IMG/VR virus record: IMGVR_UViG_3300035211_000159
Coordinates: 1 to 46,379 of that record
DNA from: a virus
Reading direction: 5' to 3' (one strand)
Length of the DNA stretch: 46,379 nucleotides
The position numbers were made by a program, and so were the translations under genes. The notes under the pieces were generated by a model. The model was given only the letters and a program-made list of their open reading frames with translations. It was not told the origin of the DNA and did no database searches. Below are positions 1-46,379 of this stretch, one piece after another. Within the stretch, counting starts at the first letter, position 1, and each line of letters opens with the position of its first letter.

Positions 1-75
1 GATCGTAGGCGTCCAGTATATCCTTGAGCACCCCCCTTAGCCGCTTGTCCTGCCCCTTGGCGATCTCCACCGCCC
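1..75. repeat. Terminal direct repeat, left copy
   Basis: These 75 bases are identical to the last 75 bases of the window. A small minus-strand reading frame continues in frame from this end into the other end. This is what an assembler leaves when a circular or terminally redundant phage genome is closed. The first 20 bases are not part of the internal 86-base repeat also found at 1702, which argues against a chance join inside that repeat. Confidence 0.95.
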
Positions 76-214
76 GTTGCAGGATGTCTCGCTCCTGCTC
101 CAGGGCTTCATAGTCGGCGTATTTTATCCATTCACCGTCTTCTATAGGCTGCATCCCCCCGCATTTACGTATGCCGCGTTCTCTCACCATAAGGTGCATG
201 TATCTATCCCCCAT
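1..214 (-). CDS. Small coiled-coil accessory protein, N-terminal part (continues across the origin)
   Basis: The ATG at 214 opens a frame that runs off the left end of the window and continues at the right end to a TGA at 46227-46225. The joined protein is about 97 residues. It carries the array motif YADYEALEQERDILQ followed by a long amphipathic coiled coil, and ends in EEVGE. The coil is encoded by the 86-bp repeat shared with the gene at 1575-1835. It belongs to a tandem array of small accessory genes. The function is unknown; a coiled-coil partner or decoy role is only a guess. Confidence 0.75.
   Translation of the reverse strand, partial: MGDRYMHLMVRERGIRKCGGMQPIEDGEWIKYADYEALEQERDILQRAVEIAKGQDKRLRGVLKDILDAYD
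21..106. repeat. 86-bp exact repeat, copy A
   Basis: The 86 bases here recur without a mismatch at 1702-1787. Both copies encode, on the minus strand, the coiled-coil stretch ALEQERDILQRAVEIAKG of two small paralogous proteins. The identity at DNA level suggests recent duplication or gene conversion between array members. Confidence 0.9.
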
Positions 215-240
215 CACTCCCCCACCTCCTCCTTGACAAT

Positions 241-525
241 TTATAGCTCTGCCTCTAGCCATGCCCGCCAACACTTAGAACAATCGCTATAGAAAAATTC
301 GCAACTTGCACCAGGCGGACAGGCGAGGCTCAGACTATCTTCATCCGCCAATTCCAACAAAATCGGCTGTAATCGGTTCCACCGATTCCGCAACCGATCT
401 CGCTCCTTCTCCAGGGCTTCATAGTCTGTGTACTTTACCCATTCCCCTGTCTTACTTGTCCATACAGCGTCCGGGTGTACCGTATTACCATATCTTTTAC
501 AGAAAGAAGTATACCGTTTCACCAT
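241..525 (-). CDS. Small accessory protein with YxALExERD coiled coil and C-terminal cysteines
   Basis: About 94 residues. The ATG at 525 is preceded by the array's standard ribosome site (GGAAGGAGGAGG then AGTG). The middle contains YTDYEALEKERDRLR, the signature coiled-coil motif of at least four neighbours. The C-terminus has four cysteines (CPPGASC and CSKC region) that could bind a metal ion. It lies between a zinc-ribbon-like gene and the origin-spanning coiled-coil gene. Function unknown; no signal peptide or membrane segment is visible. Confidence 0.7.
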   Translation of the reverse strand: MVKRYTSFCKRYGNTVHPDAVWTSKTGEWVKYTDYEALEKERDRLRNRWNRLQPILLELADEDSLSLACPPGASCEFFYSDCSKCWRAWLEAEL

Positions 526-546
526 CACTCCTCCTCCTTCCTGTCC

Positions 547-780
547 TTATGTCTTAAATATGACGCCATTCCGGATAACGTCACATCCACAATCGTAGCA
601 GATAAACATGGAAAACGTGGACACTTCATCAAAAAGATAAGTCGATCCGCATAGACGACATTTGATTTTCAATATGTCTTTATTTCCCAAATCCTCTTCG
701 GTGGCGCACCCACAGGGTTTTTCGTCTCCATGGTTTGCGTGCGCTTTGGGAACTCTAGTGGGAACTCTGGGTTGTTTCAC
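547..780 (-). CDS. Small zinc-ribbon-like protein
   Basis: Seventy-seven residues. The GTG start at 780 overlaps the stop of the upstream gene (GTGA), so translation is likely coupled. Cysteine pairs CGC, CRLC and CYDC plus a further CD pattern resemble a small zinc ribbon, a fold often used for nucleic-acid or protein contacts. The last residues do not form the usual EEVG tail. Instead the intergenic stretch after its TAA carries the GGAGGAGG site for the next gene. Function unknown. Confidence 0.7.
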   Translation of the reverse strand: MKQPRVPTRVPKAHANHGDEKPCGCATEEDLGNKDILKIKCRLCGSTYLFDEVSTFSMFICYDCGCDVIRNGVIFKT

Positions 781-1160
781 TTCTCCCCCACCTCCTCCCG
801 CTCCTGTATTAGCTTTCTTGCTTTGTGCCTGAGTTCATTGTAGAGCGCATACTCTGCGCAATCACAGTCGCAAACGCTATCCGGGTGACCGCATTCATGC
901 TGCGGAGGTGACGGTCCGTATTGGCCCAAAGCGCGGAGCATTTCAGCCAGCATTTCCCGTAGCCGATCCCGCTCCTTTTCCAAATCAGTCTCGCGATTAA
1001 AGGTAGCCACTAGCACATATCCCAAGCATTCGGGGCAATACCCGTCAGCCTCCACTACAGCCTCCAAGGCACAACGCGTACATAACCTGCATTCAGGGCA
1101 AAGCTCTTTTGTTTCGCCGCAATTGTAGCATTCTCCATGAAATCTTTTCTTTTCCCCCAT
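777..1160 (-). CDS. Cys-rich zinc-binding plus coiled-coil protein, paralogue A
   Basis: 127 residues. The N-terminal half has ordered cysteines: CYNCGETKELCPEC, CTRC, then CPEC, as in treble-clef or B-box-like zinc modules. The second half carries LEKERDRLRE, the array's coiled-coil motif, then a His/Cys patch (ECGHPDSVCDCDC). The next gene upstream (1160-1582) has the same order of zinc module then coil, so the two are tandem duplicates. The ATG at 1160 overlaps the previous TGA, and its own tail EEVGEK holds the ribosome site of the following GTG-start gene. Function unknown. Confidence 0.75.
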   Translation of the reverse strand: MGEKKRFHGECYNCGETKELCPECRLCTRCALEAVVEADGYCPECLGYVLVATFNRETDLEKERDRLREMLAEMLRALGQYGPSPPQHECGHPDSVCDCDCAEYALYNELRHKARKLIQEREEVGEK

Positions 1161-1582
1161 CACTCCCCCACCTCCTCCCTGGCCTTTACAAAAAAAGCAA
1201 TAGAGTCGAGTCTTCCTTCAATTCGTCCGACGATGTTGGCTATATTAGAAAGAACACCGAATTCATAGGATGCACGATTGCGCCTGATGACATTTTCCAA
1301 GTCTAAACGTGAGTTTCGCAATAGCGGCAAGTCGTCGATGAGCCCTTGCATTGCCTCCCGCAGCCGATCCCGCTCCTTTTCTAAGTAAACTTGCCGATCT
1401 TGTGCATCTTCCAATACGCGCCCTATACATGCCGGACAATAATGTCCATCTTCGACTGTAGCCTTCATTGCACATTGAGCGCAAAGGTCACAGACAAAAC
1501 AAATGGCCTTTTCTTTGCGGCAGATATGACAGCACCCTTCGACTTCTTCCCCTTCTACAATTTCATACAGCTGATCACCCAT
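1160..1582 (-). CDS. Cys-rich zinc-binding plus coiled-coil protein, paralogue B
   Basis: 140 residues. The cysteine pattern CCHICRKEKAICFVC, CAQC and CPAC parallels the neighbouring paralogue, followed by YLEKERDRLREAMQGL and a long helical C-terminus. It starts with the ATG at 1582 inside the end of the upstream gene (ATGGGTGA overlap) and ends EEVGE, where TGA overlaps the next ATG. Its retention of the zinc ligands despite sequence divergence suggests that the module is functional. The partner is unknown. Confidence 0.75.
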   Translation of the reverse strand: MGDQLYEIVEGEEVEGCCHICRKEKAICFVCDLCAQCAMKATVEDGHYCPACIGRVLEDAQDRQVYLEKERDRLREAMQGLIDDLPLLRNSRLDLENVIRRNRASYEFGVLSNIANIVGRIEGRLDSIAFFVKAREEVGE

Positions 1583-1835
1583 CCCCCACTTCCCCCCTGG
1601 CCTCTCTGGCCTTGCTCAACAAGTTTTTTAGTGTATCCAGGTATATCATTGAGTTGTTGTTCTGCACCGCCATCACCACTTCTTCCACCGCTTCTACCAA
1701 CTCCTTGAGCACCCCCCTTAGCCGCTTGTCCTGCCCCTTGGCGATCTCCACCGCCCGTTGCAGGATGTCTCGCTCCTGCTCCAGGGCATTATAGAGCAGC
1801 AAGAGTTCCCCGTATTTTGTGACCTCGCTCCCCAT
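1575..1835 (-). CDS. Small coiled-coil accessory protein, near-duplicate of the origin-spanning gene
   Basis: Eighty-six residues starting MGSE. It shares the NALEQERDILQ coil with the origin-spanning gene, and 86 bases are identical. A second helical half follows and the tail is GEVGDG. The ATG at 1835 overlaps the upstream TGA. The 33-base start region, including the ribosome site, is also repeated at the next upstream gene start (around 2083), which suggests duplication of whole cassettes with their translation signals. Confidence 0.75.
   Translation of the reverse strand: MGSEVTKYGELLLLYNALEQERDILQRAVEIAKGQDKRLRGVLKELVEAVEEVVMAVQNNNSMIYLDTLKNLLSKAREARGEVGDG
1702..1787. repeat. 86-bp exact repeat, copy B
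   Basis: Exact copy of bases 21-106, lying inside the paralogous gene at 1575-1835. The flanking codons differ, so the conserved block is bounded within the coding sequence. Confidence 0.9.
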
Positions 1836-2083
1836 CACTCCTCCTCCCGCCCCTCCGCTCCTTGGAACGCCTCGGCCTTGCCCTTTTCGGTGACGAAAAA
1901 TATTGGATCAGGTACCCAGCTACGAAAGCTCTTTACCATGTATCCCTGCTCAACCAACCAGAGCAACGCCCCCCAGTCTGGTGCCCCCGGACCCGAAACA
2001 AAATGATTTCGGTAATGGGACCTGTTGCCCAGGGCATGTTCAAGGATGTGCCGGTGCTTCTCGATGCTATGCTCGCTCCCCAT
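1835..2083 (-). CDS. Small phage protein, possible winged-helix-like
   Basis: Eighty-two residues beginning MGSEHS. The core HALGNRSHYRNHFV, followed by a GALLWLVEQG helix and FFVTEKGKAEA, resembles a widespread family of small phage proteins whose layout suggests a winged-helix-like fold. The family role is not known to me. Start and stop both overlap neighbours by one base (TGATG). The C-terminal GREEE is encoded by the GGAGGAGG ribosome site for the gene at 1575-1835. Confidence 0.7.
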   Translation of the reverse strand: MGSEHSIEKHRHILEHALGNRSHYRNHFVSGPGAPDWGALLWLVEQGYMVKSFRSWVPDPIFFVTEKGKAEAFQGAEGREEE

Positions 2084-2472
2084 CACTCCTCCTCCCGCCC
2101 CTCCACTGGGGGCTTGGCCATTTGTTTTGCCTCTATTAAAGCACGTTCCGCTTTGTCCAATCGCATCTTACACAAGAACACATGCCTTTCGCACCGATAT
2201 AAAAAACTGATCATTGCTTCTCGCTTATCATGGTAAGCATATCGTTTCATGGGCCTGGTCCCCATCCAGGTGCGCTCTTTTATAAACCGCCGCTTCGGTT
2301 TATAAACATTGCCGTCCATTACAACCCACACCCCGCAAGGTGTTATTTTTACCACTACATACTCAATGAGTTCGACGCGAACCGTAAAGCCGAGACTGCA
2401 ATCATCATCGCCCAGGCCCGCCGCATAATATACCGCGTGATACCGATACCGTTTGTCGCCTATTTTAGTCAT
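2083..2472 (-). CDS. Hypothetical phage protein
   Basis: 129 residues. The N-terminal half is beta-rich (VELIEYVVVKITPCGVWVV). The second half is basic and helical (KRYAYHDKREAMISFL, then an alpha helix LDKAERALIEAKQ), and the tail is GREEE. It follows the cytosine methyltransferase with a three-base gap, so it is probably in the same transcript. The fragment KRYAYHDKREA is typical of small phage accessory proteins of unknown role. No enzyme motif is visible. Confidence 0.65.
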   Translation of the reverse strand: MTKIGDKRYRYHAVYYAAGLGDDDCSLGFTVRVELIEYVVVKITPCGVWVVMDGNVYKPKRRFIKERTWMGTRPMKRYAYHDKREAMISFLYRCERHVFLCKMRLDKAERALIEAKQMAKPPVEGREEE

Positions 2473-2475
2473 CTC

Positions 2476-3270
2476 TCACCCCCGCCCCTCCCCGCCGCCG
2501 CCCGGGACGAGGAGGGGCACGATATCTCGATATGCCATTACAAATTCCGCCGCGACTTCCGGGACGATAGCGTTTCCAATACCTTGGAGTGCAGCCACGC
2601 GACCGGGAAACCCATGAGCCAGAGGGAAAAGCGCGGGTTCAGTCGGTATCCTGCGGAGTTTTCCGTCTTGGCAAGGGAGCCACCGGGCGTCACTCCACGG
2701 GCCACTTCGTTCAGCGGTCGGGGGTTGGTCAGTTCCTTTTTGTGCCCTTCCCCCTTGTGATCCCTGGCGCTGCATGTCGGCCACCCAGAACAGTCGCTGC
2801 CGGATGTGCGGCGCCCCGACGCCCGCAGCGCACAGATCGGCAGCCCCGACGCCGTATCCCATCTCTTCCAGGTCAGCTCGTATACCGGCGAACCACCCCC
2901 TCCCAAGTGCCGACGCAACCTGCTCTCCAAAGACAACTGAAGGACGACACTCCAGGATGAGGCGGCAGAACTCCGGCCAGAGATGCCTTTCATCTTCATG
3001 GCCTTTTCGAGATCCCGCCATCGAAAGGGGTTGACACGGGCAAGAGCCGGTCCAAACAGGCTCATCTGGTAGCCACCCGGCAAGTTGGAGCGCATAGGGC
3101 CAGCCTCCGATTCCGGCGAACAGGTGGACCCGGGTATACCCTTCGAGGTCTTTCGCTTGGACATCTTCAATCCCCCTTTCATCCACCGTCCCTGGTGGAA
3201 TCAGTTCCAGGTCGATCAACGCTCTCAGCCAGGCTGCCGCCTTGGGATCATTTTCGTTGTAGTAGTTCAC
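2476..3270 (-). CDS. DNA cytosine-5 methyltransferase
   Basis: 264 residues. It transfers a methyl group from S-adenosylmethionine to C5 of cytosine in DNA, probably to protect phage DNA from host restriction. Motif I FAGIGG (about 51-56), motif IV SCPCQP with the catalytic Cys79, motif VI as GEQV (about 115-118, an EQV version of ENV) and motif VIII QRLFWVA are all visible. The C-terminal GNAIVPEVA matches the last family motif. The start is GTG at 3270 without a strong ribosome site. The protein is short and its target-recognition region (160-210) is reduced. A second frame with its own conserved motifs lies inside it. Confidence 0.88.
   Translation of the reverse strand: MNYYNENDPKAAAWLRALIDLELIPPGTVDERGIEDVQAKDLEGYTRVHLFAGIGGWPYALQLAGWLPDEPVWTGSCPCQPLSMAGSRKGHEDERHLWPEFCRLILECRPSVVFGEQVASALGRGWFAGIRADLEEMGYGVGAADLCAAGVGAPHIRQRLFWVADMQRQGSQGGRAQKGTDQPPTAERSGPWSDARWLPCQDGKLRRIPTEPALFPLAHGFPGRVAALQGIGNAIVPEVAAEFVMAYRDIVPLLVPGGGGEGRG
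2538..3164 (-). CDS. Overlapping-frame ORF inside the methyltransferase, methyltransferase-associated family
   Basis: A frame of about 208 residues nested in the +1 frame of the cytosine methyltransferase. It is not random sequence: it carries LTWKRWDTASGLPICALRAS, GWPTCSARDHKGEG, LNPRFSLWLMGFPVAW and a C-terminal SSRKSRR. I recognise this order from phage proteins annotated next to or over C5 methyltransferases. The ATG at 3164 has an AGGGGGA ribosome site eight bases upstream; an earlier ATG is at 3182. Either this is a real second product, or the motifs are a conserved shadow of the methyltransferase codons. The function is not known to me. Confidence 0.5.
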   Translation of the reverse strand: MSKRKTSKGIPGSTCSPESEAGPMRSNLPGGYQMSLFGPALARVNPFRWRDLEKAMKMKGISGRSSAASSWSVVLQLSLESRLRRHLGGGGSPVYELTWKRWDTASGLPICALRASGRRTSGSDCSGWPTCSARDHKGEGHKKELTNPRPLNEVARGVTPGGSLAKTENSAGYRLNPRFSLWLMGFPVAWLHSKVLETLSSRKSRRNL

Positions 3271-3301
3271 TCTCTACTGCCCAGGACGAGGAGGGGATTC
3301 A

Positions 3302-3664
3302 TCATTGTGCCCACCAATCCACCAGGGCGTGGACCTTGGGAGACCGATTGGTTTCCACGGCCTGGATGGCGGACAGGCTCAGGCCGGATTCGTGTGCCAC
3401 TTCTTCCAGGGTCATGCCTTCACGTCGACGCTTGAGCCAGCACCATTCCCCGGGGGACAAGGTCAGTTTGTCCCGGGTATCCAGCAAAAGGCAAAGGCTT
3501 GGTGCCAGTCGTGGGTCGCCTTCCAAGGGTTGTTCATTCTCCCACCGGTTGAGTTGTTCCAGGGGGATGTCCATTTTCTTGGCGGCGTCAGTCTTGGTGA
3601 GCCCTTGCCGGCGGCGCCACAGGGCCAGGCACTCGCCGGTGGTTAATTGTTCCTTGTGGTTCAT
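3302..3664 (-). CDS. Double helix-turn-helix regulator (XRE/Cro-like)
   Basis: 120 residues with two helix-turn-helix units. The first is at about 9-31 (ECLALWRRRQGLTKTDAAKK, then the recognition helix region PLEQLNRWE) and the second at about 84-107 (MTLEEVAHESGLSLSAIQAVE). The protein probably binds DNA and controls early genes. The ATG overlaps the RusA stop (ATGA), so the two are coupled. A 16-base palindrome lies 35 bases upstream of the RusA start and could be its operator, which would make the regulator autogenous; this is inference. Confidence 0.75.
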   Translation of the reverse strand: MNHKEQLTTGECLALWRRRQGLTKTDAAKKMDIPLEQLNRWENEQPLEGDPRLAPSLCLLLDTRDKLTLSPGEWCWLKRRREGMTLEEVAHESGLSLSAIQAVETNRSPKVHALVDWWAQ

Positions 3665-4074
3665 TTTTTGTCTACCTCCATGCCGTATTGTCCACAGGAT
3701 ACCATTATTTGAGATTTTTTGGAATTATTTTCCCAAGTTAATCGGTTCAACCAAAACCACCGATCATTGATGCCGGTGCCGTCCTGGACGGCATCGGCTA
3801 CGAGATCCAGGCAGTTGATGGGATCGCCCCGGTGGTTGGGGATCTCCACGTGGAGGGCCAGCCACAGTTTCCCTTTCCACGGGGTGATGTGTTTCCGGGT
3901 GAGCTCGGCCCGGATCAGGGTAGCCAGGGCGTCCCGTCGCTGGCGAGCGTGGGGTGCAAGGTATTTCCCCGGCTTCCCTTTGATGGACTTCCAGATGCGG
4001 TTTTTCGACCATTGCCAGTCGAAGGGAAGGCTGACTGTGAGTTTCCAACCCCGTTTTTCATTTTTTTCATTCAT
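3661..4074 (-). CDS. rusA: RusA-like Holliday junction resolvase
   Basis: 137 residues, close to the usual RusA length. The family cuts four-way DNA junctions symmetrically and resolves recombination and replication intermediates before packaging. The acidic metal-binding pattern is visible as GDP-N-LD-VADA-ND (Asp84, Asn87, Asp90, Asp94, Asp104). The N-terminal LPFDWQWSKNR resembles the family opening (P..P.S.N). It is the first gene of a minus-strand run with the regulator and methyltransferase after it. The context of AAA_24, DUF669 and nuclease genes supports a recombination role. Confidence 0.8.
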   Translation of the reverse strand: MNEKNEKRGWKLTVSLPFDWQWSKNRIWKSIKGKPGKYLAPHARQRRDALATLIRAELTRKHITPWKGKLWLALHVEIPNHRGDPINCLDLVADAVQDGTGINDRWFWLNRLTWENNSKKSQIMVSCGQYGMEVDKK

Positions 4075-4108
4075 TTTCCATTGACCCGTAAAAACGTAAG
4101 TCCTTTGG

Positions 4109-4124
4109 TTCTATGGACATAGAA
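4109..4124. promoter_or_regulatory. Operator-like palindrome upstream of rusA
   Basis: The sequence TTCTATGGACATAGAA has perfect 7-base arms around a 2-base centre, 35 bases upstream of the RusA ATG on the minus strand. Just upstream, TAAAAT (minus strand, 4128-4133 region) could serve as a -10 box, although no clear -35 is seen. The geometry fits a dimeric helix-turn-helix repressor, and such a gene lies in this operon. Confidence 0.4.
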
Positions 4125-4158
4125 TAGACATTTTATGTTTTTTTCTCTTTTTCTTTCT

Positions 4159-4338
4159 TTATATATATATGCGCGCGCACGCGCGAGGGGCGCCCTCCCC
4201 CCTCCCCCGGGGGACCCCCTTGCAAAACCGAAAAAAGCGTAAAAACGATTTGGCGTAGATACCTAAGGCTTTGTGGGTTCGGGGGTTGTGACGGGTTCCG
4301 TCTTTTTCCGGTTGGGTGGCGTTTGCGAAAATTTTCAT
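4159..4338 (-). CDS. Doubtful short ORF overlapping the primase stop
   Basis: A 59-codon frame starts with an ATG that overlaps the primase TGA (ATGA), which would allow translational coupling. The first half (MKIFANATQPEKDGTRHN) is ordinary, but the last 20 residues are encoded by the low-complexity G/C and AT-repeat tract, which is unlike a real protein end. I list it because nothing else explains this 260-base gap, but it may be non-coding. Confidence 0.22.
   Translation of the reverse strand: MKIFANATQPEKDGTRHNPRTHKALGIYAKSFLRFFRFCKGVPRGRGEGAPRACARIYI
4160..4186. other. Alternating purine-pyrimidine tract with Z-DNA potential
   Basis: An uninterrupted alternating run switches from TATATA to GCGCGC steps over about 27 bases, with a 24-base pyrimidine-rich tract next to it on the left and G/C-rich blocks on the right. 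It sits in the only gap of the DNA-metabolism operon (4075-4334), between primase and resolvase. This kind of easily unwound or Z-prone sequence could serve a structural or origin role; this is speculative. Confidence 0.5.
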
Positions 4339-6614
4339 GTTCGTGCCTCGGGGTTGAGTCGGGCGTAGACCGGGGTGACTTCGAGTCGGGGGTCATCGGC
4401 CAGGGTTTGCCAGACCTGGGGCAGGTGCCGGCGGTCCCGGGCGGACCGGAACGAGGCCCGGTAAACCTTGTCGCCGTTCTGGGATTCCAGCCGTTTCCAG
4501 ACCTTAGTGTAGACTTTCTCCCAGTCGTCCTTGGCGGTGCCAAACCGTAGCTGGTAGGCCAGGTGGTTGGCGGACCAGGTGGCGATCTGAACCGCGGTGT
4601 CCACGTCGTTCCGGCAGATCGTGGCGGTGAGTGGGTTGGAGCTCCTCCCGCAGGCAAGAACCAGGGCTAGGGGTAGGGCCACGCCGGGCAGGCGTCGCAA
4701 GACGGCCATGGATACCTCTTGGTTGTCGCCGTCCAGGGTCATGGCCCGCTGGTCCAATTGGTTAACCAAGTAGTCCCAATATTCCCGGGCTGTGTCATTC
4801 TCCCACCCCAGACGGACGGGTTCTGTTCGGTCCGCATTAGCTCGGGACAGCAGGGAGGGCGGGGTATGTTCGGGGATGGGTGTCTCCACCAGGTGGGACA
4901 GCCACGCAATCAGGCGCTGTGGCACGTCATTCAGGCCCATGGTGGGACTTTTCAGGGGGAAATGGGACTTGGTATGCAGGACCAGGTGACGGCCCAGGAA
5001 ACCGTCTGTAATGGACTCTGTGGTGAGGCCTTCGTAAAACGCCGTCGGGGTGCACCAACCCGAGACCGTCAATACAGGACTCCAGAGTCCACGTTTCCAC
5101 TCGGGGAACCGGGTGCGGAGGGGGTGCTTGGGGGACAATGGATAGAGTTTATAGACGCTGGTGCGTTGGGACGTGAGGGACCGGATGGCGTGGGACATGG
5201 AGGACTGGTTGGCGGTCCACTGTTTCAGGGCGTGTCCGTATTCGTCGATTTGCAGACTGGTTTGTCCATGATATTCCAGGACGACCTCATCCAGCTGGGC
5301 CTTGTGGAAGGGGGTTTCGGCCATGACGCCAACGCCCAGGTCCTTGGTGGCGTGGATAACGTGGGCCACGCACGCCTGGGGAATGTCTTTCCCGGCGCCG
5401 GAGGGTGCCAGGGTGGCCAGGACCAGACCGGCGCCGGTGTCATCGGGGCCGCGGACCCGGCGTGACAGGCAACCGGACACCAGGGTGATCGTGGCGGCCA
5501 GGGCCAGGGTGGGGTCGGCGCGTCGGGCGCATTGCAGGATCCAGTTCGCGGTGTCCCGCATGGGTCCGGTCAGGCGGTCTATGATCTTCCTGGCGGGAAA
5601 TTCGCCCGGATTGACCACGTCCTGACCCAGGACGGACTTCAGGATGGCAGCTTGGTCTTCTTGGGATTTTCGAACCACCTGGGGGACGGCGGCCAGGGTG
5701 GGTTTCCATCCCTTGTCCGTGGCCAGCTTCCAGAAGCTGGCGATGGATCGGGGGTTGGGTAATTCGAGGGAACGGAAGGACCGCCATTTCTTCCGCAGTT
5801 CCTTGGCGCCCGGGTATTTCGCGCCTTGGCGGGACCAGGTGTCCCAGATTTCCAGGCCTTCGGGCTTGCCGCCGAAGTAGTCGTGCAGGGCGGCGCCGAC
5901 GTTCAGGGCCCAGTCTTCGTAGCCACAGTCGGGGTCGATGAGTTTCAGGGCAGTTTGGATGTTTGCGACTTCGTGAGGACGGACCCGACCCGGGCCGCGT
6001 TTGGCCGTCCCGTCCCGGGATGTCTCGGGTGCGGGCCCGGTGACCAGGGACAGCAGCTGGGGGGGTGCCGGGCGCAGGCAGGCCAGGTCTCGGACCCAAT
6101 CGTAGCGTTGACCCGTGATGTGGGTGCTGGGGGGTGCGACGACGTAACCGTGGTGACCCCGGACGTCGATGGGGAGTTCCTTTCCGGCGACCAGGAGGCC
6201 TTGGCGATTGGGGACATGGATGTGGTCTTCCATGGAAAAGTAGAAATGGGATCCACCGCCTCCGGTATCCACGGCGGCGGTGCGCATGCATTGGGGGTCT
6301 CCCCAATCCCGGGCCATAGCCAGCAGTTCCCGGGTGCCGTCGACACCTTTCTTCTTGTCGCAGTCGACGACAAACACGGTGTGCCCTGTGGCGATGGCGA
6401 TATTGGCCTGAGGGTATTTTGTCCACCAAGTGGTGACGGTGTCCGTATCGTCGGTGGCGTCCAGGATCCCGTTGGGGCAGAGTTCCCCGATGGGGTGCTT
6501 CCCGGAATCGCGGGGAGGGTGTTTTCCCTTGCAGGCGCATTTCCCGTCTTCGATCCACCAGAGTGGGGTGACGGGAAATCCGGCTTCCGCATATTCTAAC
6601 GCGTGATCACGCAT
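4335..6614 (-). CDS. Bifunctional primase-polymerase with DUF3987-type helicase domain
   Basis: 759 residues. The N-terminal prim-pol domain (1-190) makes primers. Its catalytic acids are in FVVDCDKKKG (Asp84, Asp86), with SHFYF (122-126) and the conserved DVRGHHGYVVAPPS (150-163). A linker (210-310) resembles the small PriCT-type helical domain. The C-terminal half carries a P-loop APSGAGKD (403-410) and a Walker-B-like LQIDEYG, as in DUF3987 replicative helicase domains. Together they would open and prime the phage origin and then rely on host polymerase. The ATG overlaps the stop of the preceding gene (TGATG). Confidence 0.85.
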   Translation of the reverse strand: MRDHALEYAEAGFPVTPLWWIEDGKCACKGKHPPRDSGKHPIGELCPNGILDATDDTDTVTTWWTKYPQANIAIATGHTVFVVDCDKKKGVDGTRELLAMARDWGDPQCMRTAAVDTGGGGSHFYFSMEDHIHVPNRQGLLVAGKELPIDVRGHHGYVVAPPSTHITGQRYDWVRDLACLRPAPPQLLSLVTGPAPETSRDGTAKRGPGRVRPHEVANIQTALKLIDPDCGYEDWALNVGAALHDYFGGKPEGLEIWDTWSRQGAKYPGAKELRKKWRSFRSLELPNPRSIASFWKLATDKGWKPTLAAVPQVVRKSQEDQAAILKSVLGQDVVNPGEFPARKIIDRLTGPMRDTANWILQCARRADPTLALAATITLVSGCLSRRVRGPDDTGAGLVLATLAPSGAGKDIPQACVAHVIHATKDLGVGVMAETPFHKAQLDEVVLEYHGQTSLQIDEYGHALKQWTANQSSMSHAIRSLTSQRTSVYKLYPLSPKHPLRTRFPEWKRGLWSPVLTVSGWCTPTAFYEGLTTESITDGFLGRHLVLHTKSHFPLKSPTMGLNDVPQRLIAWLSHLVETPIPEHTPPSLLSRANADRTEPVRLGWENDTAREYWDYLVNQLDQRAMTLDGDNQEVSMAVLRRLPGVALPLALVLACGRSSNPLTATICRNDVDTAVQIATWSANHLAYQLRFGTAKDDWEKVYTKVWKRLESQNGDKVYRASFRSARDRRHLPQVWQTLADDPRLEVTPVYARLNPEART

Positions 6615-6910
6615 CAGAACGGCACGTCCAGCGCCTGGTGTTTGTCACATCCTTTTTCGGGGAAGTCGTCCGGCATTTTCTTTTTCCAATACATGCAGAA
6701 CAGGTCCTTCCGGAAGAAGTCGCAGGTATAGCAAGATCGATCAGTGGGCCAGTTCAGGTCCAAGGTTTTGAGCACAGCGGCCAGGCCTTCGTTCGACACG
6801 TTGGCCAGCTCAAGGAGGTGGGTGACGCCGCGTCGTAGGAAGTCTTTTTGTTCCTTGGTGATGCGGCGCCGGCCGTCGGGTGCGAGATCCAGGAATGCCT
6901 TGGTGTTCAT
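6614..6910 (-). CDS. Cys-rich hypothetical protein upstream of the primase
   Basis: Ninety-eight residues. The N-terminal half is helical (RRRITKEQKDFLRRG). The C-terminal part contains CYTCDFF, FCMYW and GCDKHQ, a four-Cys pattern typical of small metal-binding phage proteins. It ends where the primase ATG begins (TGATG) and starts four bases after the nuclease gene. The coupling suggests a role in DNA metabolism, perhaps as a cofactor of one of its neighbours, but nothing in the sequence proves this. Confidence 0.65.
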   Translation of the reverse strand: MNTKAFLDLAPDGRRRITKEQKDFLRRGVTHLLELANVSNEGLAAVLKTLDLNWPTDRSCYTCDFFRKDLFCMYWKKKMPDDFPEKGCDKHQALDVPF

Positions 6911-6913
6911 GGT

Positions 6914-7738
6914 TCAATCCATCGGGATGGGTCGGTAATCGCCGCACCCTTTGCGTTGTGCTTCCACGGTAAGGGTGACGTGATCATTGTCACGCACGCA
7001 CCACCAGGTCCCGTCTTCCTGGGGTTGGGACGACACGCAGGTTCGGCAGTTCTTGTCGGGGACGCTGCCCCGGTTCTTTTGACACCAGTGGTATTTCCCG
7101 CACCACTTACACTCGAAATGGTCCGGGTCTTCGCTGAGTCGGATCTGGGGTTCGTCCAGGTCGATGATGTAGTTGGCCACGTAGCGGACCGCGTCGTAAG
7201 CCGTTGAGTCGTAGTTGAACCGGATCGTGTGAATCTCGCTGGTGTCCTTGTCCATGACCACCAGCAGGGTCCAGGGAAGATCCAGGCCATGCATGTAGGC
7301 CTGGCATTGGTAGTAGTAGGTCGGGTTGGATTTCTCGAGGACTTGTCGTTTGAGTTTCAGGAACCGGGCATGTTTCATGCTCTTGACTTCGAGCAGGTGG
7401 GGAACCTTGGGCAGTTCCGGTACGCCGGTGATAATCCCGTCGATGTGACCGCGCATGTGGTAGCGGGTCTCGGGGAACTCGACGGGTTTCTGTCGGTCCG
7501 TGATGTTCATGCCACCGGCGATCAGGGCGTGGACCACGATTTCTTCGATGTAGTCTCCGAGTCGGAAGGTGCGGGCGATGGTGGGTTGGATCGTATCCTT
7601 GCAGACCCACCGGAACCCGAGCCAGATAGCGCGTTCGCAGTGGTGGCCGACCTGGGATACGCCGAGGTGGGGCCGTGGTTGTTCGTCCGCCAGTTTCAGG
7701 GATCCGGCGTCGAGGATGTCTTCCGTTGTGGGGTTCAT
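6914..7738 (-). CDS. PD-(D/E)XK nuclease, Cas4/RecB-like
   Basis: 274 residues from the ATG at 7738, which has a GGAGG site; an upstream ATG at 7756 is less likely. The catalytic core GHIDGI (Asp100) and LLEVKS (Glu117, Lys119), with QCQAYMHG, is the RecB-family exonuclease signature. Cys34 near the N-terminus (HHCERAIW) and the C-terminal CKWCGKYHWC and CRTC clusters could hold an iron-sulphur or zinc site, as in Cas4/AddB-type nucleases. It probably resects DNA ends for recombination or degrades host DNA. No CRISPR genes are nearby, so an adaptation role is not suggested. Confidence 0.78.
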   Translation of the reverse strand: MNPTTEDILDAGSLKLADEQPRPHLGVSQVGHHCERAIWLGFRWVCKDTIQPTIARTFRLGDYIEEIVVHALIAGGMNITDRQKPVEFPETRYHMRGHIDGIITGVPELPKVPHLLEVKSMKHARFLKLKRQVLEKSNPTYYYQCQAYMHGLDLPWTLLVVMDKDTSEIHTIRFNYDSTAYDAVRYVANYIIDLDEPQIRLSEDPDHFECKWCGKYHWCQKNRGSVPDKNCRTCVSSQPQEDGTWWCVRDNDHVTLTVEAQRKGCGDYRPIPMD

Positions 7739-7759
7739 GGTTCCTCCTTGGGGCAAATT

Positions 7760-8314
7760 TTATTGGCTGATGTGATCAAACAGACCAGGTTGACAGCTCT
7801 CTTTCCTGCCATATTTGTGAGCAACGACCGCGCCAAAGTCGAACCGACCATCATACATGTTAAAAACGTAAAACTTTGTTTTGTGATCTTTATTGGTCAT
7901 TTCATGAGCGGGGATACGCCCGTTGTGTGAAATAGCGAACCGGTGTATCCATGACCTTAACTTTTTAAGGTCAATCAGATGCCATACCGGGATGGACTCC
8001 TTTTCGGCAAACCCATAAAAAAACCAATCAGCGCTTCCGCCAACAACCTTGTCAAATTCTGTTAGTCTCCCGGTGTAAATTGATGACCGGATTGTGAATT
8101 GTTCGTACCAACTGGGCGGGCAGGGGATTCTCCGAATACGAACCGCAACTCTTGGACCCCTGTGGGGGTCTGGGTAGGTGACCAAATCGGTAGCGTCTTG
8201 CGTGTCATCTCGAGAAGAGGCTTCGACGTACCGAAATCCGGTTTTCTTCTCCAGGATATCTTTTACCAAGCAAAGCTTTGCATCAGACCACCGCCTGTTG
8301 TGTCTGTAACTCAT
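7760..8314 (-). CDS. Hypothetical protein, possible nuclease-fold family
   Basis: 184 residues from the ATG at 8314, which overlaps the stop of the ParB-MT-A70 gene (ATGA). The layout DATDLVTY, VAVRIRR, FTIRSS, DWFFYGFA, WHLIDLKKL resembles small phage proteins with a restriction-endonuclease-like beta core. The D...VAVRIR spacing could be a relic of a PD-(D/E)XK site, but the usual lysine is not clear. Placed between two DNA-acting enzymes, a DNA-related role is reasonable but unproven. Confidence 0.65.
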   Translation of the reverse strand: MSYRHNRRWSDAKLCLVKDILEKKTGFRYVEASSRDDTQDATDLVTYPDPHRGPRVAVRIRRIPCPPSWYEQFTIRSSIYTGRLTEFDKVVGGSADWFFYGFAEKESIPVWHLIDLKKLRSWIHRFAISHNGRIPAHEMTNKDHKTKFYVFNMYDGRFDFGAVVAHKYGRKESCQPGLFDHISQ

Positions 8315-9453
8315 TGCGCCTCTTTTCCCCATGTATCAAACCCTTTGATTGGGCGACGGTTGAACATATCGAGTCGTCGTCCTGCGGTGACACGGCGCAC
8401 CATGCTGTAGAACTCTTCTGGTTTTTCGCTGTGTTTTCCGCGTGGGGCGTTGAAACATACATTGAACGCTTTTGTTTGTGTGAATTGTGGCACCCCTTTT
8501 CTGGCGTAAAGAGAGAATTCGCAGTTGTACTGAGGAAGCCCAAATGGCTGAAAACCCCCTGGTTTGTGCCATGTGAAGCAGCAAACATACTTGAATTTCC
8601 ATTGAGTGAGTAATCGAAACGCCATAGGAAGGAATTTATGGGTAGTCCATAGCCAAAAATGACAGTCATCTGCCGATGGGATTGTCAAAACAGACAATTC
8701 ATTTTCTGTCATGGTGGGATAATCAAACGCGGCTTGGTTTGGGGCCACCTCGCGTTCGATCTTTTGCATCGACCACGGAGGATCCATGACGATAACGTCG
8801 TATACACCCTGAATGGTTTTTGCTGCTTTGGTGGCCGTGTCCTCTAATTTGGCAATTGCCGCAGCCTTTGCCTCCGCGGTCTTTATTTTTTTATAGGCTC
8901 CCCCGATGGTGATGTTACCGTGCTTGGCCTGGTCCCAGAAGTTTGTCCCATGCTCCTTGTCATGCTTGATTATCTGCTCAGCCTGGGCGACCTGTCCCTT
9001 GGACACCTTGGCGGCCTGGGCGATCTGAGCTTCGGTGTTGTGGGTGGATCCCGTTTTCTCATTTTTGAGAGAACGGGAGGTCCCCTGTTTCAACGTAGAG
9101 TTGCGTTTCTCCCGCCCCTTCTTCTTCAGGTCGGCGTCGTTGGCCAGTTGGAGGTCAATGCGTTGGGCGGGCAACAGGTTTCGTCGCCCCATCTGGTTGT
9201 TGCGCACCCACACCCTGGCATCGATATCACAGTTGAAACTAAGTTCAACCGTTGCAAAATCGATGCCGTTTTTGGTGCAAAAGTCATATCGGTTGTGGCC
9301 GTCAAGAAGGATGCCCTTTTCTTTCCAGATGACCAACGGATCCAGACAGCCGTGATCTTCAAGCGACTTGTGGAGTGCATTAACCTCGTCTTCTGCGGGG
9401 GGTGGAATAAGTTTGCGAAACTTTTGATCAATCTTTAGTTTGTTTTTTGCCAT
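8311..9453 (-). CDS. ParB-like nuclease domain fused to MT-A70 adenine methyltransferase
   Basis: 380 residues from the ATG at 9453, chosen for its AGGAAAGGGG site; the frame is open 29 codons further upstream, but through a terminator hairpin. Residues 1-100 are ParB/sulfiredoxin-like with GILLDGHNRY (about 48-56). A basic linker with HTH-like EAQIAQAAKVSKGQVAQAEQ follows. The C-terminal MT-A70 domain carries YDVIVMDPPW (218-227) for SAM-dependent N6-adenine methylation and a late LDMFNRR motif. The ParB part may give DNA targeting. It is likely an anti-restriction or DNA-marking enzyme. Confidence 0.85.
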   Translation of the reverse strand: MAKNKLKIDQKFRKLIPPPAEDEVNALHKSLEDHGCLDPLVIWKEKGILLDGHNRYDFCTKNGIDFATVELSFNCDIDARVWVRNNQMGRRNLLPAQRIDLQLANDADLKKKGREKRNSTLKQGTSRSLKNEKTGSTHNTEAQIAQAAKVSKGQVAQAEQIIKHDKEHGTNFWDQAKHGNITIGGAYKKIKTAEAKAAAIAKLEDTATKAAKTIQGVYDVIVMDPPWSMQKIEREVAPNQAAFDYPTMTENELSVLTIPSADDCHFWLWTTHKFLPMAFRLLTQWKFKYVCCFTWHKPGGFQPFGLPQYNCEFSLYARKGVPQFTQTKAFNVCFNAPRGKHSEKPEEFYSMVRRVTAGRRLDMFNRRPIKGFDTWGKEAQ

Positions 9454-9466
9454 ATAAGACCCCTTT

Positions 9467-9528
9467 CCTAAAAAAACCTCCCGTCCCCGGGTCCTCAGTG
9501 TCGAGGCTATGGATGACCCGGGGACGGG
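9467..9528 (-). terminator. Rho-independent terminator after the DUF669 gene
   Basis: On the minus strand a perfect 14-base stem (CCCGTCCCCGGGTC with its complement, 21-base loop) is followed by AGG and seven T residues. It lies between the DUF669 stop and the ParB-MT-A70 start, and would separate or attenuate expression of the upstream AAA_24/DUF669 pair from the downstream run. Confidence 0.85.
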
Positions 9529-9545
9529 TGCCGGGAACATCCCGG

Positions 9546-10067
9546 CTAGAATGGAACCTTGTCATCTGCCGCCGTGTCGTCCGCCGGCGGATTCTGGCCC
9601 AGGGTCGGCGGGTTATGCACCACCGGCTTCCCCGCCTTGATGTTCGACGTGGCGTTGGCCACGGACCGGTAGCCCCGGATCTCGTTGCCGGCGTCGTAGA
9701 TGTCGGTCTCCGGCTTCACCGTGACCTTGACCTGCAACGGCTTGTGCAGCAGGACCTGGGGGTCGTCGAACTCGGCGTCCTGACCGATGGCTTCGCAGAG
9801 GTCCGCCAGGGCGTTGTTGGCGATCTCCACGGCGTCCTTGTTCGGGTTGTCTAGGTTCAGCCGGTCCCAGACCAGTCGGTTGGCCTGCTGCGGGTGGTGG
9901 TTCTCATCGATCTTGAATTCCAGCCACAGGTGACCACCGGTGGATCGCTTGTTCTCCCTCCACTCGGCCTGGGTGATGACGGCGGTATACCAGCCGGGTG
10001 GGACGGGATCGAAACTGCTCCCGCCTTCGTGCTGGTTGGGATCATACGCGAACGGCATTCTGGTCAT
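9546..10067 (-). CDS. DUF669-type single-stranded DNA-binding protein
   Basis: 173 residues. The opening FDPVPPGWYTAVITQAEWRENKRSTGG and the LWLEFKI strand match DUF669 proteins, which accompany phage recombinases and bind ssDNA. The C-terminus (AADDKVPF) is an acidic tip ending in PF, as in SSB proteins, which recruits partner enzymes. The ATG overlaps the AAA_24 stop (ATGA), and a terminator follows. The pairing with a Sak4-like ATPase is the classic single-strand annealing/repair module. Confidence 0.82.
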   Translation of the reverse strand: MTRMPFAYDPNQHEGGSSFDPVPPGWYTAVITQAEWRENKRSTGGHLWLEFKIDENHHPQQANRLVWDRLNLDNPNKDAVEIANNALADLCEAIGQDAEFDDPQVLLHKPLQVKVTVKPETDIYDAGNEIRGYRSVANATSNIKAGKPVVHNPPTLGQNPPADDTAADDKVPF

Positions 10068-10846
10068 TTCTTCTTCTCCTTGGTCTCTTCAGGGTTCATG
10101 GCCGACTCGAACGCGGCCCAGGACAGTGGCAGTTCGGGGGGAAGGGAATAGCGGTTCTTGGCGAACCAGGCGGGACGTTCTTCGGTGTAGACCACGCGGT
10201 CCCCGATGCCAACGGCGCGTCGGCGTTCCTGGTTGAATTTTTCCTTGTCGGTGATGGTGTGGACCTTGTAGTTGGCGAACAGCATGACGTCCGCCCAGTC
10301 GTGCAGCAGGTCCGCCAGTCGTTTGTGGACCCGCAACTGGAAGCGGTCGTAGGATTCCGCTTCGGGGGATTCGTAGCGAACCACGCCGGAATGGGCGATC
10401 AGGATCGTGGTCATCCCCTTGTCGTTGCGCAGGGCCTCCAATGCCCGCAGAAGCAGGCGGGCCTCGTCGCAGGCATAGATATACCCTTTACCGTAGCCGA
10501 AGGCTTCGATGTCGTCCTTGCCGCGCTTGGTGGCCGTGTGGTCCCACAGCAGGGGTTCCGCGAAATCCACGGAATCCAGGACCACCGTTTTGTAGGGGTG
10601 GTCCTCTTTGTAGAGGACCCTCAAGGTGTGAATGATGTCTTCCCAGGACCGGTAGACCGGATTCCCCTTCTGGGGCTCGAACCGGTCCAGCTCCAAATTG
10701 CCCTGTCCCTCTTCCGTGAAAAGGAAGATGGGCTTGGGCGCTTTGGACGCCCAGGTGGTTTTGCCGATCCCGCCGACTCCATACATAATGATCTTGGGCG
10801 GCTTCTTCTGGGGACCGGACGCGATGGCGGACATGTCGATGGCCAT
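10064..10846 (-). CDS. AAA_24 family RecA-like ATPase (Sak4-like recombinase)
   Basis: 260 residues from the ATG at 10846, which has an AAGGAGGAA site; the frame is open upstream but lacks a site. The P-loop YGVGGIGKTTW (about 22-32), the Walker-B stretch KTVVLDSVD and TTILIAHS fit the AAA_24 core-only RecA fold of phage annealing proteins such as Sak4. It is the first gene of the minus-strand replication run at the divergent control region, so it is probably expressed early. It would work with the DUF669 ssDNA-binding protein encoded next to it. Confidence 0.82.
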   Translation of the reverse strand: MAIDMSAIASGPQKKPPKIIMYGVGGIGKTTWASKAPKPIFLFTEEGQGNLELDRFEPQKGNPVYRSWEDIIHTLRVLYKEDHPYKTVVLDSVDFAEPLLWDHTATKRGKDDIEAFGYGKGYIYACDEARLLLRALEALRNDKGMTTILIAHSGVVRYESPEAESYDRFQLRVHKRLADLLHDWADVMLFANYKVHTITDKEKFNQERRRAVGIGDRVVYTEERPAWFAKNRYSLPPELPLSWAAFESAMNPEETKEKKK

Positions 10847-10893
10847 GGGTTCCTCCTTGTCTTGGGGAATATTTCTTGCCCGTGTGGGTGTCC

Positions 10894-10921
10894 AAGGTAG
10901 GGGGTTTCGACCCCGGGTCAA
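10894..10921 (-). promoter_or_regulatory. Candidate sigma70-like promoter with internal hairpin, minus strand
   Basis: On the minus strand TTGACC (10921-10916) is followed after 16 bases by TACCTT (10899-10894), 48 bases before the AAA_24 ATG. The -10 match is weak. The spacer contains an inverted repeat with a TTCG loop (10901-10914), a plausible operator between the boxes. It is the only promoter-like sequence I can place for the minus replication operon. Confidence 0.35.
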
Positions 10922-10932
10922 GGAAATTTCCC

Positions 10933-11000
10933 AATTTTTTGAAAAAAATACCGGACTTTTGGTTCCCCTATGGGCCAATATTTTTTTAATTTTTTGGAAA
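10933..11000. promoter_or_regulatory. AT-rich divergent control region with repeated AATTTTTTG/AAAAA blocks
   Basis: Two similar blocks, AATTTTTTGAAAAAAA at 10933 and AATTTTTTGGAAAAAGG at 10988, stand 55 bases apart in otherwise GC-rich DNA, with another T run between them. The gap 10847-11080 separates minus-strand and plus-strand operons, so promoters for both arms should lie here. Phased A/T tracts can bend DNA or act as binding sites. Confidence 0.5.
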
Positions 11001-11080
11001 AAGGCTTGAATAGTTCAGCGGAATCGTCGAAGATGTGCGTGGTTGAGAGAGCGTGAAACGCCGTGAAATCAGGAGAAACC

Positions 11081-11515
11081 ATGAGCAGAAAAAGAACCCT
11101 CACCATCCGCCGCCCAGATGGGCGAACCGAGGTGGTGGATGTGACCGAGCGGTTTGCGGTACTCACGGATCAGATCGTAGGAAAAATCCGCGAGGCCACC
11201 GCCAAGGCCGGACGGGGAGAGGTGCTCTCTTGGGCCGAGGAGACGATCGACGATCGCACCGCAGCCGAGGAGGCATACGATGCAGTCCGCCAGGCCGAGG
11301 CCCGGCTCGAAGCCGCGGAAGCGGCTGATTACTACGATCCTGAGCGGATCGCGGAGGCCAGAAGAGTGGCAAGCCGGGCTCGTGCGGATTGGGCTGCGAA
11401 ATATCCCGCAGAGGCCAAAGCACAGAGAGCACAAGTAGTAGCCGAGGAGGCCGCACGACGCGCTCGCATAGAGCGTTCAACCGGATATCAGAACAAGCTC
11501 GCGGGTAGAGATTGA
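11081..11515 (+). CDS. Hypothetical helical protein, first gene of plus-strand array
   Basis: 144 residues from the ATG at 11081 with an AGGAGA site; an in-frame GTG at 11063 is less likely. A short beta start (TLTIRRPDGRTEVVDVTER) is followed by long charged Ala/Glu/Arg helices (AEARLEAAEAADY, EARRVASRARADW) that suggest a coiled coil. It opens the plus-strand run of small genes facing away from the replication operon. No enzyme motif is visible. Such first genes in phage early arrays often inhibit or redirect host proteins, but that is only context. Confidence 0.7.
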   Translation: MSRKRTLTIRRPDGRTEVVDVTERFAVLTDQIVGKIREATAKAGRGEVLSWAEETIDDRTAAEEAYDAVRQAEARLEAAEAADYYDPERIAEARRVASRARADWAAKYPAEAKAQRAQVVAEEAARRARIERSTGYQNKLAGRD

Positions 11516-11527
11516 GGAGGAGGAACC

Positions 11528-11806
11528 ATGAGCATGGAACTGACGACACGTTGCCTGGCGCCTGGGTATCACCGCGTGTATGCGGATGGACAGCCCACGG
11601 CCATCTACCTTAATCGGAGCATGGAGGCGGGGAAGGCGCCTAGTTGGTGGATTGATGATGACCGGCTGGATTATCGGGACCGCCGGGGCACGCCCTACCC
11701 CACGATATCCGCCGCTCTGGACCACCTAGAGAATCACCTCCTCCTGGCCGGTGAATGGCGTAGCCAGGCGGCCTTCCTGGGTCTGGAGGAGGAGGTGGGA
11801 TCATGA
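11528..11806 (+). CDS. Hypothetical small protein
   Basis: Ninety-two residues. The ATG at 11528 follows GAGGAGGAGG. Aromatic and beta-prone segments (GYHRVYADGQPTAIYL, WWIDDDRLDYRDRRG) are followed by a helix (ISAALDHLENHLLL), and the protein ends LEEEVGS. The last codons (GAG GAG GTG GGA TCA) carry the ribosome site of the next gene, whose ATG overlaps this TGA. Function unknown. Confidence 0.7.
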   Translation: MSMELTTRCLAPGYHRVYADGQPTAIYLNRSMEAGKAPSWWIDDDRLDYRDRRGTPYPTISAALDHLENHLLLAGEWRSQAAFLGLEEEVGS

Positions 11807-12012
11807 CGGGAAGGGAAGAAGAAGGGGGATGCTGTCCAATCTGCGAAGAGCCCGCAAGGTGGCGGGAATGCTCGATTTGCGGGAAGGGCGCCTGGATCAT
11901 TGATTGTGGGCACCAGGATCAGCCCCGACCGATTGCTCATGGGCGAACAGACGGGAGCCAGGGGCACAGACTGTTCTGTGAGGACTGCGCAGAGGAGGAG
12001 GTGGGATCATGA
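11803..12012 (+). CDS. Small zinc-finger-like protein
   Basis: Sixty-nine residues. Cys pairs CCPIC, CSIC and CEDC with an intervening His (DCGHQD) make a likely two-site zinc fold. It ends EEEVGS, with the next gene's ATG overlapping its TGA. The Cys spacing echoes the zinc modules of the minus-strand array at 777-1582, so the two arrays may draw on the same pool of small modules. Confidence 0.7.
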   Translation: MTGREEEGGCCPICEEPARWRECSICGKGAWIIDCGHQDQPRPIAHGRTDGSQGHRLFCEDCAEEEVGS

Positions 12013-12398
12013 GAGGCCAAAGGGAAGATCGAGCGAGCCTACTCGGCGTGCGAGGTTGGGTGCGGGACCGAAAGGCCCTGGAGATCGTGAGCCAGCCGGG
12101 CGACGGCACGAAATACCACTACATCATGGTGGTGTCCGGGCGCCCTTCTGATGCGTATTTATTCATCAACGCCGGGAACACGAACATGATCTACCCAGAT
12201 GAAATCTGGGCGGGAGAAGTAAATGCCCTGGATTCTCCGGAATCCTTGCGGGATCTCTTGAAAAAACTCTGTGCCCGGCAGCGGAGGCTCAACCCCTGGA
12301 CGGCACAGGAATGCGTCCGAGCCGTGGCAATTCATGAGGGCATACCCTGGGATTTTCCTCTCGGGGTAGCCGATGAAGCAAAGGAGGTGGAATCATGA
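12009..12398 (+). CDS. Hypothetical protein
   Basis: 129 residues. A beta-rich first half (KALEIVSQPGD, YHYIMVVSGRPSDAYLFIN) precedes a helical second half (SLRDLLKKLCARQRRL, ECVRAVAIHEG). The tail EVES is encoded by GGAGGTGGAATCATGA, the same ribosome-site-in-tail junction as its neighbours. No known family is recognised. Four-base overlaps on both sides indicate coupled translation. Confidence 0.68.
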   Translation: MRGQREDRASLLGVRGWVRDRKALEIVSQPGDGTKYHYIMVVSGRPSDAYLFINAGNTNMIYPDEIWAGEVNALDSPESLRDLLKKLCARQRRLNPWTAQECVRAVAIHEGIPWDFPLGVADEAKEVES

Positions 12399-12703
12399 GC
12401 ACCAGAGAGGAGAAGTTGGTGGGCCTCATCAAGATGGCCCGTCAGTGGATCGACATATCGAAGGATGCCGAGCTTGGATCTCAAGCCCGGATATCGGCCC
12501 GTACCTGCTTGAATGACGTTCTGAACCTCCTGCGAAAGCCGAAGGAGGAGGCGCCCCAGGAAGCGTCCCGGAACAGGGGAAAAGAGGCGCAAGCCTATCT
12601 GGAGGCCACGGAAGCCGAAACCGACACCATGATGAAGCTGGTCGCCGTGGTGGGTGACCTGCAGGAACGCCTGAACAAGCTGGAAAAGAAAGTGAAATCA
12701 TGA
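12395..12703 (+). CDS. MST-EKL family protein 1 (coiled-coil C-terminus)
   Basis: 102 residues. The N-terminus MSTREEKLVGLIKMARQW is shared with two genes downstream (12700 and 13226). The C-terminus ends in a leucine-heptad helix (LQERLNKLEKKVKS). A conserved N-terminal helix joined to different coiled-coil tails suggests a family of adaptor-like proteins with a common partner. The function is unknown. Start and stop overlap neighbours by four bases. Confidence 0.72.
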   Translation: MSTREEKLVGLIKMARQWIDISKDAELGSQARISARTCLNDVLNLLRKPKEEAPQEASRNRGKEAQAYLEATEAETDTMMKLVAVVGDLQERLNKLEKKVKS

Positions 12704-12978
12704 GCACGGACAAGGAGAAGCTGCGGGGAATACTCCGCATGGCTCGGCAATGGGCAGAGACGGAAGGGATGGGACCAATTCGAATCCGAACTCTCCTGGA
12801 CGACGCCCTGGACATCCTGGCGACGCCGGAAATCGAGCGTTGCGAGGTGCAGGAGGAGGCGGATCAGGAAGCGCCGGAAGTAGAAACCCGGGTAGAGATG
12901 CTGGAAAAGCGCGTTGCCCATCAAGCCGCCCGTCTTGAGGCCCGCCTGGATAAGCTGGAGGAGGAGGCGGGATCATGA
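12700..12978 (+). CDS. MST-EKL family protein 2 (coiled-coil C-terminus)
   Basis: Ninety-two residues. MSTDKEKLRGILRMARQW at the start is the paralogous module. A DALDILATPE segment also appears in the third copy (DALAILETP), and the C-terminal coil is RLDKLEEEAGS. The last codons GAGGAGGCGGGATCATGA again hold the following gene's ribosome site. It clearly arose by duplication with its neighbours at 12395 and 13226. Confidence 0.72.
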   Translation: MSTDKEKLRGILRMARQWAETEGMGPIRIRTLLDDALDILATPEIERCEVQEEADQEAPEVETRVEMLEKRVAHQAARLEARLDKLEEEAGS

Positions 12979-13229
12979 TCGGAACCGTATCCACAAAAAG
13001 CATTGACACGGCCATGGCCGTCGTCACGGTCAGTGACAACGACATCGAGAATTTCGACGAGGACACCAAGAAGGTGTGGGAAGAGCCCCGCACCCGGTTC
13101 TGGATCGAAGGCCGGGAGGACTGCGAGGAACAGGTCCTGGTCGAGGTCAGTGCCAACGGATGCGTCCGGGTGGAGAGCACGATCGGTGGGAAGGACTACG
13201 TCTGGACCCGCAAGGAGGTGATGAAATGA
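12975..13229 (+). CDS. Hypothetical small acidic protein
   Basis: Eighty-four residues, acidic (DNDIENFDEDTKKVW) with a beta-rich second half (EQVLVEVSANGCVRVES, DYVWTRKEV). It lies between two members of the MST-EKL family, with four-base overlaps at both ends. Strongly acidic small phage proteins can mimic DNA; the net charge here makes that possible, but no specific motif supports it. Function unknown. Confidence 0.68.
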   Translation: MIGTVSTKSIDTAMAVVTVSDNDIENFDEDTKKVWEEPRTRFWIEGREDCEEQVLVEVSANGCVRVESTIGGKDYVWTRKEVMK

Positions 13230-13915
13230 GCACACGGGACGAAAAATTGGCGGGCATCATCAAAGCGGCCCGTAAGTGGGCGGCGGACGCTGTGGGTGCA
13301 ACTGACCGACATCGGAGTATTGTAGGGGAAGGCACCCATGTCGTGGCCGCACGGACGGCGGCAGGATATGCGAAGGACCTTCTCACAGACGCCCTGGCCA
13401 TCCTGGAGACTCCAGTGAAAGCGCCGGAAGTATTTGTGCCGGAGTCGTCGGCTTTCGAAATTGAATTCGACAAGAAAGAAAAGAATGAGCAGAACAAGGC
13501 GCCGAAGCACGATCTTCCTGCGAATGAAGAAGTAAAATGCGTCATGCGAATTTATGACGAAAAGGGTGAAAAATTGTGGTATGATGAATATGCTACAATA
13601 AATATAGACATCGAGGCTGATATTTATCAACGCCTGGACAATCTGGAGAAGGCGGTTTCCTGCGACGAAGAAGGCATCCACCGCCTGGAGGACAAGCTGG
13701 ACGCCGTCAACCAGCGCCTGGACGCCATCGACAGGTGGGGGGAAGATCGCGCGGAGGAACGCTTCGCCCTCCAACGGCGCCGGATCGACTCCCTGGAAGA
13801 CCTGGTGAACAACCACCCGCGAACCCACGAAGGAACCCACCCCGTCGCCAACGCCATCGAAGGACTGCGTGAGCAGCTGGCCTTGTCCTTGCAGGACTTG
13901 GCGGGTAACCTGTGA
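13226..13915 (+). CDS. MST-EKL family protein 3, extended
   Basis: 229 residues from the ATG at 13226, which overlaps the previous TGA; a longer frame from 13076 is only an open extension. MSTRDEKLAGIIKAARKW is the shared module and DALAILETP matches copy 2. An inserted middle region of about 70 residues (EIEFDKKEKNEQNK, MRIYDEKGEKLWYDEY) is more A/T-rich than its flanks. It is followed by a long coiled coil (RLEDKLDAVNQRLDAI). The insert with different base composition suggests acquisition by recombination. It is the last gene of the coupled array. Confidence 0.72.
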   Translation: MSTRDEKLAGIIKAARKWAADAVGATDRHRSIVGEGTHVVAARTAAGYAKDLLTDALAILETPVKAPEVFVPESSAFEIEFDKKEKNEQNKAPKHDLPANEEVKCVMRIYDEKGEKLWYDEYATINIDIEADIYQRLDNLEKAVSCDEEGIHRLEDKLDAVNQRLDAIDRWGEDRAEERFALQRRRIDSLEDLVNNHPRTHEGTHPVANAIEGLREQLALSLQDLAGNL

Positions 13916-13997
13916 TTCCGACTGGGGCGGTTTGCATGGTTTCCTCCCCCCAGTCTCCCGGGGCCCTGGCGCCCAACCGGGGCCCCACCTTATTTGG

Positions 13998-14030
13998 CCC
14001 CCTCCCGGTCGGGCCGGTTCCGGGAGGGGG
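13998..14030 (+). terminator. G/C-rich hairpin downstream of the small-gene array
   Basis: A perfect 11-base stem (CCCCCTCCCGG with CCGGGAGGGGG, 11-base loop) lies in the 133-base gap after the array. No U-run follows, so it may be a weak terminator, an RNA processing site or a stabiliser. Additional repeated CCGGGGCCC blocks sit just upstream (13959-13986). Confidence 0.4.
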
Positions 14031-14048
14031 AGGGAATAGGAGCATGTA

Positions 14049-14186
14049 ATGGATACACACACAATTCGGCTTCTTTTAGCCTACGCTACACCTGGATTAG
14101 CCATCGCCGCAATCATCCTGAGCACCCTAGCCATCAAAATGGCTTCGGCAGCCGACCGCCGATCACGCCGACACGGGAGGAAATAA
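14049..14186 (+). CDS. Tiny single-pass membrane protein
   Basis: Forty-five residues: MDTHTIRLLLAYATPGLAI then a hydrophobic stretch to about residue 30 and a basic tail (DRRSRRHGRK). The basic tail suggests an N-out, C-in topology. AGGAG lies eight bases before the ATG, and the last codons (GGGAGGAAATAA) supply the ribosome site for the next tiny gene. It could be a holin-like or regulatory membrane peptide; length alone cannot decide. Confidence 0.6.
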   Translation: MDTHTIRLLLAYATPGLAIAAIILSTLAIKMASAADRRSRRHGRK

Positions 14187-14188
14187 CC

Positions 14189-14317
14189 ATGAACAAGTAT
14201 GGAATCCAGGGCGGACAGGGCCGCCAAGATGATGATTTGCTGGACGCCGGGATCGTGCTGACTTGGATGATGGTCATGGCCCTGGTGGCTTTGGCCGTCA
14301 TTGCGTTACTGATCTAG
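14189..14317 (+). CDS. Tiny single-pass membrane protein
   Basis: Forty-two residues. A polar Gly/Gln/Asp N-terminus (MNKYGIQGGQGRQDDD) precedes one hydrophobic helix that runs to the C-terminus (VLTWMMVMALVALAVIALLI). It follows the preceding tiny membrane gene by two bases. Paired small membrane proteins could form a holin/antiholin-like unit, although they lie outside the virion operon. No lipobox or signal cleavage site is seen. Confidence 0.62.
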   Translation: MNKYGIQGGQGRQDDDLLDAGIVLTWMMVMALVALAVIALLI

Positions 14318-14325
14318 GAGGAAAC

Positions 14326-14808
14326 ATGAGCAGACGAAAAGGCCGACGGTTCCAGTTCCCCGGTAACAACGGGGAACCCCGAGGACTTATCGGAGGCAAA
14401 CTGGATGAGGCGGACTACCTCCGTGCCGAGAACAAACAGCTACAGGGCGCCTTGCGGAACGTGGTGCAACGACTCAGTCAAGAACAGCACCGCGGGGACG
14501 CCTTGTCCCAGATCCTATGCACCTTGTTGCTCAAGGTGCACCGACCGGAAAATCGCGAAGATGCCGACTTGGTGGACGACCCGGGAAGCGTGTCCTGTGA
14601 ACTCTATCCCGAAGATTTCGTGTTGGCTGAAAAGGTGTGCCTGTATCGTGCGTCTGTGGGCAAGATGAAAAGCGAGGACGGATCGAACCACACGGTCCTT
14701 CGATTGATGAAGCCCTCCGCACAAGAGCGCCAGGCTTGGGAAAAATCCAAGGAAGAGGCGCCACCGAAACCACGGATCCTACGGCCAGGGGATGGTCCGG
14801 TCACGTAA
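14326..14808 (+). CDS. Hypothetical protein, last gene of plus-strand arm
   Basis: 160 residues from the ATG at 14326 with AGGAGG upstream. A basic, Gly-rich start (SRRKGRRFQFPGNNGEPRG) leads to a coiled-coil segment (YLRAENKQLQGALRNVVQRL), then a mixed domain and a Pro/Lys-rich tail. Its 3' end overlaps the convergent virion gene at 14801 by eight bases, so the two operons collide with no room for a terminator between them. Function unknown. Confidence 0.68.
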   Translation: MSRRKGRRFQFPGNNGEPRGLIGGKLDEADYLRAENKQLQGALRNVVQRLSQEQHRGDALSQILCTLLLKVHRPENREDADLVDDPGSVSCELYPEDFVLAEKVCLYRASVGKMKSEDGSNHTVLRLMKPSAQERQAWEKSKEEAPPKPRILRPGDGPVT

Positions 14809-15082
14809 GGTTTCGCCCCACGCGCATCGTAGCTACTGTGGTGGATCCCGAGAAACTCTCGGACAGGTCAATCCAGGCTTGTAATTGCCACGTCCCCGAT
14901 TCGTCGATATCCCCGGTTTCAGTTGTATACTGAACCCCGTTGCTCACCACGGATGCGGTCCAATACGAAGTCGTCCCCGACGGCTTTCGGTATCGGATTC
15001 TCACTTCGCTGGCGCCGGAGATGTCCGTATCGTCCGATAGCGTGATGCGGATGACCGTCCCCACGTCTCCTACATGGATCAT
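14801..15082 (-). CDS. Small virion-region protein, Ig-like beta domain
   Basis: Ninety-three residues. The pattern HVGDVGTVIRITLSDD, IRYRKPSGTTSYWTA, YTTETGDIDESGTWQLQ fits a small beta-sandwich of the kind found in phage tail or baseplate accessory proteins. It is the last gene of the long minus-strand virion run and has AAAGGAGG before its ATG. The exact role is unknown. A tail-fibre-associated or surface domain is likely from context. Confidence 0.65.
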   Translation of the reverse strand: MIHVGDVGTVIRITLSDDTDISGASEVRIRYRKPSGTTSYWTASVVSNGVQYTTETGDIDESGTWQLQAWIDLSESFSGSTTVATMRVGRNLT

Positions 15083-16344
15083 GATGCCTCCTTTAACCGC
15101 GCCTTGAGGGTAACGGTTTGTTCCAGGTCTGTTTCAAAGGCAACCGTAGTATCCATACGCGTCACGATGGAAACGGTCTGGTCAAGGTCTACTTCAACGG
15201 AATAGACTTCCTCGTCAGATGTTCGATTCAATGCCGGGGTGGCTAGCGTGGGGGTTCCGCTGGTCACTGCCGTGGCAGTAAGTGCGTGTTCTTGGGTGAT
15301 CGTGGGTGTTCCCAGCGTGGGGGTGCCACTGGTGAGGTCGGCGCCCGTCAAGGCGTCAATCCCTTCTGCCAGCGTGGGTGTTCCAAGCGTGGGGGTCCCG
15401 CTAGTTATATCGGCGCCAGTCAGCGCATGTTCTTGACCAATCGTAGGTGCTTCCAGTGTCGGAGTGCCACTCGTGATGTCTTGGCCGGTCAACGCGTGTT
15501 CTTGGCCCACTGTCGGTGTTTCCAGCGTAGGAGTCCCACCGGTGATGTCCTGGCCTGTAAGCGCGTGTTCCTGGCCTACCGTCGGTGTTTCTAGTGTCGG
15601 TGTCCCGCTTGTGACATCCTGGCTGGTTAAGGCGTGTTCCTGCCCGATGGTTGGCGACTCGAGGGTGGGCGTTCCCGAGGTCATGTCCTTTCCGGTAAGT
15701 TCGTCGGTTCCAGCGCTCGTTTCAATCTCGAATACCAACAACACGGCGCCCCAGGTCCCATCACTGGAATTCGTGGCAAAGTCGTTGCTGGTTTGCGGGG
15801 TATCGAAAATCGTATACCCAGCATCGAGTAATGAGCCGTCTACCGTGCCATCACAGGAAGACTCTCCAATTTCATGGTTTGAAAGCGTTGGACTTTGATT
15901 GTTACTCGCGCCTCCTACGTATAGACTGTCGTCTGCTGAAATAGAAGCATCACCGGATGTTGGATCACCGCCCCACCCGGACCCTGCCGCATTTGGCCCA
16001 GAATCTAAAACTACCGTCTCACCACTCGCTGGCCGGAATTGAAGGACAACAAGTTCGGCAGGGTCACCGAGCCCCTGATCTACGGTAGCGCGAAACGTGG
16101 AATCATCGTTCTCCGATGCCTCGACCATATAAGCGGCATAGATACTCCACCATTCCGTGGACCCACCGGAAAGGGTCAGCGTATTGGTCGAATCGGTATC
16201 GGCAACGCTTACGATATGGTCGTCAATGCTGTCCCCGGCCACAAAGGCAACGATGACATCCCCTTCCTGTATGTCCAGGGTAGAGGATGTATCAATCGTT
16301 GTCCCGCTGGATGCGGTCCCGGTGGCTGAGGCAACAAACTGCAT
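15079..16344 (-). CDS. Virion-associated protein with seven 23-residue repeats
   Basis: 421 residues. Residues 1-210 look like a beta-rich domain with concanavalin-like strands (VIVAFVAGDSIDDHI, WWSIYAAYMVEA, LVVLQFRP). Residues 213-373 are seven tandem repeats of period 23 with the core ALTGQDITSGTPTLETP. The C-terminus has paired segments VEVDLDQTVSI and FETDLEQTVTL. Such Thr/Gly/Pro repeats are extended beta-like stalks in tail decorations. The same core occurs in the large gene at 27121-29508. No clear ribosome site precedes the ATG. Confidence 0.7.
   Translation of the reverse strand: MQFVASATGTASSGTTIDTSSTLDIQEGDVIVAFVAGDSIDDHIVSVADTDSTNTLTLSGGSTEWWSIYAAYMVEASENDDSTFRATVDQGLGDPAELVVLQFRPASGETVVLDSGPNAAGSGWGGDPTSGDASISADDSLYVGGASNNQSPTLSNHEIGESSCDGTVDGSLLDAGYTIFDTPQTSNDFATNSSDGTWGAVLLVFEIETSAGTDELTGKDMTSGTPTLESPTIGQEHALTSQDVTSGTPTLETPTVGQEHALTGQDITGGTPTLETPTVGQEHALTGQDITSGTPTLEAPTIGQEHALTGADITSGTPTLGTPTLAEGIDALTGADLTSGTPTLGTPTITQEHALTATAVTSGTPTLATPALNRTSDEEVYSVEVDLDQTVSIVTRMDTTVAFETDLEQTVTLKARLKEAS
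15226..15708. repeat. Seven-copy 69-bp coding tandem repeat
   Basis: The 69-base units encode 23-residue repeats on the minus strand. Units differ mainly at third positions and at a few residues (Q/A, E/G, V/I), so they diverge under protein-level constraint. This kind of array can expand or contract by slippage or recombination. Confidence 0.9.
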
Positions 16345-16350
16345 GGCGGA

Positions 16351-16758
16351 TTAAGCGGAAGACCCCACGACGATCCCGACCGTGGCAAGCCCATCGGTGA
16401 TGAGATTCATCAATTGCCGGGCCCAGGTCTGGGCGAGTTCCTGCCCGGCGGATTGCAACTCGATGGCGTCGAAATTCTTGTCTCCGAACGCCCAGGATGA
16501 AAGCCGAATGTCGTTATCCTTGACCAGGATATCCCCCCGCAGGCGGATGATCGGCGCATCCCCGGCCGAGGCGTAAATGGCCGCCTCGAAGGTGATGGAT
16601 GGGTCGTAGGTCAAGGCGTTGTTGACGACGCGGTAGTCGATGCAACTGGCCGAGGTTACCCGTAACCGGTTATAGGTGTAGGTCTCACTTGACCCAACCT
16701 TCTTTTCTACAGAAAGCGGGGTGGTAAGCGTGATTTCTTTCAATGCTGGAACAGCCAT
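16351..16758 (-). CDS. Hypothetical virion-region protein
   Basis: 135 residues with AAGGAGGGATC before the ATG. It is beta-rich in the first two thirds (ALKEITLTTPLSVEKKVG, RLRVTSASCIDYRVV, IIRLRGDILVKDNDIRL) and has a helical C-terminus (QELAQTWARQLMNLI). The compact size and place between the repeat protein and another small structural gene suggest a tail or baseplate accessory. No family is recognised with confidence. Confidence 0.62.
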   Translation of the reverse strand: MAVPALKEITLTTPLSVEKKVGSSETYTYNRLRVTSASCIDYRVVNNALTYDPSITFEAAIYASAGDAPIIRLRGDILVKDNDIRLSSWAFGDKNFDAIELQSAGQELAQTWARQLMNLITDGLATVGIVVGSSA

Positions 16759-16767
16759 GATCCCTCC

Positions 16768-17130
16768 TTACGCCGGATCCGGAAATTCGATGTCAAACGA
16801 AGTCAGTGTGAACGTATTCCCAGACGTCACGCTTTGCGAAGAATCCAACGCACCGGCCGCAAGCAGCGCGGAACCATCTACGATAGCCCAGTGCGTCGCC
16901 GTGTCTGTTCCAGTTACTGATCCATCTGCAATGGCATCCACCGCAATTTTTCGACCACTGACGTCTCCATTCGCCGGACCCGTGAATCCCGGGCTGGACT
17001 TGTTGCCGAGCGTATACGTGCTCGACGCCTCCGCATAAGTAGCTGGCTCCTGGGAACAAATATGCAGCGCCGTCCCCGTGGCGACTTCATTGCACGCCGC
17101 GTCCAGAACATCATCTCCAATAAAAGCCAT
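16768..17130 (-). CDS. Small virion-region protein
   Basis: 120 residues from the ATG at 17130, chosen for its AAGGAGACAG site; the frame is open 11 codons further up. It opens FIGDDVLDAACNEV and has ALHICSQEP, SGRKIAVDAIADGSVTGT and THWAIVDGSAL. This layout recurs in small phage structural genes near tail fibres, probably a beta-barrel-like fold. Function unknown. It lies next to the lysis-like membrane genes. Confidence 0.65.
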   Translation of the reverse strand: MAFIGDDVLDAACNEVATGTALHICSQEPATYAEASSTYTLGNKSSPGFTGPANGDVSGRKIAVDAIADGSVTGTDTATHWAIVDGSALLAAGALDSSQSVTSGNTFTLTSFDIEFPDPA

Positions 17131-17140
17131 GACTGTCTCC

Positions 17141-17350
17141 TTACATGAATAAGGTGACGACACTCCAAATGTCGTTCGCCAATGCCAAAACCAACTTTTC
17201 CAACGTCAACCAAAAATCCGCTGGGGCCTCCTGAACCACCTCATAGGTAGCGCATGACAAGAAGGAGGTAAGCGCAAGTCCAACCACCGAGGCGATCAGA
17301 AGACCCCAGAGGATCGTAATCAGTCTATTCTGTCGTGGATTCCAGGGCAT
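17141..17350 (-). CDS. Small membrane protein, lysis-region candidate
   Basis: Sixty-nine residues from the ATG at 17350 (a TTG precedes it). One hydrophobic segment (LITILWGLLIASVVGLALTS, about 11-30) runs into FLSC, which only loosely resembles a lipobox. The rest is amphipathic. It overlaps the upstream lipoprotein-like gene by 26 bases. Together with the next two genes it forms a cluster of three small membrane proteins late in the virion operon, where holins and spanins usually lie. Confidence 0.55.
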   Translation of the reverse strand: MPWNPRQNRLITILWGLLIASVVGLALTSFLSCATYEVVQEAPADFWLTLEKLVLALANDIWSVVTLFM

Positions 17351-17639
17351 CAAGTCTGGCCTCGAGTTTGGTTTTCCGTTCGTCCGATTTCATGTTTCGT
17401 TGTAACAACTTGGCCACACCACCAAGGCCCGTGGCTCCCAGAAGCCACCAAATCCATTCGTTGGCGTCTGTCTTCCCGTCCTTGTTGGTGTCCGCCTCAA
17501 ATTTGGCCTTTTGGTATTTGGCGATGCCTTGCTCAAGCTTCGCCATCCCGCTGTCGATCTTGGCGGACACGGATTCCAGGTTTTGCAGCAGAGAACAGGA
17601 AGCAAACACGAGAAAAACGAGACAAAGAACCCACTTCAT
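17325..17639 (-). CDS. Small lipoprotein-like protein with an EF-hand-like loop
   Basis: 104 residues from the ATG at 17639 with AGGAGG upstream. Residues 1-15 (MKWVLCLVFLVFASC) look like a lipoprotein signal peptide, with Cys15 as the candidate lipidated residue. A coiled segment (30-48) is followed by DTNKDGKTDANE (50-61), which fits a calcium-binding EF-hand loop except for Thr at position 8. Then come WIWWLLGATGLGG and a charged coil. It could be an outer-membrane-anchored lysis component or a virion-region lipoprotein. Confidence 0.6.
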   Translation of the reverse strand: MKWVLCLVFLVFASCSLLQNLESVSAKIDSGMAKLEQGIAKYQKAKFEADTNKDGKTDANEWIWWLLGATGLGGVAKLLQRNMKSDERKTKLEARLDALESTTE

Positions 17640-17647
17640 GTGACCTC

Positions 17648-17941
17648 CTATTTCAAAATCCATTGCGCCAGAACAGTTCCAGTTCCTGCTGCCAGTGCGG
17701 TGTAGATTGCGATCCGAACCTCCATCCTGGACACACGCGCCAGGAGATCCATGATGATACCACGCATCTGTTTTAACTCTCCTGTAGTGGCCGTGTTGAT
17801 ATCGTGCTGTTGCCTCCACCATTCGTCTGCACGTGCACCATGCTCGGCCTGCCAACGCTCCAGGTCTCGCAGACGGCGTTCCAAGGCAAGTTCCATTTCA
17901 TCTTCAGACATATGACGAAACTCCAGGGTGATGTTATCCAT
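17648..17941 (-). CDS. XhlA-like coiled-coil membrane protein (holin-associated candidate)
   Basis: Ninety-seven residues from the ATG at 17941, which lies within the end of the upstream gene; an extended open frame to 18106 is not needed. The first 75 residues are charged helix (EMELALERRLRDLERW, LLARVSRMEVRI) and residues 78-95 form one membrane segment (IYTALAAGTGTVLAQWI). A coil followed by a C-terminal membrane anchor is the XhlA/hemolysin layout of holin partners. No endolysin is recognised beside it, so the lysis role remains tentative. Confidence 0.5.
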   Translation of the reverse strand: MDNITLEFRHMSEDEMELALERRLRDLERWQAEHGARADEWWRQQHDINTATTGELKQMRGIIMDLLARVSRMEVRIAIYTALAAGTGTVLAQWILK

Positions 17942-18191
17942 GGGTGTTCTGGTTTCGAGGAATCGGGAAGACTCCATACGCGGAACGTACCAACGCACTG
18001 GATCCATCCCCGACATGTTCCATACCGACAATTCGCGCGCCCAACTGGCAGCCGTGTTCCGCCAACACCTTTTGCACCTGTTTCCAGCAAGCGTCCGCTC
18101 TCGCATTGGCCTGTTCCGGCGTTTCGGGACGAACCGGTTTCGATTCCTCTTTCTTGGGTGCTCGAACTTTTACATTCTTCTTTTTAACCAT
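17934..18191 (-). CDS. Hypothetical basic protein
   Basis: Eighty-five residues with a very basic N-terminus (MVKKKNVKVRAPKKEES), a helix (ANARADACWKQVQKVLAEHG) and a short beta-prone tail. AAGGAGGAGG precedes the ATG. It lies between the large fibre-like gene and the lysis-like genes, and its stop overlaps the next start by eight bases. No family recognised. Confidence 0.62.
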   Translation of the reverse strand: MVKKKNVKVRAPKKEESKPVRPETPEQANARADACWKQVQKVLAEHGCQLGARIVGMEHVGDGSSALVRSAYGVFPIPRNQNTHG

Positions 18192-18202
18192 GCCTCCTCC
18201 TT

Positions 18203-20722
18203 CTAGGACTGGGTATACGTCATCAGAATCCCGTGCTGGAATACAAGTTCGTGAGTTGTTCCGTCAACCTCGAAAGACACGGTGTCTGAAGATGTCGAAG
18301 AGCCGTCAACGGTTACCGTAGTTACGTCCAACGAGTTGACATCGAGCGACCCCGACATGGATACCGCACCGTTCAGACTGATAGAAATGTTGGACCCGCT
18401 TTGATTATACCCAAACGATGCCAGGGCTTGTTGAACACCGGATCCGTCTACCTGGGAAATGACAAAGGGTTCGTCACTATCGGTATTGGATGGCGTTTGT
18501 TTCAAAATTACGGACCGCTGTGCCACGCCGCCGTCCGTTTCCGGAACCCCGAAACCCAACCCAACGCCAGGTCCAATTAGAATGAATCGATTGGTTCCAG
18601 TGTTTGCCTTGACATCTTGCTGGGAATTGATGGAGAAGTAGTCCTCCATTTCGAATTCCGGTGGAGAAAACAAAACACCGCCGAGTGCGTTTCCACCCTG
18701 AGCACGTGATTCGTAGGGGTTTTCTTGATAGTCCCACCCACCGCTGGCATTCTGCGCTCCCCAGGCTCGACACGCCACGACCTGTGGACGCATCCTGGAT
18801 TCCCAATCGTAGAACTCAGGCGACACCTTGGGGTTATGCTCGTAGTTCGGTACTCCACGGAGCCAAAGCTGTGGCCGAAACGTTAAGGCAGCAAACCCCT
18901 CCTGTATCGGATGCAGAATGGAATAGGCACCGACAAATTCACTGTCTGTGTCCCCGACGCTGCCAAGAATCCCCTGACCAGGATCCGTGTAGTAATTGGC
19001 CGAATAACCACCAGGATCAATGGTCAATGGTCCGGACCTGGGTGGTACAGGCTCAGGTGGTGTCGTCGGTGTAGGAATGCCAGTCCCCGGTTTGACGCCC
19101 GGCCAAGGCCCGCCCGTATTCGGTGGCTCCTTGGGATCATACGGCGTGGGTTTCTTTGGATACCGACCCTCGTCCTGAATGAATCCAGGGCCCGGAATGG
19201 CCGTTCTGGGATCAAGTGGCGGTGGTAATACAGTCGGTGGGGGGCTCGGCTTTCCCGTTCCGGTTCGCCCGGTTCCACGGAATGGCCAATCCCAGTAATC
19301 CCACGGGATACCACCGCCGCCAGTCACCGGGGTTTCTGGCGGTGGCGGAGGATCTTCTCGCGGGGTTTCCGGTGGAGGTAGCTTCGTTGGTGGTCTCACC
19401 GGAGGGGGCGGGACTTCTTTTTTTGTTTCTGGGGGCTCACCGCCACCACCACTACCGCCACCGCCGCCGCCACCCCCACCGCCGCCTTTATACGGCACCT
19501 CGGCCCACCATTTCCATCGGCCAGGCTTGGAACCAGACAACCAGGCGTGGTTTTCTTTGCTATCCCACGACAGGTGAACCGGAGAGGCTACCGGAAAGGA
19601 TGACACATCGGGATAGTTCCCTTCAAAAGTGAGTGGGCCGTCCCGGTCTTTCGAGTGGTAAAAATACGCTTCACTGGCGATATGGCCAGAATTGATCGGG
19701 TGCCCGTCAGCGTCCTCCCCAATTTGGTGGACGTCGTTGACGCCCCCGGGATGGATGGGACCCATGGCACCGTTATGGGCCATCAACGCGACGCCATAAC
19801 CAGATTGTTTCTCTGGAGTGAATGTCCCAAAGTCTTCTGGTGAACCACTTTTTTGTGTTCCACCGCTATCCAATTCACCGGAAATGCTGGTTGTTCCTCC
19901 CGATCCCGGCGTGATGGGTCCCTTGGGTCTTGTCCTGCCTCCCCCTGTAACCGGAGGCGTAGTTTGAGTTCCGGCAAGTCGGGCCCAAACCGCTCCCAGA
20001 CCCGCGATACCGTCAATGCCAGATCGAGTGTGATTCAGGGCCAGTATGTTTTCTCGCCCCGATATGTAGGGGATCCCCGTTTTTGGAACAGGGATGACCC
20101 GAACCAAGGACTGAAGCCGGGCGTGACGACCACCAACACCTGGAATCTTGGATCCCGCCATACATAGTTCATTTGCCGGCTGAAGATCACACACCAGAGT
20201 CCCCGCCATGGGAGATCCGCTCACATGAGGAGCCACCAGACGGCCGTCCGCTGGAAGCGCAAACTCTGATTGTTTGCTTTCTTCTGTTCCAGGCATAACG
20301 ACCACGGTCTGCCCTTTAACCAAGGCGGGACTACAGAGTGGAGCCGCCGGCGCTTTGGGCAAAAATCGCGTGTCCGAACGCAATCGGCCGTGGCGTAGGG
20401 GCAAAATCCCGTGAACAGCATAGTTCCCGTCCGCATCGATCACAAGACCGGACCACGCCATGGACCAGGACCCCATTCCACGAATCCCGGGATCCGCCGT
20501 TTGCCAAAACGACCACGGGTGGATGTCTCCCAGTGTTCCATGACCTTGGTGTCTTCCATATTCAATCAGTGAATCGTTTCCGGAGGATGGGTTCTTTTTG
20601 AAAGACTCAATCCGACCACCGGCAATACATCGACGCAACGATACCGGCGCCTTGTTCTTGTTGGCGGAATAGTCCTGTAAGGGGAAAATTCCGACTTCCA
20701 TCCAGTCTGAAATTTTGCTCAT
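18203..20722 (-). CDS. Large fibre-like virion protein with Gly/Pro-rich hinge
   Basis: 839 residues. Residues 1-390 look globular (beta-rich, with APLCSPALVKGQTVVV and MAGTLVCDLQPANELCMAG). Residues 390-560 are low complexity: a polyglycine run, then PPPPVRPPTKLPPP and repeated PPxP blocks. The C-terminal part has LDVNSLDVTTVTVDGSS followed by TVSFEVDGTTHELVFQHG, the usual closing strands of phage tail-fibre-region proteins. A flexible Gly/Pro hinge between a virion-binding part and a distal part would suit a receptor-binding fibre. Assigned by layout and position only. Confidence 0.6.
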   Translation of the reverse strand: MSKISDWMEVGIFPLQDYSANKNKAPVSLRRCIAGGRIESFKKNPSSGNDSLIEYGRHQGHGTLGDIHPWSFWQTADPGIRGMGSWSMAWSGLVIDADGNYAVHGILPLRHGRLRSDTRFLPKAPAAPLCSPALVKGQTVVVMPGTEESKQSEFALPADGRLVAPHVSGSPMAGTLVCDLQPANELCMAGSKIPGVGGRHARLQSLVRVIPVPKTGIPYISGRENILALNHTRSGIDGIAGLGAVWARLAGTQTTPPVTGGGRTRPKGPITPGSGGTTSISGELDSGGTQKSGSPEDFGTFTPEKQSGYGVALMAHNGAMGPIHPGGVNDVHQIGEDADGHPINSGHIASEAYFYHSKDRDGPLTFEGNYPDVSSFPVASPVHLSWDSKENHAWLSGSKPGRWKWWAEVPYKGGGGGGGGGGGSGGGGEPPETKKEVPPPPVRPPTKLPPPETPREDPPPPPETPVTGGGGIPWDYWDWPFRGTGRTGTGKPSPPPTVLPPPLDPRTAIPGPGFIQDEGRYPKKPTPYDPKEPPNTGGPWPGVKPGTGIPTPTTPPEPVPPRSGPLTIDPGGYSANYYTDPGQGILGSVGDTDSEFVGAYSILHPIQEGFAALTFRPQLWLRGVPNYEHNPKVSPEFYDWESRMRPQVVACRAWGAQNASGGWDYQENPYESRAQGGNALGGVLFSPPEFEMEDYFSINSQQDVKANTGTNRFILIGPGVGLGFGVPETDGGVAQRSVILKQTPSNTDSDEPFVISQVDGSGVQQALASFGYNQSGSNISISLNGAVSMSGSLDVNSLDVTTVTVDGSSTSSDTVSFEVDGTTHELVFQHGILMTYTQS

Positions 20723-20723
20723 C

Positions 20724-22964
20724 TCAGGCCTCGGGTTTCACGATTCCCAATACAATAGCCCGGGTGGATGATCCCATCAAGGCGAAGCGCGAGACTTTAG
20801 GCGCCGTGCCGGGGAACGTCCATGCAACGTCCAACTTCGCGCTGGGCGCCTTTCCTACGCGCACGGTGGAAGACGCCATGTTCCCAACCAACTTGACATC
20901 GTCTTTTGTTGGATAACCCGTGGTGATCGTGCCCTGAACACTGTCCGCAAACGGTGTCATCAACTCAGCGGCCAAAGCCAACGCATGGTCGGTCAGATAC
21001 CGGTCCTCGTTGACCAATACATAGCCGGCTAATTCGTTAGCTTTGACTCCGGACTGTTTGGGATCGGGGTCGATCAAACCAAGAAGCTCTTTCAGGGTCT
21101 GCTCGGCCACGTCGTCATCCTGCCATGCATACCGGGCCGTAGCCTCGGTGGGTGGGACGAACACTTCCAGGACCGGACCCTTGCCTTGGTTGATGTGGAA
21201 CGTCCTCTTGAATTGTTTGGAAATGTCATCCGGGTCCACTTCAACCCGGTGAAACTTGGTCTTGTTGTTAGGTGCCGCCGGAACCAGGGTCATCATCACC
21301 TTCATGTCGAACGTGTTATGAACCTCCAGGGCGTTGGATCCACCCGTGACCTTCATCCCGGCGCCCATCACGGCAGTGGTCTGTTTGGCGAAATCCCGAG
21401 TTCCCGCGTTCTTGGGTGGGTTTCCCACCTGGAATGGGTAGAGTTTCGACTTGGTTCCGTAAGGGGACATCAACCAGTTCACACGGAATACCCCGATCTC
21501 CGGGTCTACCATCTGAACAGCTGCCGGCGAAGCCGTCGTGTCGATGAGTCGTGCCCCGCGGTTGTGTTCCACCAAACCATCCACGTTGAGCCACACGTTC
21601 TGTTTTTGTGGGTCTCCGCTCAATGCACAGAACCGGAGTCCCTTGTCGGATGGAACGTAGCAGTATTCTCCCCAAACCGCCGACGGGGCCCGGGCACCGG
21701 TTACCGGGTCCAAAAGCGCAACACGGTAATTCTTGAGCGCCGAAATGCGTTCCATGTATCGTCGGTTCAATCGAAACGTTTGCCGGAAGTGTTGGATCAG
21801 GGCGTGAACCCGTGCGCCGACGTTGGCATTTTGCACGTCGTCCAGTTTGTCCTGTCCCCCAAGTGCCGTTTCCAGGTCACTATCTACCCAGTGATACTTG
21901 ATCGTGTCCCAGGTCCATGGCAACGAGATGGACGGCTTGCTGGAATCCATGGCGGTCAACCATCGATCGACCCGAACCCACGTGCCTGGAGGAACATTAT
22001 TTTTGGTCGATACCTGGTTGCTCACCGGGTCGTATTCGGACAGGGTCGTGGTTGGATCCACAGTTGGCAGAACGTTCTCGAGGTAGGCCGTGTCCCGGTT
22101 CGGGTTCGCCATGGTGCTGCCGTAGTCGTCCCCGAAATCGAAGACGGCCTCCACTTCCCGCTGGTAGTAAATGTGGATCTTGCTCGGGCGGATGGCTTGA
22201 CGGTTGATGATGGTGGCTGAATCGCCAGACCACGTGGCTACAGGCAAGTTCTGAAAATACTGCTTGGTTCCATCCAGGTCGGTGCCATCGAAGAAGACCA
22301 CCATGCCTTCCGCGTTTACGTAGACATCTACGCCAGGGATGTAGCTCATCATCCGATCCAACGCCACGTCCACGCTGTCCCGCAGCATGACGTTCTCCAG
22401 ACTGATTCCACTTCCCGCCTTGCCTTCTCGGATGGGAAACGGCTCGAATCGGTAGCCACCTGCTGGGTTGGTGGGTGTTATGGATTCGGCTTCCCGCATG
22501 ATATCCCGAAGCGCCTCCTGGGGCGTCCACTTGATTTCACCACCGGCCAAGGAATAAGGCAGGTAATCATACCGGTCCGTGACTTTTCCCGTTTCGATAG
22601 GAACCTTGGCATAATGCGCTGTTCGGTCTCCGGTTTTTCGTGGGACGTTGTAGTCCCGCACCATCAACTGGTATCGCCACCGCCAGCGTTTGTCCGCCAC
22701 TTTGAAACTGACACGATTCGGGGAATCGCTGGGCGCCGTGTGCAGAATGAACACGTTTTTGATTTCCAGGCCAGATGAACCCTGGATCTTGAGGGTTGTC
22801 GGTTTCCCTATCAAGGTGGACAGTTGGTTCCAGGCGCTGCGGTGAACCGTCATCGTTGTGGTGTAGGGTTGTGTCCCACGGACGAATTGCCACAGAATCG
22901 GAGACGTAGCGGCCAGGGGAACGCCGCCCAATGTGACCACCGGTTTCTGGATTGTTTCTGCCAT
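20724..22964 (-). CDS. Large tail/baseplate protein
   Basis: 746 residues. The opening (VVTLGGVPLAATSPILWQFV, TMTVHRSAWNQL) and repeated beta segments (KVADKRWRWRYQLMVRD) suggest a tail hub or baseplate protein. The middle has a helix-rich stretch (ALRDIMREAESI) and VDVALDRMMSYIPGVDVYVN, a pattern seen in hub proteins that mature tail tips. It starts immediately after the stop of the upstream tail gene (TAA then ATG) and runs into the fibre-like gene with a one-base gap. The role is inferred from size and order. Confidence 0.62.
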   Translation of the reverse strand: MAETIQKPVVTLGGVPLAATSPILWQFVRGTQPYTTTMTVHRSAWNQLSTLIGKPTTLKIQGSSGLEIKNVFILHTAPSDSPNRVSFKVADKRWRWRYQLMVRDYNVPRKTGDRTAHYAKVPIETGKVTDRYDYLPYSLAGGEIKWTPQEALRDIMREAESITPTNPAGGYRFEPFPIREGKAGSGISLENVMLRDSVDVALDRMMSYIPGVDVYVNAEGMVVFFDGTDLDGTKQYFQNLPVATWSGDSATIINRQAIRPSKIHIYYQREVEAVFDFGDDYGSTMANPNRDTAYLENVLPTVDPTTTLSEYDPVSNQVSTKNNVPPGTWVRVDRWLTAMDSSKPSISLPWTWDTIKYHWVDSDLETALGGQDKLDDVQNANVGARVHALIQHFRQTFRLNRRYMERISALKNYRVALLDPVTGARAPSAVWGEYCYVPSDKGLRFCALSGDPQKQNVWLNVDGLVEHNRGARLIDTTASPAAVQMVDPEIGVFRVNWLMSPYGTKSKLYPFQVGNPPKNAGTRDFAKQTTAVMGAGMKVTGGSNALEVHNTFDMKVMMTLVPAAPNNKTKFHRVEVDPDDISKQFKRTFHINQGKGPVLEVFVPPTEATARYAWQDDDVAEQTLKELLGLIDPDPKQSGVKANELAGYVLVNEDRYLTDHALALAAELMTPFADSVQGTITTGYPTKDDVKLVGNMASSTVRVGKAPSAKLDVAWTFPGTAPKVSRFALMGSSTRAIVLGIVKPEA

Positions 22965-24560
22965 TTATCCCCCGGTGCCGGGACCACCCGGTCCGGCGCC
23001 CAGTCCCTTCGGAACTACGCTATACCGCTGCATCAGGGTTTCCGACACCACGGTGACCTGCATTTGCTGTTCGCCAGGATCTCCGATCCACAGGGTTTCG
23101 GCTCGACTCTGGTTGGCGATGGTGTTCCACCCTTCGGCGTTGACTTGCATCGTCTCTGATGTTGACGGAAAGTCTCCGACACTACCACCAGCGCCCAAGT
23201 TTCCGCCCCCTCCTTTGTATCCAGCGTCCCCCCATTTTATGGACGTTGATGGAGCTCCTGAACTGTGTCCAAACGTTCTCCCGAACATCCCACCACCAGC
23301 CCTACCAAATAATCCGCTAGGCATTTGTCCAGGCCCGACCCGTATACTTCCGACACTTCCAGCCTTACCACCGGACCCTGCCCCGGATGGAGACGAAAGA
23401 CGGTATTGAGGCGTTACGTTTCCTTTATACACCACGGTTCGCTCAAACAGACGTTCCATAGTCAACCAGCCAGCATCCACGGCGAACGACAATTCGCTTT
23501 CCCCATGAACTGGTGTGTAATCCAGGGCACGGTTTTCCCGGTAGGTCAACGAAGACGTTCCCTCGAGGATCTCGCCTCCTCCCGACGGTTGAAAAATGAA
23601 CTGCATCATAGCGCTGATGCGGTTGTTAGTCTCGTCATAGCTGACGCGCTGTTCCTCCACGGCATACACCGAAGGAGAGAATTCCGAAACAAAGTTCGTC
23701 TTGATGTTCGACTTGACGGTGTTTTCAAACACGGAGTGCAGATCCGTTGACTGGTCCACGTCCACGGAACAATCATACGTGGCCACCACGCGTTGTAGTC
23801 GTTTGACGCTTTCCGTGCTGTCCCCGGGATGCTGACGCATGTTGGAAAAGATCACGCGATGGTCCCGGATGGCGGCCACGTCTGTCGTTGTTCCCTGTGG
23901 GTAAAGCAGCTCCACGTATTGCCGCGCAAATTCGCAGGTGTGGGGATATGGATCGTCGTAGACATCCATCTGTCGATCCAAGGAGTAATCCTCGTTAACC
24001 AGTTCCCAATTGGCGGCGGCATCGATGGCGGCCAAAAAGTTGGTGGCCTCGGCGTCGAAATTGGTCTGGTAGTTCTCCTTGGCATCCGCGTCCGAATCAG
24101 CGGTATACACACCTTTCATCGTCACGACCTTTCGACGGGAGGGTTCCATCTCGACGTGGACCTTCACATCCCGAAGACCGTTATCATCTGCCGGCAGTTC
24201 CGCCTCGATGGTGACGGTATACATCCGGGATCGTCCCCGGTCGGTTTCTTCGTTCCCAGTCTTTGCGATGGACGCTTCCGCATTGAGCAGCGTCGTCCCC
24301 ATGGTGTAGGTCCAAGAGTTCCCGTCCAGATCAATAACCAGCGTTTGAGCGTCCGTCAGGCGCTTTGAAAAGTCCGTTTGCAAATTGTCCGAGTATGTTT
24401 TCAGGTTGGCAACTGTGTCGGCCGTAATCAGGACATCGAACACCAGACGTAGATTGGTAAACGACTTGTCGAACACGTACGGACCGAATAGTTGGTATAC
24501 CGTGGATCCGCCGACCTGCCGGCCGCCGTATGTGATGGAAAACGGATTGGTTCTAGCCAT
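22965..24560 (-). CDS. Tail structural protein
   Basis: 531 residues. The N-terminus (NPFSITYGGRQVGGS, YQLFGPYVFDKSF) and several long beta strands fit a distal-tail or tail-tube-associated fold. The C-terminal 150 residues are Gly/Pro-rich and end PGGPGTGG. It lies between tape-measure-like genes and the hub-like gene, the usual place of a distal tail protein. I know no close family, so the label rests on neighbours and on the lack of enzyme motifs. Confidence 0.58.
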   Translation of the reverse strand: MARTNPFSITYGGRQVGGSTVYQLFGPYVFDKSFTNLRLVFDVLITADTVANLKTYSDNLQTDFSKRLTDAQTLVIDLDGNSWTYTMGTTLLNAEASIAKTGNEETDRGRSRMYTVTIEAELPADDNGLRDVKVHVEMEPSRRKVVTMKGVYTADSDADAKENYQTNFDAEATNFLAAIDAAANWELVNEDYSLDRQMDVYDDPYPHTCEFARQYVELLYPQGTTTDVAAIRDHRVIFSNMRQHPGDSTESVKRLQRVVATYDCSVDVDQSTDLHSVFENTVKSNIKTNFVSEFSPSVYAVEEQRVSYDETNNRISAMMQFIFQPSGGGEILEGTSSLTYRENRALDYTPVHGESELSFAVDAGWLTMERLFERTVVYKGNVTPQYRLSSPSGAGSGGKAGSVGSIRVGPGQMPSGLFGRAGGGMFGRTFGHSSGAPSTSIKWGDAGYKGGGGNLGAGGSVGDFPSTSETMQVNAEGWNTIANQSRAETLWIGDPGEQQMQVTVVSETLMQRYSVVPKGLGAGPGGPGTGG

Positions 24561-24563
24561 AAA

Positions 24564-25130
24564 TCACCACGGTAATTTTGAGTTCAGCATATTCCAAAGG
24601 TTGTCGACCGCGTCCGACAACAACTTGGAAAATGCCGAACTTAATTGTTTAATCAGCCTGTCGATAAAATCGCCGCTGTTGTATGTTTGGGATCGGATGA
24701 TCTCGCGCCCACGGGCCTCCATTTGGTGGCGCTGTTGCAGGAACTTGAACTGTTCACGAACACCCGTGGGCAATGATTTCCAGTCCTGGGCCCCGGCAAT
24801 CATCCCGTAGGCTTGTTGAAGATCATTTCTGGCTGCTTTTCGTCCAGCCGCTTCTGAAGTCAGATTGCCAAATAATGTTTCCCGAACAACCTCTCCCCAC
24901 CCCCCAAACGCTTCACCAATCACATCCCCGAACCCCGAGGCCGCTGGACTGCGCACGGCCTGAATCCCGATACCGATTCCCGCGCCAAGACCCACCCCAC
25001 GAAGGGCTTCCCCACGAATCCTTGCCGCAATGCGGCCCGGGGCCTTGCGGGCGGTCTTCATCAGATTGTTCAGCTGCGCCTTGGCGCTGCGTGTGTCGAT
25101 CCGAACCCGTACTTTGGTTTCTTCTGCCAT
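24564..25130 (-). CDS. Short tape-measure-like protein, paralogue 2
   Basis: 188 residues. Basic helices (RSAKAQLNNLMKTARKAPG), then a hydrophobic Gly-rich segment (GVGLGAGIGIGIQAV), then FGGWGEVVRETLFGNLTSEA and a helical end (FIDRLIKQLSSAFSKLL). The GWGE-LFG-L-EA core and the later LP-VREQFKF and ISR helices align with the neighbouring gene at 25132, so the two are duplicates. The mix of helical and membrane-like segments resembles a tape measure, but the length is far below normal. Confidence 0.6.
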   Translation of the reverse strand: MAEETKVRVRIDTRSAKAQLNNLMKTARKAPGRIAARIRGEALRGVGLGAGIGIGIQAVRSPAASGFGDVIGEAFGGWGEVVRETLFGNLTSEAAGRKAARNDLQQAYGMIAGAQDWKSLPTGVREQFKFLQQRHQMEARGREIIRSQTYNSGDFIDRLIKQLSSAFSKLLSDAVDNLWNMLNSKLPW

Positions 25131-25131
25131 G

Positions 25132-25908
25132 TCAATAAGGGATGTAATCCCGTAACAGGTAACCCGGAAGACCCAGCGCCGCGCGCCAGGCCATTATGAA
25201 TATACGGTATGCATCACACAGTCTCTCAAGCGCCTCTGGCCCACCGCATTCTTTCCACGCTTTCTTGATCGCCGCAGCCAACCGAAGAATCAGCATGTCC
25301 AGGGTGGAATTCGCCGGCAATATGCGTCGAAACAGGGTCTCCCCATCCTGCTGATATTTATTAAGTCGGTTGTATAGTTTGATGCGCTCGGACACTGCCG
25401 GGGGTAACACGGTCTTTTTGCTGGGATCCTGGCCCCATAGGTGGATGGCCCTGGCCACGTCGGGATTCCCTTGGAGCTGCTGTCGGGTAGCCATCTTGGC
25501 CCGGGCTTCGTCATCCAGGTCCCCCAAGAACATTTCGTTGAGTTCTTCGCCCCATCCCTCGAAAGGTTTCCCCGAGGCCAGGCGCAGCCCCACCATGGCG
25601 GCAACCACTCCCACGACGATGGCGATTCCGATAGGATTCGTGGCGGCGGCGCGTCCCCCAGCCGCCATGCCACGGCTGACCAGGCCACGGGCCATGGACC
25701 GGGTTCCCATGCGGGCCAGTATTCGACGCGAGGCAAACATCTTTCGGGCAGCTCGACGCTTGGCGGCGCCCTCGATGAGATCACGAACACGTCCCCCGCG
25801 CCGCATGGTGCGGAATAACTTTCGATCCATGGCGGCCCGGGCCCGGGCACTGGGACCGACCTGTCGGCCCAGATCCACCTTGAACACCATGTCGTCCTGA
25901 CGCTTCAT
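25132..25908 (-). CDS. Short tape-measure-like protein, paralogue 1, with membrane segment
   Basis: 258 residues. Very basic first 90 residues (RKLFRTMRRGGRVRDLIEG, KRRAARKMFASRRILA), a membrane-like segment (PIGIAIVVGVVAAMVGLRL, about 90-108), then FEGWGEELNEMFLGDLDDEA, LPPAVSERIKLYN and a closing helix. It shares that core with the gene at 24564. Tape-measure proteins set tail length and help DNA cross the membrane. Here two short copies replace one long protein, so a short or unusual tail is possible. The ATG overlaps the previous stop (ATGA). Confidence 0.6.
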   Translation of the reverse strand: MKRQDDMVFKVDLGRQVGPSARARAAMDRKLFRTMRRGGRVRDLIEGAAKRRAARKMFASRRILARMGTRSMARGLVSRGMAAGGRAAATNPIGIAIVVGVVAAMVGLRLASGKPFEGWGEELNEMFLGDLDDEARAKMATRQQLQGNPDVARAIHLWGQDPSKKTVLPPAVSERIKLYNRLNKYQQDGETLFRRILPANSTLDMLILRLAAAIKKAWKECGGPEALERLCDAYRIFIMAWRAALGLPGYLLRDYIPY

Positions 25909-26705
25909 GTTGCCACGTATGTTCCCACGAGATCGCCCGTGCTGCTGTTTTCCGGAGTATCGTCGTCCACGGTCCGTGTGCCGTAGTCCGCGAAAATGGA
26001 GTAGACCCGGCCCGCGGTAGGGTCATGCGTCGCCGTGGTAGACGTGCCGGTATAGACCGTGCCGTCCATGTCACTGGGAGTTTCCCCGGGTGTGGATCCG
26101 GTCCTGTACATCAACCGGTATTGGATGAAATCGTAGCGTGAAGAACAGTGCGCACCCGACCAAGTCCAGGTCTCGTCGTCGTCGAAAGCCAAGTGCTGGG
26201 GCTCTGCAAACCAAGGCTGGGAAAAGCACCACGCCGTTACGGTGATCTCTTCGATGGCCACCGGCAGTCCCTGGTCCATCGTGGTGATGGCGGCAATTCC
26301 CGTGCTGGAAAGCACCACATGAGCGCCATCAATGCCTGTCAAGTCTTGGATCACAGACCGGGCTCGCTCGGCCACTTCGGCCACCCCGGCGCCGGCGGAT
26401 GACCCGATGTTTACCCGCGGACCCCCAGCAATGGCCTGCTCTCCCAGCGGATCCCCGGCCGATTCCGCCGCCACTAAAATGGTGAAGTTCTGTTCCAGTA
26501 TGTCTGGGTCCTCTTCGTCCGGGGTGCCGCCGTCGATGGTCACAATGGCGAAGGGAAAGGACGGGGAATAGTCCTGTTCCCCGGACAGGGGGCCGGTGCC
26601 GATGAACACGCTCTGGGAACCGAACACGACCTCCTGGTCACCCCCCGACCAGGTTACAGATTGCAGTTCCGCCTTGATCTGCTGGGCCATTTGCAGCGGG
26701 TTCAT
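25905..26705 (-). CDS. Tail-terminator-like protein with C-terminal beta domain
   Basis: 266 residues. Residues 1-160 start with a helix (MAQQIKAELQSV) followed by FPFAIVTIDGGTPDEEDPDI, a beta core with FTILVAA, and a helix (VAEVAERARSVIQDL), the order typical of tail-terminator or tail-completion proteins. The last 100 residues (WTWSGAHCSSRYDFIQYRLMYR, GTVYTGTSTTATHDPTAGRVY) look like a fibronectin-III-like domain, often added to phage surface proteins. ATGA overlaps on both sides indicate coupling in the tail operon. Confidence 0.62.
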   Translation of the reverse strand: MNPLQMAQQIKAELQSVTWSGGDQEVVFGSQSVFIGTGPLSGEQDYSPSFPFAIVTIDGGTPDEEDPDILEQNFTILVAAESAGDPLGEQAIAGGPRVNIGSSAGAGVAEVAERARSVIQDLTGIDGAHVVLSSTGIAAITTMDQGLPVAIEEITVTAWCFSQPWFAEPQHLAFDDDETWTWSGAHCSSRYDFIQYRLMYRTGSTPGETPSDMDGTVYTGTSTTATHDPTAGRVYSIFADYGTRTVDDDTPENSSTGDLVGTYVAT

Positions 26706-27112
26706 TTCGTCTCCCCATCCGGTTCCCGGCCCAAGAGCCGAGAATCCTTCTTTTGGGGGCCGTTGGCGCTCTTTTCGGCGGCCTTTTTCCGTTCCCCGAG
26801 TCCCGCCATTGACGGAATGGACGAAGCCTCAGAGCCCTTCTTTCGGCCTGAAAGAATGTCATCCACCAGCTTGGACGCCAGTTCCCGGGCCAGGCCCGCT
26901 TCCTCGGTCCGGGTGACCGGCCCGGCGGGCTCGGATTCCTCGAGCAATTCCTGCTGAAGTTTCACGTGAAACGTCAGGCCGATGTCCGCCAAGCCCTGCT
27001 GGGTGGGTTCCGCCAGGGCCATGAACCACTTGAAAGGAGGCCTTCCCGCCTGGAGCCAGCGCCGATAGCTAGCGTTGGTGACCTCGATTTCCGGCTCTTT
27101 CCGACGTGCCAT
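26702..27112 (-). CDS. Tail assembly-type hypothetical protein
   Basis: 136 residues from the ATG at 27112 with AGGAGGG upstream; the longer open frame to 27445 overlaps the next gene and lacks support. The first part contains SYRRWLQAGRPPFKWFMAL and helices (IGLTFHVKLQQELLEESE); the second half is Lys/Ser-rich and likely disordered. Its place just before the terminator-like and tape-measure-like genes would suit a tail assembly chaperone, though no frameshift site is evident. Confidence 0.55.
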   Translation of the reverse strand: MARRKEPEIEVTNASYRRWLQAGRPPFKWFMALAEPTQQGLADIGLTFHVKLQQELLEESEPAGPVTRTEEAGLARELASKLVDDILSGRKKGSEASSIPSMAGLGERKKAAEKSANGPQKKDSRLLGREPDGETK

Positions 27113-27120
27113 GGGCCCTC

Positions 27121-29508
27121 CTACAATGTCAAGTCCTCCAAGCGACCAATTTCCAAAACGTTGCCGCTGGAGTCTACCATACATTCGATGATGATGGGCA
27201 ATCCGAGTTCCTCCGCCCGTTGCCAGGCGAGTTCGCTGCCTTCGGCCCAATCGGCCACGCCGGAATAAATCAGAATGGCAGGTGCATGAATTGTATCGTC
27301 GGGGACGAAGATGATTTTCTTGGCCCGTGCCAGGGCTGACGTCCCGGTAACTGCGGTCCCGGGCGAGGAGAACACGGCGTGCCCCGTGGTGTCGCCGGCG
27401 GAGTAGTTGTCCCCAAATAGGAGTTCCAACGCCGGGTCGCTCCACCCACGGAGAAAGCAGGAGAAGACATACCGGTGATCGGCCTCGAGGATGTCCCCGG
27501 CATCCCCCAGGCCCTCACTGGGGACCCGCACGCCCACTCCCATAGGCAGCAAGGTGACCAATCTCGCTTTTCCCACGAATGTCCCCCCGTAGGGATACGA
27601 TCCGCTCAGATCCGTCGGGGTGACAATGAGGCGTCCCGGACACCGTAGCACGCCAGGTGCCGGGCTGTCGTTGTAGTAAGTCATAGTCGAAACTCCTGGA
27701 CGCCCCAATGTGGGCAGCCCACTGGTAAGACCACTGGCCGAAAACGCGTGCACCTGTCCAAGTAACGGTGCGTCCAAAATAGGTGTCCCGCTTGTCATGT
27801 CTTCGCCAGTCAAAAAATGAATCCGGACGAATTCCTTCATCGCGTAATAACGAGGGTGCGTGGCATCCGGCAGATTTTCGCTGTTTCCGATCCATGGCAA
27901 CAAGTCCAAGTTCGTATCACTTATTCCCCAAGGACTTTCGTTATCCTGAACACTAGCGCCCCGGTAATAAATAACCGTTCCGGAACAAATCGAATCAACG
28001 GCGTTCAACAGGTACGTCGTTCTCCAGTGTTCATCTTCGGAGTTCAGGGCCTCTCGAACAAGATCACCAATTGTATCCGCTTGTGCTGGAATGGGTGGAT
28101 CCTCACCGGAAAAACCGGATATCACCGGGCTTTCCCCGAACTCATAAAGCCCAAGCGGAAGGTTTGTACTTGAAATGTCGTCTTTCAAGTCCTCCAGGTA
28201 ACCAATATACGTAATCACCGCGCTATTCAAATACGTGTTAACGTCTTCAGCTGTCCCGCTGCTTACCCAGTTCGCCCAAGTTTCTCCCATACCACCATCA
28301 TCTGGATCAATGACGTCCCCCGGATAAATCGAAGACGACCACTCTTCCACATCCTCAATATCGTCCGCAACGATGTGCGCCACTAAGTTGGAAATCCAAT
28401 CAAAACAGTACCCAGACCATGTGTCATTCGTTGCTGATGTCACACAAGGCCGCACGGTGTGGGTGGAATTATCCACGAAAAGTCCGAATATTTCGTTTGC
28501 TCTTGTGGCATAATAATCAACTTGTGGATTGGAGTGTTCGGCAAGCACACCCTGGTCGTAACAATATTTTGCCCCCTGCGTGAATGGACTTTCACTCGAT
28601 CCGTTAAAAAAAGGCTCTACTGCATATTCAATGTATATCGTAGCGGAACTATGCAGCGTGTCGGACATATACGTGGCAAGACTGGTAACGAAAGCATCAC
28701 TGGCCCAGTATGGAATGGTAATCCATATGTTCGATTCTGTTTGGTTAACAAGGTCGGCCTGTAGTTCGTATGGAACATGCCGAAAATCTGTTCCCGCCTT
28801 GTATCGATCCGCCGAGGTATGTATGGGCTGCCGGTGGTAACAATAATAGTCTTTGTCGCGTATTTGTTGCCACGTTGGGTACGGTGTCGATGTTGTCGTC
28901 CAGGCCGCGCATAGGTCCCAAGCCTCAAATTCCAAACAAGCAAATCCAGCTAGTTCGTTCAAAACCTGTGGATACCAGTAATCGCCGCTTTCCCAATCCC
29001 CCTCGTATTTCGATTCGCAAAGCACGAAATCACTCAAGGCGTCACTAATTGTGCCTGAGAGTTCAATATACATCGTTTCCGTGCCGTCACTTGTGAACGT
29101 GATGCGACCAGACGATTTTGACACGTTCGACAGTCCGTTACCAAGAATATCAATATTCTCGACGGATCCCGAATAAGTAAAAACATAATTACCGGATGGG
29201 AAGACCCCACTATTCCGCCCTCCGTTTCCAGCATAACTTGTCCACACGGCCTGAATCGTGCTGCGGTGAACTGTGTTGATTGGTATGTTGCTTGGATACC
29301 CTGCGGAGGTAAGTGATACGTCGTCACCCGAAAGAACCCATGTGCCAGCGTTATATTCTGTCCATCCCTCCGCCGCTTTACACCAGTTCTTGTATCTATA
29401 GCATGTTTCCCAGGCACGCTGGCCGAATAATTCGACCCCCAGGTTCATAACATGGTTCAAGCATCCGTTGTCGGTGTATTCACCCTGTAACACTACCGGA
29501 CAAGCCAT
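27121..29508 (-). CDS. Large tail-region protein with cellulase-like (glycoside hydrolase) domain
   Basis: 795 residues. Residues 1-200 are a beta-rich jelly-roll-like region. Residues about 200-390 follow a TIM-barrel layout seen in bacterial cellulose-binding/cellulase-like proteins: FRHVPYELQADLVNQ, NIWITIPYWASDAFVTSLA, then IYIEYAVEPF, where family members have YVEYSNEVWN. The remainder has two repeat cores (TGEDMTSGTPILDAP, SASGLTSGLPTLGRP) shared with the protein at 15079 and a C-terminal domain. It may bind or cut a surface polysaccharide; loss of the Asn in the SNE motif makes catalysis uncertain. Confidence 0.62.
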   Translation of the reverse strand: MACPVVLQGEYTDNGCLNHVMNLGVELFGQRAWETCYRYKNWCKAAEGWTEYNAGTWVLSGDDVSLTSAGYPSNIPINTVHRSTIQAVWTSYAGNGGRNSGVFPSGNYVFTYSGSVENIDILGNGLSNVSKSSGRITFTSDGTETMYIELSGTISDALSDFVLCESKYEGDWESGDYWYPQVLNELAGFACLEFEAWDLCAAWTTTSTPYPTWQQIRDKDYYCYHRQPIHTSADRYKAGTDFRHVPYELQADLVNQTESNIWITIPYWASDAFVTSLATYMSDTLHSSATIYIEYAVEPFFNGSSESPFTQGAKYCYDQGVLAEHSNPQVDYYATRANEIFGLFVDNSTHTVRPCVTSATNDTWSGYCFDWISNLVAHIVADDIEDVEEWSSSIYPGDVIDPDDGGMGETWANWVSSGTAEDVNTYLNSAVITYIGYLEDLKDDISSTNLPLGLYEFGESPVISGFSGEDPPIPAQADTIGDLVREALNSEDEHWRTTYLLNAVDSICSGTVIYYRGASVQDNESPWGISDTNLDLLPWIGNSENLPDATHPRYYAMKEFVRIHFLTGEDMTSGTPILDAPLLGQVHAFSASGLTSGLPTLGRPGVSTMTYYNDSPAPGVLRCPGRLIVTPTDLSGSYPYGGTFVGKARLVTLLPMGVGVRVPSEGLGDAGDILEADHRYVFSCFLRGWSDPALELLFGDNYSAGDTTGHAVFSSPGTAVTGTSALARAKKIIFVPDDTIHAPAILIYSGVADWAEGSELAWQRAEELGLPIIIECMVDSSGNVLEIGRLEDLTL

Positions 29509-30095
29509 TACTTTACCTCCATGATATGAACACCGATGGCTTTTTTGACGTCACGACGTGTGCGGGCCGTCACCCCAACAAAGGGTCGCTTTGGGACCAT
29601 CATGGAAAGTTTCGTTCCGGTATATTTCTTGTTGAGCAGCCAACCCAAGTCTTTCTTGTATTGCTTGCCCTGACCACGAAGCCATTTCCACAGAAGCTCC
29701 TGGACATCTTTGGTGATGGTCTCGCTGTCTACGCGTCTGCCGTATTGGTGAGCACTCGCATAAGGCAAATTCGTCCCAACGTCAACAGCCTTTGATCCTA
29801 CCACCTTGAACGCAATAGATGAACGCAACCTTCCCGTGTCCACCAGGGCGGGTCTTCGATCAAATCGCCGGGCCGGCGGCTTCTTCCGCCCCAGGGCAAA
29901 GTCAGAAATGATGCCGAAAACGTTGATAGGTGCCCGGGCGTCCCACCGTTTCTTGGCCAAGCGTTGCCGTTGAAAAGCCTGTTGGGATTCCGCCACCATC
30001 ATGGCGCCGATTTGTTTCAGCGCCGCCTTGGGACGGTCCAGGTGCTTTTCAATTCGCCGGACCTTTTCGCCCTTGCGAAAGGTGACCGACGACAC
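29508..30095 (-). CDS. Mu gpG-like virion morphogenesis (tail completion) protein
   Basis: 195 residues, GTG start at 30095. Basic helical N-terminus (RIEKHLDRPKAALKQIGAMM), then RPALVDTGRLRSSIAFKVVG and VDVGTNLPYASAHQYG, the signature of the phage virion morphogenesis family (PF05069) that completes tails for joining to heads. Insertions of about 50 residues (WKWLRGQGKQYKKDL, PKRPFVG) extend it compared with the classic 150-residue protein. Its position between connector and tail genes agrees. Confidence 0.8.
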   Translation of the reverse strand: MSSVTFRKGEKVRRIEKHLDRPKAALKQIGAMMVAESQQAFQRQRLAKKRWDARAPINVFGIISDFALGRKKPPARRFDRRPALVDTGRLRSSIAFKVVGSKAVDVGTNLPYASAHQYGRRVDSETITKDVQELLWKWLRGQGKQYKKDLGWLLNKKYTGTKLSMMVPKRPFVGVTARTRRDVKKAIGVHIMEVK

Positions 30096-30097
30096 GA

Positions 30098-30577
30098 CTA
30101 ATCATCCTGGGAAACGCTTCGGCGTTTCGGCATGACGCCTTGAGGTAGGCTTTCCCGGTCCGCCCACCCGCGCACGTTTCCGCCATCGCTGGCCTGCTCG
30201 GTCGCTTGGGTCACGCCGCTGTTCGACGACGGAGAAATCCGCGCCCTGGCGTTGGTCCGTCGGTATCGTGCAATCAAGCCGTCGTCCCCAAAAACCTCAT
30301 CCCACTTGATTTGCTGGATGCGCGTCGATACTCCACCCCACCGCCAGAGCACGGCGATGACCCCCATGGTGCCGATCTCCACCTGGGCGTCATCGGTTGA
30401 ATCATATGTTTCCTGGGCATACTGAGGCCACAGATTGATCACGGCCTGGGCGGCGGCCTGACCCGTGGTGGGATTGATGGTGTTGGCCGTCTTGTCCCGG
30501 ATGTTCGTCAACGTCACCAAGCCGTCCGAATTGTATCGGTTGACTACGGCGGTCCATAGTTCGGAGGCAGCACTCAT
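30098..30577 (-). CDS. Head-tail connector/adaptor-like protein
   Basis: 159 residues from the ATG at 30577, which overlaps the previous stop (ATGA); a longer open frame to 30649 is not favoured. The helices AASELWTAVVNRYN, QAAAQAVINLWPQYAQETYD and IGTMGVIAVLWRWGG resemble DUF1320-like adaptor proteins that sit under the portal. The C-terminus is Ser/Arg-rich and probably disordered. Position between head genes and tail-completion gene supports a connector role. Confidence 0.62.
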   Translation of the reverse strand: MSAASELWTAVVNRYNSDGLVTLTNIRDKTANTINPTTGQAAAQAVINLWPQYAQETYDSTDDAQVEIGTMGVIAVLWRWGGVSTRIQQIKWDEVFGDDGLIARYRRTNARARISPSSNSGVTQATEQASDGGNVRGWADRESLPQGVMPKRRSVSQDD

Positions 30578-31938
30578 GACGGATCCGTGAAGGTTGGCGT
30601 CCCGGTGGTGTGCGGAAGATACCCAAGCCCGGAGATCCAGTTCCACCACTGGATTTTCCCGGTAGTCGGCGCCCCGCCAGTGTCGGTGTAACTCATGAAG
30701 TCATCCACAAGCCACGGGGTGTGGCTCGTGTTGTTCCCGCGCAGGAACCAATAGGTCCCGTCGATGAAATCGAATGGTGCCAGTATGACGTCATCTATCA
30801 GAACGTATCCTTCAGACCAACTGGACAACTGGATTTCCACGTCCAGGGGATCTTCGTTGAAGTTCTTGAACCAACTGTTTTGACCTACCGGAAGGAGTAA
30901 CTCGTTCCAGCCAGTCTGTGCATCCAGAGTGACATTGGTGCTCTGGGATCCCAGGGAAATAGCCAAGGTTCCATCCCCGGATCCGGTTTGCCGGTTATAC
31001 ATCAGTCGCAGGAAATACGGCGTGTTCGGGTCCAGACGCCGAACCTGCATGTCTTCCACCGGCTGGGAAATCTTGAAATCCCCACTGGCCTTGAGACTAC
31101 CATCCGTGGAAGCGCCAGGATGGGATCGGTAGTAATTCGTCGTGTCCTGCTCGATATTGCTTTCCCCGCTGTCCTCGGTCCAGCCCGTGAACTTGGGGTC
31201 ACCACCGCTGGCGTAATCGCTGAAACTGCTATTGGTCAGCAAACTGCCACCAGCACCGGAACCCGCATGATGGGACCGGATCTGCACGCTGGACGATTCG
31301 CCACTACCGAATCGCTGGACGTTTTCCGACGCCTCTTCGTGGAGCAACAGACTATCCAGGGACGGCTGTTGACCCATGCACTGGAACAATTCCGCCTGCT
31401 CTTCCGTCCCGGTATTCTGGTCCGACACGCAGATGAATTTCTTCGTCTCAATCGTGCAGGCTTCCAGGTCGTAATCGTTCTCGTCCACGGTAAGACGACT
31501 CATGGCCCCGTTTCCAGTGTTGCTTCCCGTGCCGGCCGCTGAGGTGTCATACGTAATATTTCGACTCTGCACGGTAAGACTGTTGTCCACAAACCAATCA
31601 TACAGAGCCCGAAACAATTCGCGGACATTGGTAAACCCGCCCCCAAACCCATAGGAGGCATCCACGGACATGATGGATCCGTATTCGTATAAGATGGGTG
31701 TCAGAAACTGAAGCGCCGTGGATGGACTGACTAAAGCGGAACACCCCGCCCGAAACCCGCCCGCTGCGTTGGCAATGCCGGCTGGGGTATACTCGCCCTC
31801 AAGCGATTGCAGGAGAGTATCGAGTGCGTTACCGTCGCCCGCTATTGAGCTGTCGAAGGTGCTGCGCACAGTCTCCAACAAGTCTACAACATTTTTCCAC
31901 TGCGTCTGGATCTCGGCTTCGGACGGGGTGCCACTCAT
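30574..31938 (-). CDS. Virion structural protein with jelly-roll-like domain
   Basis: 454 residues. A helical N-terminal part (VVDLLETVRSTFDSSIAGDG) is followed by mixed segments. The last 200 residues read like a carbohydrate-binding jelly roll: LTNSSFSDYASGGDPKFTGW, then LDPNTPYFLRLMYN, DAQTGWNELLLPV and GYVLIDDVILAPF. Such domains are common on capsid or tail surfaces and may bind glycans. ATGA overlaps on both sides. The specific role is unknown. Confidence 0.6.
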   Translation of the reverse strand: MSGTPSEAEIQTQWKNVVDLLETVRSTFDSSIAGDGNALDTLLQSLEGEYTPAGIANAAGGFRAGCSALVSPSTALQFLTPILYEYGSIMSVDASYGFGGGFTNVRELFRALYDWFVDNSLTVQSRNITYDTSAAGTGSNTGNGAMSRLTVDENDYDLEACTIETKKFICVSDQNTGTEEQAELFQCMGQQPSLDSLLLHEEASENVQRFGSGESSSVQIRSHHAGSGAGGSLLTNSSFSDYASGGDPKFTGWTEDSGESNIEQDTTNYYRSHPGASTDGSLKASGDFKISQPVEDMQVRRLDPNTPYFLRLMYNRQTGSGDGTLAISLGSQSTNVTLDAQTGWNELLLPVGQNSWFKNFNEDPLDVEIQLSSWSEGYVLIDDVILAPFDFIDGTYWFLRGNNTSHTPWLVDDFMSYTDTGGAPTTGKIQWWNWISGLGYLPHTTGTPTFTDPS

Positions 31939-32630
31939 TTCTTCGCCTTATCCTTCTTCGGCGGACGCCCCCGCCGCTTGGGTTTGCTCGGCATGTCGCC
32001 AGGGAACTGGTCGATTCCAACATCCGCCAAAGATCCGATGACTTCGCCGGTGCGCTGCCCATTGGGACAATACTGCGCGTACATGTATTTTGCCGCGGCT
32101 TCGTCGTTGGGGCTTGGGTGATACCGATGCACCGGAAGCCCAGCCTCCTCTTTCGCCTTGATGTCCTTCTCCCGGGGAATGGTGATCAGGTGCGCTTTCT
32201 TGGCACGACGGGCCGGATCGCCCGTGTTCTCCCCTTCACCGGGAACATTCTGGATCTCCGGCTGATTGTCGAAGCGAATCACGATGTACTTGAGGCGATC
32301 AATCAGCTTCTTGTACTGGTGACCGTCGATCCTGAACAAACCACCGGGCTGAGGGATACGGCGAGTCGTGCCGCTGGCCAAGTCGTTGATCACCTTGTCC
32401 GTGGTCTTCACGAACGAAATGCCCGCCACGTCGATCTGGTTCACCGGACAGTTGTCCATCAAACCACACCAGAAGGTGTATCGATGTGACGTCCCGGCCC
32501 GTAGACTGATCTTGGAGATGTCCGGGACCAGGTCCTTCCCGTCCACGCGGGTGGGTTTCTTTTCGGTCGTGGGAGCCGGCATCGTAGCTTCGGGTTCTCC
32601 CGTGAGTTCATTTTCAGGTGTCGTTTCCAT
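31935..32630 (-). CDS. Hypothetical virion-region protein with basic tail
   Basis: 231 residues starting METTPENELTGEPEAT, chosen because GGAGGAA precedes it and the capsid terminator lies upstream; the frame remains open to 32789 through that terminator. Features are a disordered N-terminus, a beta-rich middle (SHRYTFWCGLMDNCPVNQ, YIVIRFDNQP) and a very basic end (SKPKRRGRPPKKDKAKK) with an AT-hook-like GRPPKK. The basic tail could touch DNA at the head-tail junction. No family recognised. Confidence 0.62.
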   Translation of the reverse strand: METTPENELTGEPEATMPAPTTEKKPTRVDGKDLVPDISKISLRAGTSHRYTFWCGLMDNCPVNQIDVAGISFVKTTDKVINDLASGTTRRIPQPGGLFRIDGHQYKKLIDRLKYIVIRFDNQPEIQNVPGEGENTGDPARRAKKAHLITIPREKDIKAKEEAGLPVHRYHPSPNDEAAAKYMYAQYCPNGQRTGEVIGSLADVGIDQFPGDMPSKPKRRGRPPKKDKAKK

Positions 32631-32657
32631 CGAAGTATTTCCTCCGTTCCTGGAACC

Positions 32658-32712
32658 AAAAAAACAGGGGCCGCCGCCGCGCCATGAAAGGGGGAGGGGT
32701 GACGGCAGCCCC
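32658..32712 (-). terminator. Rho-independent terminator after the major capsid gene
   Basis: On the minus strand GGGGCTGCCG pairs with CGGCGGCCCC (ten pairs including one G-U, 26-base loop) and is followed by TG and seven T residues. It begins about ten bases after the capsid stop. Partial termination here would raise capsid mRNA over the downstream tail genes, a common arrangement. Confidence 0.8.
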
Positions 32713-32722
32713 AGGGGCAAGA

Positions 32723-33724
32723 CTAGGAGTTCTCCACCTTGACCGCACCATACGGCAAGGCAATGCCGGCACCGGACCGGCTGTCCCACTGGATGTATTC
32801 CTCCTTAGTGGTCCGCACGCTGTCGCTGTTGTTGTCGTCCATGAGGGAAGTGAGTTCCCGCACCGGCGCACGCTCCATGAAGAACGTGGGCTTGATCGGG
32901 CTTCCCTTCAAGAAGACATACCAGTCGTTCGCGTCGGTGAGGTAGGCGCTGGCCCACAGGGTGACGTCCCGAGATGCATCATAGATGATATTACTCGGGG
33001 TGGTGCCGGCATTCGACCCGACGTCGTATGCCTGACGTCGCTGGAGGAAGGCCTTCTCCATGATCTCGGTGAGTTCCGGGGGATGGATGATGATCGTGCC
33101 GCTGTCGATGATGTCATCGTTGAACAGAGGCTGACCCTTGCCATCCTGGAATTCCCGAAACCGACGAACAGCGGCGTAGTAGTCGGTCTGGATCAGGGCC
33201 GTGGTGGTCACCCCACCGCCGCTGATCAGGTTTCCGCCCGACACACCGAACCGGTCGTTGCTGTCCCCATCCGTGGCGTAGAACATGGCCGCGCCGTCGG
33301 GGGCATTGGGCACGTCGGGAAGAATCCCCACGTCCCCGTTGCTGATCATGTCGAAGAAGAACCGCAGGGGAAGCAACGCGAAGGATTGTCCGGTCAACCG
33401 GGCAATGGGGAACAGGCTCTGGGTCTGCTCGTCCATCCGGTCGTCCTCGTTCCACTTGATTCGACGACCCCAGTTGTAGGCATAGGTCGTGAACTTGGTG
33501 GAATCCATCGCGTCTTCCGGGATGCCCTGTCCCCGTTTCCACTGTTCGGGATGGGGCGGGGCCTCGATGTAGCCGAAATCGTGTTCGCGGTTCGTGGCGG
33601 TGATGGAAAGGTCCATCACGTCGCCCAGTCGCTGGCTGGGGAGCCGGTTCTTAACCTTTTCATAGGTGTCCCAGAACTCGGTTCGCAGGCCGTTGACCAG
33701 GAGTTGGCTGGTAATGACTTCCAT
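32723..33724 (-). CDS. Mu gpT-like major capsid protein
   Basis: 333 residues, the normal length of this family. It opens MEVITSQLLVNGLRTEFWDTYE and continues with FGYIEAPPHPEQWKRGQG, TTYAYNWGRRIKWNEDDRMDEQ and FFFDMISNG, a pattern typical of Mu-like major head subunit gpT (PF10124, HK97 fold). It forms the icosahedral shell. AAAGGAG precedes the ATG, the decoration-like gene lies upstream, and a strong terminator follows, consistent with high expression. Confidence 0.87.
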   Translation of the reverse strand: MEVITSQLLVNGLRTEFWDTYEKVKNRLPSQRLGDVMDLSITATNREHDFGYIEAPPHPEQWKRGQGIPEDAMDSTKFTTYAYNWGRRIKWNEDDRMDEQTQSLFPIARLTGQSFALLPLRFFFDMISNGDVGILPDVPNAPDGAAMFYATDGDSNDRFGVSGGNLISGGGVTTTALIQTDYYAAVRRFREFQDGKGQPLFNDDIIDSGTIIIHPPELTEIMEKAFLQRRQAYDVGSNAGTTPSNIIYDASRDVTLWASAYLTDANDWYVFLKGSPIKPTFFMERAPVRELTSLMDDNNSDSVRTTKEEYIQWDSRSGAGIALPYGAVKVENS

Positions 33725-33743
33725 GATTTACTCCTTTACGCCG

Positions 33744-34217
33744 TTAGACGTTGTATGCCAGGGCCTCAGCCGGCGTGAAGAGTTTGACATCCACATCGGT
33801 GGAACTGCGGTAGAACCACAGGATCCCGATGGCGTTGGTTCGTCCGGACGATTCCAGGGTCATGTCGTCCGTGTTGCTGCTGCCGCAGTAGACGAGATCG
33901 CCCACCTTGGCCTGGCTCGGCGTGTCCCCCACGCTGTCCAGGTGCTCCAGCACCACGCCGGAACAGTCAATCCTGGCCTGGGGAAGCGGTGAGGCGCTTG
34001 TATCGCCTTTGTAGGTTCCAAAGGTCGCTTCGTTGTTGCCGCCGATGAGAACACCGGCGAAGACGTCATTGGCACCGTCCGCCCAGAGGTTGGCATAGCC
34101 ACCCTCCAAACCGATGAGCTGACCCTCATATAGGGTCACCCCGTCGGCGATTGGCGCCACCATGGTGTGGTTGCCATTGGACGTCTTGTGCACGACTTTT
34201 ACCGTAACATCAGCCAT
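33744..34217 (-). CDS. Capsid decoration/stabilisation-like protein
   Basis: 157 residues, all-beta in appearance: VTVKVVHKTSNGNHTMVAPI, DGVTLYEGQLIGLEGGYANLW, FAGVLIGG, AKVGDLVYCGS. The size and place between protease/scaffold and major capsid match the head decoration or DUF2190-like proteins found in Mu-like heads. It would cap the capsid surface. GGAGGA precedes the ATG. Confidence 0.68.
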   Translation of the reverse strand: MADVTVKVVHKTSNGNHTMVAPIADGVTLYEGQLIGLEGGYANLWADGANDVFAGVLIGGNNEATFGTYKGDTSASPLPQARIDCSGVVLEHLDSVGDTPSQAKVGDLVYCGSSNTDDMTLESSGRTNAIGILWFYRSSTDVDVKLFTPAEALAYNV

Positions 34218-34220
34218 GAT

Positions 34221-35558
34221 CTAGTCCTCCTCTTCCAGGGCGATGCCGTGTTCCCGCCGCATGTGCAGGTCCACATAGCGTTTCTTGTCCACCCGGACAT
34301 GGCCCCGGGCCTTGAGTTGGTCCCACTGGGCGGCGAACCCGGCGGCAAAACCGACGGCCTCCGTCCCGTGGGTCTGATACTTCATGGCGATGCTCGGCAC
34401 GCCGGCGGTGTGACTGGCGAAGTTTGCCAGAGCCGTGTCCCCGTTCCGGGGGACCTGGGCGAAGGTCTTCGTCATGGAGGCCACGTAGTCCTGGAACGCT
34501 TCGGCGCCGTGCTTGGTGTGGAACGCCACCAGTTTCTCCTCGACGTCCGCACCCAGGGGCCGGCCCTCGAGCAGCTTGAGCGCCTCGGCCACGTCCGCTT
34601 TGCGCTTGGCCTCGGCGTCCATCTCGTCCAGACGTCCTTTCAGGGCTTCGTTCTCGCCCTTCAGGTGCGCCACGGTCTTGAGCAGTTCCTTGTCCGAATT
34701 GTCTTTCATGGATTCCACTCCGGGCATGGCCGCCGGGGCCGCTTCGTCCTCGGGAGTCTCCTCGGAAGTCGCCGTGGATTTCTGCTCCTCGATGGCCGCC
34801 ATGATGGCATCCATGTCCGCCACGGAGATGGAGCCGTCCTTGATGGCTTTGACGACAGCGGAAACATCGAGACCACCGTCGGCCTCCATGTTCTCCGTTT
34901 CGTCTTCCTTGGGCTTCTCCTTGCCCTTCTTTTCCTCTTTCGGCATGTCTGCCTCCTGGAAAATCAAGTGGGCCGAGTCGCCAAAAGAAAAACACGCCAC
35001 CGCCGGCCCGTCCGGGGCGGGTTGTTTACACCTGTATGGATTTTTCACCGCCGCGTATGCCGTGATCGGCTCGGCGGGTTGCTTCCGGTCGTCCAGGTTG
35101 GATACCACCAACATGGGAAGTTCCAGGTATGGGGCCTCATGGTCCAGAAGCGCCAAGGACACGATCTTGGGCGTGCCGTCTTTGGGAACCTCCACGGACC
35201 GATAGGGCAATCGCTGGCACAGGATGTCCTCCTGCACCCATTCCGACGTGATGACCAGGTCGGCAAAAAGAGCGTGTTTGGGGGATCCCTTGAAGGTGAT
35301 GACCCCGGCATGAGTGATTTTTAAGAACCCGGCCGGCTTGATCGCGTCGTTGAGTTCATGGACGGGTTCGTGGTGCCGGATGTGCAGGGGTGGGTGATAC
35401 CCTTCCTCGGCGGCTTGAAGACTGTATCGACAGGCTTTTTCGATCCAGTCCCCGTCGAAAACCAGGTCCCCCCGGGTATTTTCAGCAAAAATGGGGACGT
35501 GATGGATCGTCATCACGCCCTGCGCGTCCCGTGTCGCCTGGTATCCCATTCTGGCCAT
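34221..35558 (-). CDS. Mu gpI-like prohead protease fused to scaffold
   Basis: 445 residues. The N-terminal half (HHVPIFAENTRG, HIRHHEPVHELNDAIKPAGF, RSVEVPKDGTPKIVSLALLD) fits the Mu-like prohead protease domain with its His/Ser elements. Residues 230-330 are acidic coiled coil (EEKKGKEKPKEDE, LLKTVAHLKGENEALKGRLDEM), the internal scaffold. The C-terminus is helical. The enzyme trims the scaffold during head maturation. GGGAGG precedes the ATG. The 5' end overlaps a small helix-turn-helix gene by 77 bases. Confidence 0.8.
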   Translation of the reverse strand: MARMGYQATRDAQGVMTIHHVPIFAENTRGDLVFDGDWIEKACRYSLQAAEEGYHPPLHIRHHEPVHELNDAIKPAGFLKITHAGVITFKGSPKHALFADLVITSEWVQEDILCQRLPYRSVEVPKDGTPKIVSLALLDHEAPYLELPMLVVSNLDDRKQPAEPITAYAAVKNPYRCKQPAPDGPAVACFSFGDSAHLIFQEADMPKEEKKGKEKPKEDETENMEADGGLDVSAVVKAIKDGSISVADMDAIMAAIEEQKSTATSEETPEDEAAPAAMPGVESMKDNSDKELLKTVAHLKGENEALKGRLDEMDAEAKRKADVAEALKLLEGRPLGADVEEKLVAFHTKHGAEAFQDYVASMTKTFAQVPRNGDTALANFASHTAGVPSIAMKYQTHGTEAVGFAAGFAAQWDQLKARGHVRVDKKRYVDLHMRREHGIALEEED

Positions 35559-35742
35559 TTATCGCCTCCCGAATGGCTTTTTCAACGGCCGGAATGGGCC
35601 GCCGAACCTCACCATTGATCAGCCGATAGATGGTCATACCAGATACTGGAATCACATGTGTTAAATTCCGGACGCCTTTTTCCGCCACCAGGCGCTTTAA
35701 TTTTTCCAGCGTCTCGGGCCAGGTGTCCGCGGTCATTCTCAT
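35482..35742 (-). CDS. Small helix-turn-helix protein inside the head operon
   Basis: Eighty-six residues. The ATG at 35742 overlaps the MuF stop (ATGA). Helices LEKLKRLVAEKGVRNLTHVI and the turn/recognition part SGMTIYRLINGEVRRPI match small XRE/Cro-like domains. The last 20 residues are Gly/Asp-rich. The 3' end overlaps the protease gene in another frame by 77 bases. A DNA-binding protein in the middle of a head operon is unusual; it could be a late-gene regulator, or a DNA-binding accessory. Confidence 0.68.
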   Translation of the reverse strand: MRMTADTWPETLEKLKRLVAEKGVRNLTHVIPVSGMTIYRLINGEVRRPIPAVEKAIREAINGQNGIPGDTGRAGRDDDPSRPHFC

Positions 35743-36683
35743 GCCTCGTTGACCATTAAATCGGGCCGTCCCCCGTGCCGAAACCCGGGGTCCGGGTGGG
35801 CTCCCGCGGGAACCCGGTCGCTCTGGACCCGTCCAGCTCGGTCAATCCGGCCCATCCGGCGCAACATGGGAACCGAAACCAGGGACAGGGAGCACCGGCA
35901 GTTGTGGCCCATGGGCGGGGCGATCTGACCCCAGGCAGGGTTGTCCACCGCCATGATCAGGCCGTTCGCCGCCCGGTGGTTGTCCCGGGTGTCCCGGTCC
36001 CCCACGGCGTCGTAGCGGAATGCCGGGACCACTTCCCGGATATCGGGATCCTGAACCTGACGGAACCGGCCCGCCGTGATGGCCGTGTTGATATTGGTCC
36101 GGAACGCCATTCGGGCGTAGCCTTCCGACCAAGGGGCGGACTGTTTGGCCACTTCATCCACGGCCATGGCCAAGCCTTTCCCCACCTGAGGTTCCGCCAG
36201 GCCCTGCTTGAGTGCTCGGCCCATGAATGCCTGGGCCTCGTTGGTGACCGTGGATTCCGCCGCCCGGGCAAAGGCGATGACCCGATCCTCGGAATACAGC
36301 CTGGAAATCCTGTAGGCGGTCCGTTCCGCCGCATTTTTCAGGGTGACCGGGGCCCGGGACACCAGGTCATCCACCGCCTCGGTCAGGGTGACCCGCGGCA
36401 GGACATTCTGGTCCCCGGCGAAGGTCAGCAGGTAGTCCTTGTCCACCCGCAAGTTGGCGGTCTGAGGGGTCAGCAGGGCCCCGGCGGTCTTGAGCACCTG
36501 CATGGCGCCCAGGGCCTCACCGGCACCCATAGTGGCATTGATGGCCCGGTAGAGGCGCAACCGGGCGTCTCGGGCGGCCACGTCGTTTCCCCGGACCGTG
36601 GCCACGTAGAGATCATGGACTGCCACGGTGTAAGGCTTGGCATACCGGCCGGACAGGTCTTCGAGGAATTTGGTCACGTCCAT
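35739..36683 (-). CDS. MuF-like head morphogenesis protein
   Basis: 314 residues. The conserved MuF block (PF04233) is visible in the last 120 residues: AFRTNINTAITAGRFRQVQD, FRYDAVGDRDTRDNHRAANG, then WGQIAPPMGHNCRCSLSLV, the usual H-x-C-R-C end. The first 190 residues are helical. MuF proteins are minor head components packaged near the portal and sometimes carry toxin domains; none is attached here. It follows the sugar-modifying island rather than the portal directly. Confidence 0.82.
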   Translation of the reverse strand: MDVTKFLEDLSGRYAKPYTVAVHDLYVATVRGNDVAARDARLRLYRAINATMGAGEALGAMQVLKTAGALLTPQTANLRVDKDYLLTFAGDQNVLPRVTLTEAVDDLVSRAPVTLKNAAERTAYRISRLYSEDRVIAFARAAESTVTNEAQAFMGRALKQGLAEPQVGKGLAMAVDEVAKQSAPWSEGYARMAFRTNINTAITAGRFRQVQDPDIREVVPAFRYDAVGDRDTRDNHRAANGLIMAVDNPAWGQIAPPMGHNCRCSLSLVSVPMLRRMGRIDRAGRVQSDRVPAGAHPDPGFRHGGRPDLMVNEA

Positions 36684-37387
36684 AGGTCCTCCACCGCGTC
36701 ATCCCCAATCCATTCCCGCAACTTGTTCCCGTCCGGGTCCGACTTCCACGGGGACCGCGAAGTCTCAGGTCGATGACCAACCCCAAGACCCGGACGTCCC
36801 AGTGGACCCTTCAGTCCAATTACCGTCACGGGGTCAATATACAGGTGAATGTTCATGTTCTTTCGTTTGAGCAGGTCCCAAAACCGGGCATCCACGCCCC
36901 GGCATTCCCGCTCCAGCGCCCAGGTCAGCGCCTCGTGAAAAATCGGCAGCATGGACCGCCGAAACCCTGTCTGCGCCAGGGACGATCCCCGGTTGTTGAG
37001 TTCCACCCATAGCTGAGTCGGCAGGTGGTAGTAATGCTGGCGTTCATCGCCCGCCGCGTCGTATTCGTCCAGTAGGGCCGCCATCGTTTGCAGGTGGTTC
37101 GGGTGGTAGAAATCGTCGTCCTCAATGATCACGACTTTTTCATGCTGAATCAGCGGCGTGGCGGCTTGCAGATTGTGGACAAAGGATTGAACCGATGGCG
37201 CTTCGCCGGGCGTGCGTCGAACATAGTCCAGGGCCCAGCCCGGACCCGGGATCTTTGGCTTGTAAAGCTCTTCCCCGTCATCCACTACGATCCACTGCGC
37301 ACCCAGGTAGGTCTGCGAAGACAACCACTTGACGCAGTGTTTCAGCGCCTCGGGTCGGTCACCGGTGGGTGTGATGCAGGTGATCAT
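36674..37387 (-). CDS. GT-A-type glycosyltransferase (family 2-like)
   Basis: 237 residues from the ATG at 37387, which overlaps the previous stop (ATGA). The opening ITCITPTGDRPEALKHCVKW with WIVVDDGEE is the nucleotide-sugar binding start of GT2-type enzymes. VVIIEDDDFYHPNHLQ carries the metal-binding DxD. HLYIDPVTVIGLKG closes the fold. It probably moves a sugar from a nucleotide-sugar donor. It is the last of six coupled sugar-modifying genes between portal and MuF. Confidence 0.75.
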   Translation of the reverse strand: MITCITPTGDRPEALKHCVKWLSSQTYLGAQWIVVDDGEELYKPKIPGPGWALDYVRRTPGEAPSVQSFVHNLQAATPLIQHEKVVIIEDDDFYHPNHLQTMAALLDEYDAAGDERQHYYHLPTQLWVELNNRGSSLAQTGFRRSMLPIFHEALTWALERECRGVDARFWDLLKRKNMNIHLYIDPVTVIGLKGPLGRPGLGVGHRPETSRSPWKSDPDGNKLREWIGDDAVEDLWT

Positions 37388-38013
37388 ACCGAAATGGCGT
37401 CCTTCATTTCTTTTCCGATGGGAAGGAGTTCGCCCTTCCGACACACGTCATGATACCACTGCTTGCGCACCAACCCAATCCGTCCACCGGTTCCCCGTTC
37501 CTTCAACCGCTTGGTTCCTTCGATCTCGTTTTCCCAGGGCGTTTCGTTAGACACCAGTTGCTCCAACAGGTAGTCCTTACGCCACCATGCCGGTTTGTGG
37601 CATACCATGTAAGGACTATCGTCTTCGATGATGAACGGTCCAGGTTCGCTGGTTCTTGTGTAAATGAATGACTTGGTTCCGTTGACGTGGACGCAATCGA
37701 ACCATTCATCCCACCCCCTTTCTTCGGGAATCAGGTTGTCCAGGTAGAAGTTTTGCTTCGCCCAGATGTCTTCTTGAACGTAGAATATCCAGTCTTCTTC
37801 AATCCGAACCAATGCCTCGGCCAGGCGGTCCGACCATTCCTTGGGACCCGTGAACACCACCCGCCAATCCGCATAGTGAACATTCACCCGGGCCGGATAG
37901 TCCGACACGAAATACTTCGGACCCAGGAAGCGCACGTATTCCTGCCAGTAATAAATGAACGGATCCCAGCAGAACCGATAAGAATCCATGGTATGCATGA
38001 GAACGGCGGCCAT
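37384..38013 (-). CDS. Glycosyltransferase-like protein
   Basis: 209 residues from the ATG at 38013, which overlaps the previous stop (TAATG). It opens AAVLMHTMDSYRFCWDPFIY and includes YPARVNVHYADWRVVFTG, DWIFYVQEDIWAKQNF and a SPYMVCHKPAWWRKDYL segment. The YVQEDIW stretch takes the place of a DxD-like acidic motif of GT-A folds. I recognise the layout from phage proteins found beside glycosyltransferases but know no biochemical data. It is coupled on both sides within the island. Confidence 0.58.
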   Translation of the reverse strand: MAAVLMHTMDSYRFCWDPFIYYWQEYVRFLGPKYFVSDYPARVNVHYADWRVVFTGPKEWSDRLAEALVRIEEDWIFYVQEDIWAKQNFYLDNLIPEERGWDEWFDCVHVNGTKSFIYTRTSEPGPFIIEDDSPYMVCHKPAWWRKDYLLEQLVSNETPWENEIEGTKRLKERGTGGRIGLVRKQWYHDVCRKGELLPIGKEMKDAISV

Positions 38014-38708
38014 TATTCCCCCCACAGGTTCTTGTGTTTCGTCTCGTCGGAAAGGCTCTTGTGATAGCCACGATTGTTCACGCCGACGTAAGGTTCCCAG
38101 ATCGAACCAAAATCCATCAACGCGGCTCGGGTCTCATCCGAAAACATGTGGATGGCAAAGTTGGCCAGATAGGACGCCGAAAAAGCCACTGCGTCCACGT
38201 CCTGGGTCACCAGGGAATGGATCTCATCCAAGACGCGATCCCGTTCCAGGTTTACCGCGCCGAATGGGATCTCAACATGCCCGCCAGTGTTCAAAAAAGG
38301 TATAGTGGTCAAATGCCTCGGGCCTACCAAGCCCACCCGATGCTCTCGTAACCACGCCACCAACGGGTAAAGTTGCCCCTTCATGTTGGCTTTGTGGAAC
38401 ACGTCGGCATTGAGCCAATTGACCACCGGAGCCAAAGCCTCGGGAACGTAACCTTCCCGAATACACAGCGGCTGGATGGCGTAGTAGAATGGTTTTTTAC
38501 GCACGGGACAGAACGTGGACCACAGGTCCCGGGCCACTTCGGGCGTGGCAAAGACCTTGCCACGCTTTGGACGGGATCTCGACATCTTGACGCCGGCCAT
38601 GGCGAACAGTTCAAAGTCACCATATCGCACGAACCGCCAGGAATTGTCCAAGCCCCCGACGATTTTGCCCAGGTCGAAATCCCGTACGTTTATACCGGCT
38701 GCTTCCAT
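38013..38708 (-). CDS. GT-D-like glycosyltransferase
   Basis: 231 residues from the ATG at 38708, which has AGGAAAG upstream; the open frame to 38831 extends into the previous gene. FVRYGDFELFAM resembles the R-x-GD-x-E core of GT-D fold enzymes (DUF1792-like). Later YYAIQPLCIRE and RVGLVGPRHLTTI match the family's middle section, and AVAFSASYLANF its end. It likely uses a nucleotide sugar. The acceptor is unknown. It overlaps the preceding gene by 19 bases. Confidence 0.62.
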   Translation of the reverse strand: MEAAGINVRDFDLGKIVGGLDNSWRFVRYGDFELFAMAGVKMSRSRPKRGKVFATPEVARDLWSTFCPVRKKPFYYAIQPLCIREGYVPEALAPVVNWLNADVFHKANMKGQLYPLVAWLREHRVGLVGPRHLTTIPFLNTGGHVEIPFGAVNLERDRVLDEIHSLVTQDVDAVAFSASYLANFAIHMFSDETRAALMDFGSIWEPYVGVNNRGYHKSLSDETKHKNLWGE

Positions 38709-39358
38709 TCTTTCCTCCACGTCACGTATGGATTGCAATGTCCCGTCCCATACGTCCCCTCCAGGTGATGGATCGTCAGTCCCGCCTCGATGGCACAGTT
38801 GTCCATGCTCATCTGGTCCCTCAAGGTCCACCGCTGGACCTCACGCGCCCACAACGCGTTGAACTTCCGAACCTTGCCCGTGTCCTTGCGCAACAGAAAC
38901 CCGCTGGCGGTCAAGGTTTTCAACCGGTCCACCCAGCCGATCTTCTTATACAGGTTGAACTGCTCCCGTAGCAGTCGCTCAGGTGCCTTGCCAAGTCGTA
39001 ATATTTCCTCTACTTCATCCGCCAGGTTGTCCCGGGCAGGATGCTTCATGGCGGCGATCTCTACACCGGCGGCGTCCAGTTCGTGGATTAAATCTGTCGG
39101 GTCAATATCCAACCGAAACCGATCGTCCATCCAGACCGACCAAGTGTGCGGTGGTAGCCATGACTGCGGAAGAATCTTCCGCATCCGAGCACGATACCGG
39201 GGGCGTTTGGCCTGTAGTTCCCGCTTGCATTTCCACACCTTGGACGAACACTCACGATTCGTGAACCGGAGGTATTCAATCTCTGGATTCACCACCACCG
39301 GATCCTGGGGTTCCATGGCTTCCGGTCCAAAGGACGCCGTGTAGACGATGATTTTCAT
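38690..39358 (-). CDS. DUF616-type glycosyltransferase
   Basis: 222 residues from the ATG at 39358, overlapping the previous stop (ATGA). It opens KIIVYTASFGPEAMEPQDP and carries SVWMDDRFRLDIDPTDLI, MKHPARDNLADEVEEI and the late MSMDNCAIEAGLTIHHL. The HPxRxN...E block and the DDxF site are the signatures of the DUF616/TOD1-like transferases. It would add a sugar to a protein or polysaccharide. It is part of the portal-MuF sugar island. Confidence 0.7.
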   Translation of the reverse strand: MKIIVYTASFGPEAMEPQDPVVVNPEIEYLRFTNRECSSKVWKCKRELQAKRPRYRARMRKILPQSWLPPHTWSVWMDDRFRLDIDPTDLIHELDAAGVEIAAMKHPARDNLADEVEEILRLGKAPERLLREQFNLYKKIGWVDRLKTLTASGFLLRKDTGKVRKFNALWAREVQRWTLRDQMSMDNCAIEAGLTIHHLEGTYGTGHCNPYVTWRKEWKQPV

Positions 39359-39906
39359 GCATTCCGCTCCCACACAGTGAACCCGTGACTGGCCGTGTCG
39401 TGAAACACGATCTTCCATGCAGGTCGGGTGGACATGAACTCATCAATGGCGGAAAGGATGCCTTTGGTCCCAGGCTTCTGGCGTCCGGTTTCCCCATCGG
39501 CGCCCACAGTGCCAAAGGTCACGGTGTCGTGAAAGATAATATATTTCCTGGCGCAATCGCCGTGCCTGGACAATTCCCCCTTGACCTGGTCATAGTTGTG
39601 CAGACTATCCACGAAGAGAAGATCCGTTTCTTTGGGTTCCGCTTCCAGGCTGGATTGCAGGTGGAAGTCCCACCGGTCCCAAGCTAGTTCTTTGATCTTG
39701 CGGTGCCATCGGTGATGACGAATATCGTAGCTGGTGAGATGACATCCGGCGGAAAGAATCGCCACGGTGGAACACCCAGCATTGACGCCGAATTCCACTG
39801 CGTTGGAACATTTCTCCGCATACTGTTTGAGCGTGGGCATGTGGTAGGACATTGCTTTTCCGCCTTGATAGAGTTGCTCAAACAACGCGTCCAGGGTCTT
39901 GACCAC
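39355..39906 (-). CDS. Class I SAM-dependent methyltransferase-like protein (CmcI-like)
   Basis: 183 residues, GTG start at 39906 with AAGGAG upstream. NAVEFGVNAGCSTVAILSAG is the SAM-binding motif I. TDLLFVDSLHNYDQVKGEL matches motif IV, with HD/HN residues of the CmcI/Methyltransf_24 group, and IIFHDTVTFGT follows. Such enzymes O-methylate sugars or small acceptors, so in the sugar island it may methylate a glycan. It starts eleven bases after the preceding gene's stop and overlaps the DUF616 gene by four bases. Confidence 0.7.
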   Translation of the reverse strand: MVKTLDALFEQLYQGGKAMSYHMPTLKQYAEKCSNAVEFGVNAGCSTVAILSAGCHLTSYDIRHHRWHRKIKELAWDRWDFHLQSSLEAEPKETDLLFVDSLHNYDQVKGELSRHGDCARKYIIFHDTVTFGTVGADGETGRQKPGTKGILSAIDEFMSTRPAWKIVFHDTASHGFTVWERNA

Positions 39907-39917
39907 CGATTACTCCT

Positions 39918-40508
39918 TCATTTTCCGCCTTTGTTCCGAATGTCTTCAAAGTCGCCTTGCAGAACGGCGGTCAACCGCGATTCCTTCGACAGGTTGACCA
40001 CCTTTGACGGCAACAGGTCCAGCAACCTTTCCCACTGATGGTTCTCCCGAGTCACCATGTGCCAGCGGGATCCGTCGTTCAGGTCCACGCCGATCAGGCC
40101 GATCGTCTCAAACCCCAACCAAGACGCCACGGCCGTGGCCCAGAACGGAGACATGGCCGCCCACAAGGGTGGATCGACTCCCACACGACGCGGTGCGAAC
40201 CAGGATAGGACGTCCTTGGACGGGAATTCTACAATACGAGGAAAAGGCTGCCGCCCACGGCGGTCCTGGCAGAGATGGGAAAAAACCACCATGGGGGCAG
40301 CAGATCGCATGATCGGCCAGACCTTGTCCCGGAACGGTTCCACGCAGATGCCGATATCGACAGACACATAGGTCACGGCACGGTTGCAAACCAGGGTCCA
40401 GCGGGTTTTGAGTTGGTCATAAATGTCCGGCGCCTTGGACGAAGGGCCGGGTGCTACAACGACGGCATCCTCTCCGCTGAAGAAGTCCCGCCAGTCATTG
40501 AACTTCAC
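39918..40508 (-). CDS. DUF115-like glycan-modifying protein
   Basis: 196 residues from the GTG at 40508 (KFNDWRDFFSGED), which sits inside the end of the preceding short gene; in-frame ATGs exist further upstream but would overlap that gene deeply. AVVVAPGPSSKAPDIYDQL and WTLVCNRAVTYVSVDIGICVEP resemble DUF115/Maf-like proteins that transfer sialic-acid-type or other sugars. FETIGLIGVDLNDGSRWH is the second conserved block. It is the first gene of the sugar island behind the portal. Confidence 0.6.
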   Translation of the reverse strand: MKFNDWRDFFSGEDAVVVAPGPSSKAPDIYDQLKTRWTLVCNRAVTYVSVDIGICVEPFRDKVWPIMRSAAPMVVFSHLCQDRRGRQPFPRIVEFPSKDVLSWFAPRRVGVDPPLWAAMSPFWATAVASWLGFETIGLIGVDLNDGSRWHMVTRENHQWERLLDLLPSKVVNLSKESRLTAVLQGDFEDIRNKGGK

Positions 40509-40653
40509 GCTTGCCCTCGTTTTCCTTCCCCTTCCCGACATCTTCCACAGATTTCCCCGCCGGGTCAAGTGGATTTCCGTCCTTGTCTTTCACATCGAAA
40601 TCAAACGGATCACCCGTCATGCGTTCCCGAAAGGCTTTCTTGTCTTCATCCAT
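40495..40653 (-). CDS. Short charged protein downstream of the portal
   Basis: Fifty-two residues: MDEDKKAFRERMTGDPFDFD followed by a Lys/Asp/Gly-rich disordered tail (KDGNPLDPAGKSVEDVG). The ATG at 40653 has TTAGGAGGGCACC upstream, almost the same site as the gene at 42931-43464, so it is well supported despite its size. It ends 14 bases inside the next gene. Function unknown; small charged proteins next to portals can be assembly factors. Confidence 0.65.
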   Translation of the reverse strand: MDEDKKAFRERMTGDPFDFDVKDKDGNPLDPAGKSVEDVGKGKENEGKREVQ

Positions 40654-40662
40654 GGTGCCCTC

Positions 40663-42900
40663 CTAAGCGGCTTCCTTTACATCCACAATAATGGTCCCGT
40701 CCGGTGCGTGTGACACCTTGGTGATGTTCAACGAAACCCCTTTCATCGAAAGGTATTCCCGCTCCACCCCCGAATAGGCCGACACGGCATCAATGGAACG
40801 TGCAGAGTTCAAGCTACCACGAACCATAACCGGGACAAACCCAGACGTGGCCTTGGAAAACCCCTTGGCCACATCCACGTCGTCTGTCCACGATGAATGA
40901 CACGACCCTTCCAAGTTGTTACCTTCCTTCAAAAGATCGCGATAGGAGTCTTCCGGCAATTTCATGCCACGGTAGAACGTGCCGGAAAGTCGGGGTGCCT
41001 TCTCCAATGCCATGGATAGTTGTTGCAGCGTCTTCGTTTGTTCTTCCGTGGGTTCCTGTGTTCCTTGCTGAACAGCCTTGAGATTTTGATATTCAAAAGA
41101 CCGCGTCCACGAATCCATGGCTTGGCGCTCCTCTGTGCTCAAACCCTTGGCCCAGGCGTTCAGATCTTCCGGTGTAGCGCCTGACACCGGTTGGATTCCG
41201 TCCGGTGGCCCGTCATCAGCAGGGAATCCCTCTGTTCGATTCTCGACTTTGGCTGCTTCCTTGTCATTGATATATTGCAGGTATAGGCGTTGTTCCTCAC
41301 TCGTGCTATCTGGGTTCAAGAATGGATTGTATTGTGGGTCGTTGAACTCCTTCGGATATTTGCTTTCCCCACTTCCCGACTTCGATGGGGCCACCTTGGG
41401 TTCGTCCTTTGCCTTGGGCTTGTCTTTCGTTTCCGATTCATCGGAACTCTTTTCCCTGGTCCCGGGCTTCGGCCCGTAGACAATCTTGTCCCCCTTCTTC
41501 CACCCCTTACCACCACGCGGACCCACGTAAGGTTCCCAGTCCCCTCCATCGTCCGCCATGTTGAGGAGCGGTGTGGTGTCCTTGAACATGGAATCAAACC
41601 CGTCCGAAGGAAGCGCCGGTTGCTGCGGTTGCGGCGTGATGAGTTCCTCCCCTTCCTGTGGCTTACGGAACCCGGTCTGATCCAGCACGTCTTCCAGGCT
41701 AAGGCTCACGCCCATCTGGGTGAGATTGGCAGCCACTTGGGATCGTTCCAGGGGATCCTGCCGCTTCTCCTGAACAATTTGGAATCGCGGCATCTCGTTG
41801 GCGATGCCCAGTTCCACCATGTTCGGCCAGTTCTTGAACCACAGGCAGCCCAGCAGATCATCCGTCAGGGTCTCCTCAAGCAGCTCCCGGTCACACTGGA
41901 CAATTGATTCCGTGCTGTTCTCCTGGATCTCGGCCAGGGCGTAACTGCCGCCCTTGTCCGCCGACGTGGTCAGGTTGGCGCCAAGGACCAGGGTGAAGAT
42001 GGTGGTGCGGAGTTCCTTCCGCATCTCCCCGGACATCTGCCACCCTTCACCGCTGGGAGTGATTGTTTCCACCTGGTCCTCGGAATCGCTCACCAGGACA
42101 TGACGGGCCCGCAGGTCTTCCAGAACGCTTTTCCATTCGTTGATCAGCGTGGTGTTGGGTTTCCCTGTGGCGGCGTCCCGCACGCCCTTGATCTTGGCAT
42201 GAATAATACCCTGGCCAAACCGTTCAATAGCTGAAATCGATTCCTGGAAAATGTGTGTCTTGGCATACCACCACCAGCCCAGGGCCTCACGCAAGGCACG
42301 GCCGTAGCCCAGCGTGGACTGTTCGTCCTGATAGACGTGCCGGATCGTCTGCTTGGCCTGGTCAAGGGTGACCTTTTCCCAATCGCCCATGCCGATGTTC
42401 CAGCATTCCCACCAGCCTTTGAAATTCCCTTTCCGGTCGTTCTCGGGCACGACCCGATATTGCCGCTTGTCCCGGTCTTCCAGCCGGCTCGGCACCCACC
42501 AGGTCCGGGGTCGTCCGTCCCCGATGGTCAGGGTCTTGGGTTCACCGTGGATATAGGCGAATCGGGAACCAGAAAAGAACGCCCGGGCCAGGTTGAACCG
42601 GGCGGACGTGAAGTGACGCAACGATTCCAGCAGTTCCGTGCCGATGGACACGGCCATGTCGGCGTGAGAGCTGCCTTCTTGGCGAGGTTCCAGGTTCCAC
42701 CGTTTTCCCGCGATAGCGTGGCGCCGAAAGTCGATGGCATGGCTGATGTCGGCGTCCCGCAACATCTTCTCTTCGATCTCGGGCTCACGGGATTGCCAAA
42801 CGGACGGGTCATAAAGTTGGACGCCGGACAGGTAGGCCGACGTCATGGCCCGGATCCACAGCTGCTGGGCCTGGTTTCGGATTCTCAATTCGGTGGTCAT
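40663..42900 (-). CDS. Mu gp29-like portal protein fused to an ADP-ribosyltransferase domain
   Basis: 745 residues. Residues 1-430 are a DUF935/gp29-like portal (AISHAIDFRRHAIAGKRWNL, TIRHVYQDEQSTLGYGRALRE, FTLVLGANLTTSADKGGSYA), forming the DNA-packaging ring. After a linker with WEPYVGPRGGKGWKKGDK and a disordered Lys/Glu stretch (480-530), residues about 560-745 are an arginine-type ADP-ribosyltransferase: YRG with Arg644, SSWTDD (Ser669-Thr672) and EREYLSMKG giving Glu713-x-Glu715. The R-S-E triad is complete, so NAD-dependent modification of a host target after injection or in assembly is possible. Confidence 0.8.
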   Translation of the reverse strand: MTTELRIRNQAQQLWIRAMTSAYLSGVQLYDPSVWQSREPEIEEKMLRDADISHAIDFRRHAIAGKRWNLEPRQEGSSHADMAVSIGTELLESLRHFTSARFNLARAFFSGSRFAYIHGEPKTLTIGDGRPRTWWVPSRLEDRDKRQYRVVPENDRKGNFKGWWECWNIGMGDWEKVTLDQAKQTIRHVYQDEQSTLGYGRALREALGWWWYAKTHIFQESISAIERFGQGIIHAKIKGVRDAATGKPNTTLINEWKSVLEDLRARHVLVSDSEDQVETITPSGEGWQMSGEMRKELRTTIFTLVLGANLTTSADKGGSYALAEIQENSTESIVQCDRELLEETLTDDLLGCLWFKNWPNMVELGIANEMPRFQIVQEKRQDPLERSQVAANLTQMGVSLSLEDVLDQTGFRKPQEGEELITPQPQQPALPSDGFDSMFKDTTPLLNMADDGGDWEPYVGPRGGKGWKKGDKIVYGPKPGTREKSSDESETKDKPKAKDEPKVAPSKSGSGESKYPKEFNDPQYNPFLNPDSTSEEQRLYLQYINDKEAAKVENRTEGFPADDGPPDGIQPVSGATPEDLNAWAKGLSTEERQAMDSWTRSFEYQNLKAVQQGTQEPTEEQTKTLQQLSMALEKAPRLSGTFYRGMKLPEDSYRDLLKEGNNLEGSCHSSWTDDVDVAKGFSKATSGFVPVMVRGSLNSARSIDAVSAYSGVEREYLSMKGVSLNITKVSHAPDGTIIVDVKEAA

Positions 42901-42930
42901 TTTCCACGCTCCTTGCTACTCACGGCCCCT

Positions 42931-43464
42931 TCAAAAGTCATGTTTGTCTAACCCGTCCTTCAAGGTCACATCCCATTCGTTATGCTCTGCCCGGATTGCT
43001 TCACGTTCAGCCGGGTTGGCAGCAACGCTATCGGCGTAGGCCTTGAACTCCATTTCAAATACCCCGTCTTCGTAAAGTTCAACCATATGCTCTAGCACAT
43101 CTCTCCAGTTTCTTCCCTTCACTCCCTTGATGAGAGCACCAACGATATTCCCTGTTTTTCGGCTGTAGTAGACTGTAACCAGACCATCAATCCGTCGGGC
43201 GAAGTGGTCGTCAGGGGCCACCACAAACTCGATGCAGTCGCCTTCCGGAATGTAGACGGCTTCCGGCTGAAATGGCACTTGTGGGCCCGGAAGGCCCAAG
43301 ACCGCTCTCGCGAATTCGTCTTTAGTTAAGGCTTTCATATCACCATTCTTGCGAACCTTCCTGACGCCACCGGGTCGCCATTTCACAGCCAGCCACGTCA
43401 CGATCCCGGCATAAGCCAGCAACCCGGCGCCCAGCCACATCACGTAGACATCCACCCATCCCAT
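42931..43464 (-). CDS. Membrane-anchored hypothetical protein
   Basis: 177 residues. Residues 6-28 (VYVMWLGAGLLAYAGIVTWLAV) form a membrane segment followed by a basic stretch. The rest is soluble: CIEFVVAPDDHFARRIDGLVTVYYSRKTGNIVGALIKGV, split over beta strands, then a helical end. The latter resembles a family with strands like DUF2283 but longer. Its place between large terminase and portal is unusual for a membrane protein. TAGGAGGGTGCC precedes the ATG. Function unknown. Confidence 0.62.
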   Translation of the reverse strand: MGWVDVYVMWLGAGLLAYAGIVTWLAVKWRPGGVRKVRKNGDMKALTKDEFARAVLGLPGPQVPFQPEAVYIPEGDCIEFVVAPDDHFARRIDGLVTVYYSRKTGNIVGALIKGVKGRNWRDVLEHMVELYEDGVFEMEFKAYADSVAANPAEREAIRAEHNEWDVTLKDGLDKHDF

Positions 43465-43473
43465 GGCACCCTC

Positions 43474-45096
43474 CTATGGGGTCCAGTGGCCGGCACGATC
43501 CCGGCCAAGATCCGCCACGTCTTCCCGGTCCTCCGGGCTGGCGTCCGGGTCATCATACCGGGCTTTTTTCTTTTCGTCACGGTCTGGCGCCTGCTGCAAC
43601 CCGAACGGGTGCGCCTCAAGAAAAGCCCAGGCCCCGGACGTAGCGTCCACCAGGTCCTTGAGTTCCACGTCGGGGAAGCCTTCTACCTCATCCAGGTAGC
43701 CCTGGGTCCAGGGTCCGACGTAGAGGCGCAGGCCGTCCCGCTGGGCATAGAAATCCCGTCCCTGGTCCGCTCCCCACCAGGGTTCACCGGACTCGGGACA
43801 TTCGGCCCGACGCTGGTGGCCGCGTTCCAGGCACGACGCCACCGGGGCAGCCCGGGCTTCTTTCCCGGAATCGCTGACCGGGGTTCGGATCAACAGTTTC
43901 GCTTCCTTTTCAGTAGGGATTTCTGCCCGAGGCCTGGCGCCGGCGACGCGGAACCCTTCCCGTTCTAATCTGTCCTTCAAAGTCTCAAATTGTGCAGGAC
44001 CACCGGACCCCCCTTCGATTTCCAAGCCGACGGTGACGTGGTGTCCATCGATGTGGGCCTGCCGGACAATGGCGGCATCCCGTTTGCCGGGGGTGGCCCG
44101 GAACGCGTTGGCATGGACAATGGCCCGGACGCCCAGGCGCAGTCTTGCCATGAGCACGCCGGCGGTCCGGGCGGCGTCCGCCTTTTCGCTGGCGGCCAAG
44201 TCCCACCATCTGACGGCGATGTAGTCGTTCTTGGGTAACGGCGTTTCCTTGGGATGCAACAGGGGGCCGAACCATTCCTGCCGGAAGTAGTCGCCGGGCT
44301 CCCGGGCATCCCAGTCGCCCTTGAGAAGCTGGGCCCGGACGGTAGGGTGCAGGTGTTTGAGGGATTCGATATATTCGTCCTGGTCCAGGTGCGGATTGTC
44401 CTGGATCCGTGCCGGCAGGAACGGACGGGATGCCTCGATTCGGCTACCCGTTCTCATGTCCACGGCCCCGATGAACCGCTCCTTGACCCACTGGTGCCCG
44501 GGCCCACCGGGGTTCGATGCCGCCAACAGGCGTAGGGGTGTGCTGGATCCCTTGAGCCGGCGGACACGAGACAGGCCGATGTATTCGTATTGCTTGGGGG
44601 TTTCCCACTGGGTAAGCTCGTCGAAACATACCAACTGGTATTCCGCCGACTGGTAGCGCAGGTGGTCCTGGGGGTTCTTGAGGTAGGCCAGGCTGACCTT
44701 GGACCCGTTGGGGAAGGTGAATATCTTGTTGGTCCCGTCCCAGCGGATCCCGGTCTTGGACGTTGGCAACCACCACTCCATAGCCCGATCCATGAGGGCG
44801 CCGGGTTCCGCCAGGTCGGTAAAGGTTTTCCGAAACAGAATAGATGCCGAGCCCGGGTATCCCCACGCCGTCTGCGCTGCCGCCATCAGTAAAGCAGACG
44901 ACTTCCCGGGCCCGGCGGCCCCGCCGAACAGGGCCTCGAAGACGCCAGCTGCGACGGGGCGGGTGCGGTGAAGCCCCAGGAAACTGGCCTGCTGGGGAGT
45001 GGGCCACTGGGGGATCCACGGATTGCCCACGATGAAGGGGCAGATGTTCTCGAGGGTCTTTAAGGCAATCCGATCTTCGACTTCAGGTTTTTCCAC
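43474..45096 (-). CDS. terL: Large terminase subunit
   Basis: 540 residues from a GTG at 45096; an earlier TTG at 45147 would overlap the small subunit by 65 bases. The ATPase domain has Walker A GGAAGPGKS (about 58-66), the Walker B stretch YQLVCFDELTQ and AASNPGGPGHQW. The nuclease part starts at YIAVRWWDLAASEKADAA (first Asp) and includes LEIEGG and GRDFYAQ segments. It pumps DNA into the head and cuts it. Tetrad small-large-portal order supports it. The C-terminal SGAWAFLEAHPFG is typical. Confidence 0.9.
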   Translation of the reverse strand: MEKPEVEDRIALKTLENICPFIVGNPWIPQWPTPQQASFLGLHRTRPVAAGVFEALFGGAAGPGKSSALLMAAAQTAWGYPGSASILFRKTFTDLAEPGALMDRAMEWWLPTSKTGIRWDGTNKIFTFPNGSKVSLAYLKNPQDHLRYQSAEYQLVCFDELTQWETPKQYEYIGLSRVRRLKGSSTPLRLLAASNPGGPGHQWVKERFIGAVDMRTGSRIEASRPFLPARIQDNPHLDQDEYIESLKHLHPTVRAQLLKGDWDAREPGDYFRQEWFGPLLHPKETPLPKNDYIAVRWWDLAASEKADAARTAGVLMARLRLGVRAIVHANAFRATPGKRDAAIVRQAHIDGHHVTVGLEIEGGSGGPAQFETLKDRLEREGFRVAGARPRAEIPTEKEAKLLIRTPVSDSGKEARAAPVASCLERGHQRRAECPESGEPWWGADQGRDFYAQRDGLRLYVGPWTQGYLDEVEGFPDVELKDLVDATSGAWAFLEAHPFGLQQAPDRDEKKKARYDDPDASPEDREDVADLGRDRAGHWTP

Positions 45097-45568
45097 CGTT
45101 GTGTCCTGGTTTGCCCTTGGGTTTACCAGGATTCGTTGGAAAGTCAACCTCGTTTTCCACTTGAGCCAGGCGTGCCGATGTGGCGGCGAGTTCGTTCAGG
45201 TATTTCACCATTTCCTGGCGGGACGGGACGGGTGGGCCGGTTCGTGGAGATTCCATGTTGATCGACCGAGCATCGATAGCCACGCTGGTGTCCGGCACGG
45301 CACCGCACAAGCGGTTGAAGAGCAACTTGGCGGCGGCGGGATCTCCGGTATTTTTGACCCGTTCAAACAGGGCCTCAATGGCTTCCCACAGGCGTTCTTC
45401 CAGCGGTGTTCCGGACTCTTCAGCTTTTTTTCGTGCGATAGTGAGTAGGTTGAGGGAGCCCTTGGGACGACCGCCGAGCTTTCCCAATTTTGCCCCAGGC
45501 AGTAGTCGTCCTTTTTCGTCTCGTTCCGGCGATTTGTTTTCGCCTTTATTCTGGGATTCTTTAGTCAC
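45083..45568 (-). CDS. terS: Small terminase subunit, DUF5681-like
   Basis: 161 residues, GTG start at 45568 directly after the upstream stop. The first 45 residues (RDEKGRLLPGAKLGKLGGRPKG) show the basic GRPKG element of DUF5681 proteins that precede large terminases. The rest is helical (LEERLWEAIEALFERVKN, MVKYLNELAATSARLAQVE) with a Pro/Gly-rich tail. It would recognise the packaging site. The stop overlaps the large terminase start region. Confidence 0.75.
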   Translation of the reverse strand: MTKESQNKGENKSPERDEKGRLLPGAKLGKLGGRPKGSLNLLTIARKKAEESGTPLEERLWEAIEALFERVKNTGDPAAAKLLFNRLCGAVPDTSVAIDARSINMESPRTGPPVPSRQEMVKYLNELAATSARLAQVENEVDFPTNPGKPKGKPGHNGGKT

Positions 45569-45940
45569 CTATTTCCCTACGATTTCCGCTTCTGTCATGA
45601 ACGGTGGCAGTCCGGGTTCGGGTGTCCACCAGTCTTGATGTAGGATAATGGTTCCGGTGGTGGTGGTAAAGTGGTGGGCACTGGTGTGGGGTTTTCCCTG
45701 GGTATCTTTCCAAGTAAATTCGACGGTGCCAGGCTTGTCCAGAGTCAGGCGGCAGACCCCGAAGCCGGACCAGGCTTGCCCGCCCAGGCCTGGGGGTTGT
45801 TTGAGTGGTGTGGAATACCGGGTCCAGGTTTGGGACAAGACAGTGGGTGGGGATTGCAGAGCGGACACATCCGTCCCCACCAGCAAGGCACAGGTGGCCG
45901 AAATCAGCACGGTCAAGAGCAACCTAACGCCGTTACTCAT
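45569..45940 (-). CDS. Secreted/periplasmic hypothetical protein
   Basis: 123 residues with GGTGGAGG before the ATG. Residues 1-27 (GVRLLLTVLISATCALLVGT ... SA) look like a signal peptide with cleavage near SALQ. The mature part is beta-rich (GQAWSGFGVCRLTLDKPGTVEF, TTTTGTIILHQDWW). It is the first gene ahead of the terminase and the frame touches the small subunit start. A periplasmic protein here could be involved in host-surface or superinfection effects; that is a guess. Confidence 0.62.
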   Translation of the reverse strand: MSNGVRLLLTVLISATCALLVGTDVSALQSPPTVLSQTWTRYSTPLKQPPGLGGQAWSGFGVCRLTLDKPGTVEFTWKDTQGKPHTSAHHFTTTTGTIILHQDWWTPEPGLPPFMTEAEIVGK

Positions 45941-45958
45941 CCTCCACCCCCTTTCGCC

Positions 45959-46225
45959 TTAGTATCTATTTACTATCCAAGGACACCCGATGTTCCAAGG
46001 GTCATCAACACTATTTTCTTCTTCATATGCTTCCTGCTCTTCTGTTAATAAAACCCAATCATCAGCTTTCTCATCTTCTTCTGTAATCCTTCTAGTGACA
46101 ATATTATCACACCCATAAATAAAATGACCTATCGGCCACCACCAGCATACCTTTCCTGTCGGCCAAGACACCCGCTTAATACACTGATGAGTATTAACAA
46201 CATTTACAGCCTCGAGTAATCTCAT
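45959..46225 (-). CDS. DUF2829/Tad2-like protein (possible anti-Thoeris)
   Basis: Eighty-eight residues from the ATG at 46225, which overlaps the previous TGA. The pattern LLEAVNVVN, IKRVSWPTGK and the closing TEEDEKADDWVLL follows DUF2829 proteins (EAL...V.R..WP...EDL.ADDWEV). Members of this family include Tad2, which sequesters the Thoeris signal molecule and so blocks that defence. The last 25 residues (ENSVDDPWNIGCPWIV) are an extra tail. Similarity is from memory of the family pattern, so the function is tentative. Confidence 0.5.
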   Translation of the reverse strand: MRLLEAVNVVNTHQCIKRVSWPTGKVCWWWPIGHFIYGCDNIVTRRITEEDEKADDWVLLTEEQEAYEEENSVDDPWNIGCPWIVNRY

Positions 46226-46379
46226 CACTCCCCCACCTCTTCCCTAGCCTTTTCCAAGGCGTTTTCAACCTCCCCGAAATACCCGTCGTTTGCGATCACG
46301 GCTTGATCGTAGGCGTCCAGTATATCCTTGAGCACCCCCCTTAGCCGCTTGTCCTGCCCCTTGGCGATCTCCACCGCCC
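46225..46379 (-). CDS. Small coiled-coil accessory protein, C-terminal part
   Basis: This is the continuation of the gene that starts at 214. The last residues are KAREEVGE, and the codons GAG GTG GGG GAG supply a Shine-Dalgarno-like sequence for the next gene, whose ATG overlaps the TGA stop (TGATG). The same arrangement is repeated along the array at 1160 and, with variations, at 777, 1575, 1835 and 2083. Confidence 0.75.
   Translation of the reverse strand, partial: AVEIAKGQDKRLRGVLKDILDAYDQAVIANDGYFGEVENALEKAREEVGE
46305..46379. repeat. Terminal direct repeat, right copy
   Basis: Exact copy of the first 75 bases of the window; see the left copy. If one copy is removed, the unique circular length is 46304 bases. 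The overlap lies inside a small accessory gene, so it is more likely an assembly overlap than a true physical packaging end. Confidence 0.95.

What the first reader, a model, noticed from the sequence alone, without database searches (positions are those of the whole stretch)
40663..42900. Portal protein carries a complete arginine-type ADP-ribosyltransferase domain
The C-terminal 180 residues after a disordered linker have all three catalytic elements in order: YRG with Arg644, SSWT (669-672) and EREYL with Glu713 and Glu715. Injected or virion-bound ADP-ribosyltransferases are known (T4 Alt), and MuF-linked toxins are known, but a transferase attached to the portal ring itself would put a dozen copies at the DNA exit point. 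It could modify host RNA polymerase or defence proteins at entry, or modify virion parts in assembly.
Basis: partly seen in the sequence, partly recalled or inferred. Interest (0 to 1): 0.8.

Follow-up and report, generated by a model that had tools for sequence, protein, structure and literature searches.

The report
Phage portal carrying an ADP-ribosyltransferase
An uncultured phage has fused a real, catalytically complete-looking protein-modifying enzyme (an ADP-ribosyltransferase) to the ring through which its DNA leaves the capsid; closely related phages carry other enzymes, or none, at the same spot, so the portal tail looks like a slot for interchangeable weapons.

Summary
Confirmed. 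The 745-aa ORF at 40663-42900 (-) is one uninterrupted protein: a Mu-type portal (PF06074, E 4.6e-37, residues 44-410), a 26-residue GPRGGKGW motif (455-480), a charged linker, and a C-terminal ADP-ribosyltransferase (ART). AlphaFold2 on a 22-sequence alignment of residues 556-745 gives pLDDT 81; the model matches Tre1 (VIA-align Z 19.1) and Vis (Foldseek E 7.6e-10). R644, S670 and E715 are invariant in 22/22 relatives; E713 is Glu in 18/22. Sequence alone links it to a phage minor-head ART family (PHROG 16619, E 6e-9).

A second portal family (PF06381) also carries an ART. The tail thus resembles a polymorphic effector slot. Host target, cleavage from the portal and delivery are inferred, not shown.

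The parts
40663..42900 (-). portal-ART fusion gene, 745 aa
   Evidence: single open frame
41581..42900 (-). portal body, residues 1-440 (Mu gp29-type)
   Evidence: PF06074 E 4.6e-37; PHROG 113 E 1.9e-29; 50-66% identity to portals of related viral contigs
41461..41538 (-). junction motif WEPYVGPRGGKGWKKGDKIVYGPKPG, residues 455-480
   Evidence: sequence; same motif ahead of ARTs in polyvalent proteins L085 and L069
41176..41460 (-). charged, probably disordered linker, residues 481-575
   Evidence: sequence; low GC3 relative to portal body
40666..41175 (-). ADP-ribosyltransferase domain, residues 576-745
40969..40971 (-). Arg644 codon (NAD-binding Arg of YRG)
   Evidence: 22/22 conserved
40891..40893 (-). 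Ser670 codon (SSWT; STS-equivalent)
   Evidence: 22/22 conserved
40756..40764 (-). Glu713-Arg-Glu715 codons (ExE)
   Evidence: E715 22/22, E713 18/22
43474..45147 (-). large terminase, upstream neighbour
   Evidence: PF03237 E 2.8e-12, PHROG 979 E 1.5e-75
35739..36683 (-). MuF minor head protein, 314 aa, no effector tail
   Evidence: PF04233 E 3.2e-16; aligned over its length to short MuFs of relatives
32723..33724 (-). major head protein
   Evidence: PF25209 E 3.5e-9, gpT PF10124

Best explanation
A Mu-type phage portal has gained, behind its native C-terminus, a motif-linker-ART cassette of the arginine-specific (R-S-ExE) kind. Most likely the domain is built into the procapsid with the portal, on the inner (DNA) side of the ring, released from the ring by cleavage in the linker/motif region, ejected with the DNA, and then ADP-ribosylates host proteins early in infection, working like T4 Alt or MuF-ART effectors. 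Shown: fusion, ART fold, conserved catalytic residues, replacement by other long tails (one a clear Zeta kinase) in close relatives. Inferred: enzymatic activity, inner location (from portal structures in general), cleavage, ejection, target. The ExE signature predicts an arginine target.
For: Portal body and ART in one frame. Fold and catalytic residues. Nearest sequence family is a phage 'minor head protein' family, i.e. ARTs already carried by virion proteins. Related portals carry a Zeta kinase (L010, PF06414 E 3.5e-26), a RelA/SpoT-like domain (L011/L012, PF04607 E 0.0062 for the tail, 0.0016 for its C-terminal part; below cut-off) and an HExxH-bearing tail (L129). A PF06381 portal carries an ART in one 1166-aa frame (E 1.6e-102 and 4.1e-17, both over cut-off). 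GC3 falls from 0.755 in the portal to 0.60 in the ART, as expected of a later addition.
Against: No virion proteomics. No recognised head maturation protease in the gene set: the candidate protease/scaffold gene 34221-35558 had no relevant family match. An uncleaved ART would stay on the ring and could not be injected. The close relatives mostly lack any such tail, so it is dispensable for assembly and its benefit is unknown. Neither activity nor target was tested.
Confidence: 0.55

Rival explanations
1. The ART acts in the producing cell or during assembly (self- or virion-protein modification, or late host take-over) and is not an injected effector.
For: The gene sits in the late head module, so the enzyme is made in quantity before lysis; no cleavage site or protease is demonstrated.
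Against: Related portals carry unrelated long tails (Zeta kinase; others weakly assigned) at the same place, which fits a delivered-effector slot better than an assembly role; 59 close relatives have no such tail.
Confidence: 0.22
2. The ART is a counter-defence enzyme: on entry it modifies or blocks a host defence protein or nucleotide-signalling system, rather than RNA polymerase.
For: A PF06381 portal (L221) carries a region that reads as a 2H phosphoesterase (my reading of the sequence, not a profile hit) between the portal and an ART; PMC5512222 and PMC9503650 report 2H domains fused to portals and propose a role against nucleotide-signalling immunity.
Against: No direct link between this ART and any defence; the target cannot be read from sequence.
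Confidence: 0.2
3. Polymorphic toxin used by a lysogen or phage against competitors, with cognate immunity.
For: Closest structure is Tre1, an interbacterial ART toxin; MuF polymorphic toxins exist (PMC5576092).
Against: No ADP-ribosylglycohydrolase, macrodomain or tyrosine integrase found in the record; the genes between portal and MuF are mostly glycosyl- and methyltransferase-like. The record may be a fragment, and other immunity types are possible.
Confidence: 0.1
4. Catalytically dead or decaying domain kept as a binding module.
For: Only one copy of this exact fusion was found; relatives of the domain are at about 18-24% identity.
Against: R, S and both Glu intact, open frame, confident fold.
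Confidence: 0.07

Closest known systems
ART domains of polyvalent / head-packaged phage proteins (PMC5512222, 2017; PMC9503650, 2022)
   Same: ART fused to a head-module protein; [quoted passage not shown] the two papers report portal fusions of Nudix, 2H, PBECR and InPase domains
   Different: Here a specific Mu-type portal with an R-S-ExE ART, and swapping of the tail within one portal clade, which I did not find described in the passages I read
MuF polymorphic toxins (PMC5576092), e.g. EFV toxin
   Same: effector at the C-terminus of a head protein in the packaging module; ART among the toxins
   Different: carrier is the portal; the MuF here is short and toxin-free; no immunity gene recognised
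PaV-LD ORF079R / PHROG 16619 minor head protein
   Same: closest sequence relatives of the ART; invariant R, HxSW, E
   Different: tandem ART copies on a non-portal protein (PaV-LD and viral contigs L113-L125)
Tre1 (6dre) and Vis (4xzj)
   Same: fold and R-S-ExE active site
   Different: not phage portal proteins; about 20% identity
T4 Alt
   Same: head-packaged ART delivered with DNA; proposed mode of action
   Different: separate protein; only a weak profile match (PHROG 802, E 0.19)

Membership tests
Mu-type phage portal (PF06074) | match to the portal profile above its cut-off | tested here: met
   128.6 bits vs 23.9; E 4.6e-37
Mu-type phage portal (PF06074) | gene lies in terminase-portal-MuF-capsid order | tested here: met
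   TerL 43474-45147, portal, MuF 35739-36683, major head protein 32723-33724, with cargo genes between portal and MuF
R-S-E ART superfamily | ART fold | tested here: met
   model pLDDT 81; Z 19.1 to 6dre_B, 157 residues, rmsd 2.5
R-S-E ART superfamily | Arg, Ser-x-Ser-like and Glu catalytic residues | tested here: met
   R644, S670, E715 in 22/22; aligned to Vis
R-S-E ART superfamily | Pfam PF03496 above cut-off for this sequence itself (a convenience criterion, not a defining feature of the superfamily) | tested here: inconclusive
   PF03496 16.7 bits vs cut-off 23.4, E 0.0048: below the cut-off; membership rests on PHROG 16619, the profile and the fold
Arginine-specific mono-ART (ExE) | ExE motif | tested here: met
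   E713-R-E715; specificity itself not tested
Arginine-specific mono-ART (ExE) | NAD+-dependent transfer to arginine | not testable with these tools
   needs purified protein
MuF polymorphic toxin | effector attached to a MuF domain | tested here: not met
   the carrier is the portal; MuF is a separate 314-aa protein
Polyvalent protein | several effector domains in one virion- or conjugation-delivered polypeptide | tested here: inconclusive
   one effector domain plus a structural domain; shares the junction motif with polyvalent proteins L085 and L069
T4 Alt-like head-packaged ART | packaged in the head and delivered with the DNA | not testable with these tools
   needs virion proteomics

The most novel reading that the evidence does not exclude
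The portal C-terminus is a polymorphic effector slot: in one phage clade the same portal carries an ART, a Zeta kinase, a RelA/SpoT-like domain, an HExxH-bearing domain or nothing, each joined through a short conserved GGQF/GGKGW/GRF-type motif that marks module borders (and perhaps cleavage or packaging sites) across portal, MuF and polyvalent proteins of many phages.
Probability: 0.45. Interest if true: 0.68.

Novelty: new member of a known kind. Interest (0 to 1): 0.52.

Why it matters
It gives a concrete, testable case of an enzyme carried by the DNA-exit ring, which would place about twelve copies per virion if not cleaved, and suggests that portals, like MuF proteins, are interchangeable carriers for proteins delivered at the first moment of infection. 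The recurrent border motif offers a handle for finding such effectors by sequence and for testing how they are released from structural proteins.

Tried and rejected
tblastn of the whole protein (E limit 0.01) and of its C-terminus (E limit 0.1) against 50,697 phage records: no match. Direct viral-contig scan with the ART alone: none. Genome-contig scans with the portal and with the ART alignment: none, so no host could be inferred. Single-sequence AlphaFold2 of residues 541-745 failed (pLDDT 47); only the alignment-based model was used. Weak tblastn hits in Microbacterium phages (L109, L110) are MuF-linked domains without a clear ExE and were not used; L112 and the plasmid hits were not pursued. 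Internal translation start for a free ART: the ATG at residue 448 has no Shine-Dalgarno sequence; an AGAGGAG lies before the ATG in ERQAM, but that would cut off the start of the ART's helical region, so it is regarded as chance. Immunity by ADP-ribosylglycohydrolase or macrodomain: not found. The junction motif was not found in the paper library, and only marginal hits to it exist in cultured phages.

Full report
What was checked. The ORF at 40663-42900 on the minus strand encodes 745 residues without interruption. The window is an IMG/VR virus record of 46,379 bases. The first half of the protein matches the Mu portal family PF06074 with E 4.6e-37 and PHROG 113. Its neighbours are a large terminase upstream, and downstream a MuF protein and a major head protein, so this is the packaging module of a tailed phage.

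The C-terminal domain. The domain alone hits PHROG 16619, a minor head protein family, with E 5.8e-9, and gives weak hits to PF03496 (E 0.006; below cut-off), to a PHROG named ADP-ribosyltransferase (E 0.031), to the Alt PHROG (E 0.19), and to solved ARTs (Lmo0066, Vip2, Vis, Tre1). A PHROG 16619 member, Planktothrix phage PaV-LD ORF079R, contains two such domains and scores above Pfam's cut-off for ART PF01129. Aligning the window domain with these gave invariant YRG, HxSW and ExE. A profile scan found 13 more viral loci with one or more copies of the domain. In 22 aligned sequences R644, S670 and E715 are invariant and E713 is Glu in 18.

Structure. Without an alignment AlphaFold2 failed (pLDDT 47). 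With 22 sequences taken from the window and viral contigs it gave pLDDT 81.3 and pTM 0.75. Foldseek ranks Vis, Tre1, Lmo0066 and C3 exoenzymes first (E down to 7.6e-10); VIA-align gives Z 19.1 to Tre1 over 157 residues. A profile search of PDB sequences aligns the catalytic motifs with those of Vis (E 7.7e-9). Among viral predicted structures the best matches include minor capsid proteins and an entry named HK97 portal protein, 1201 aa. The ART fold is therefore well supported. The model depends on the family alignment, and the alignment rests on the independent E 6e-9 match.

The portal clade. Two profile scans of viral contigs returned 67 contigs with portals about 50-66% identical to the window's, plus one distant one. 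Among 63 counted with a complete C-terminus, 59 end within about 115 residues of the portal body and have no effector-like tail; four have long tails. L010 carries a Zeta toxin kinase (PF06414, E 3.5e-26), which also matches PHROG 16619 at E 1.3e-44, the same mosaic family that holds the window-type ART. L011 and L012 (near-identical) carry a RelA/SpoT-like domain (E 0.0062 for the tail, 0.0016 for its C-terminal part; below cut-off, so tentative). L129 carries a long tail with an HEFGH motif but no Pfam match. In nearly all of these phages the MuF is short; the one long MuF tail in the clade, in L056, looks like an intein.

The junction motif. In the window the portal body is followed by WEPYVGPRGGKGWKKGDKIVYGPKPG. 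The same motif precedes ARTs in two polyvalent proteins (L085 and L069). The other extended portals have HPAGSGKGGQFAPK-type (L010, L011, L012) or HPRDDHGRFVSG (L129) sequences at the junction. L085 contains both the GGKGW and GGQF types, repeated between its modules, so I treat them as one class of border marker; that they are related to each other is an inference. All four extended relatives have such a motif and none of 59 unextended ones does; the pattern was drawn up after seeing the sequences, so the Fisher value there is only descriptive. Among those hits, L221 is a PF06381 portal (E 1.6e-102) with an ART (PF03496 E 4.1e-17) in one 1166-aa frame; L156 has the last positions of an HK97 portal profile (E 0.0049, contig cut) followed by the motif and an ART (PF03496 E 2.9e-5, below cut-off); L142 and L159 place ARTs on what read as MuF proteins. 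Portal-ART fusion therefore occurs in at least two portal families.

Origin. GC at third positions is 0.755 in the portal body and 0.75-0.81 in terminase, MuF and capsid genes, but 0.60 in the ART and 0.615 in the linker. With the absence of the ART from close relatives, this favours a relatively late acquisition behind a native portal C-terminus.

Mechanism. General knowledge of portal structures puts the C-terminal part of many portals on the capsid side of the ring; that is not tested for this protein. If so, the ART would lie inside the head. An ART tethered to the ring cannot enter the host, so delivery would need cleavage, for which the linker and motif are candidate sites. I recognised no protease by profile; gene 34221-35558 is a candidate protease/scaffold by position and by my reading of its sequence only. 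My best estimate is a virion-delivered, arginine-modifying effector acting at the start of infection, with a counter-defence role as a real alternative. No ADP-ribosylglycohydrolase, macrodomain or tyrosine integrase was found.

What is known. PMC5512222 reports portal fusions of PBECR, 2H and InPase domains; [quoted passage not shown] MuF polymorphic toxins, including an ART, are in PMC5576092. The fusion is therefore a new member of a known kind. I did not find the tail swapping within one portal clade or the border motif described in the passages I read; the library holds only open-licence papers.

Noticed in passing
window 36674-40568 (-): Between portal and MuF, where relatives L001 and L002 have MuF close behind the portal, lies a block of cargo genes: TOD1/MUCI70 glycosyltransferase-like (PF04765 E 5.5e-16), glycosyltransferase family 2 (PF00535), methyltransferase (PF13578), an MptE-like weak hit and two genes without a significant match.
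   Followed up: partly
L135-L253 and L085, L069: A short GGQF/GGKGW/GKF-type motif recurs, up to six or seven times per protein or gene cluster (L085, L202), at module borders of phage polyvalent, portal and MuF proteins; not found in the paper library.
   Followed up: partly
L056:7238-8251: The MuF protein of one portal relative carries an intein-like insertion (PF14890 E 4.8e-7, below cut-off).
   Followed up: no
L113-L125: Minor head proteins related to cyanophage PaV-LD carry one to three diverged copies of this ART in tandem, with adjacent ORFs carrying more; suggests expansion and diversification of head-borne ARTs.
   Followed up: partly
L221:2139-5636: PF06381 portal followed by a GGQF motif, a region that reads as a 2H phosphoesterase, a second motif and an ART: a multi-effector portal.
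   Followed up: partly
L197 and L220: Mu-like portals in very long frames (2084 aa for the record of L197) with several GGQF-type motifs and further domains behind the portal.
   Followed up: no
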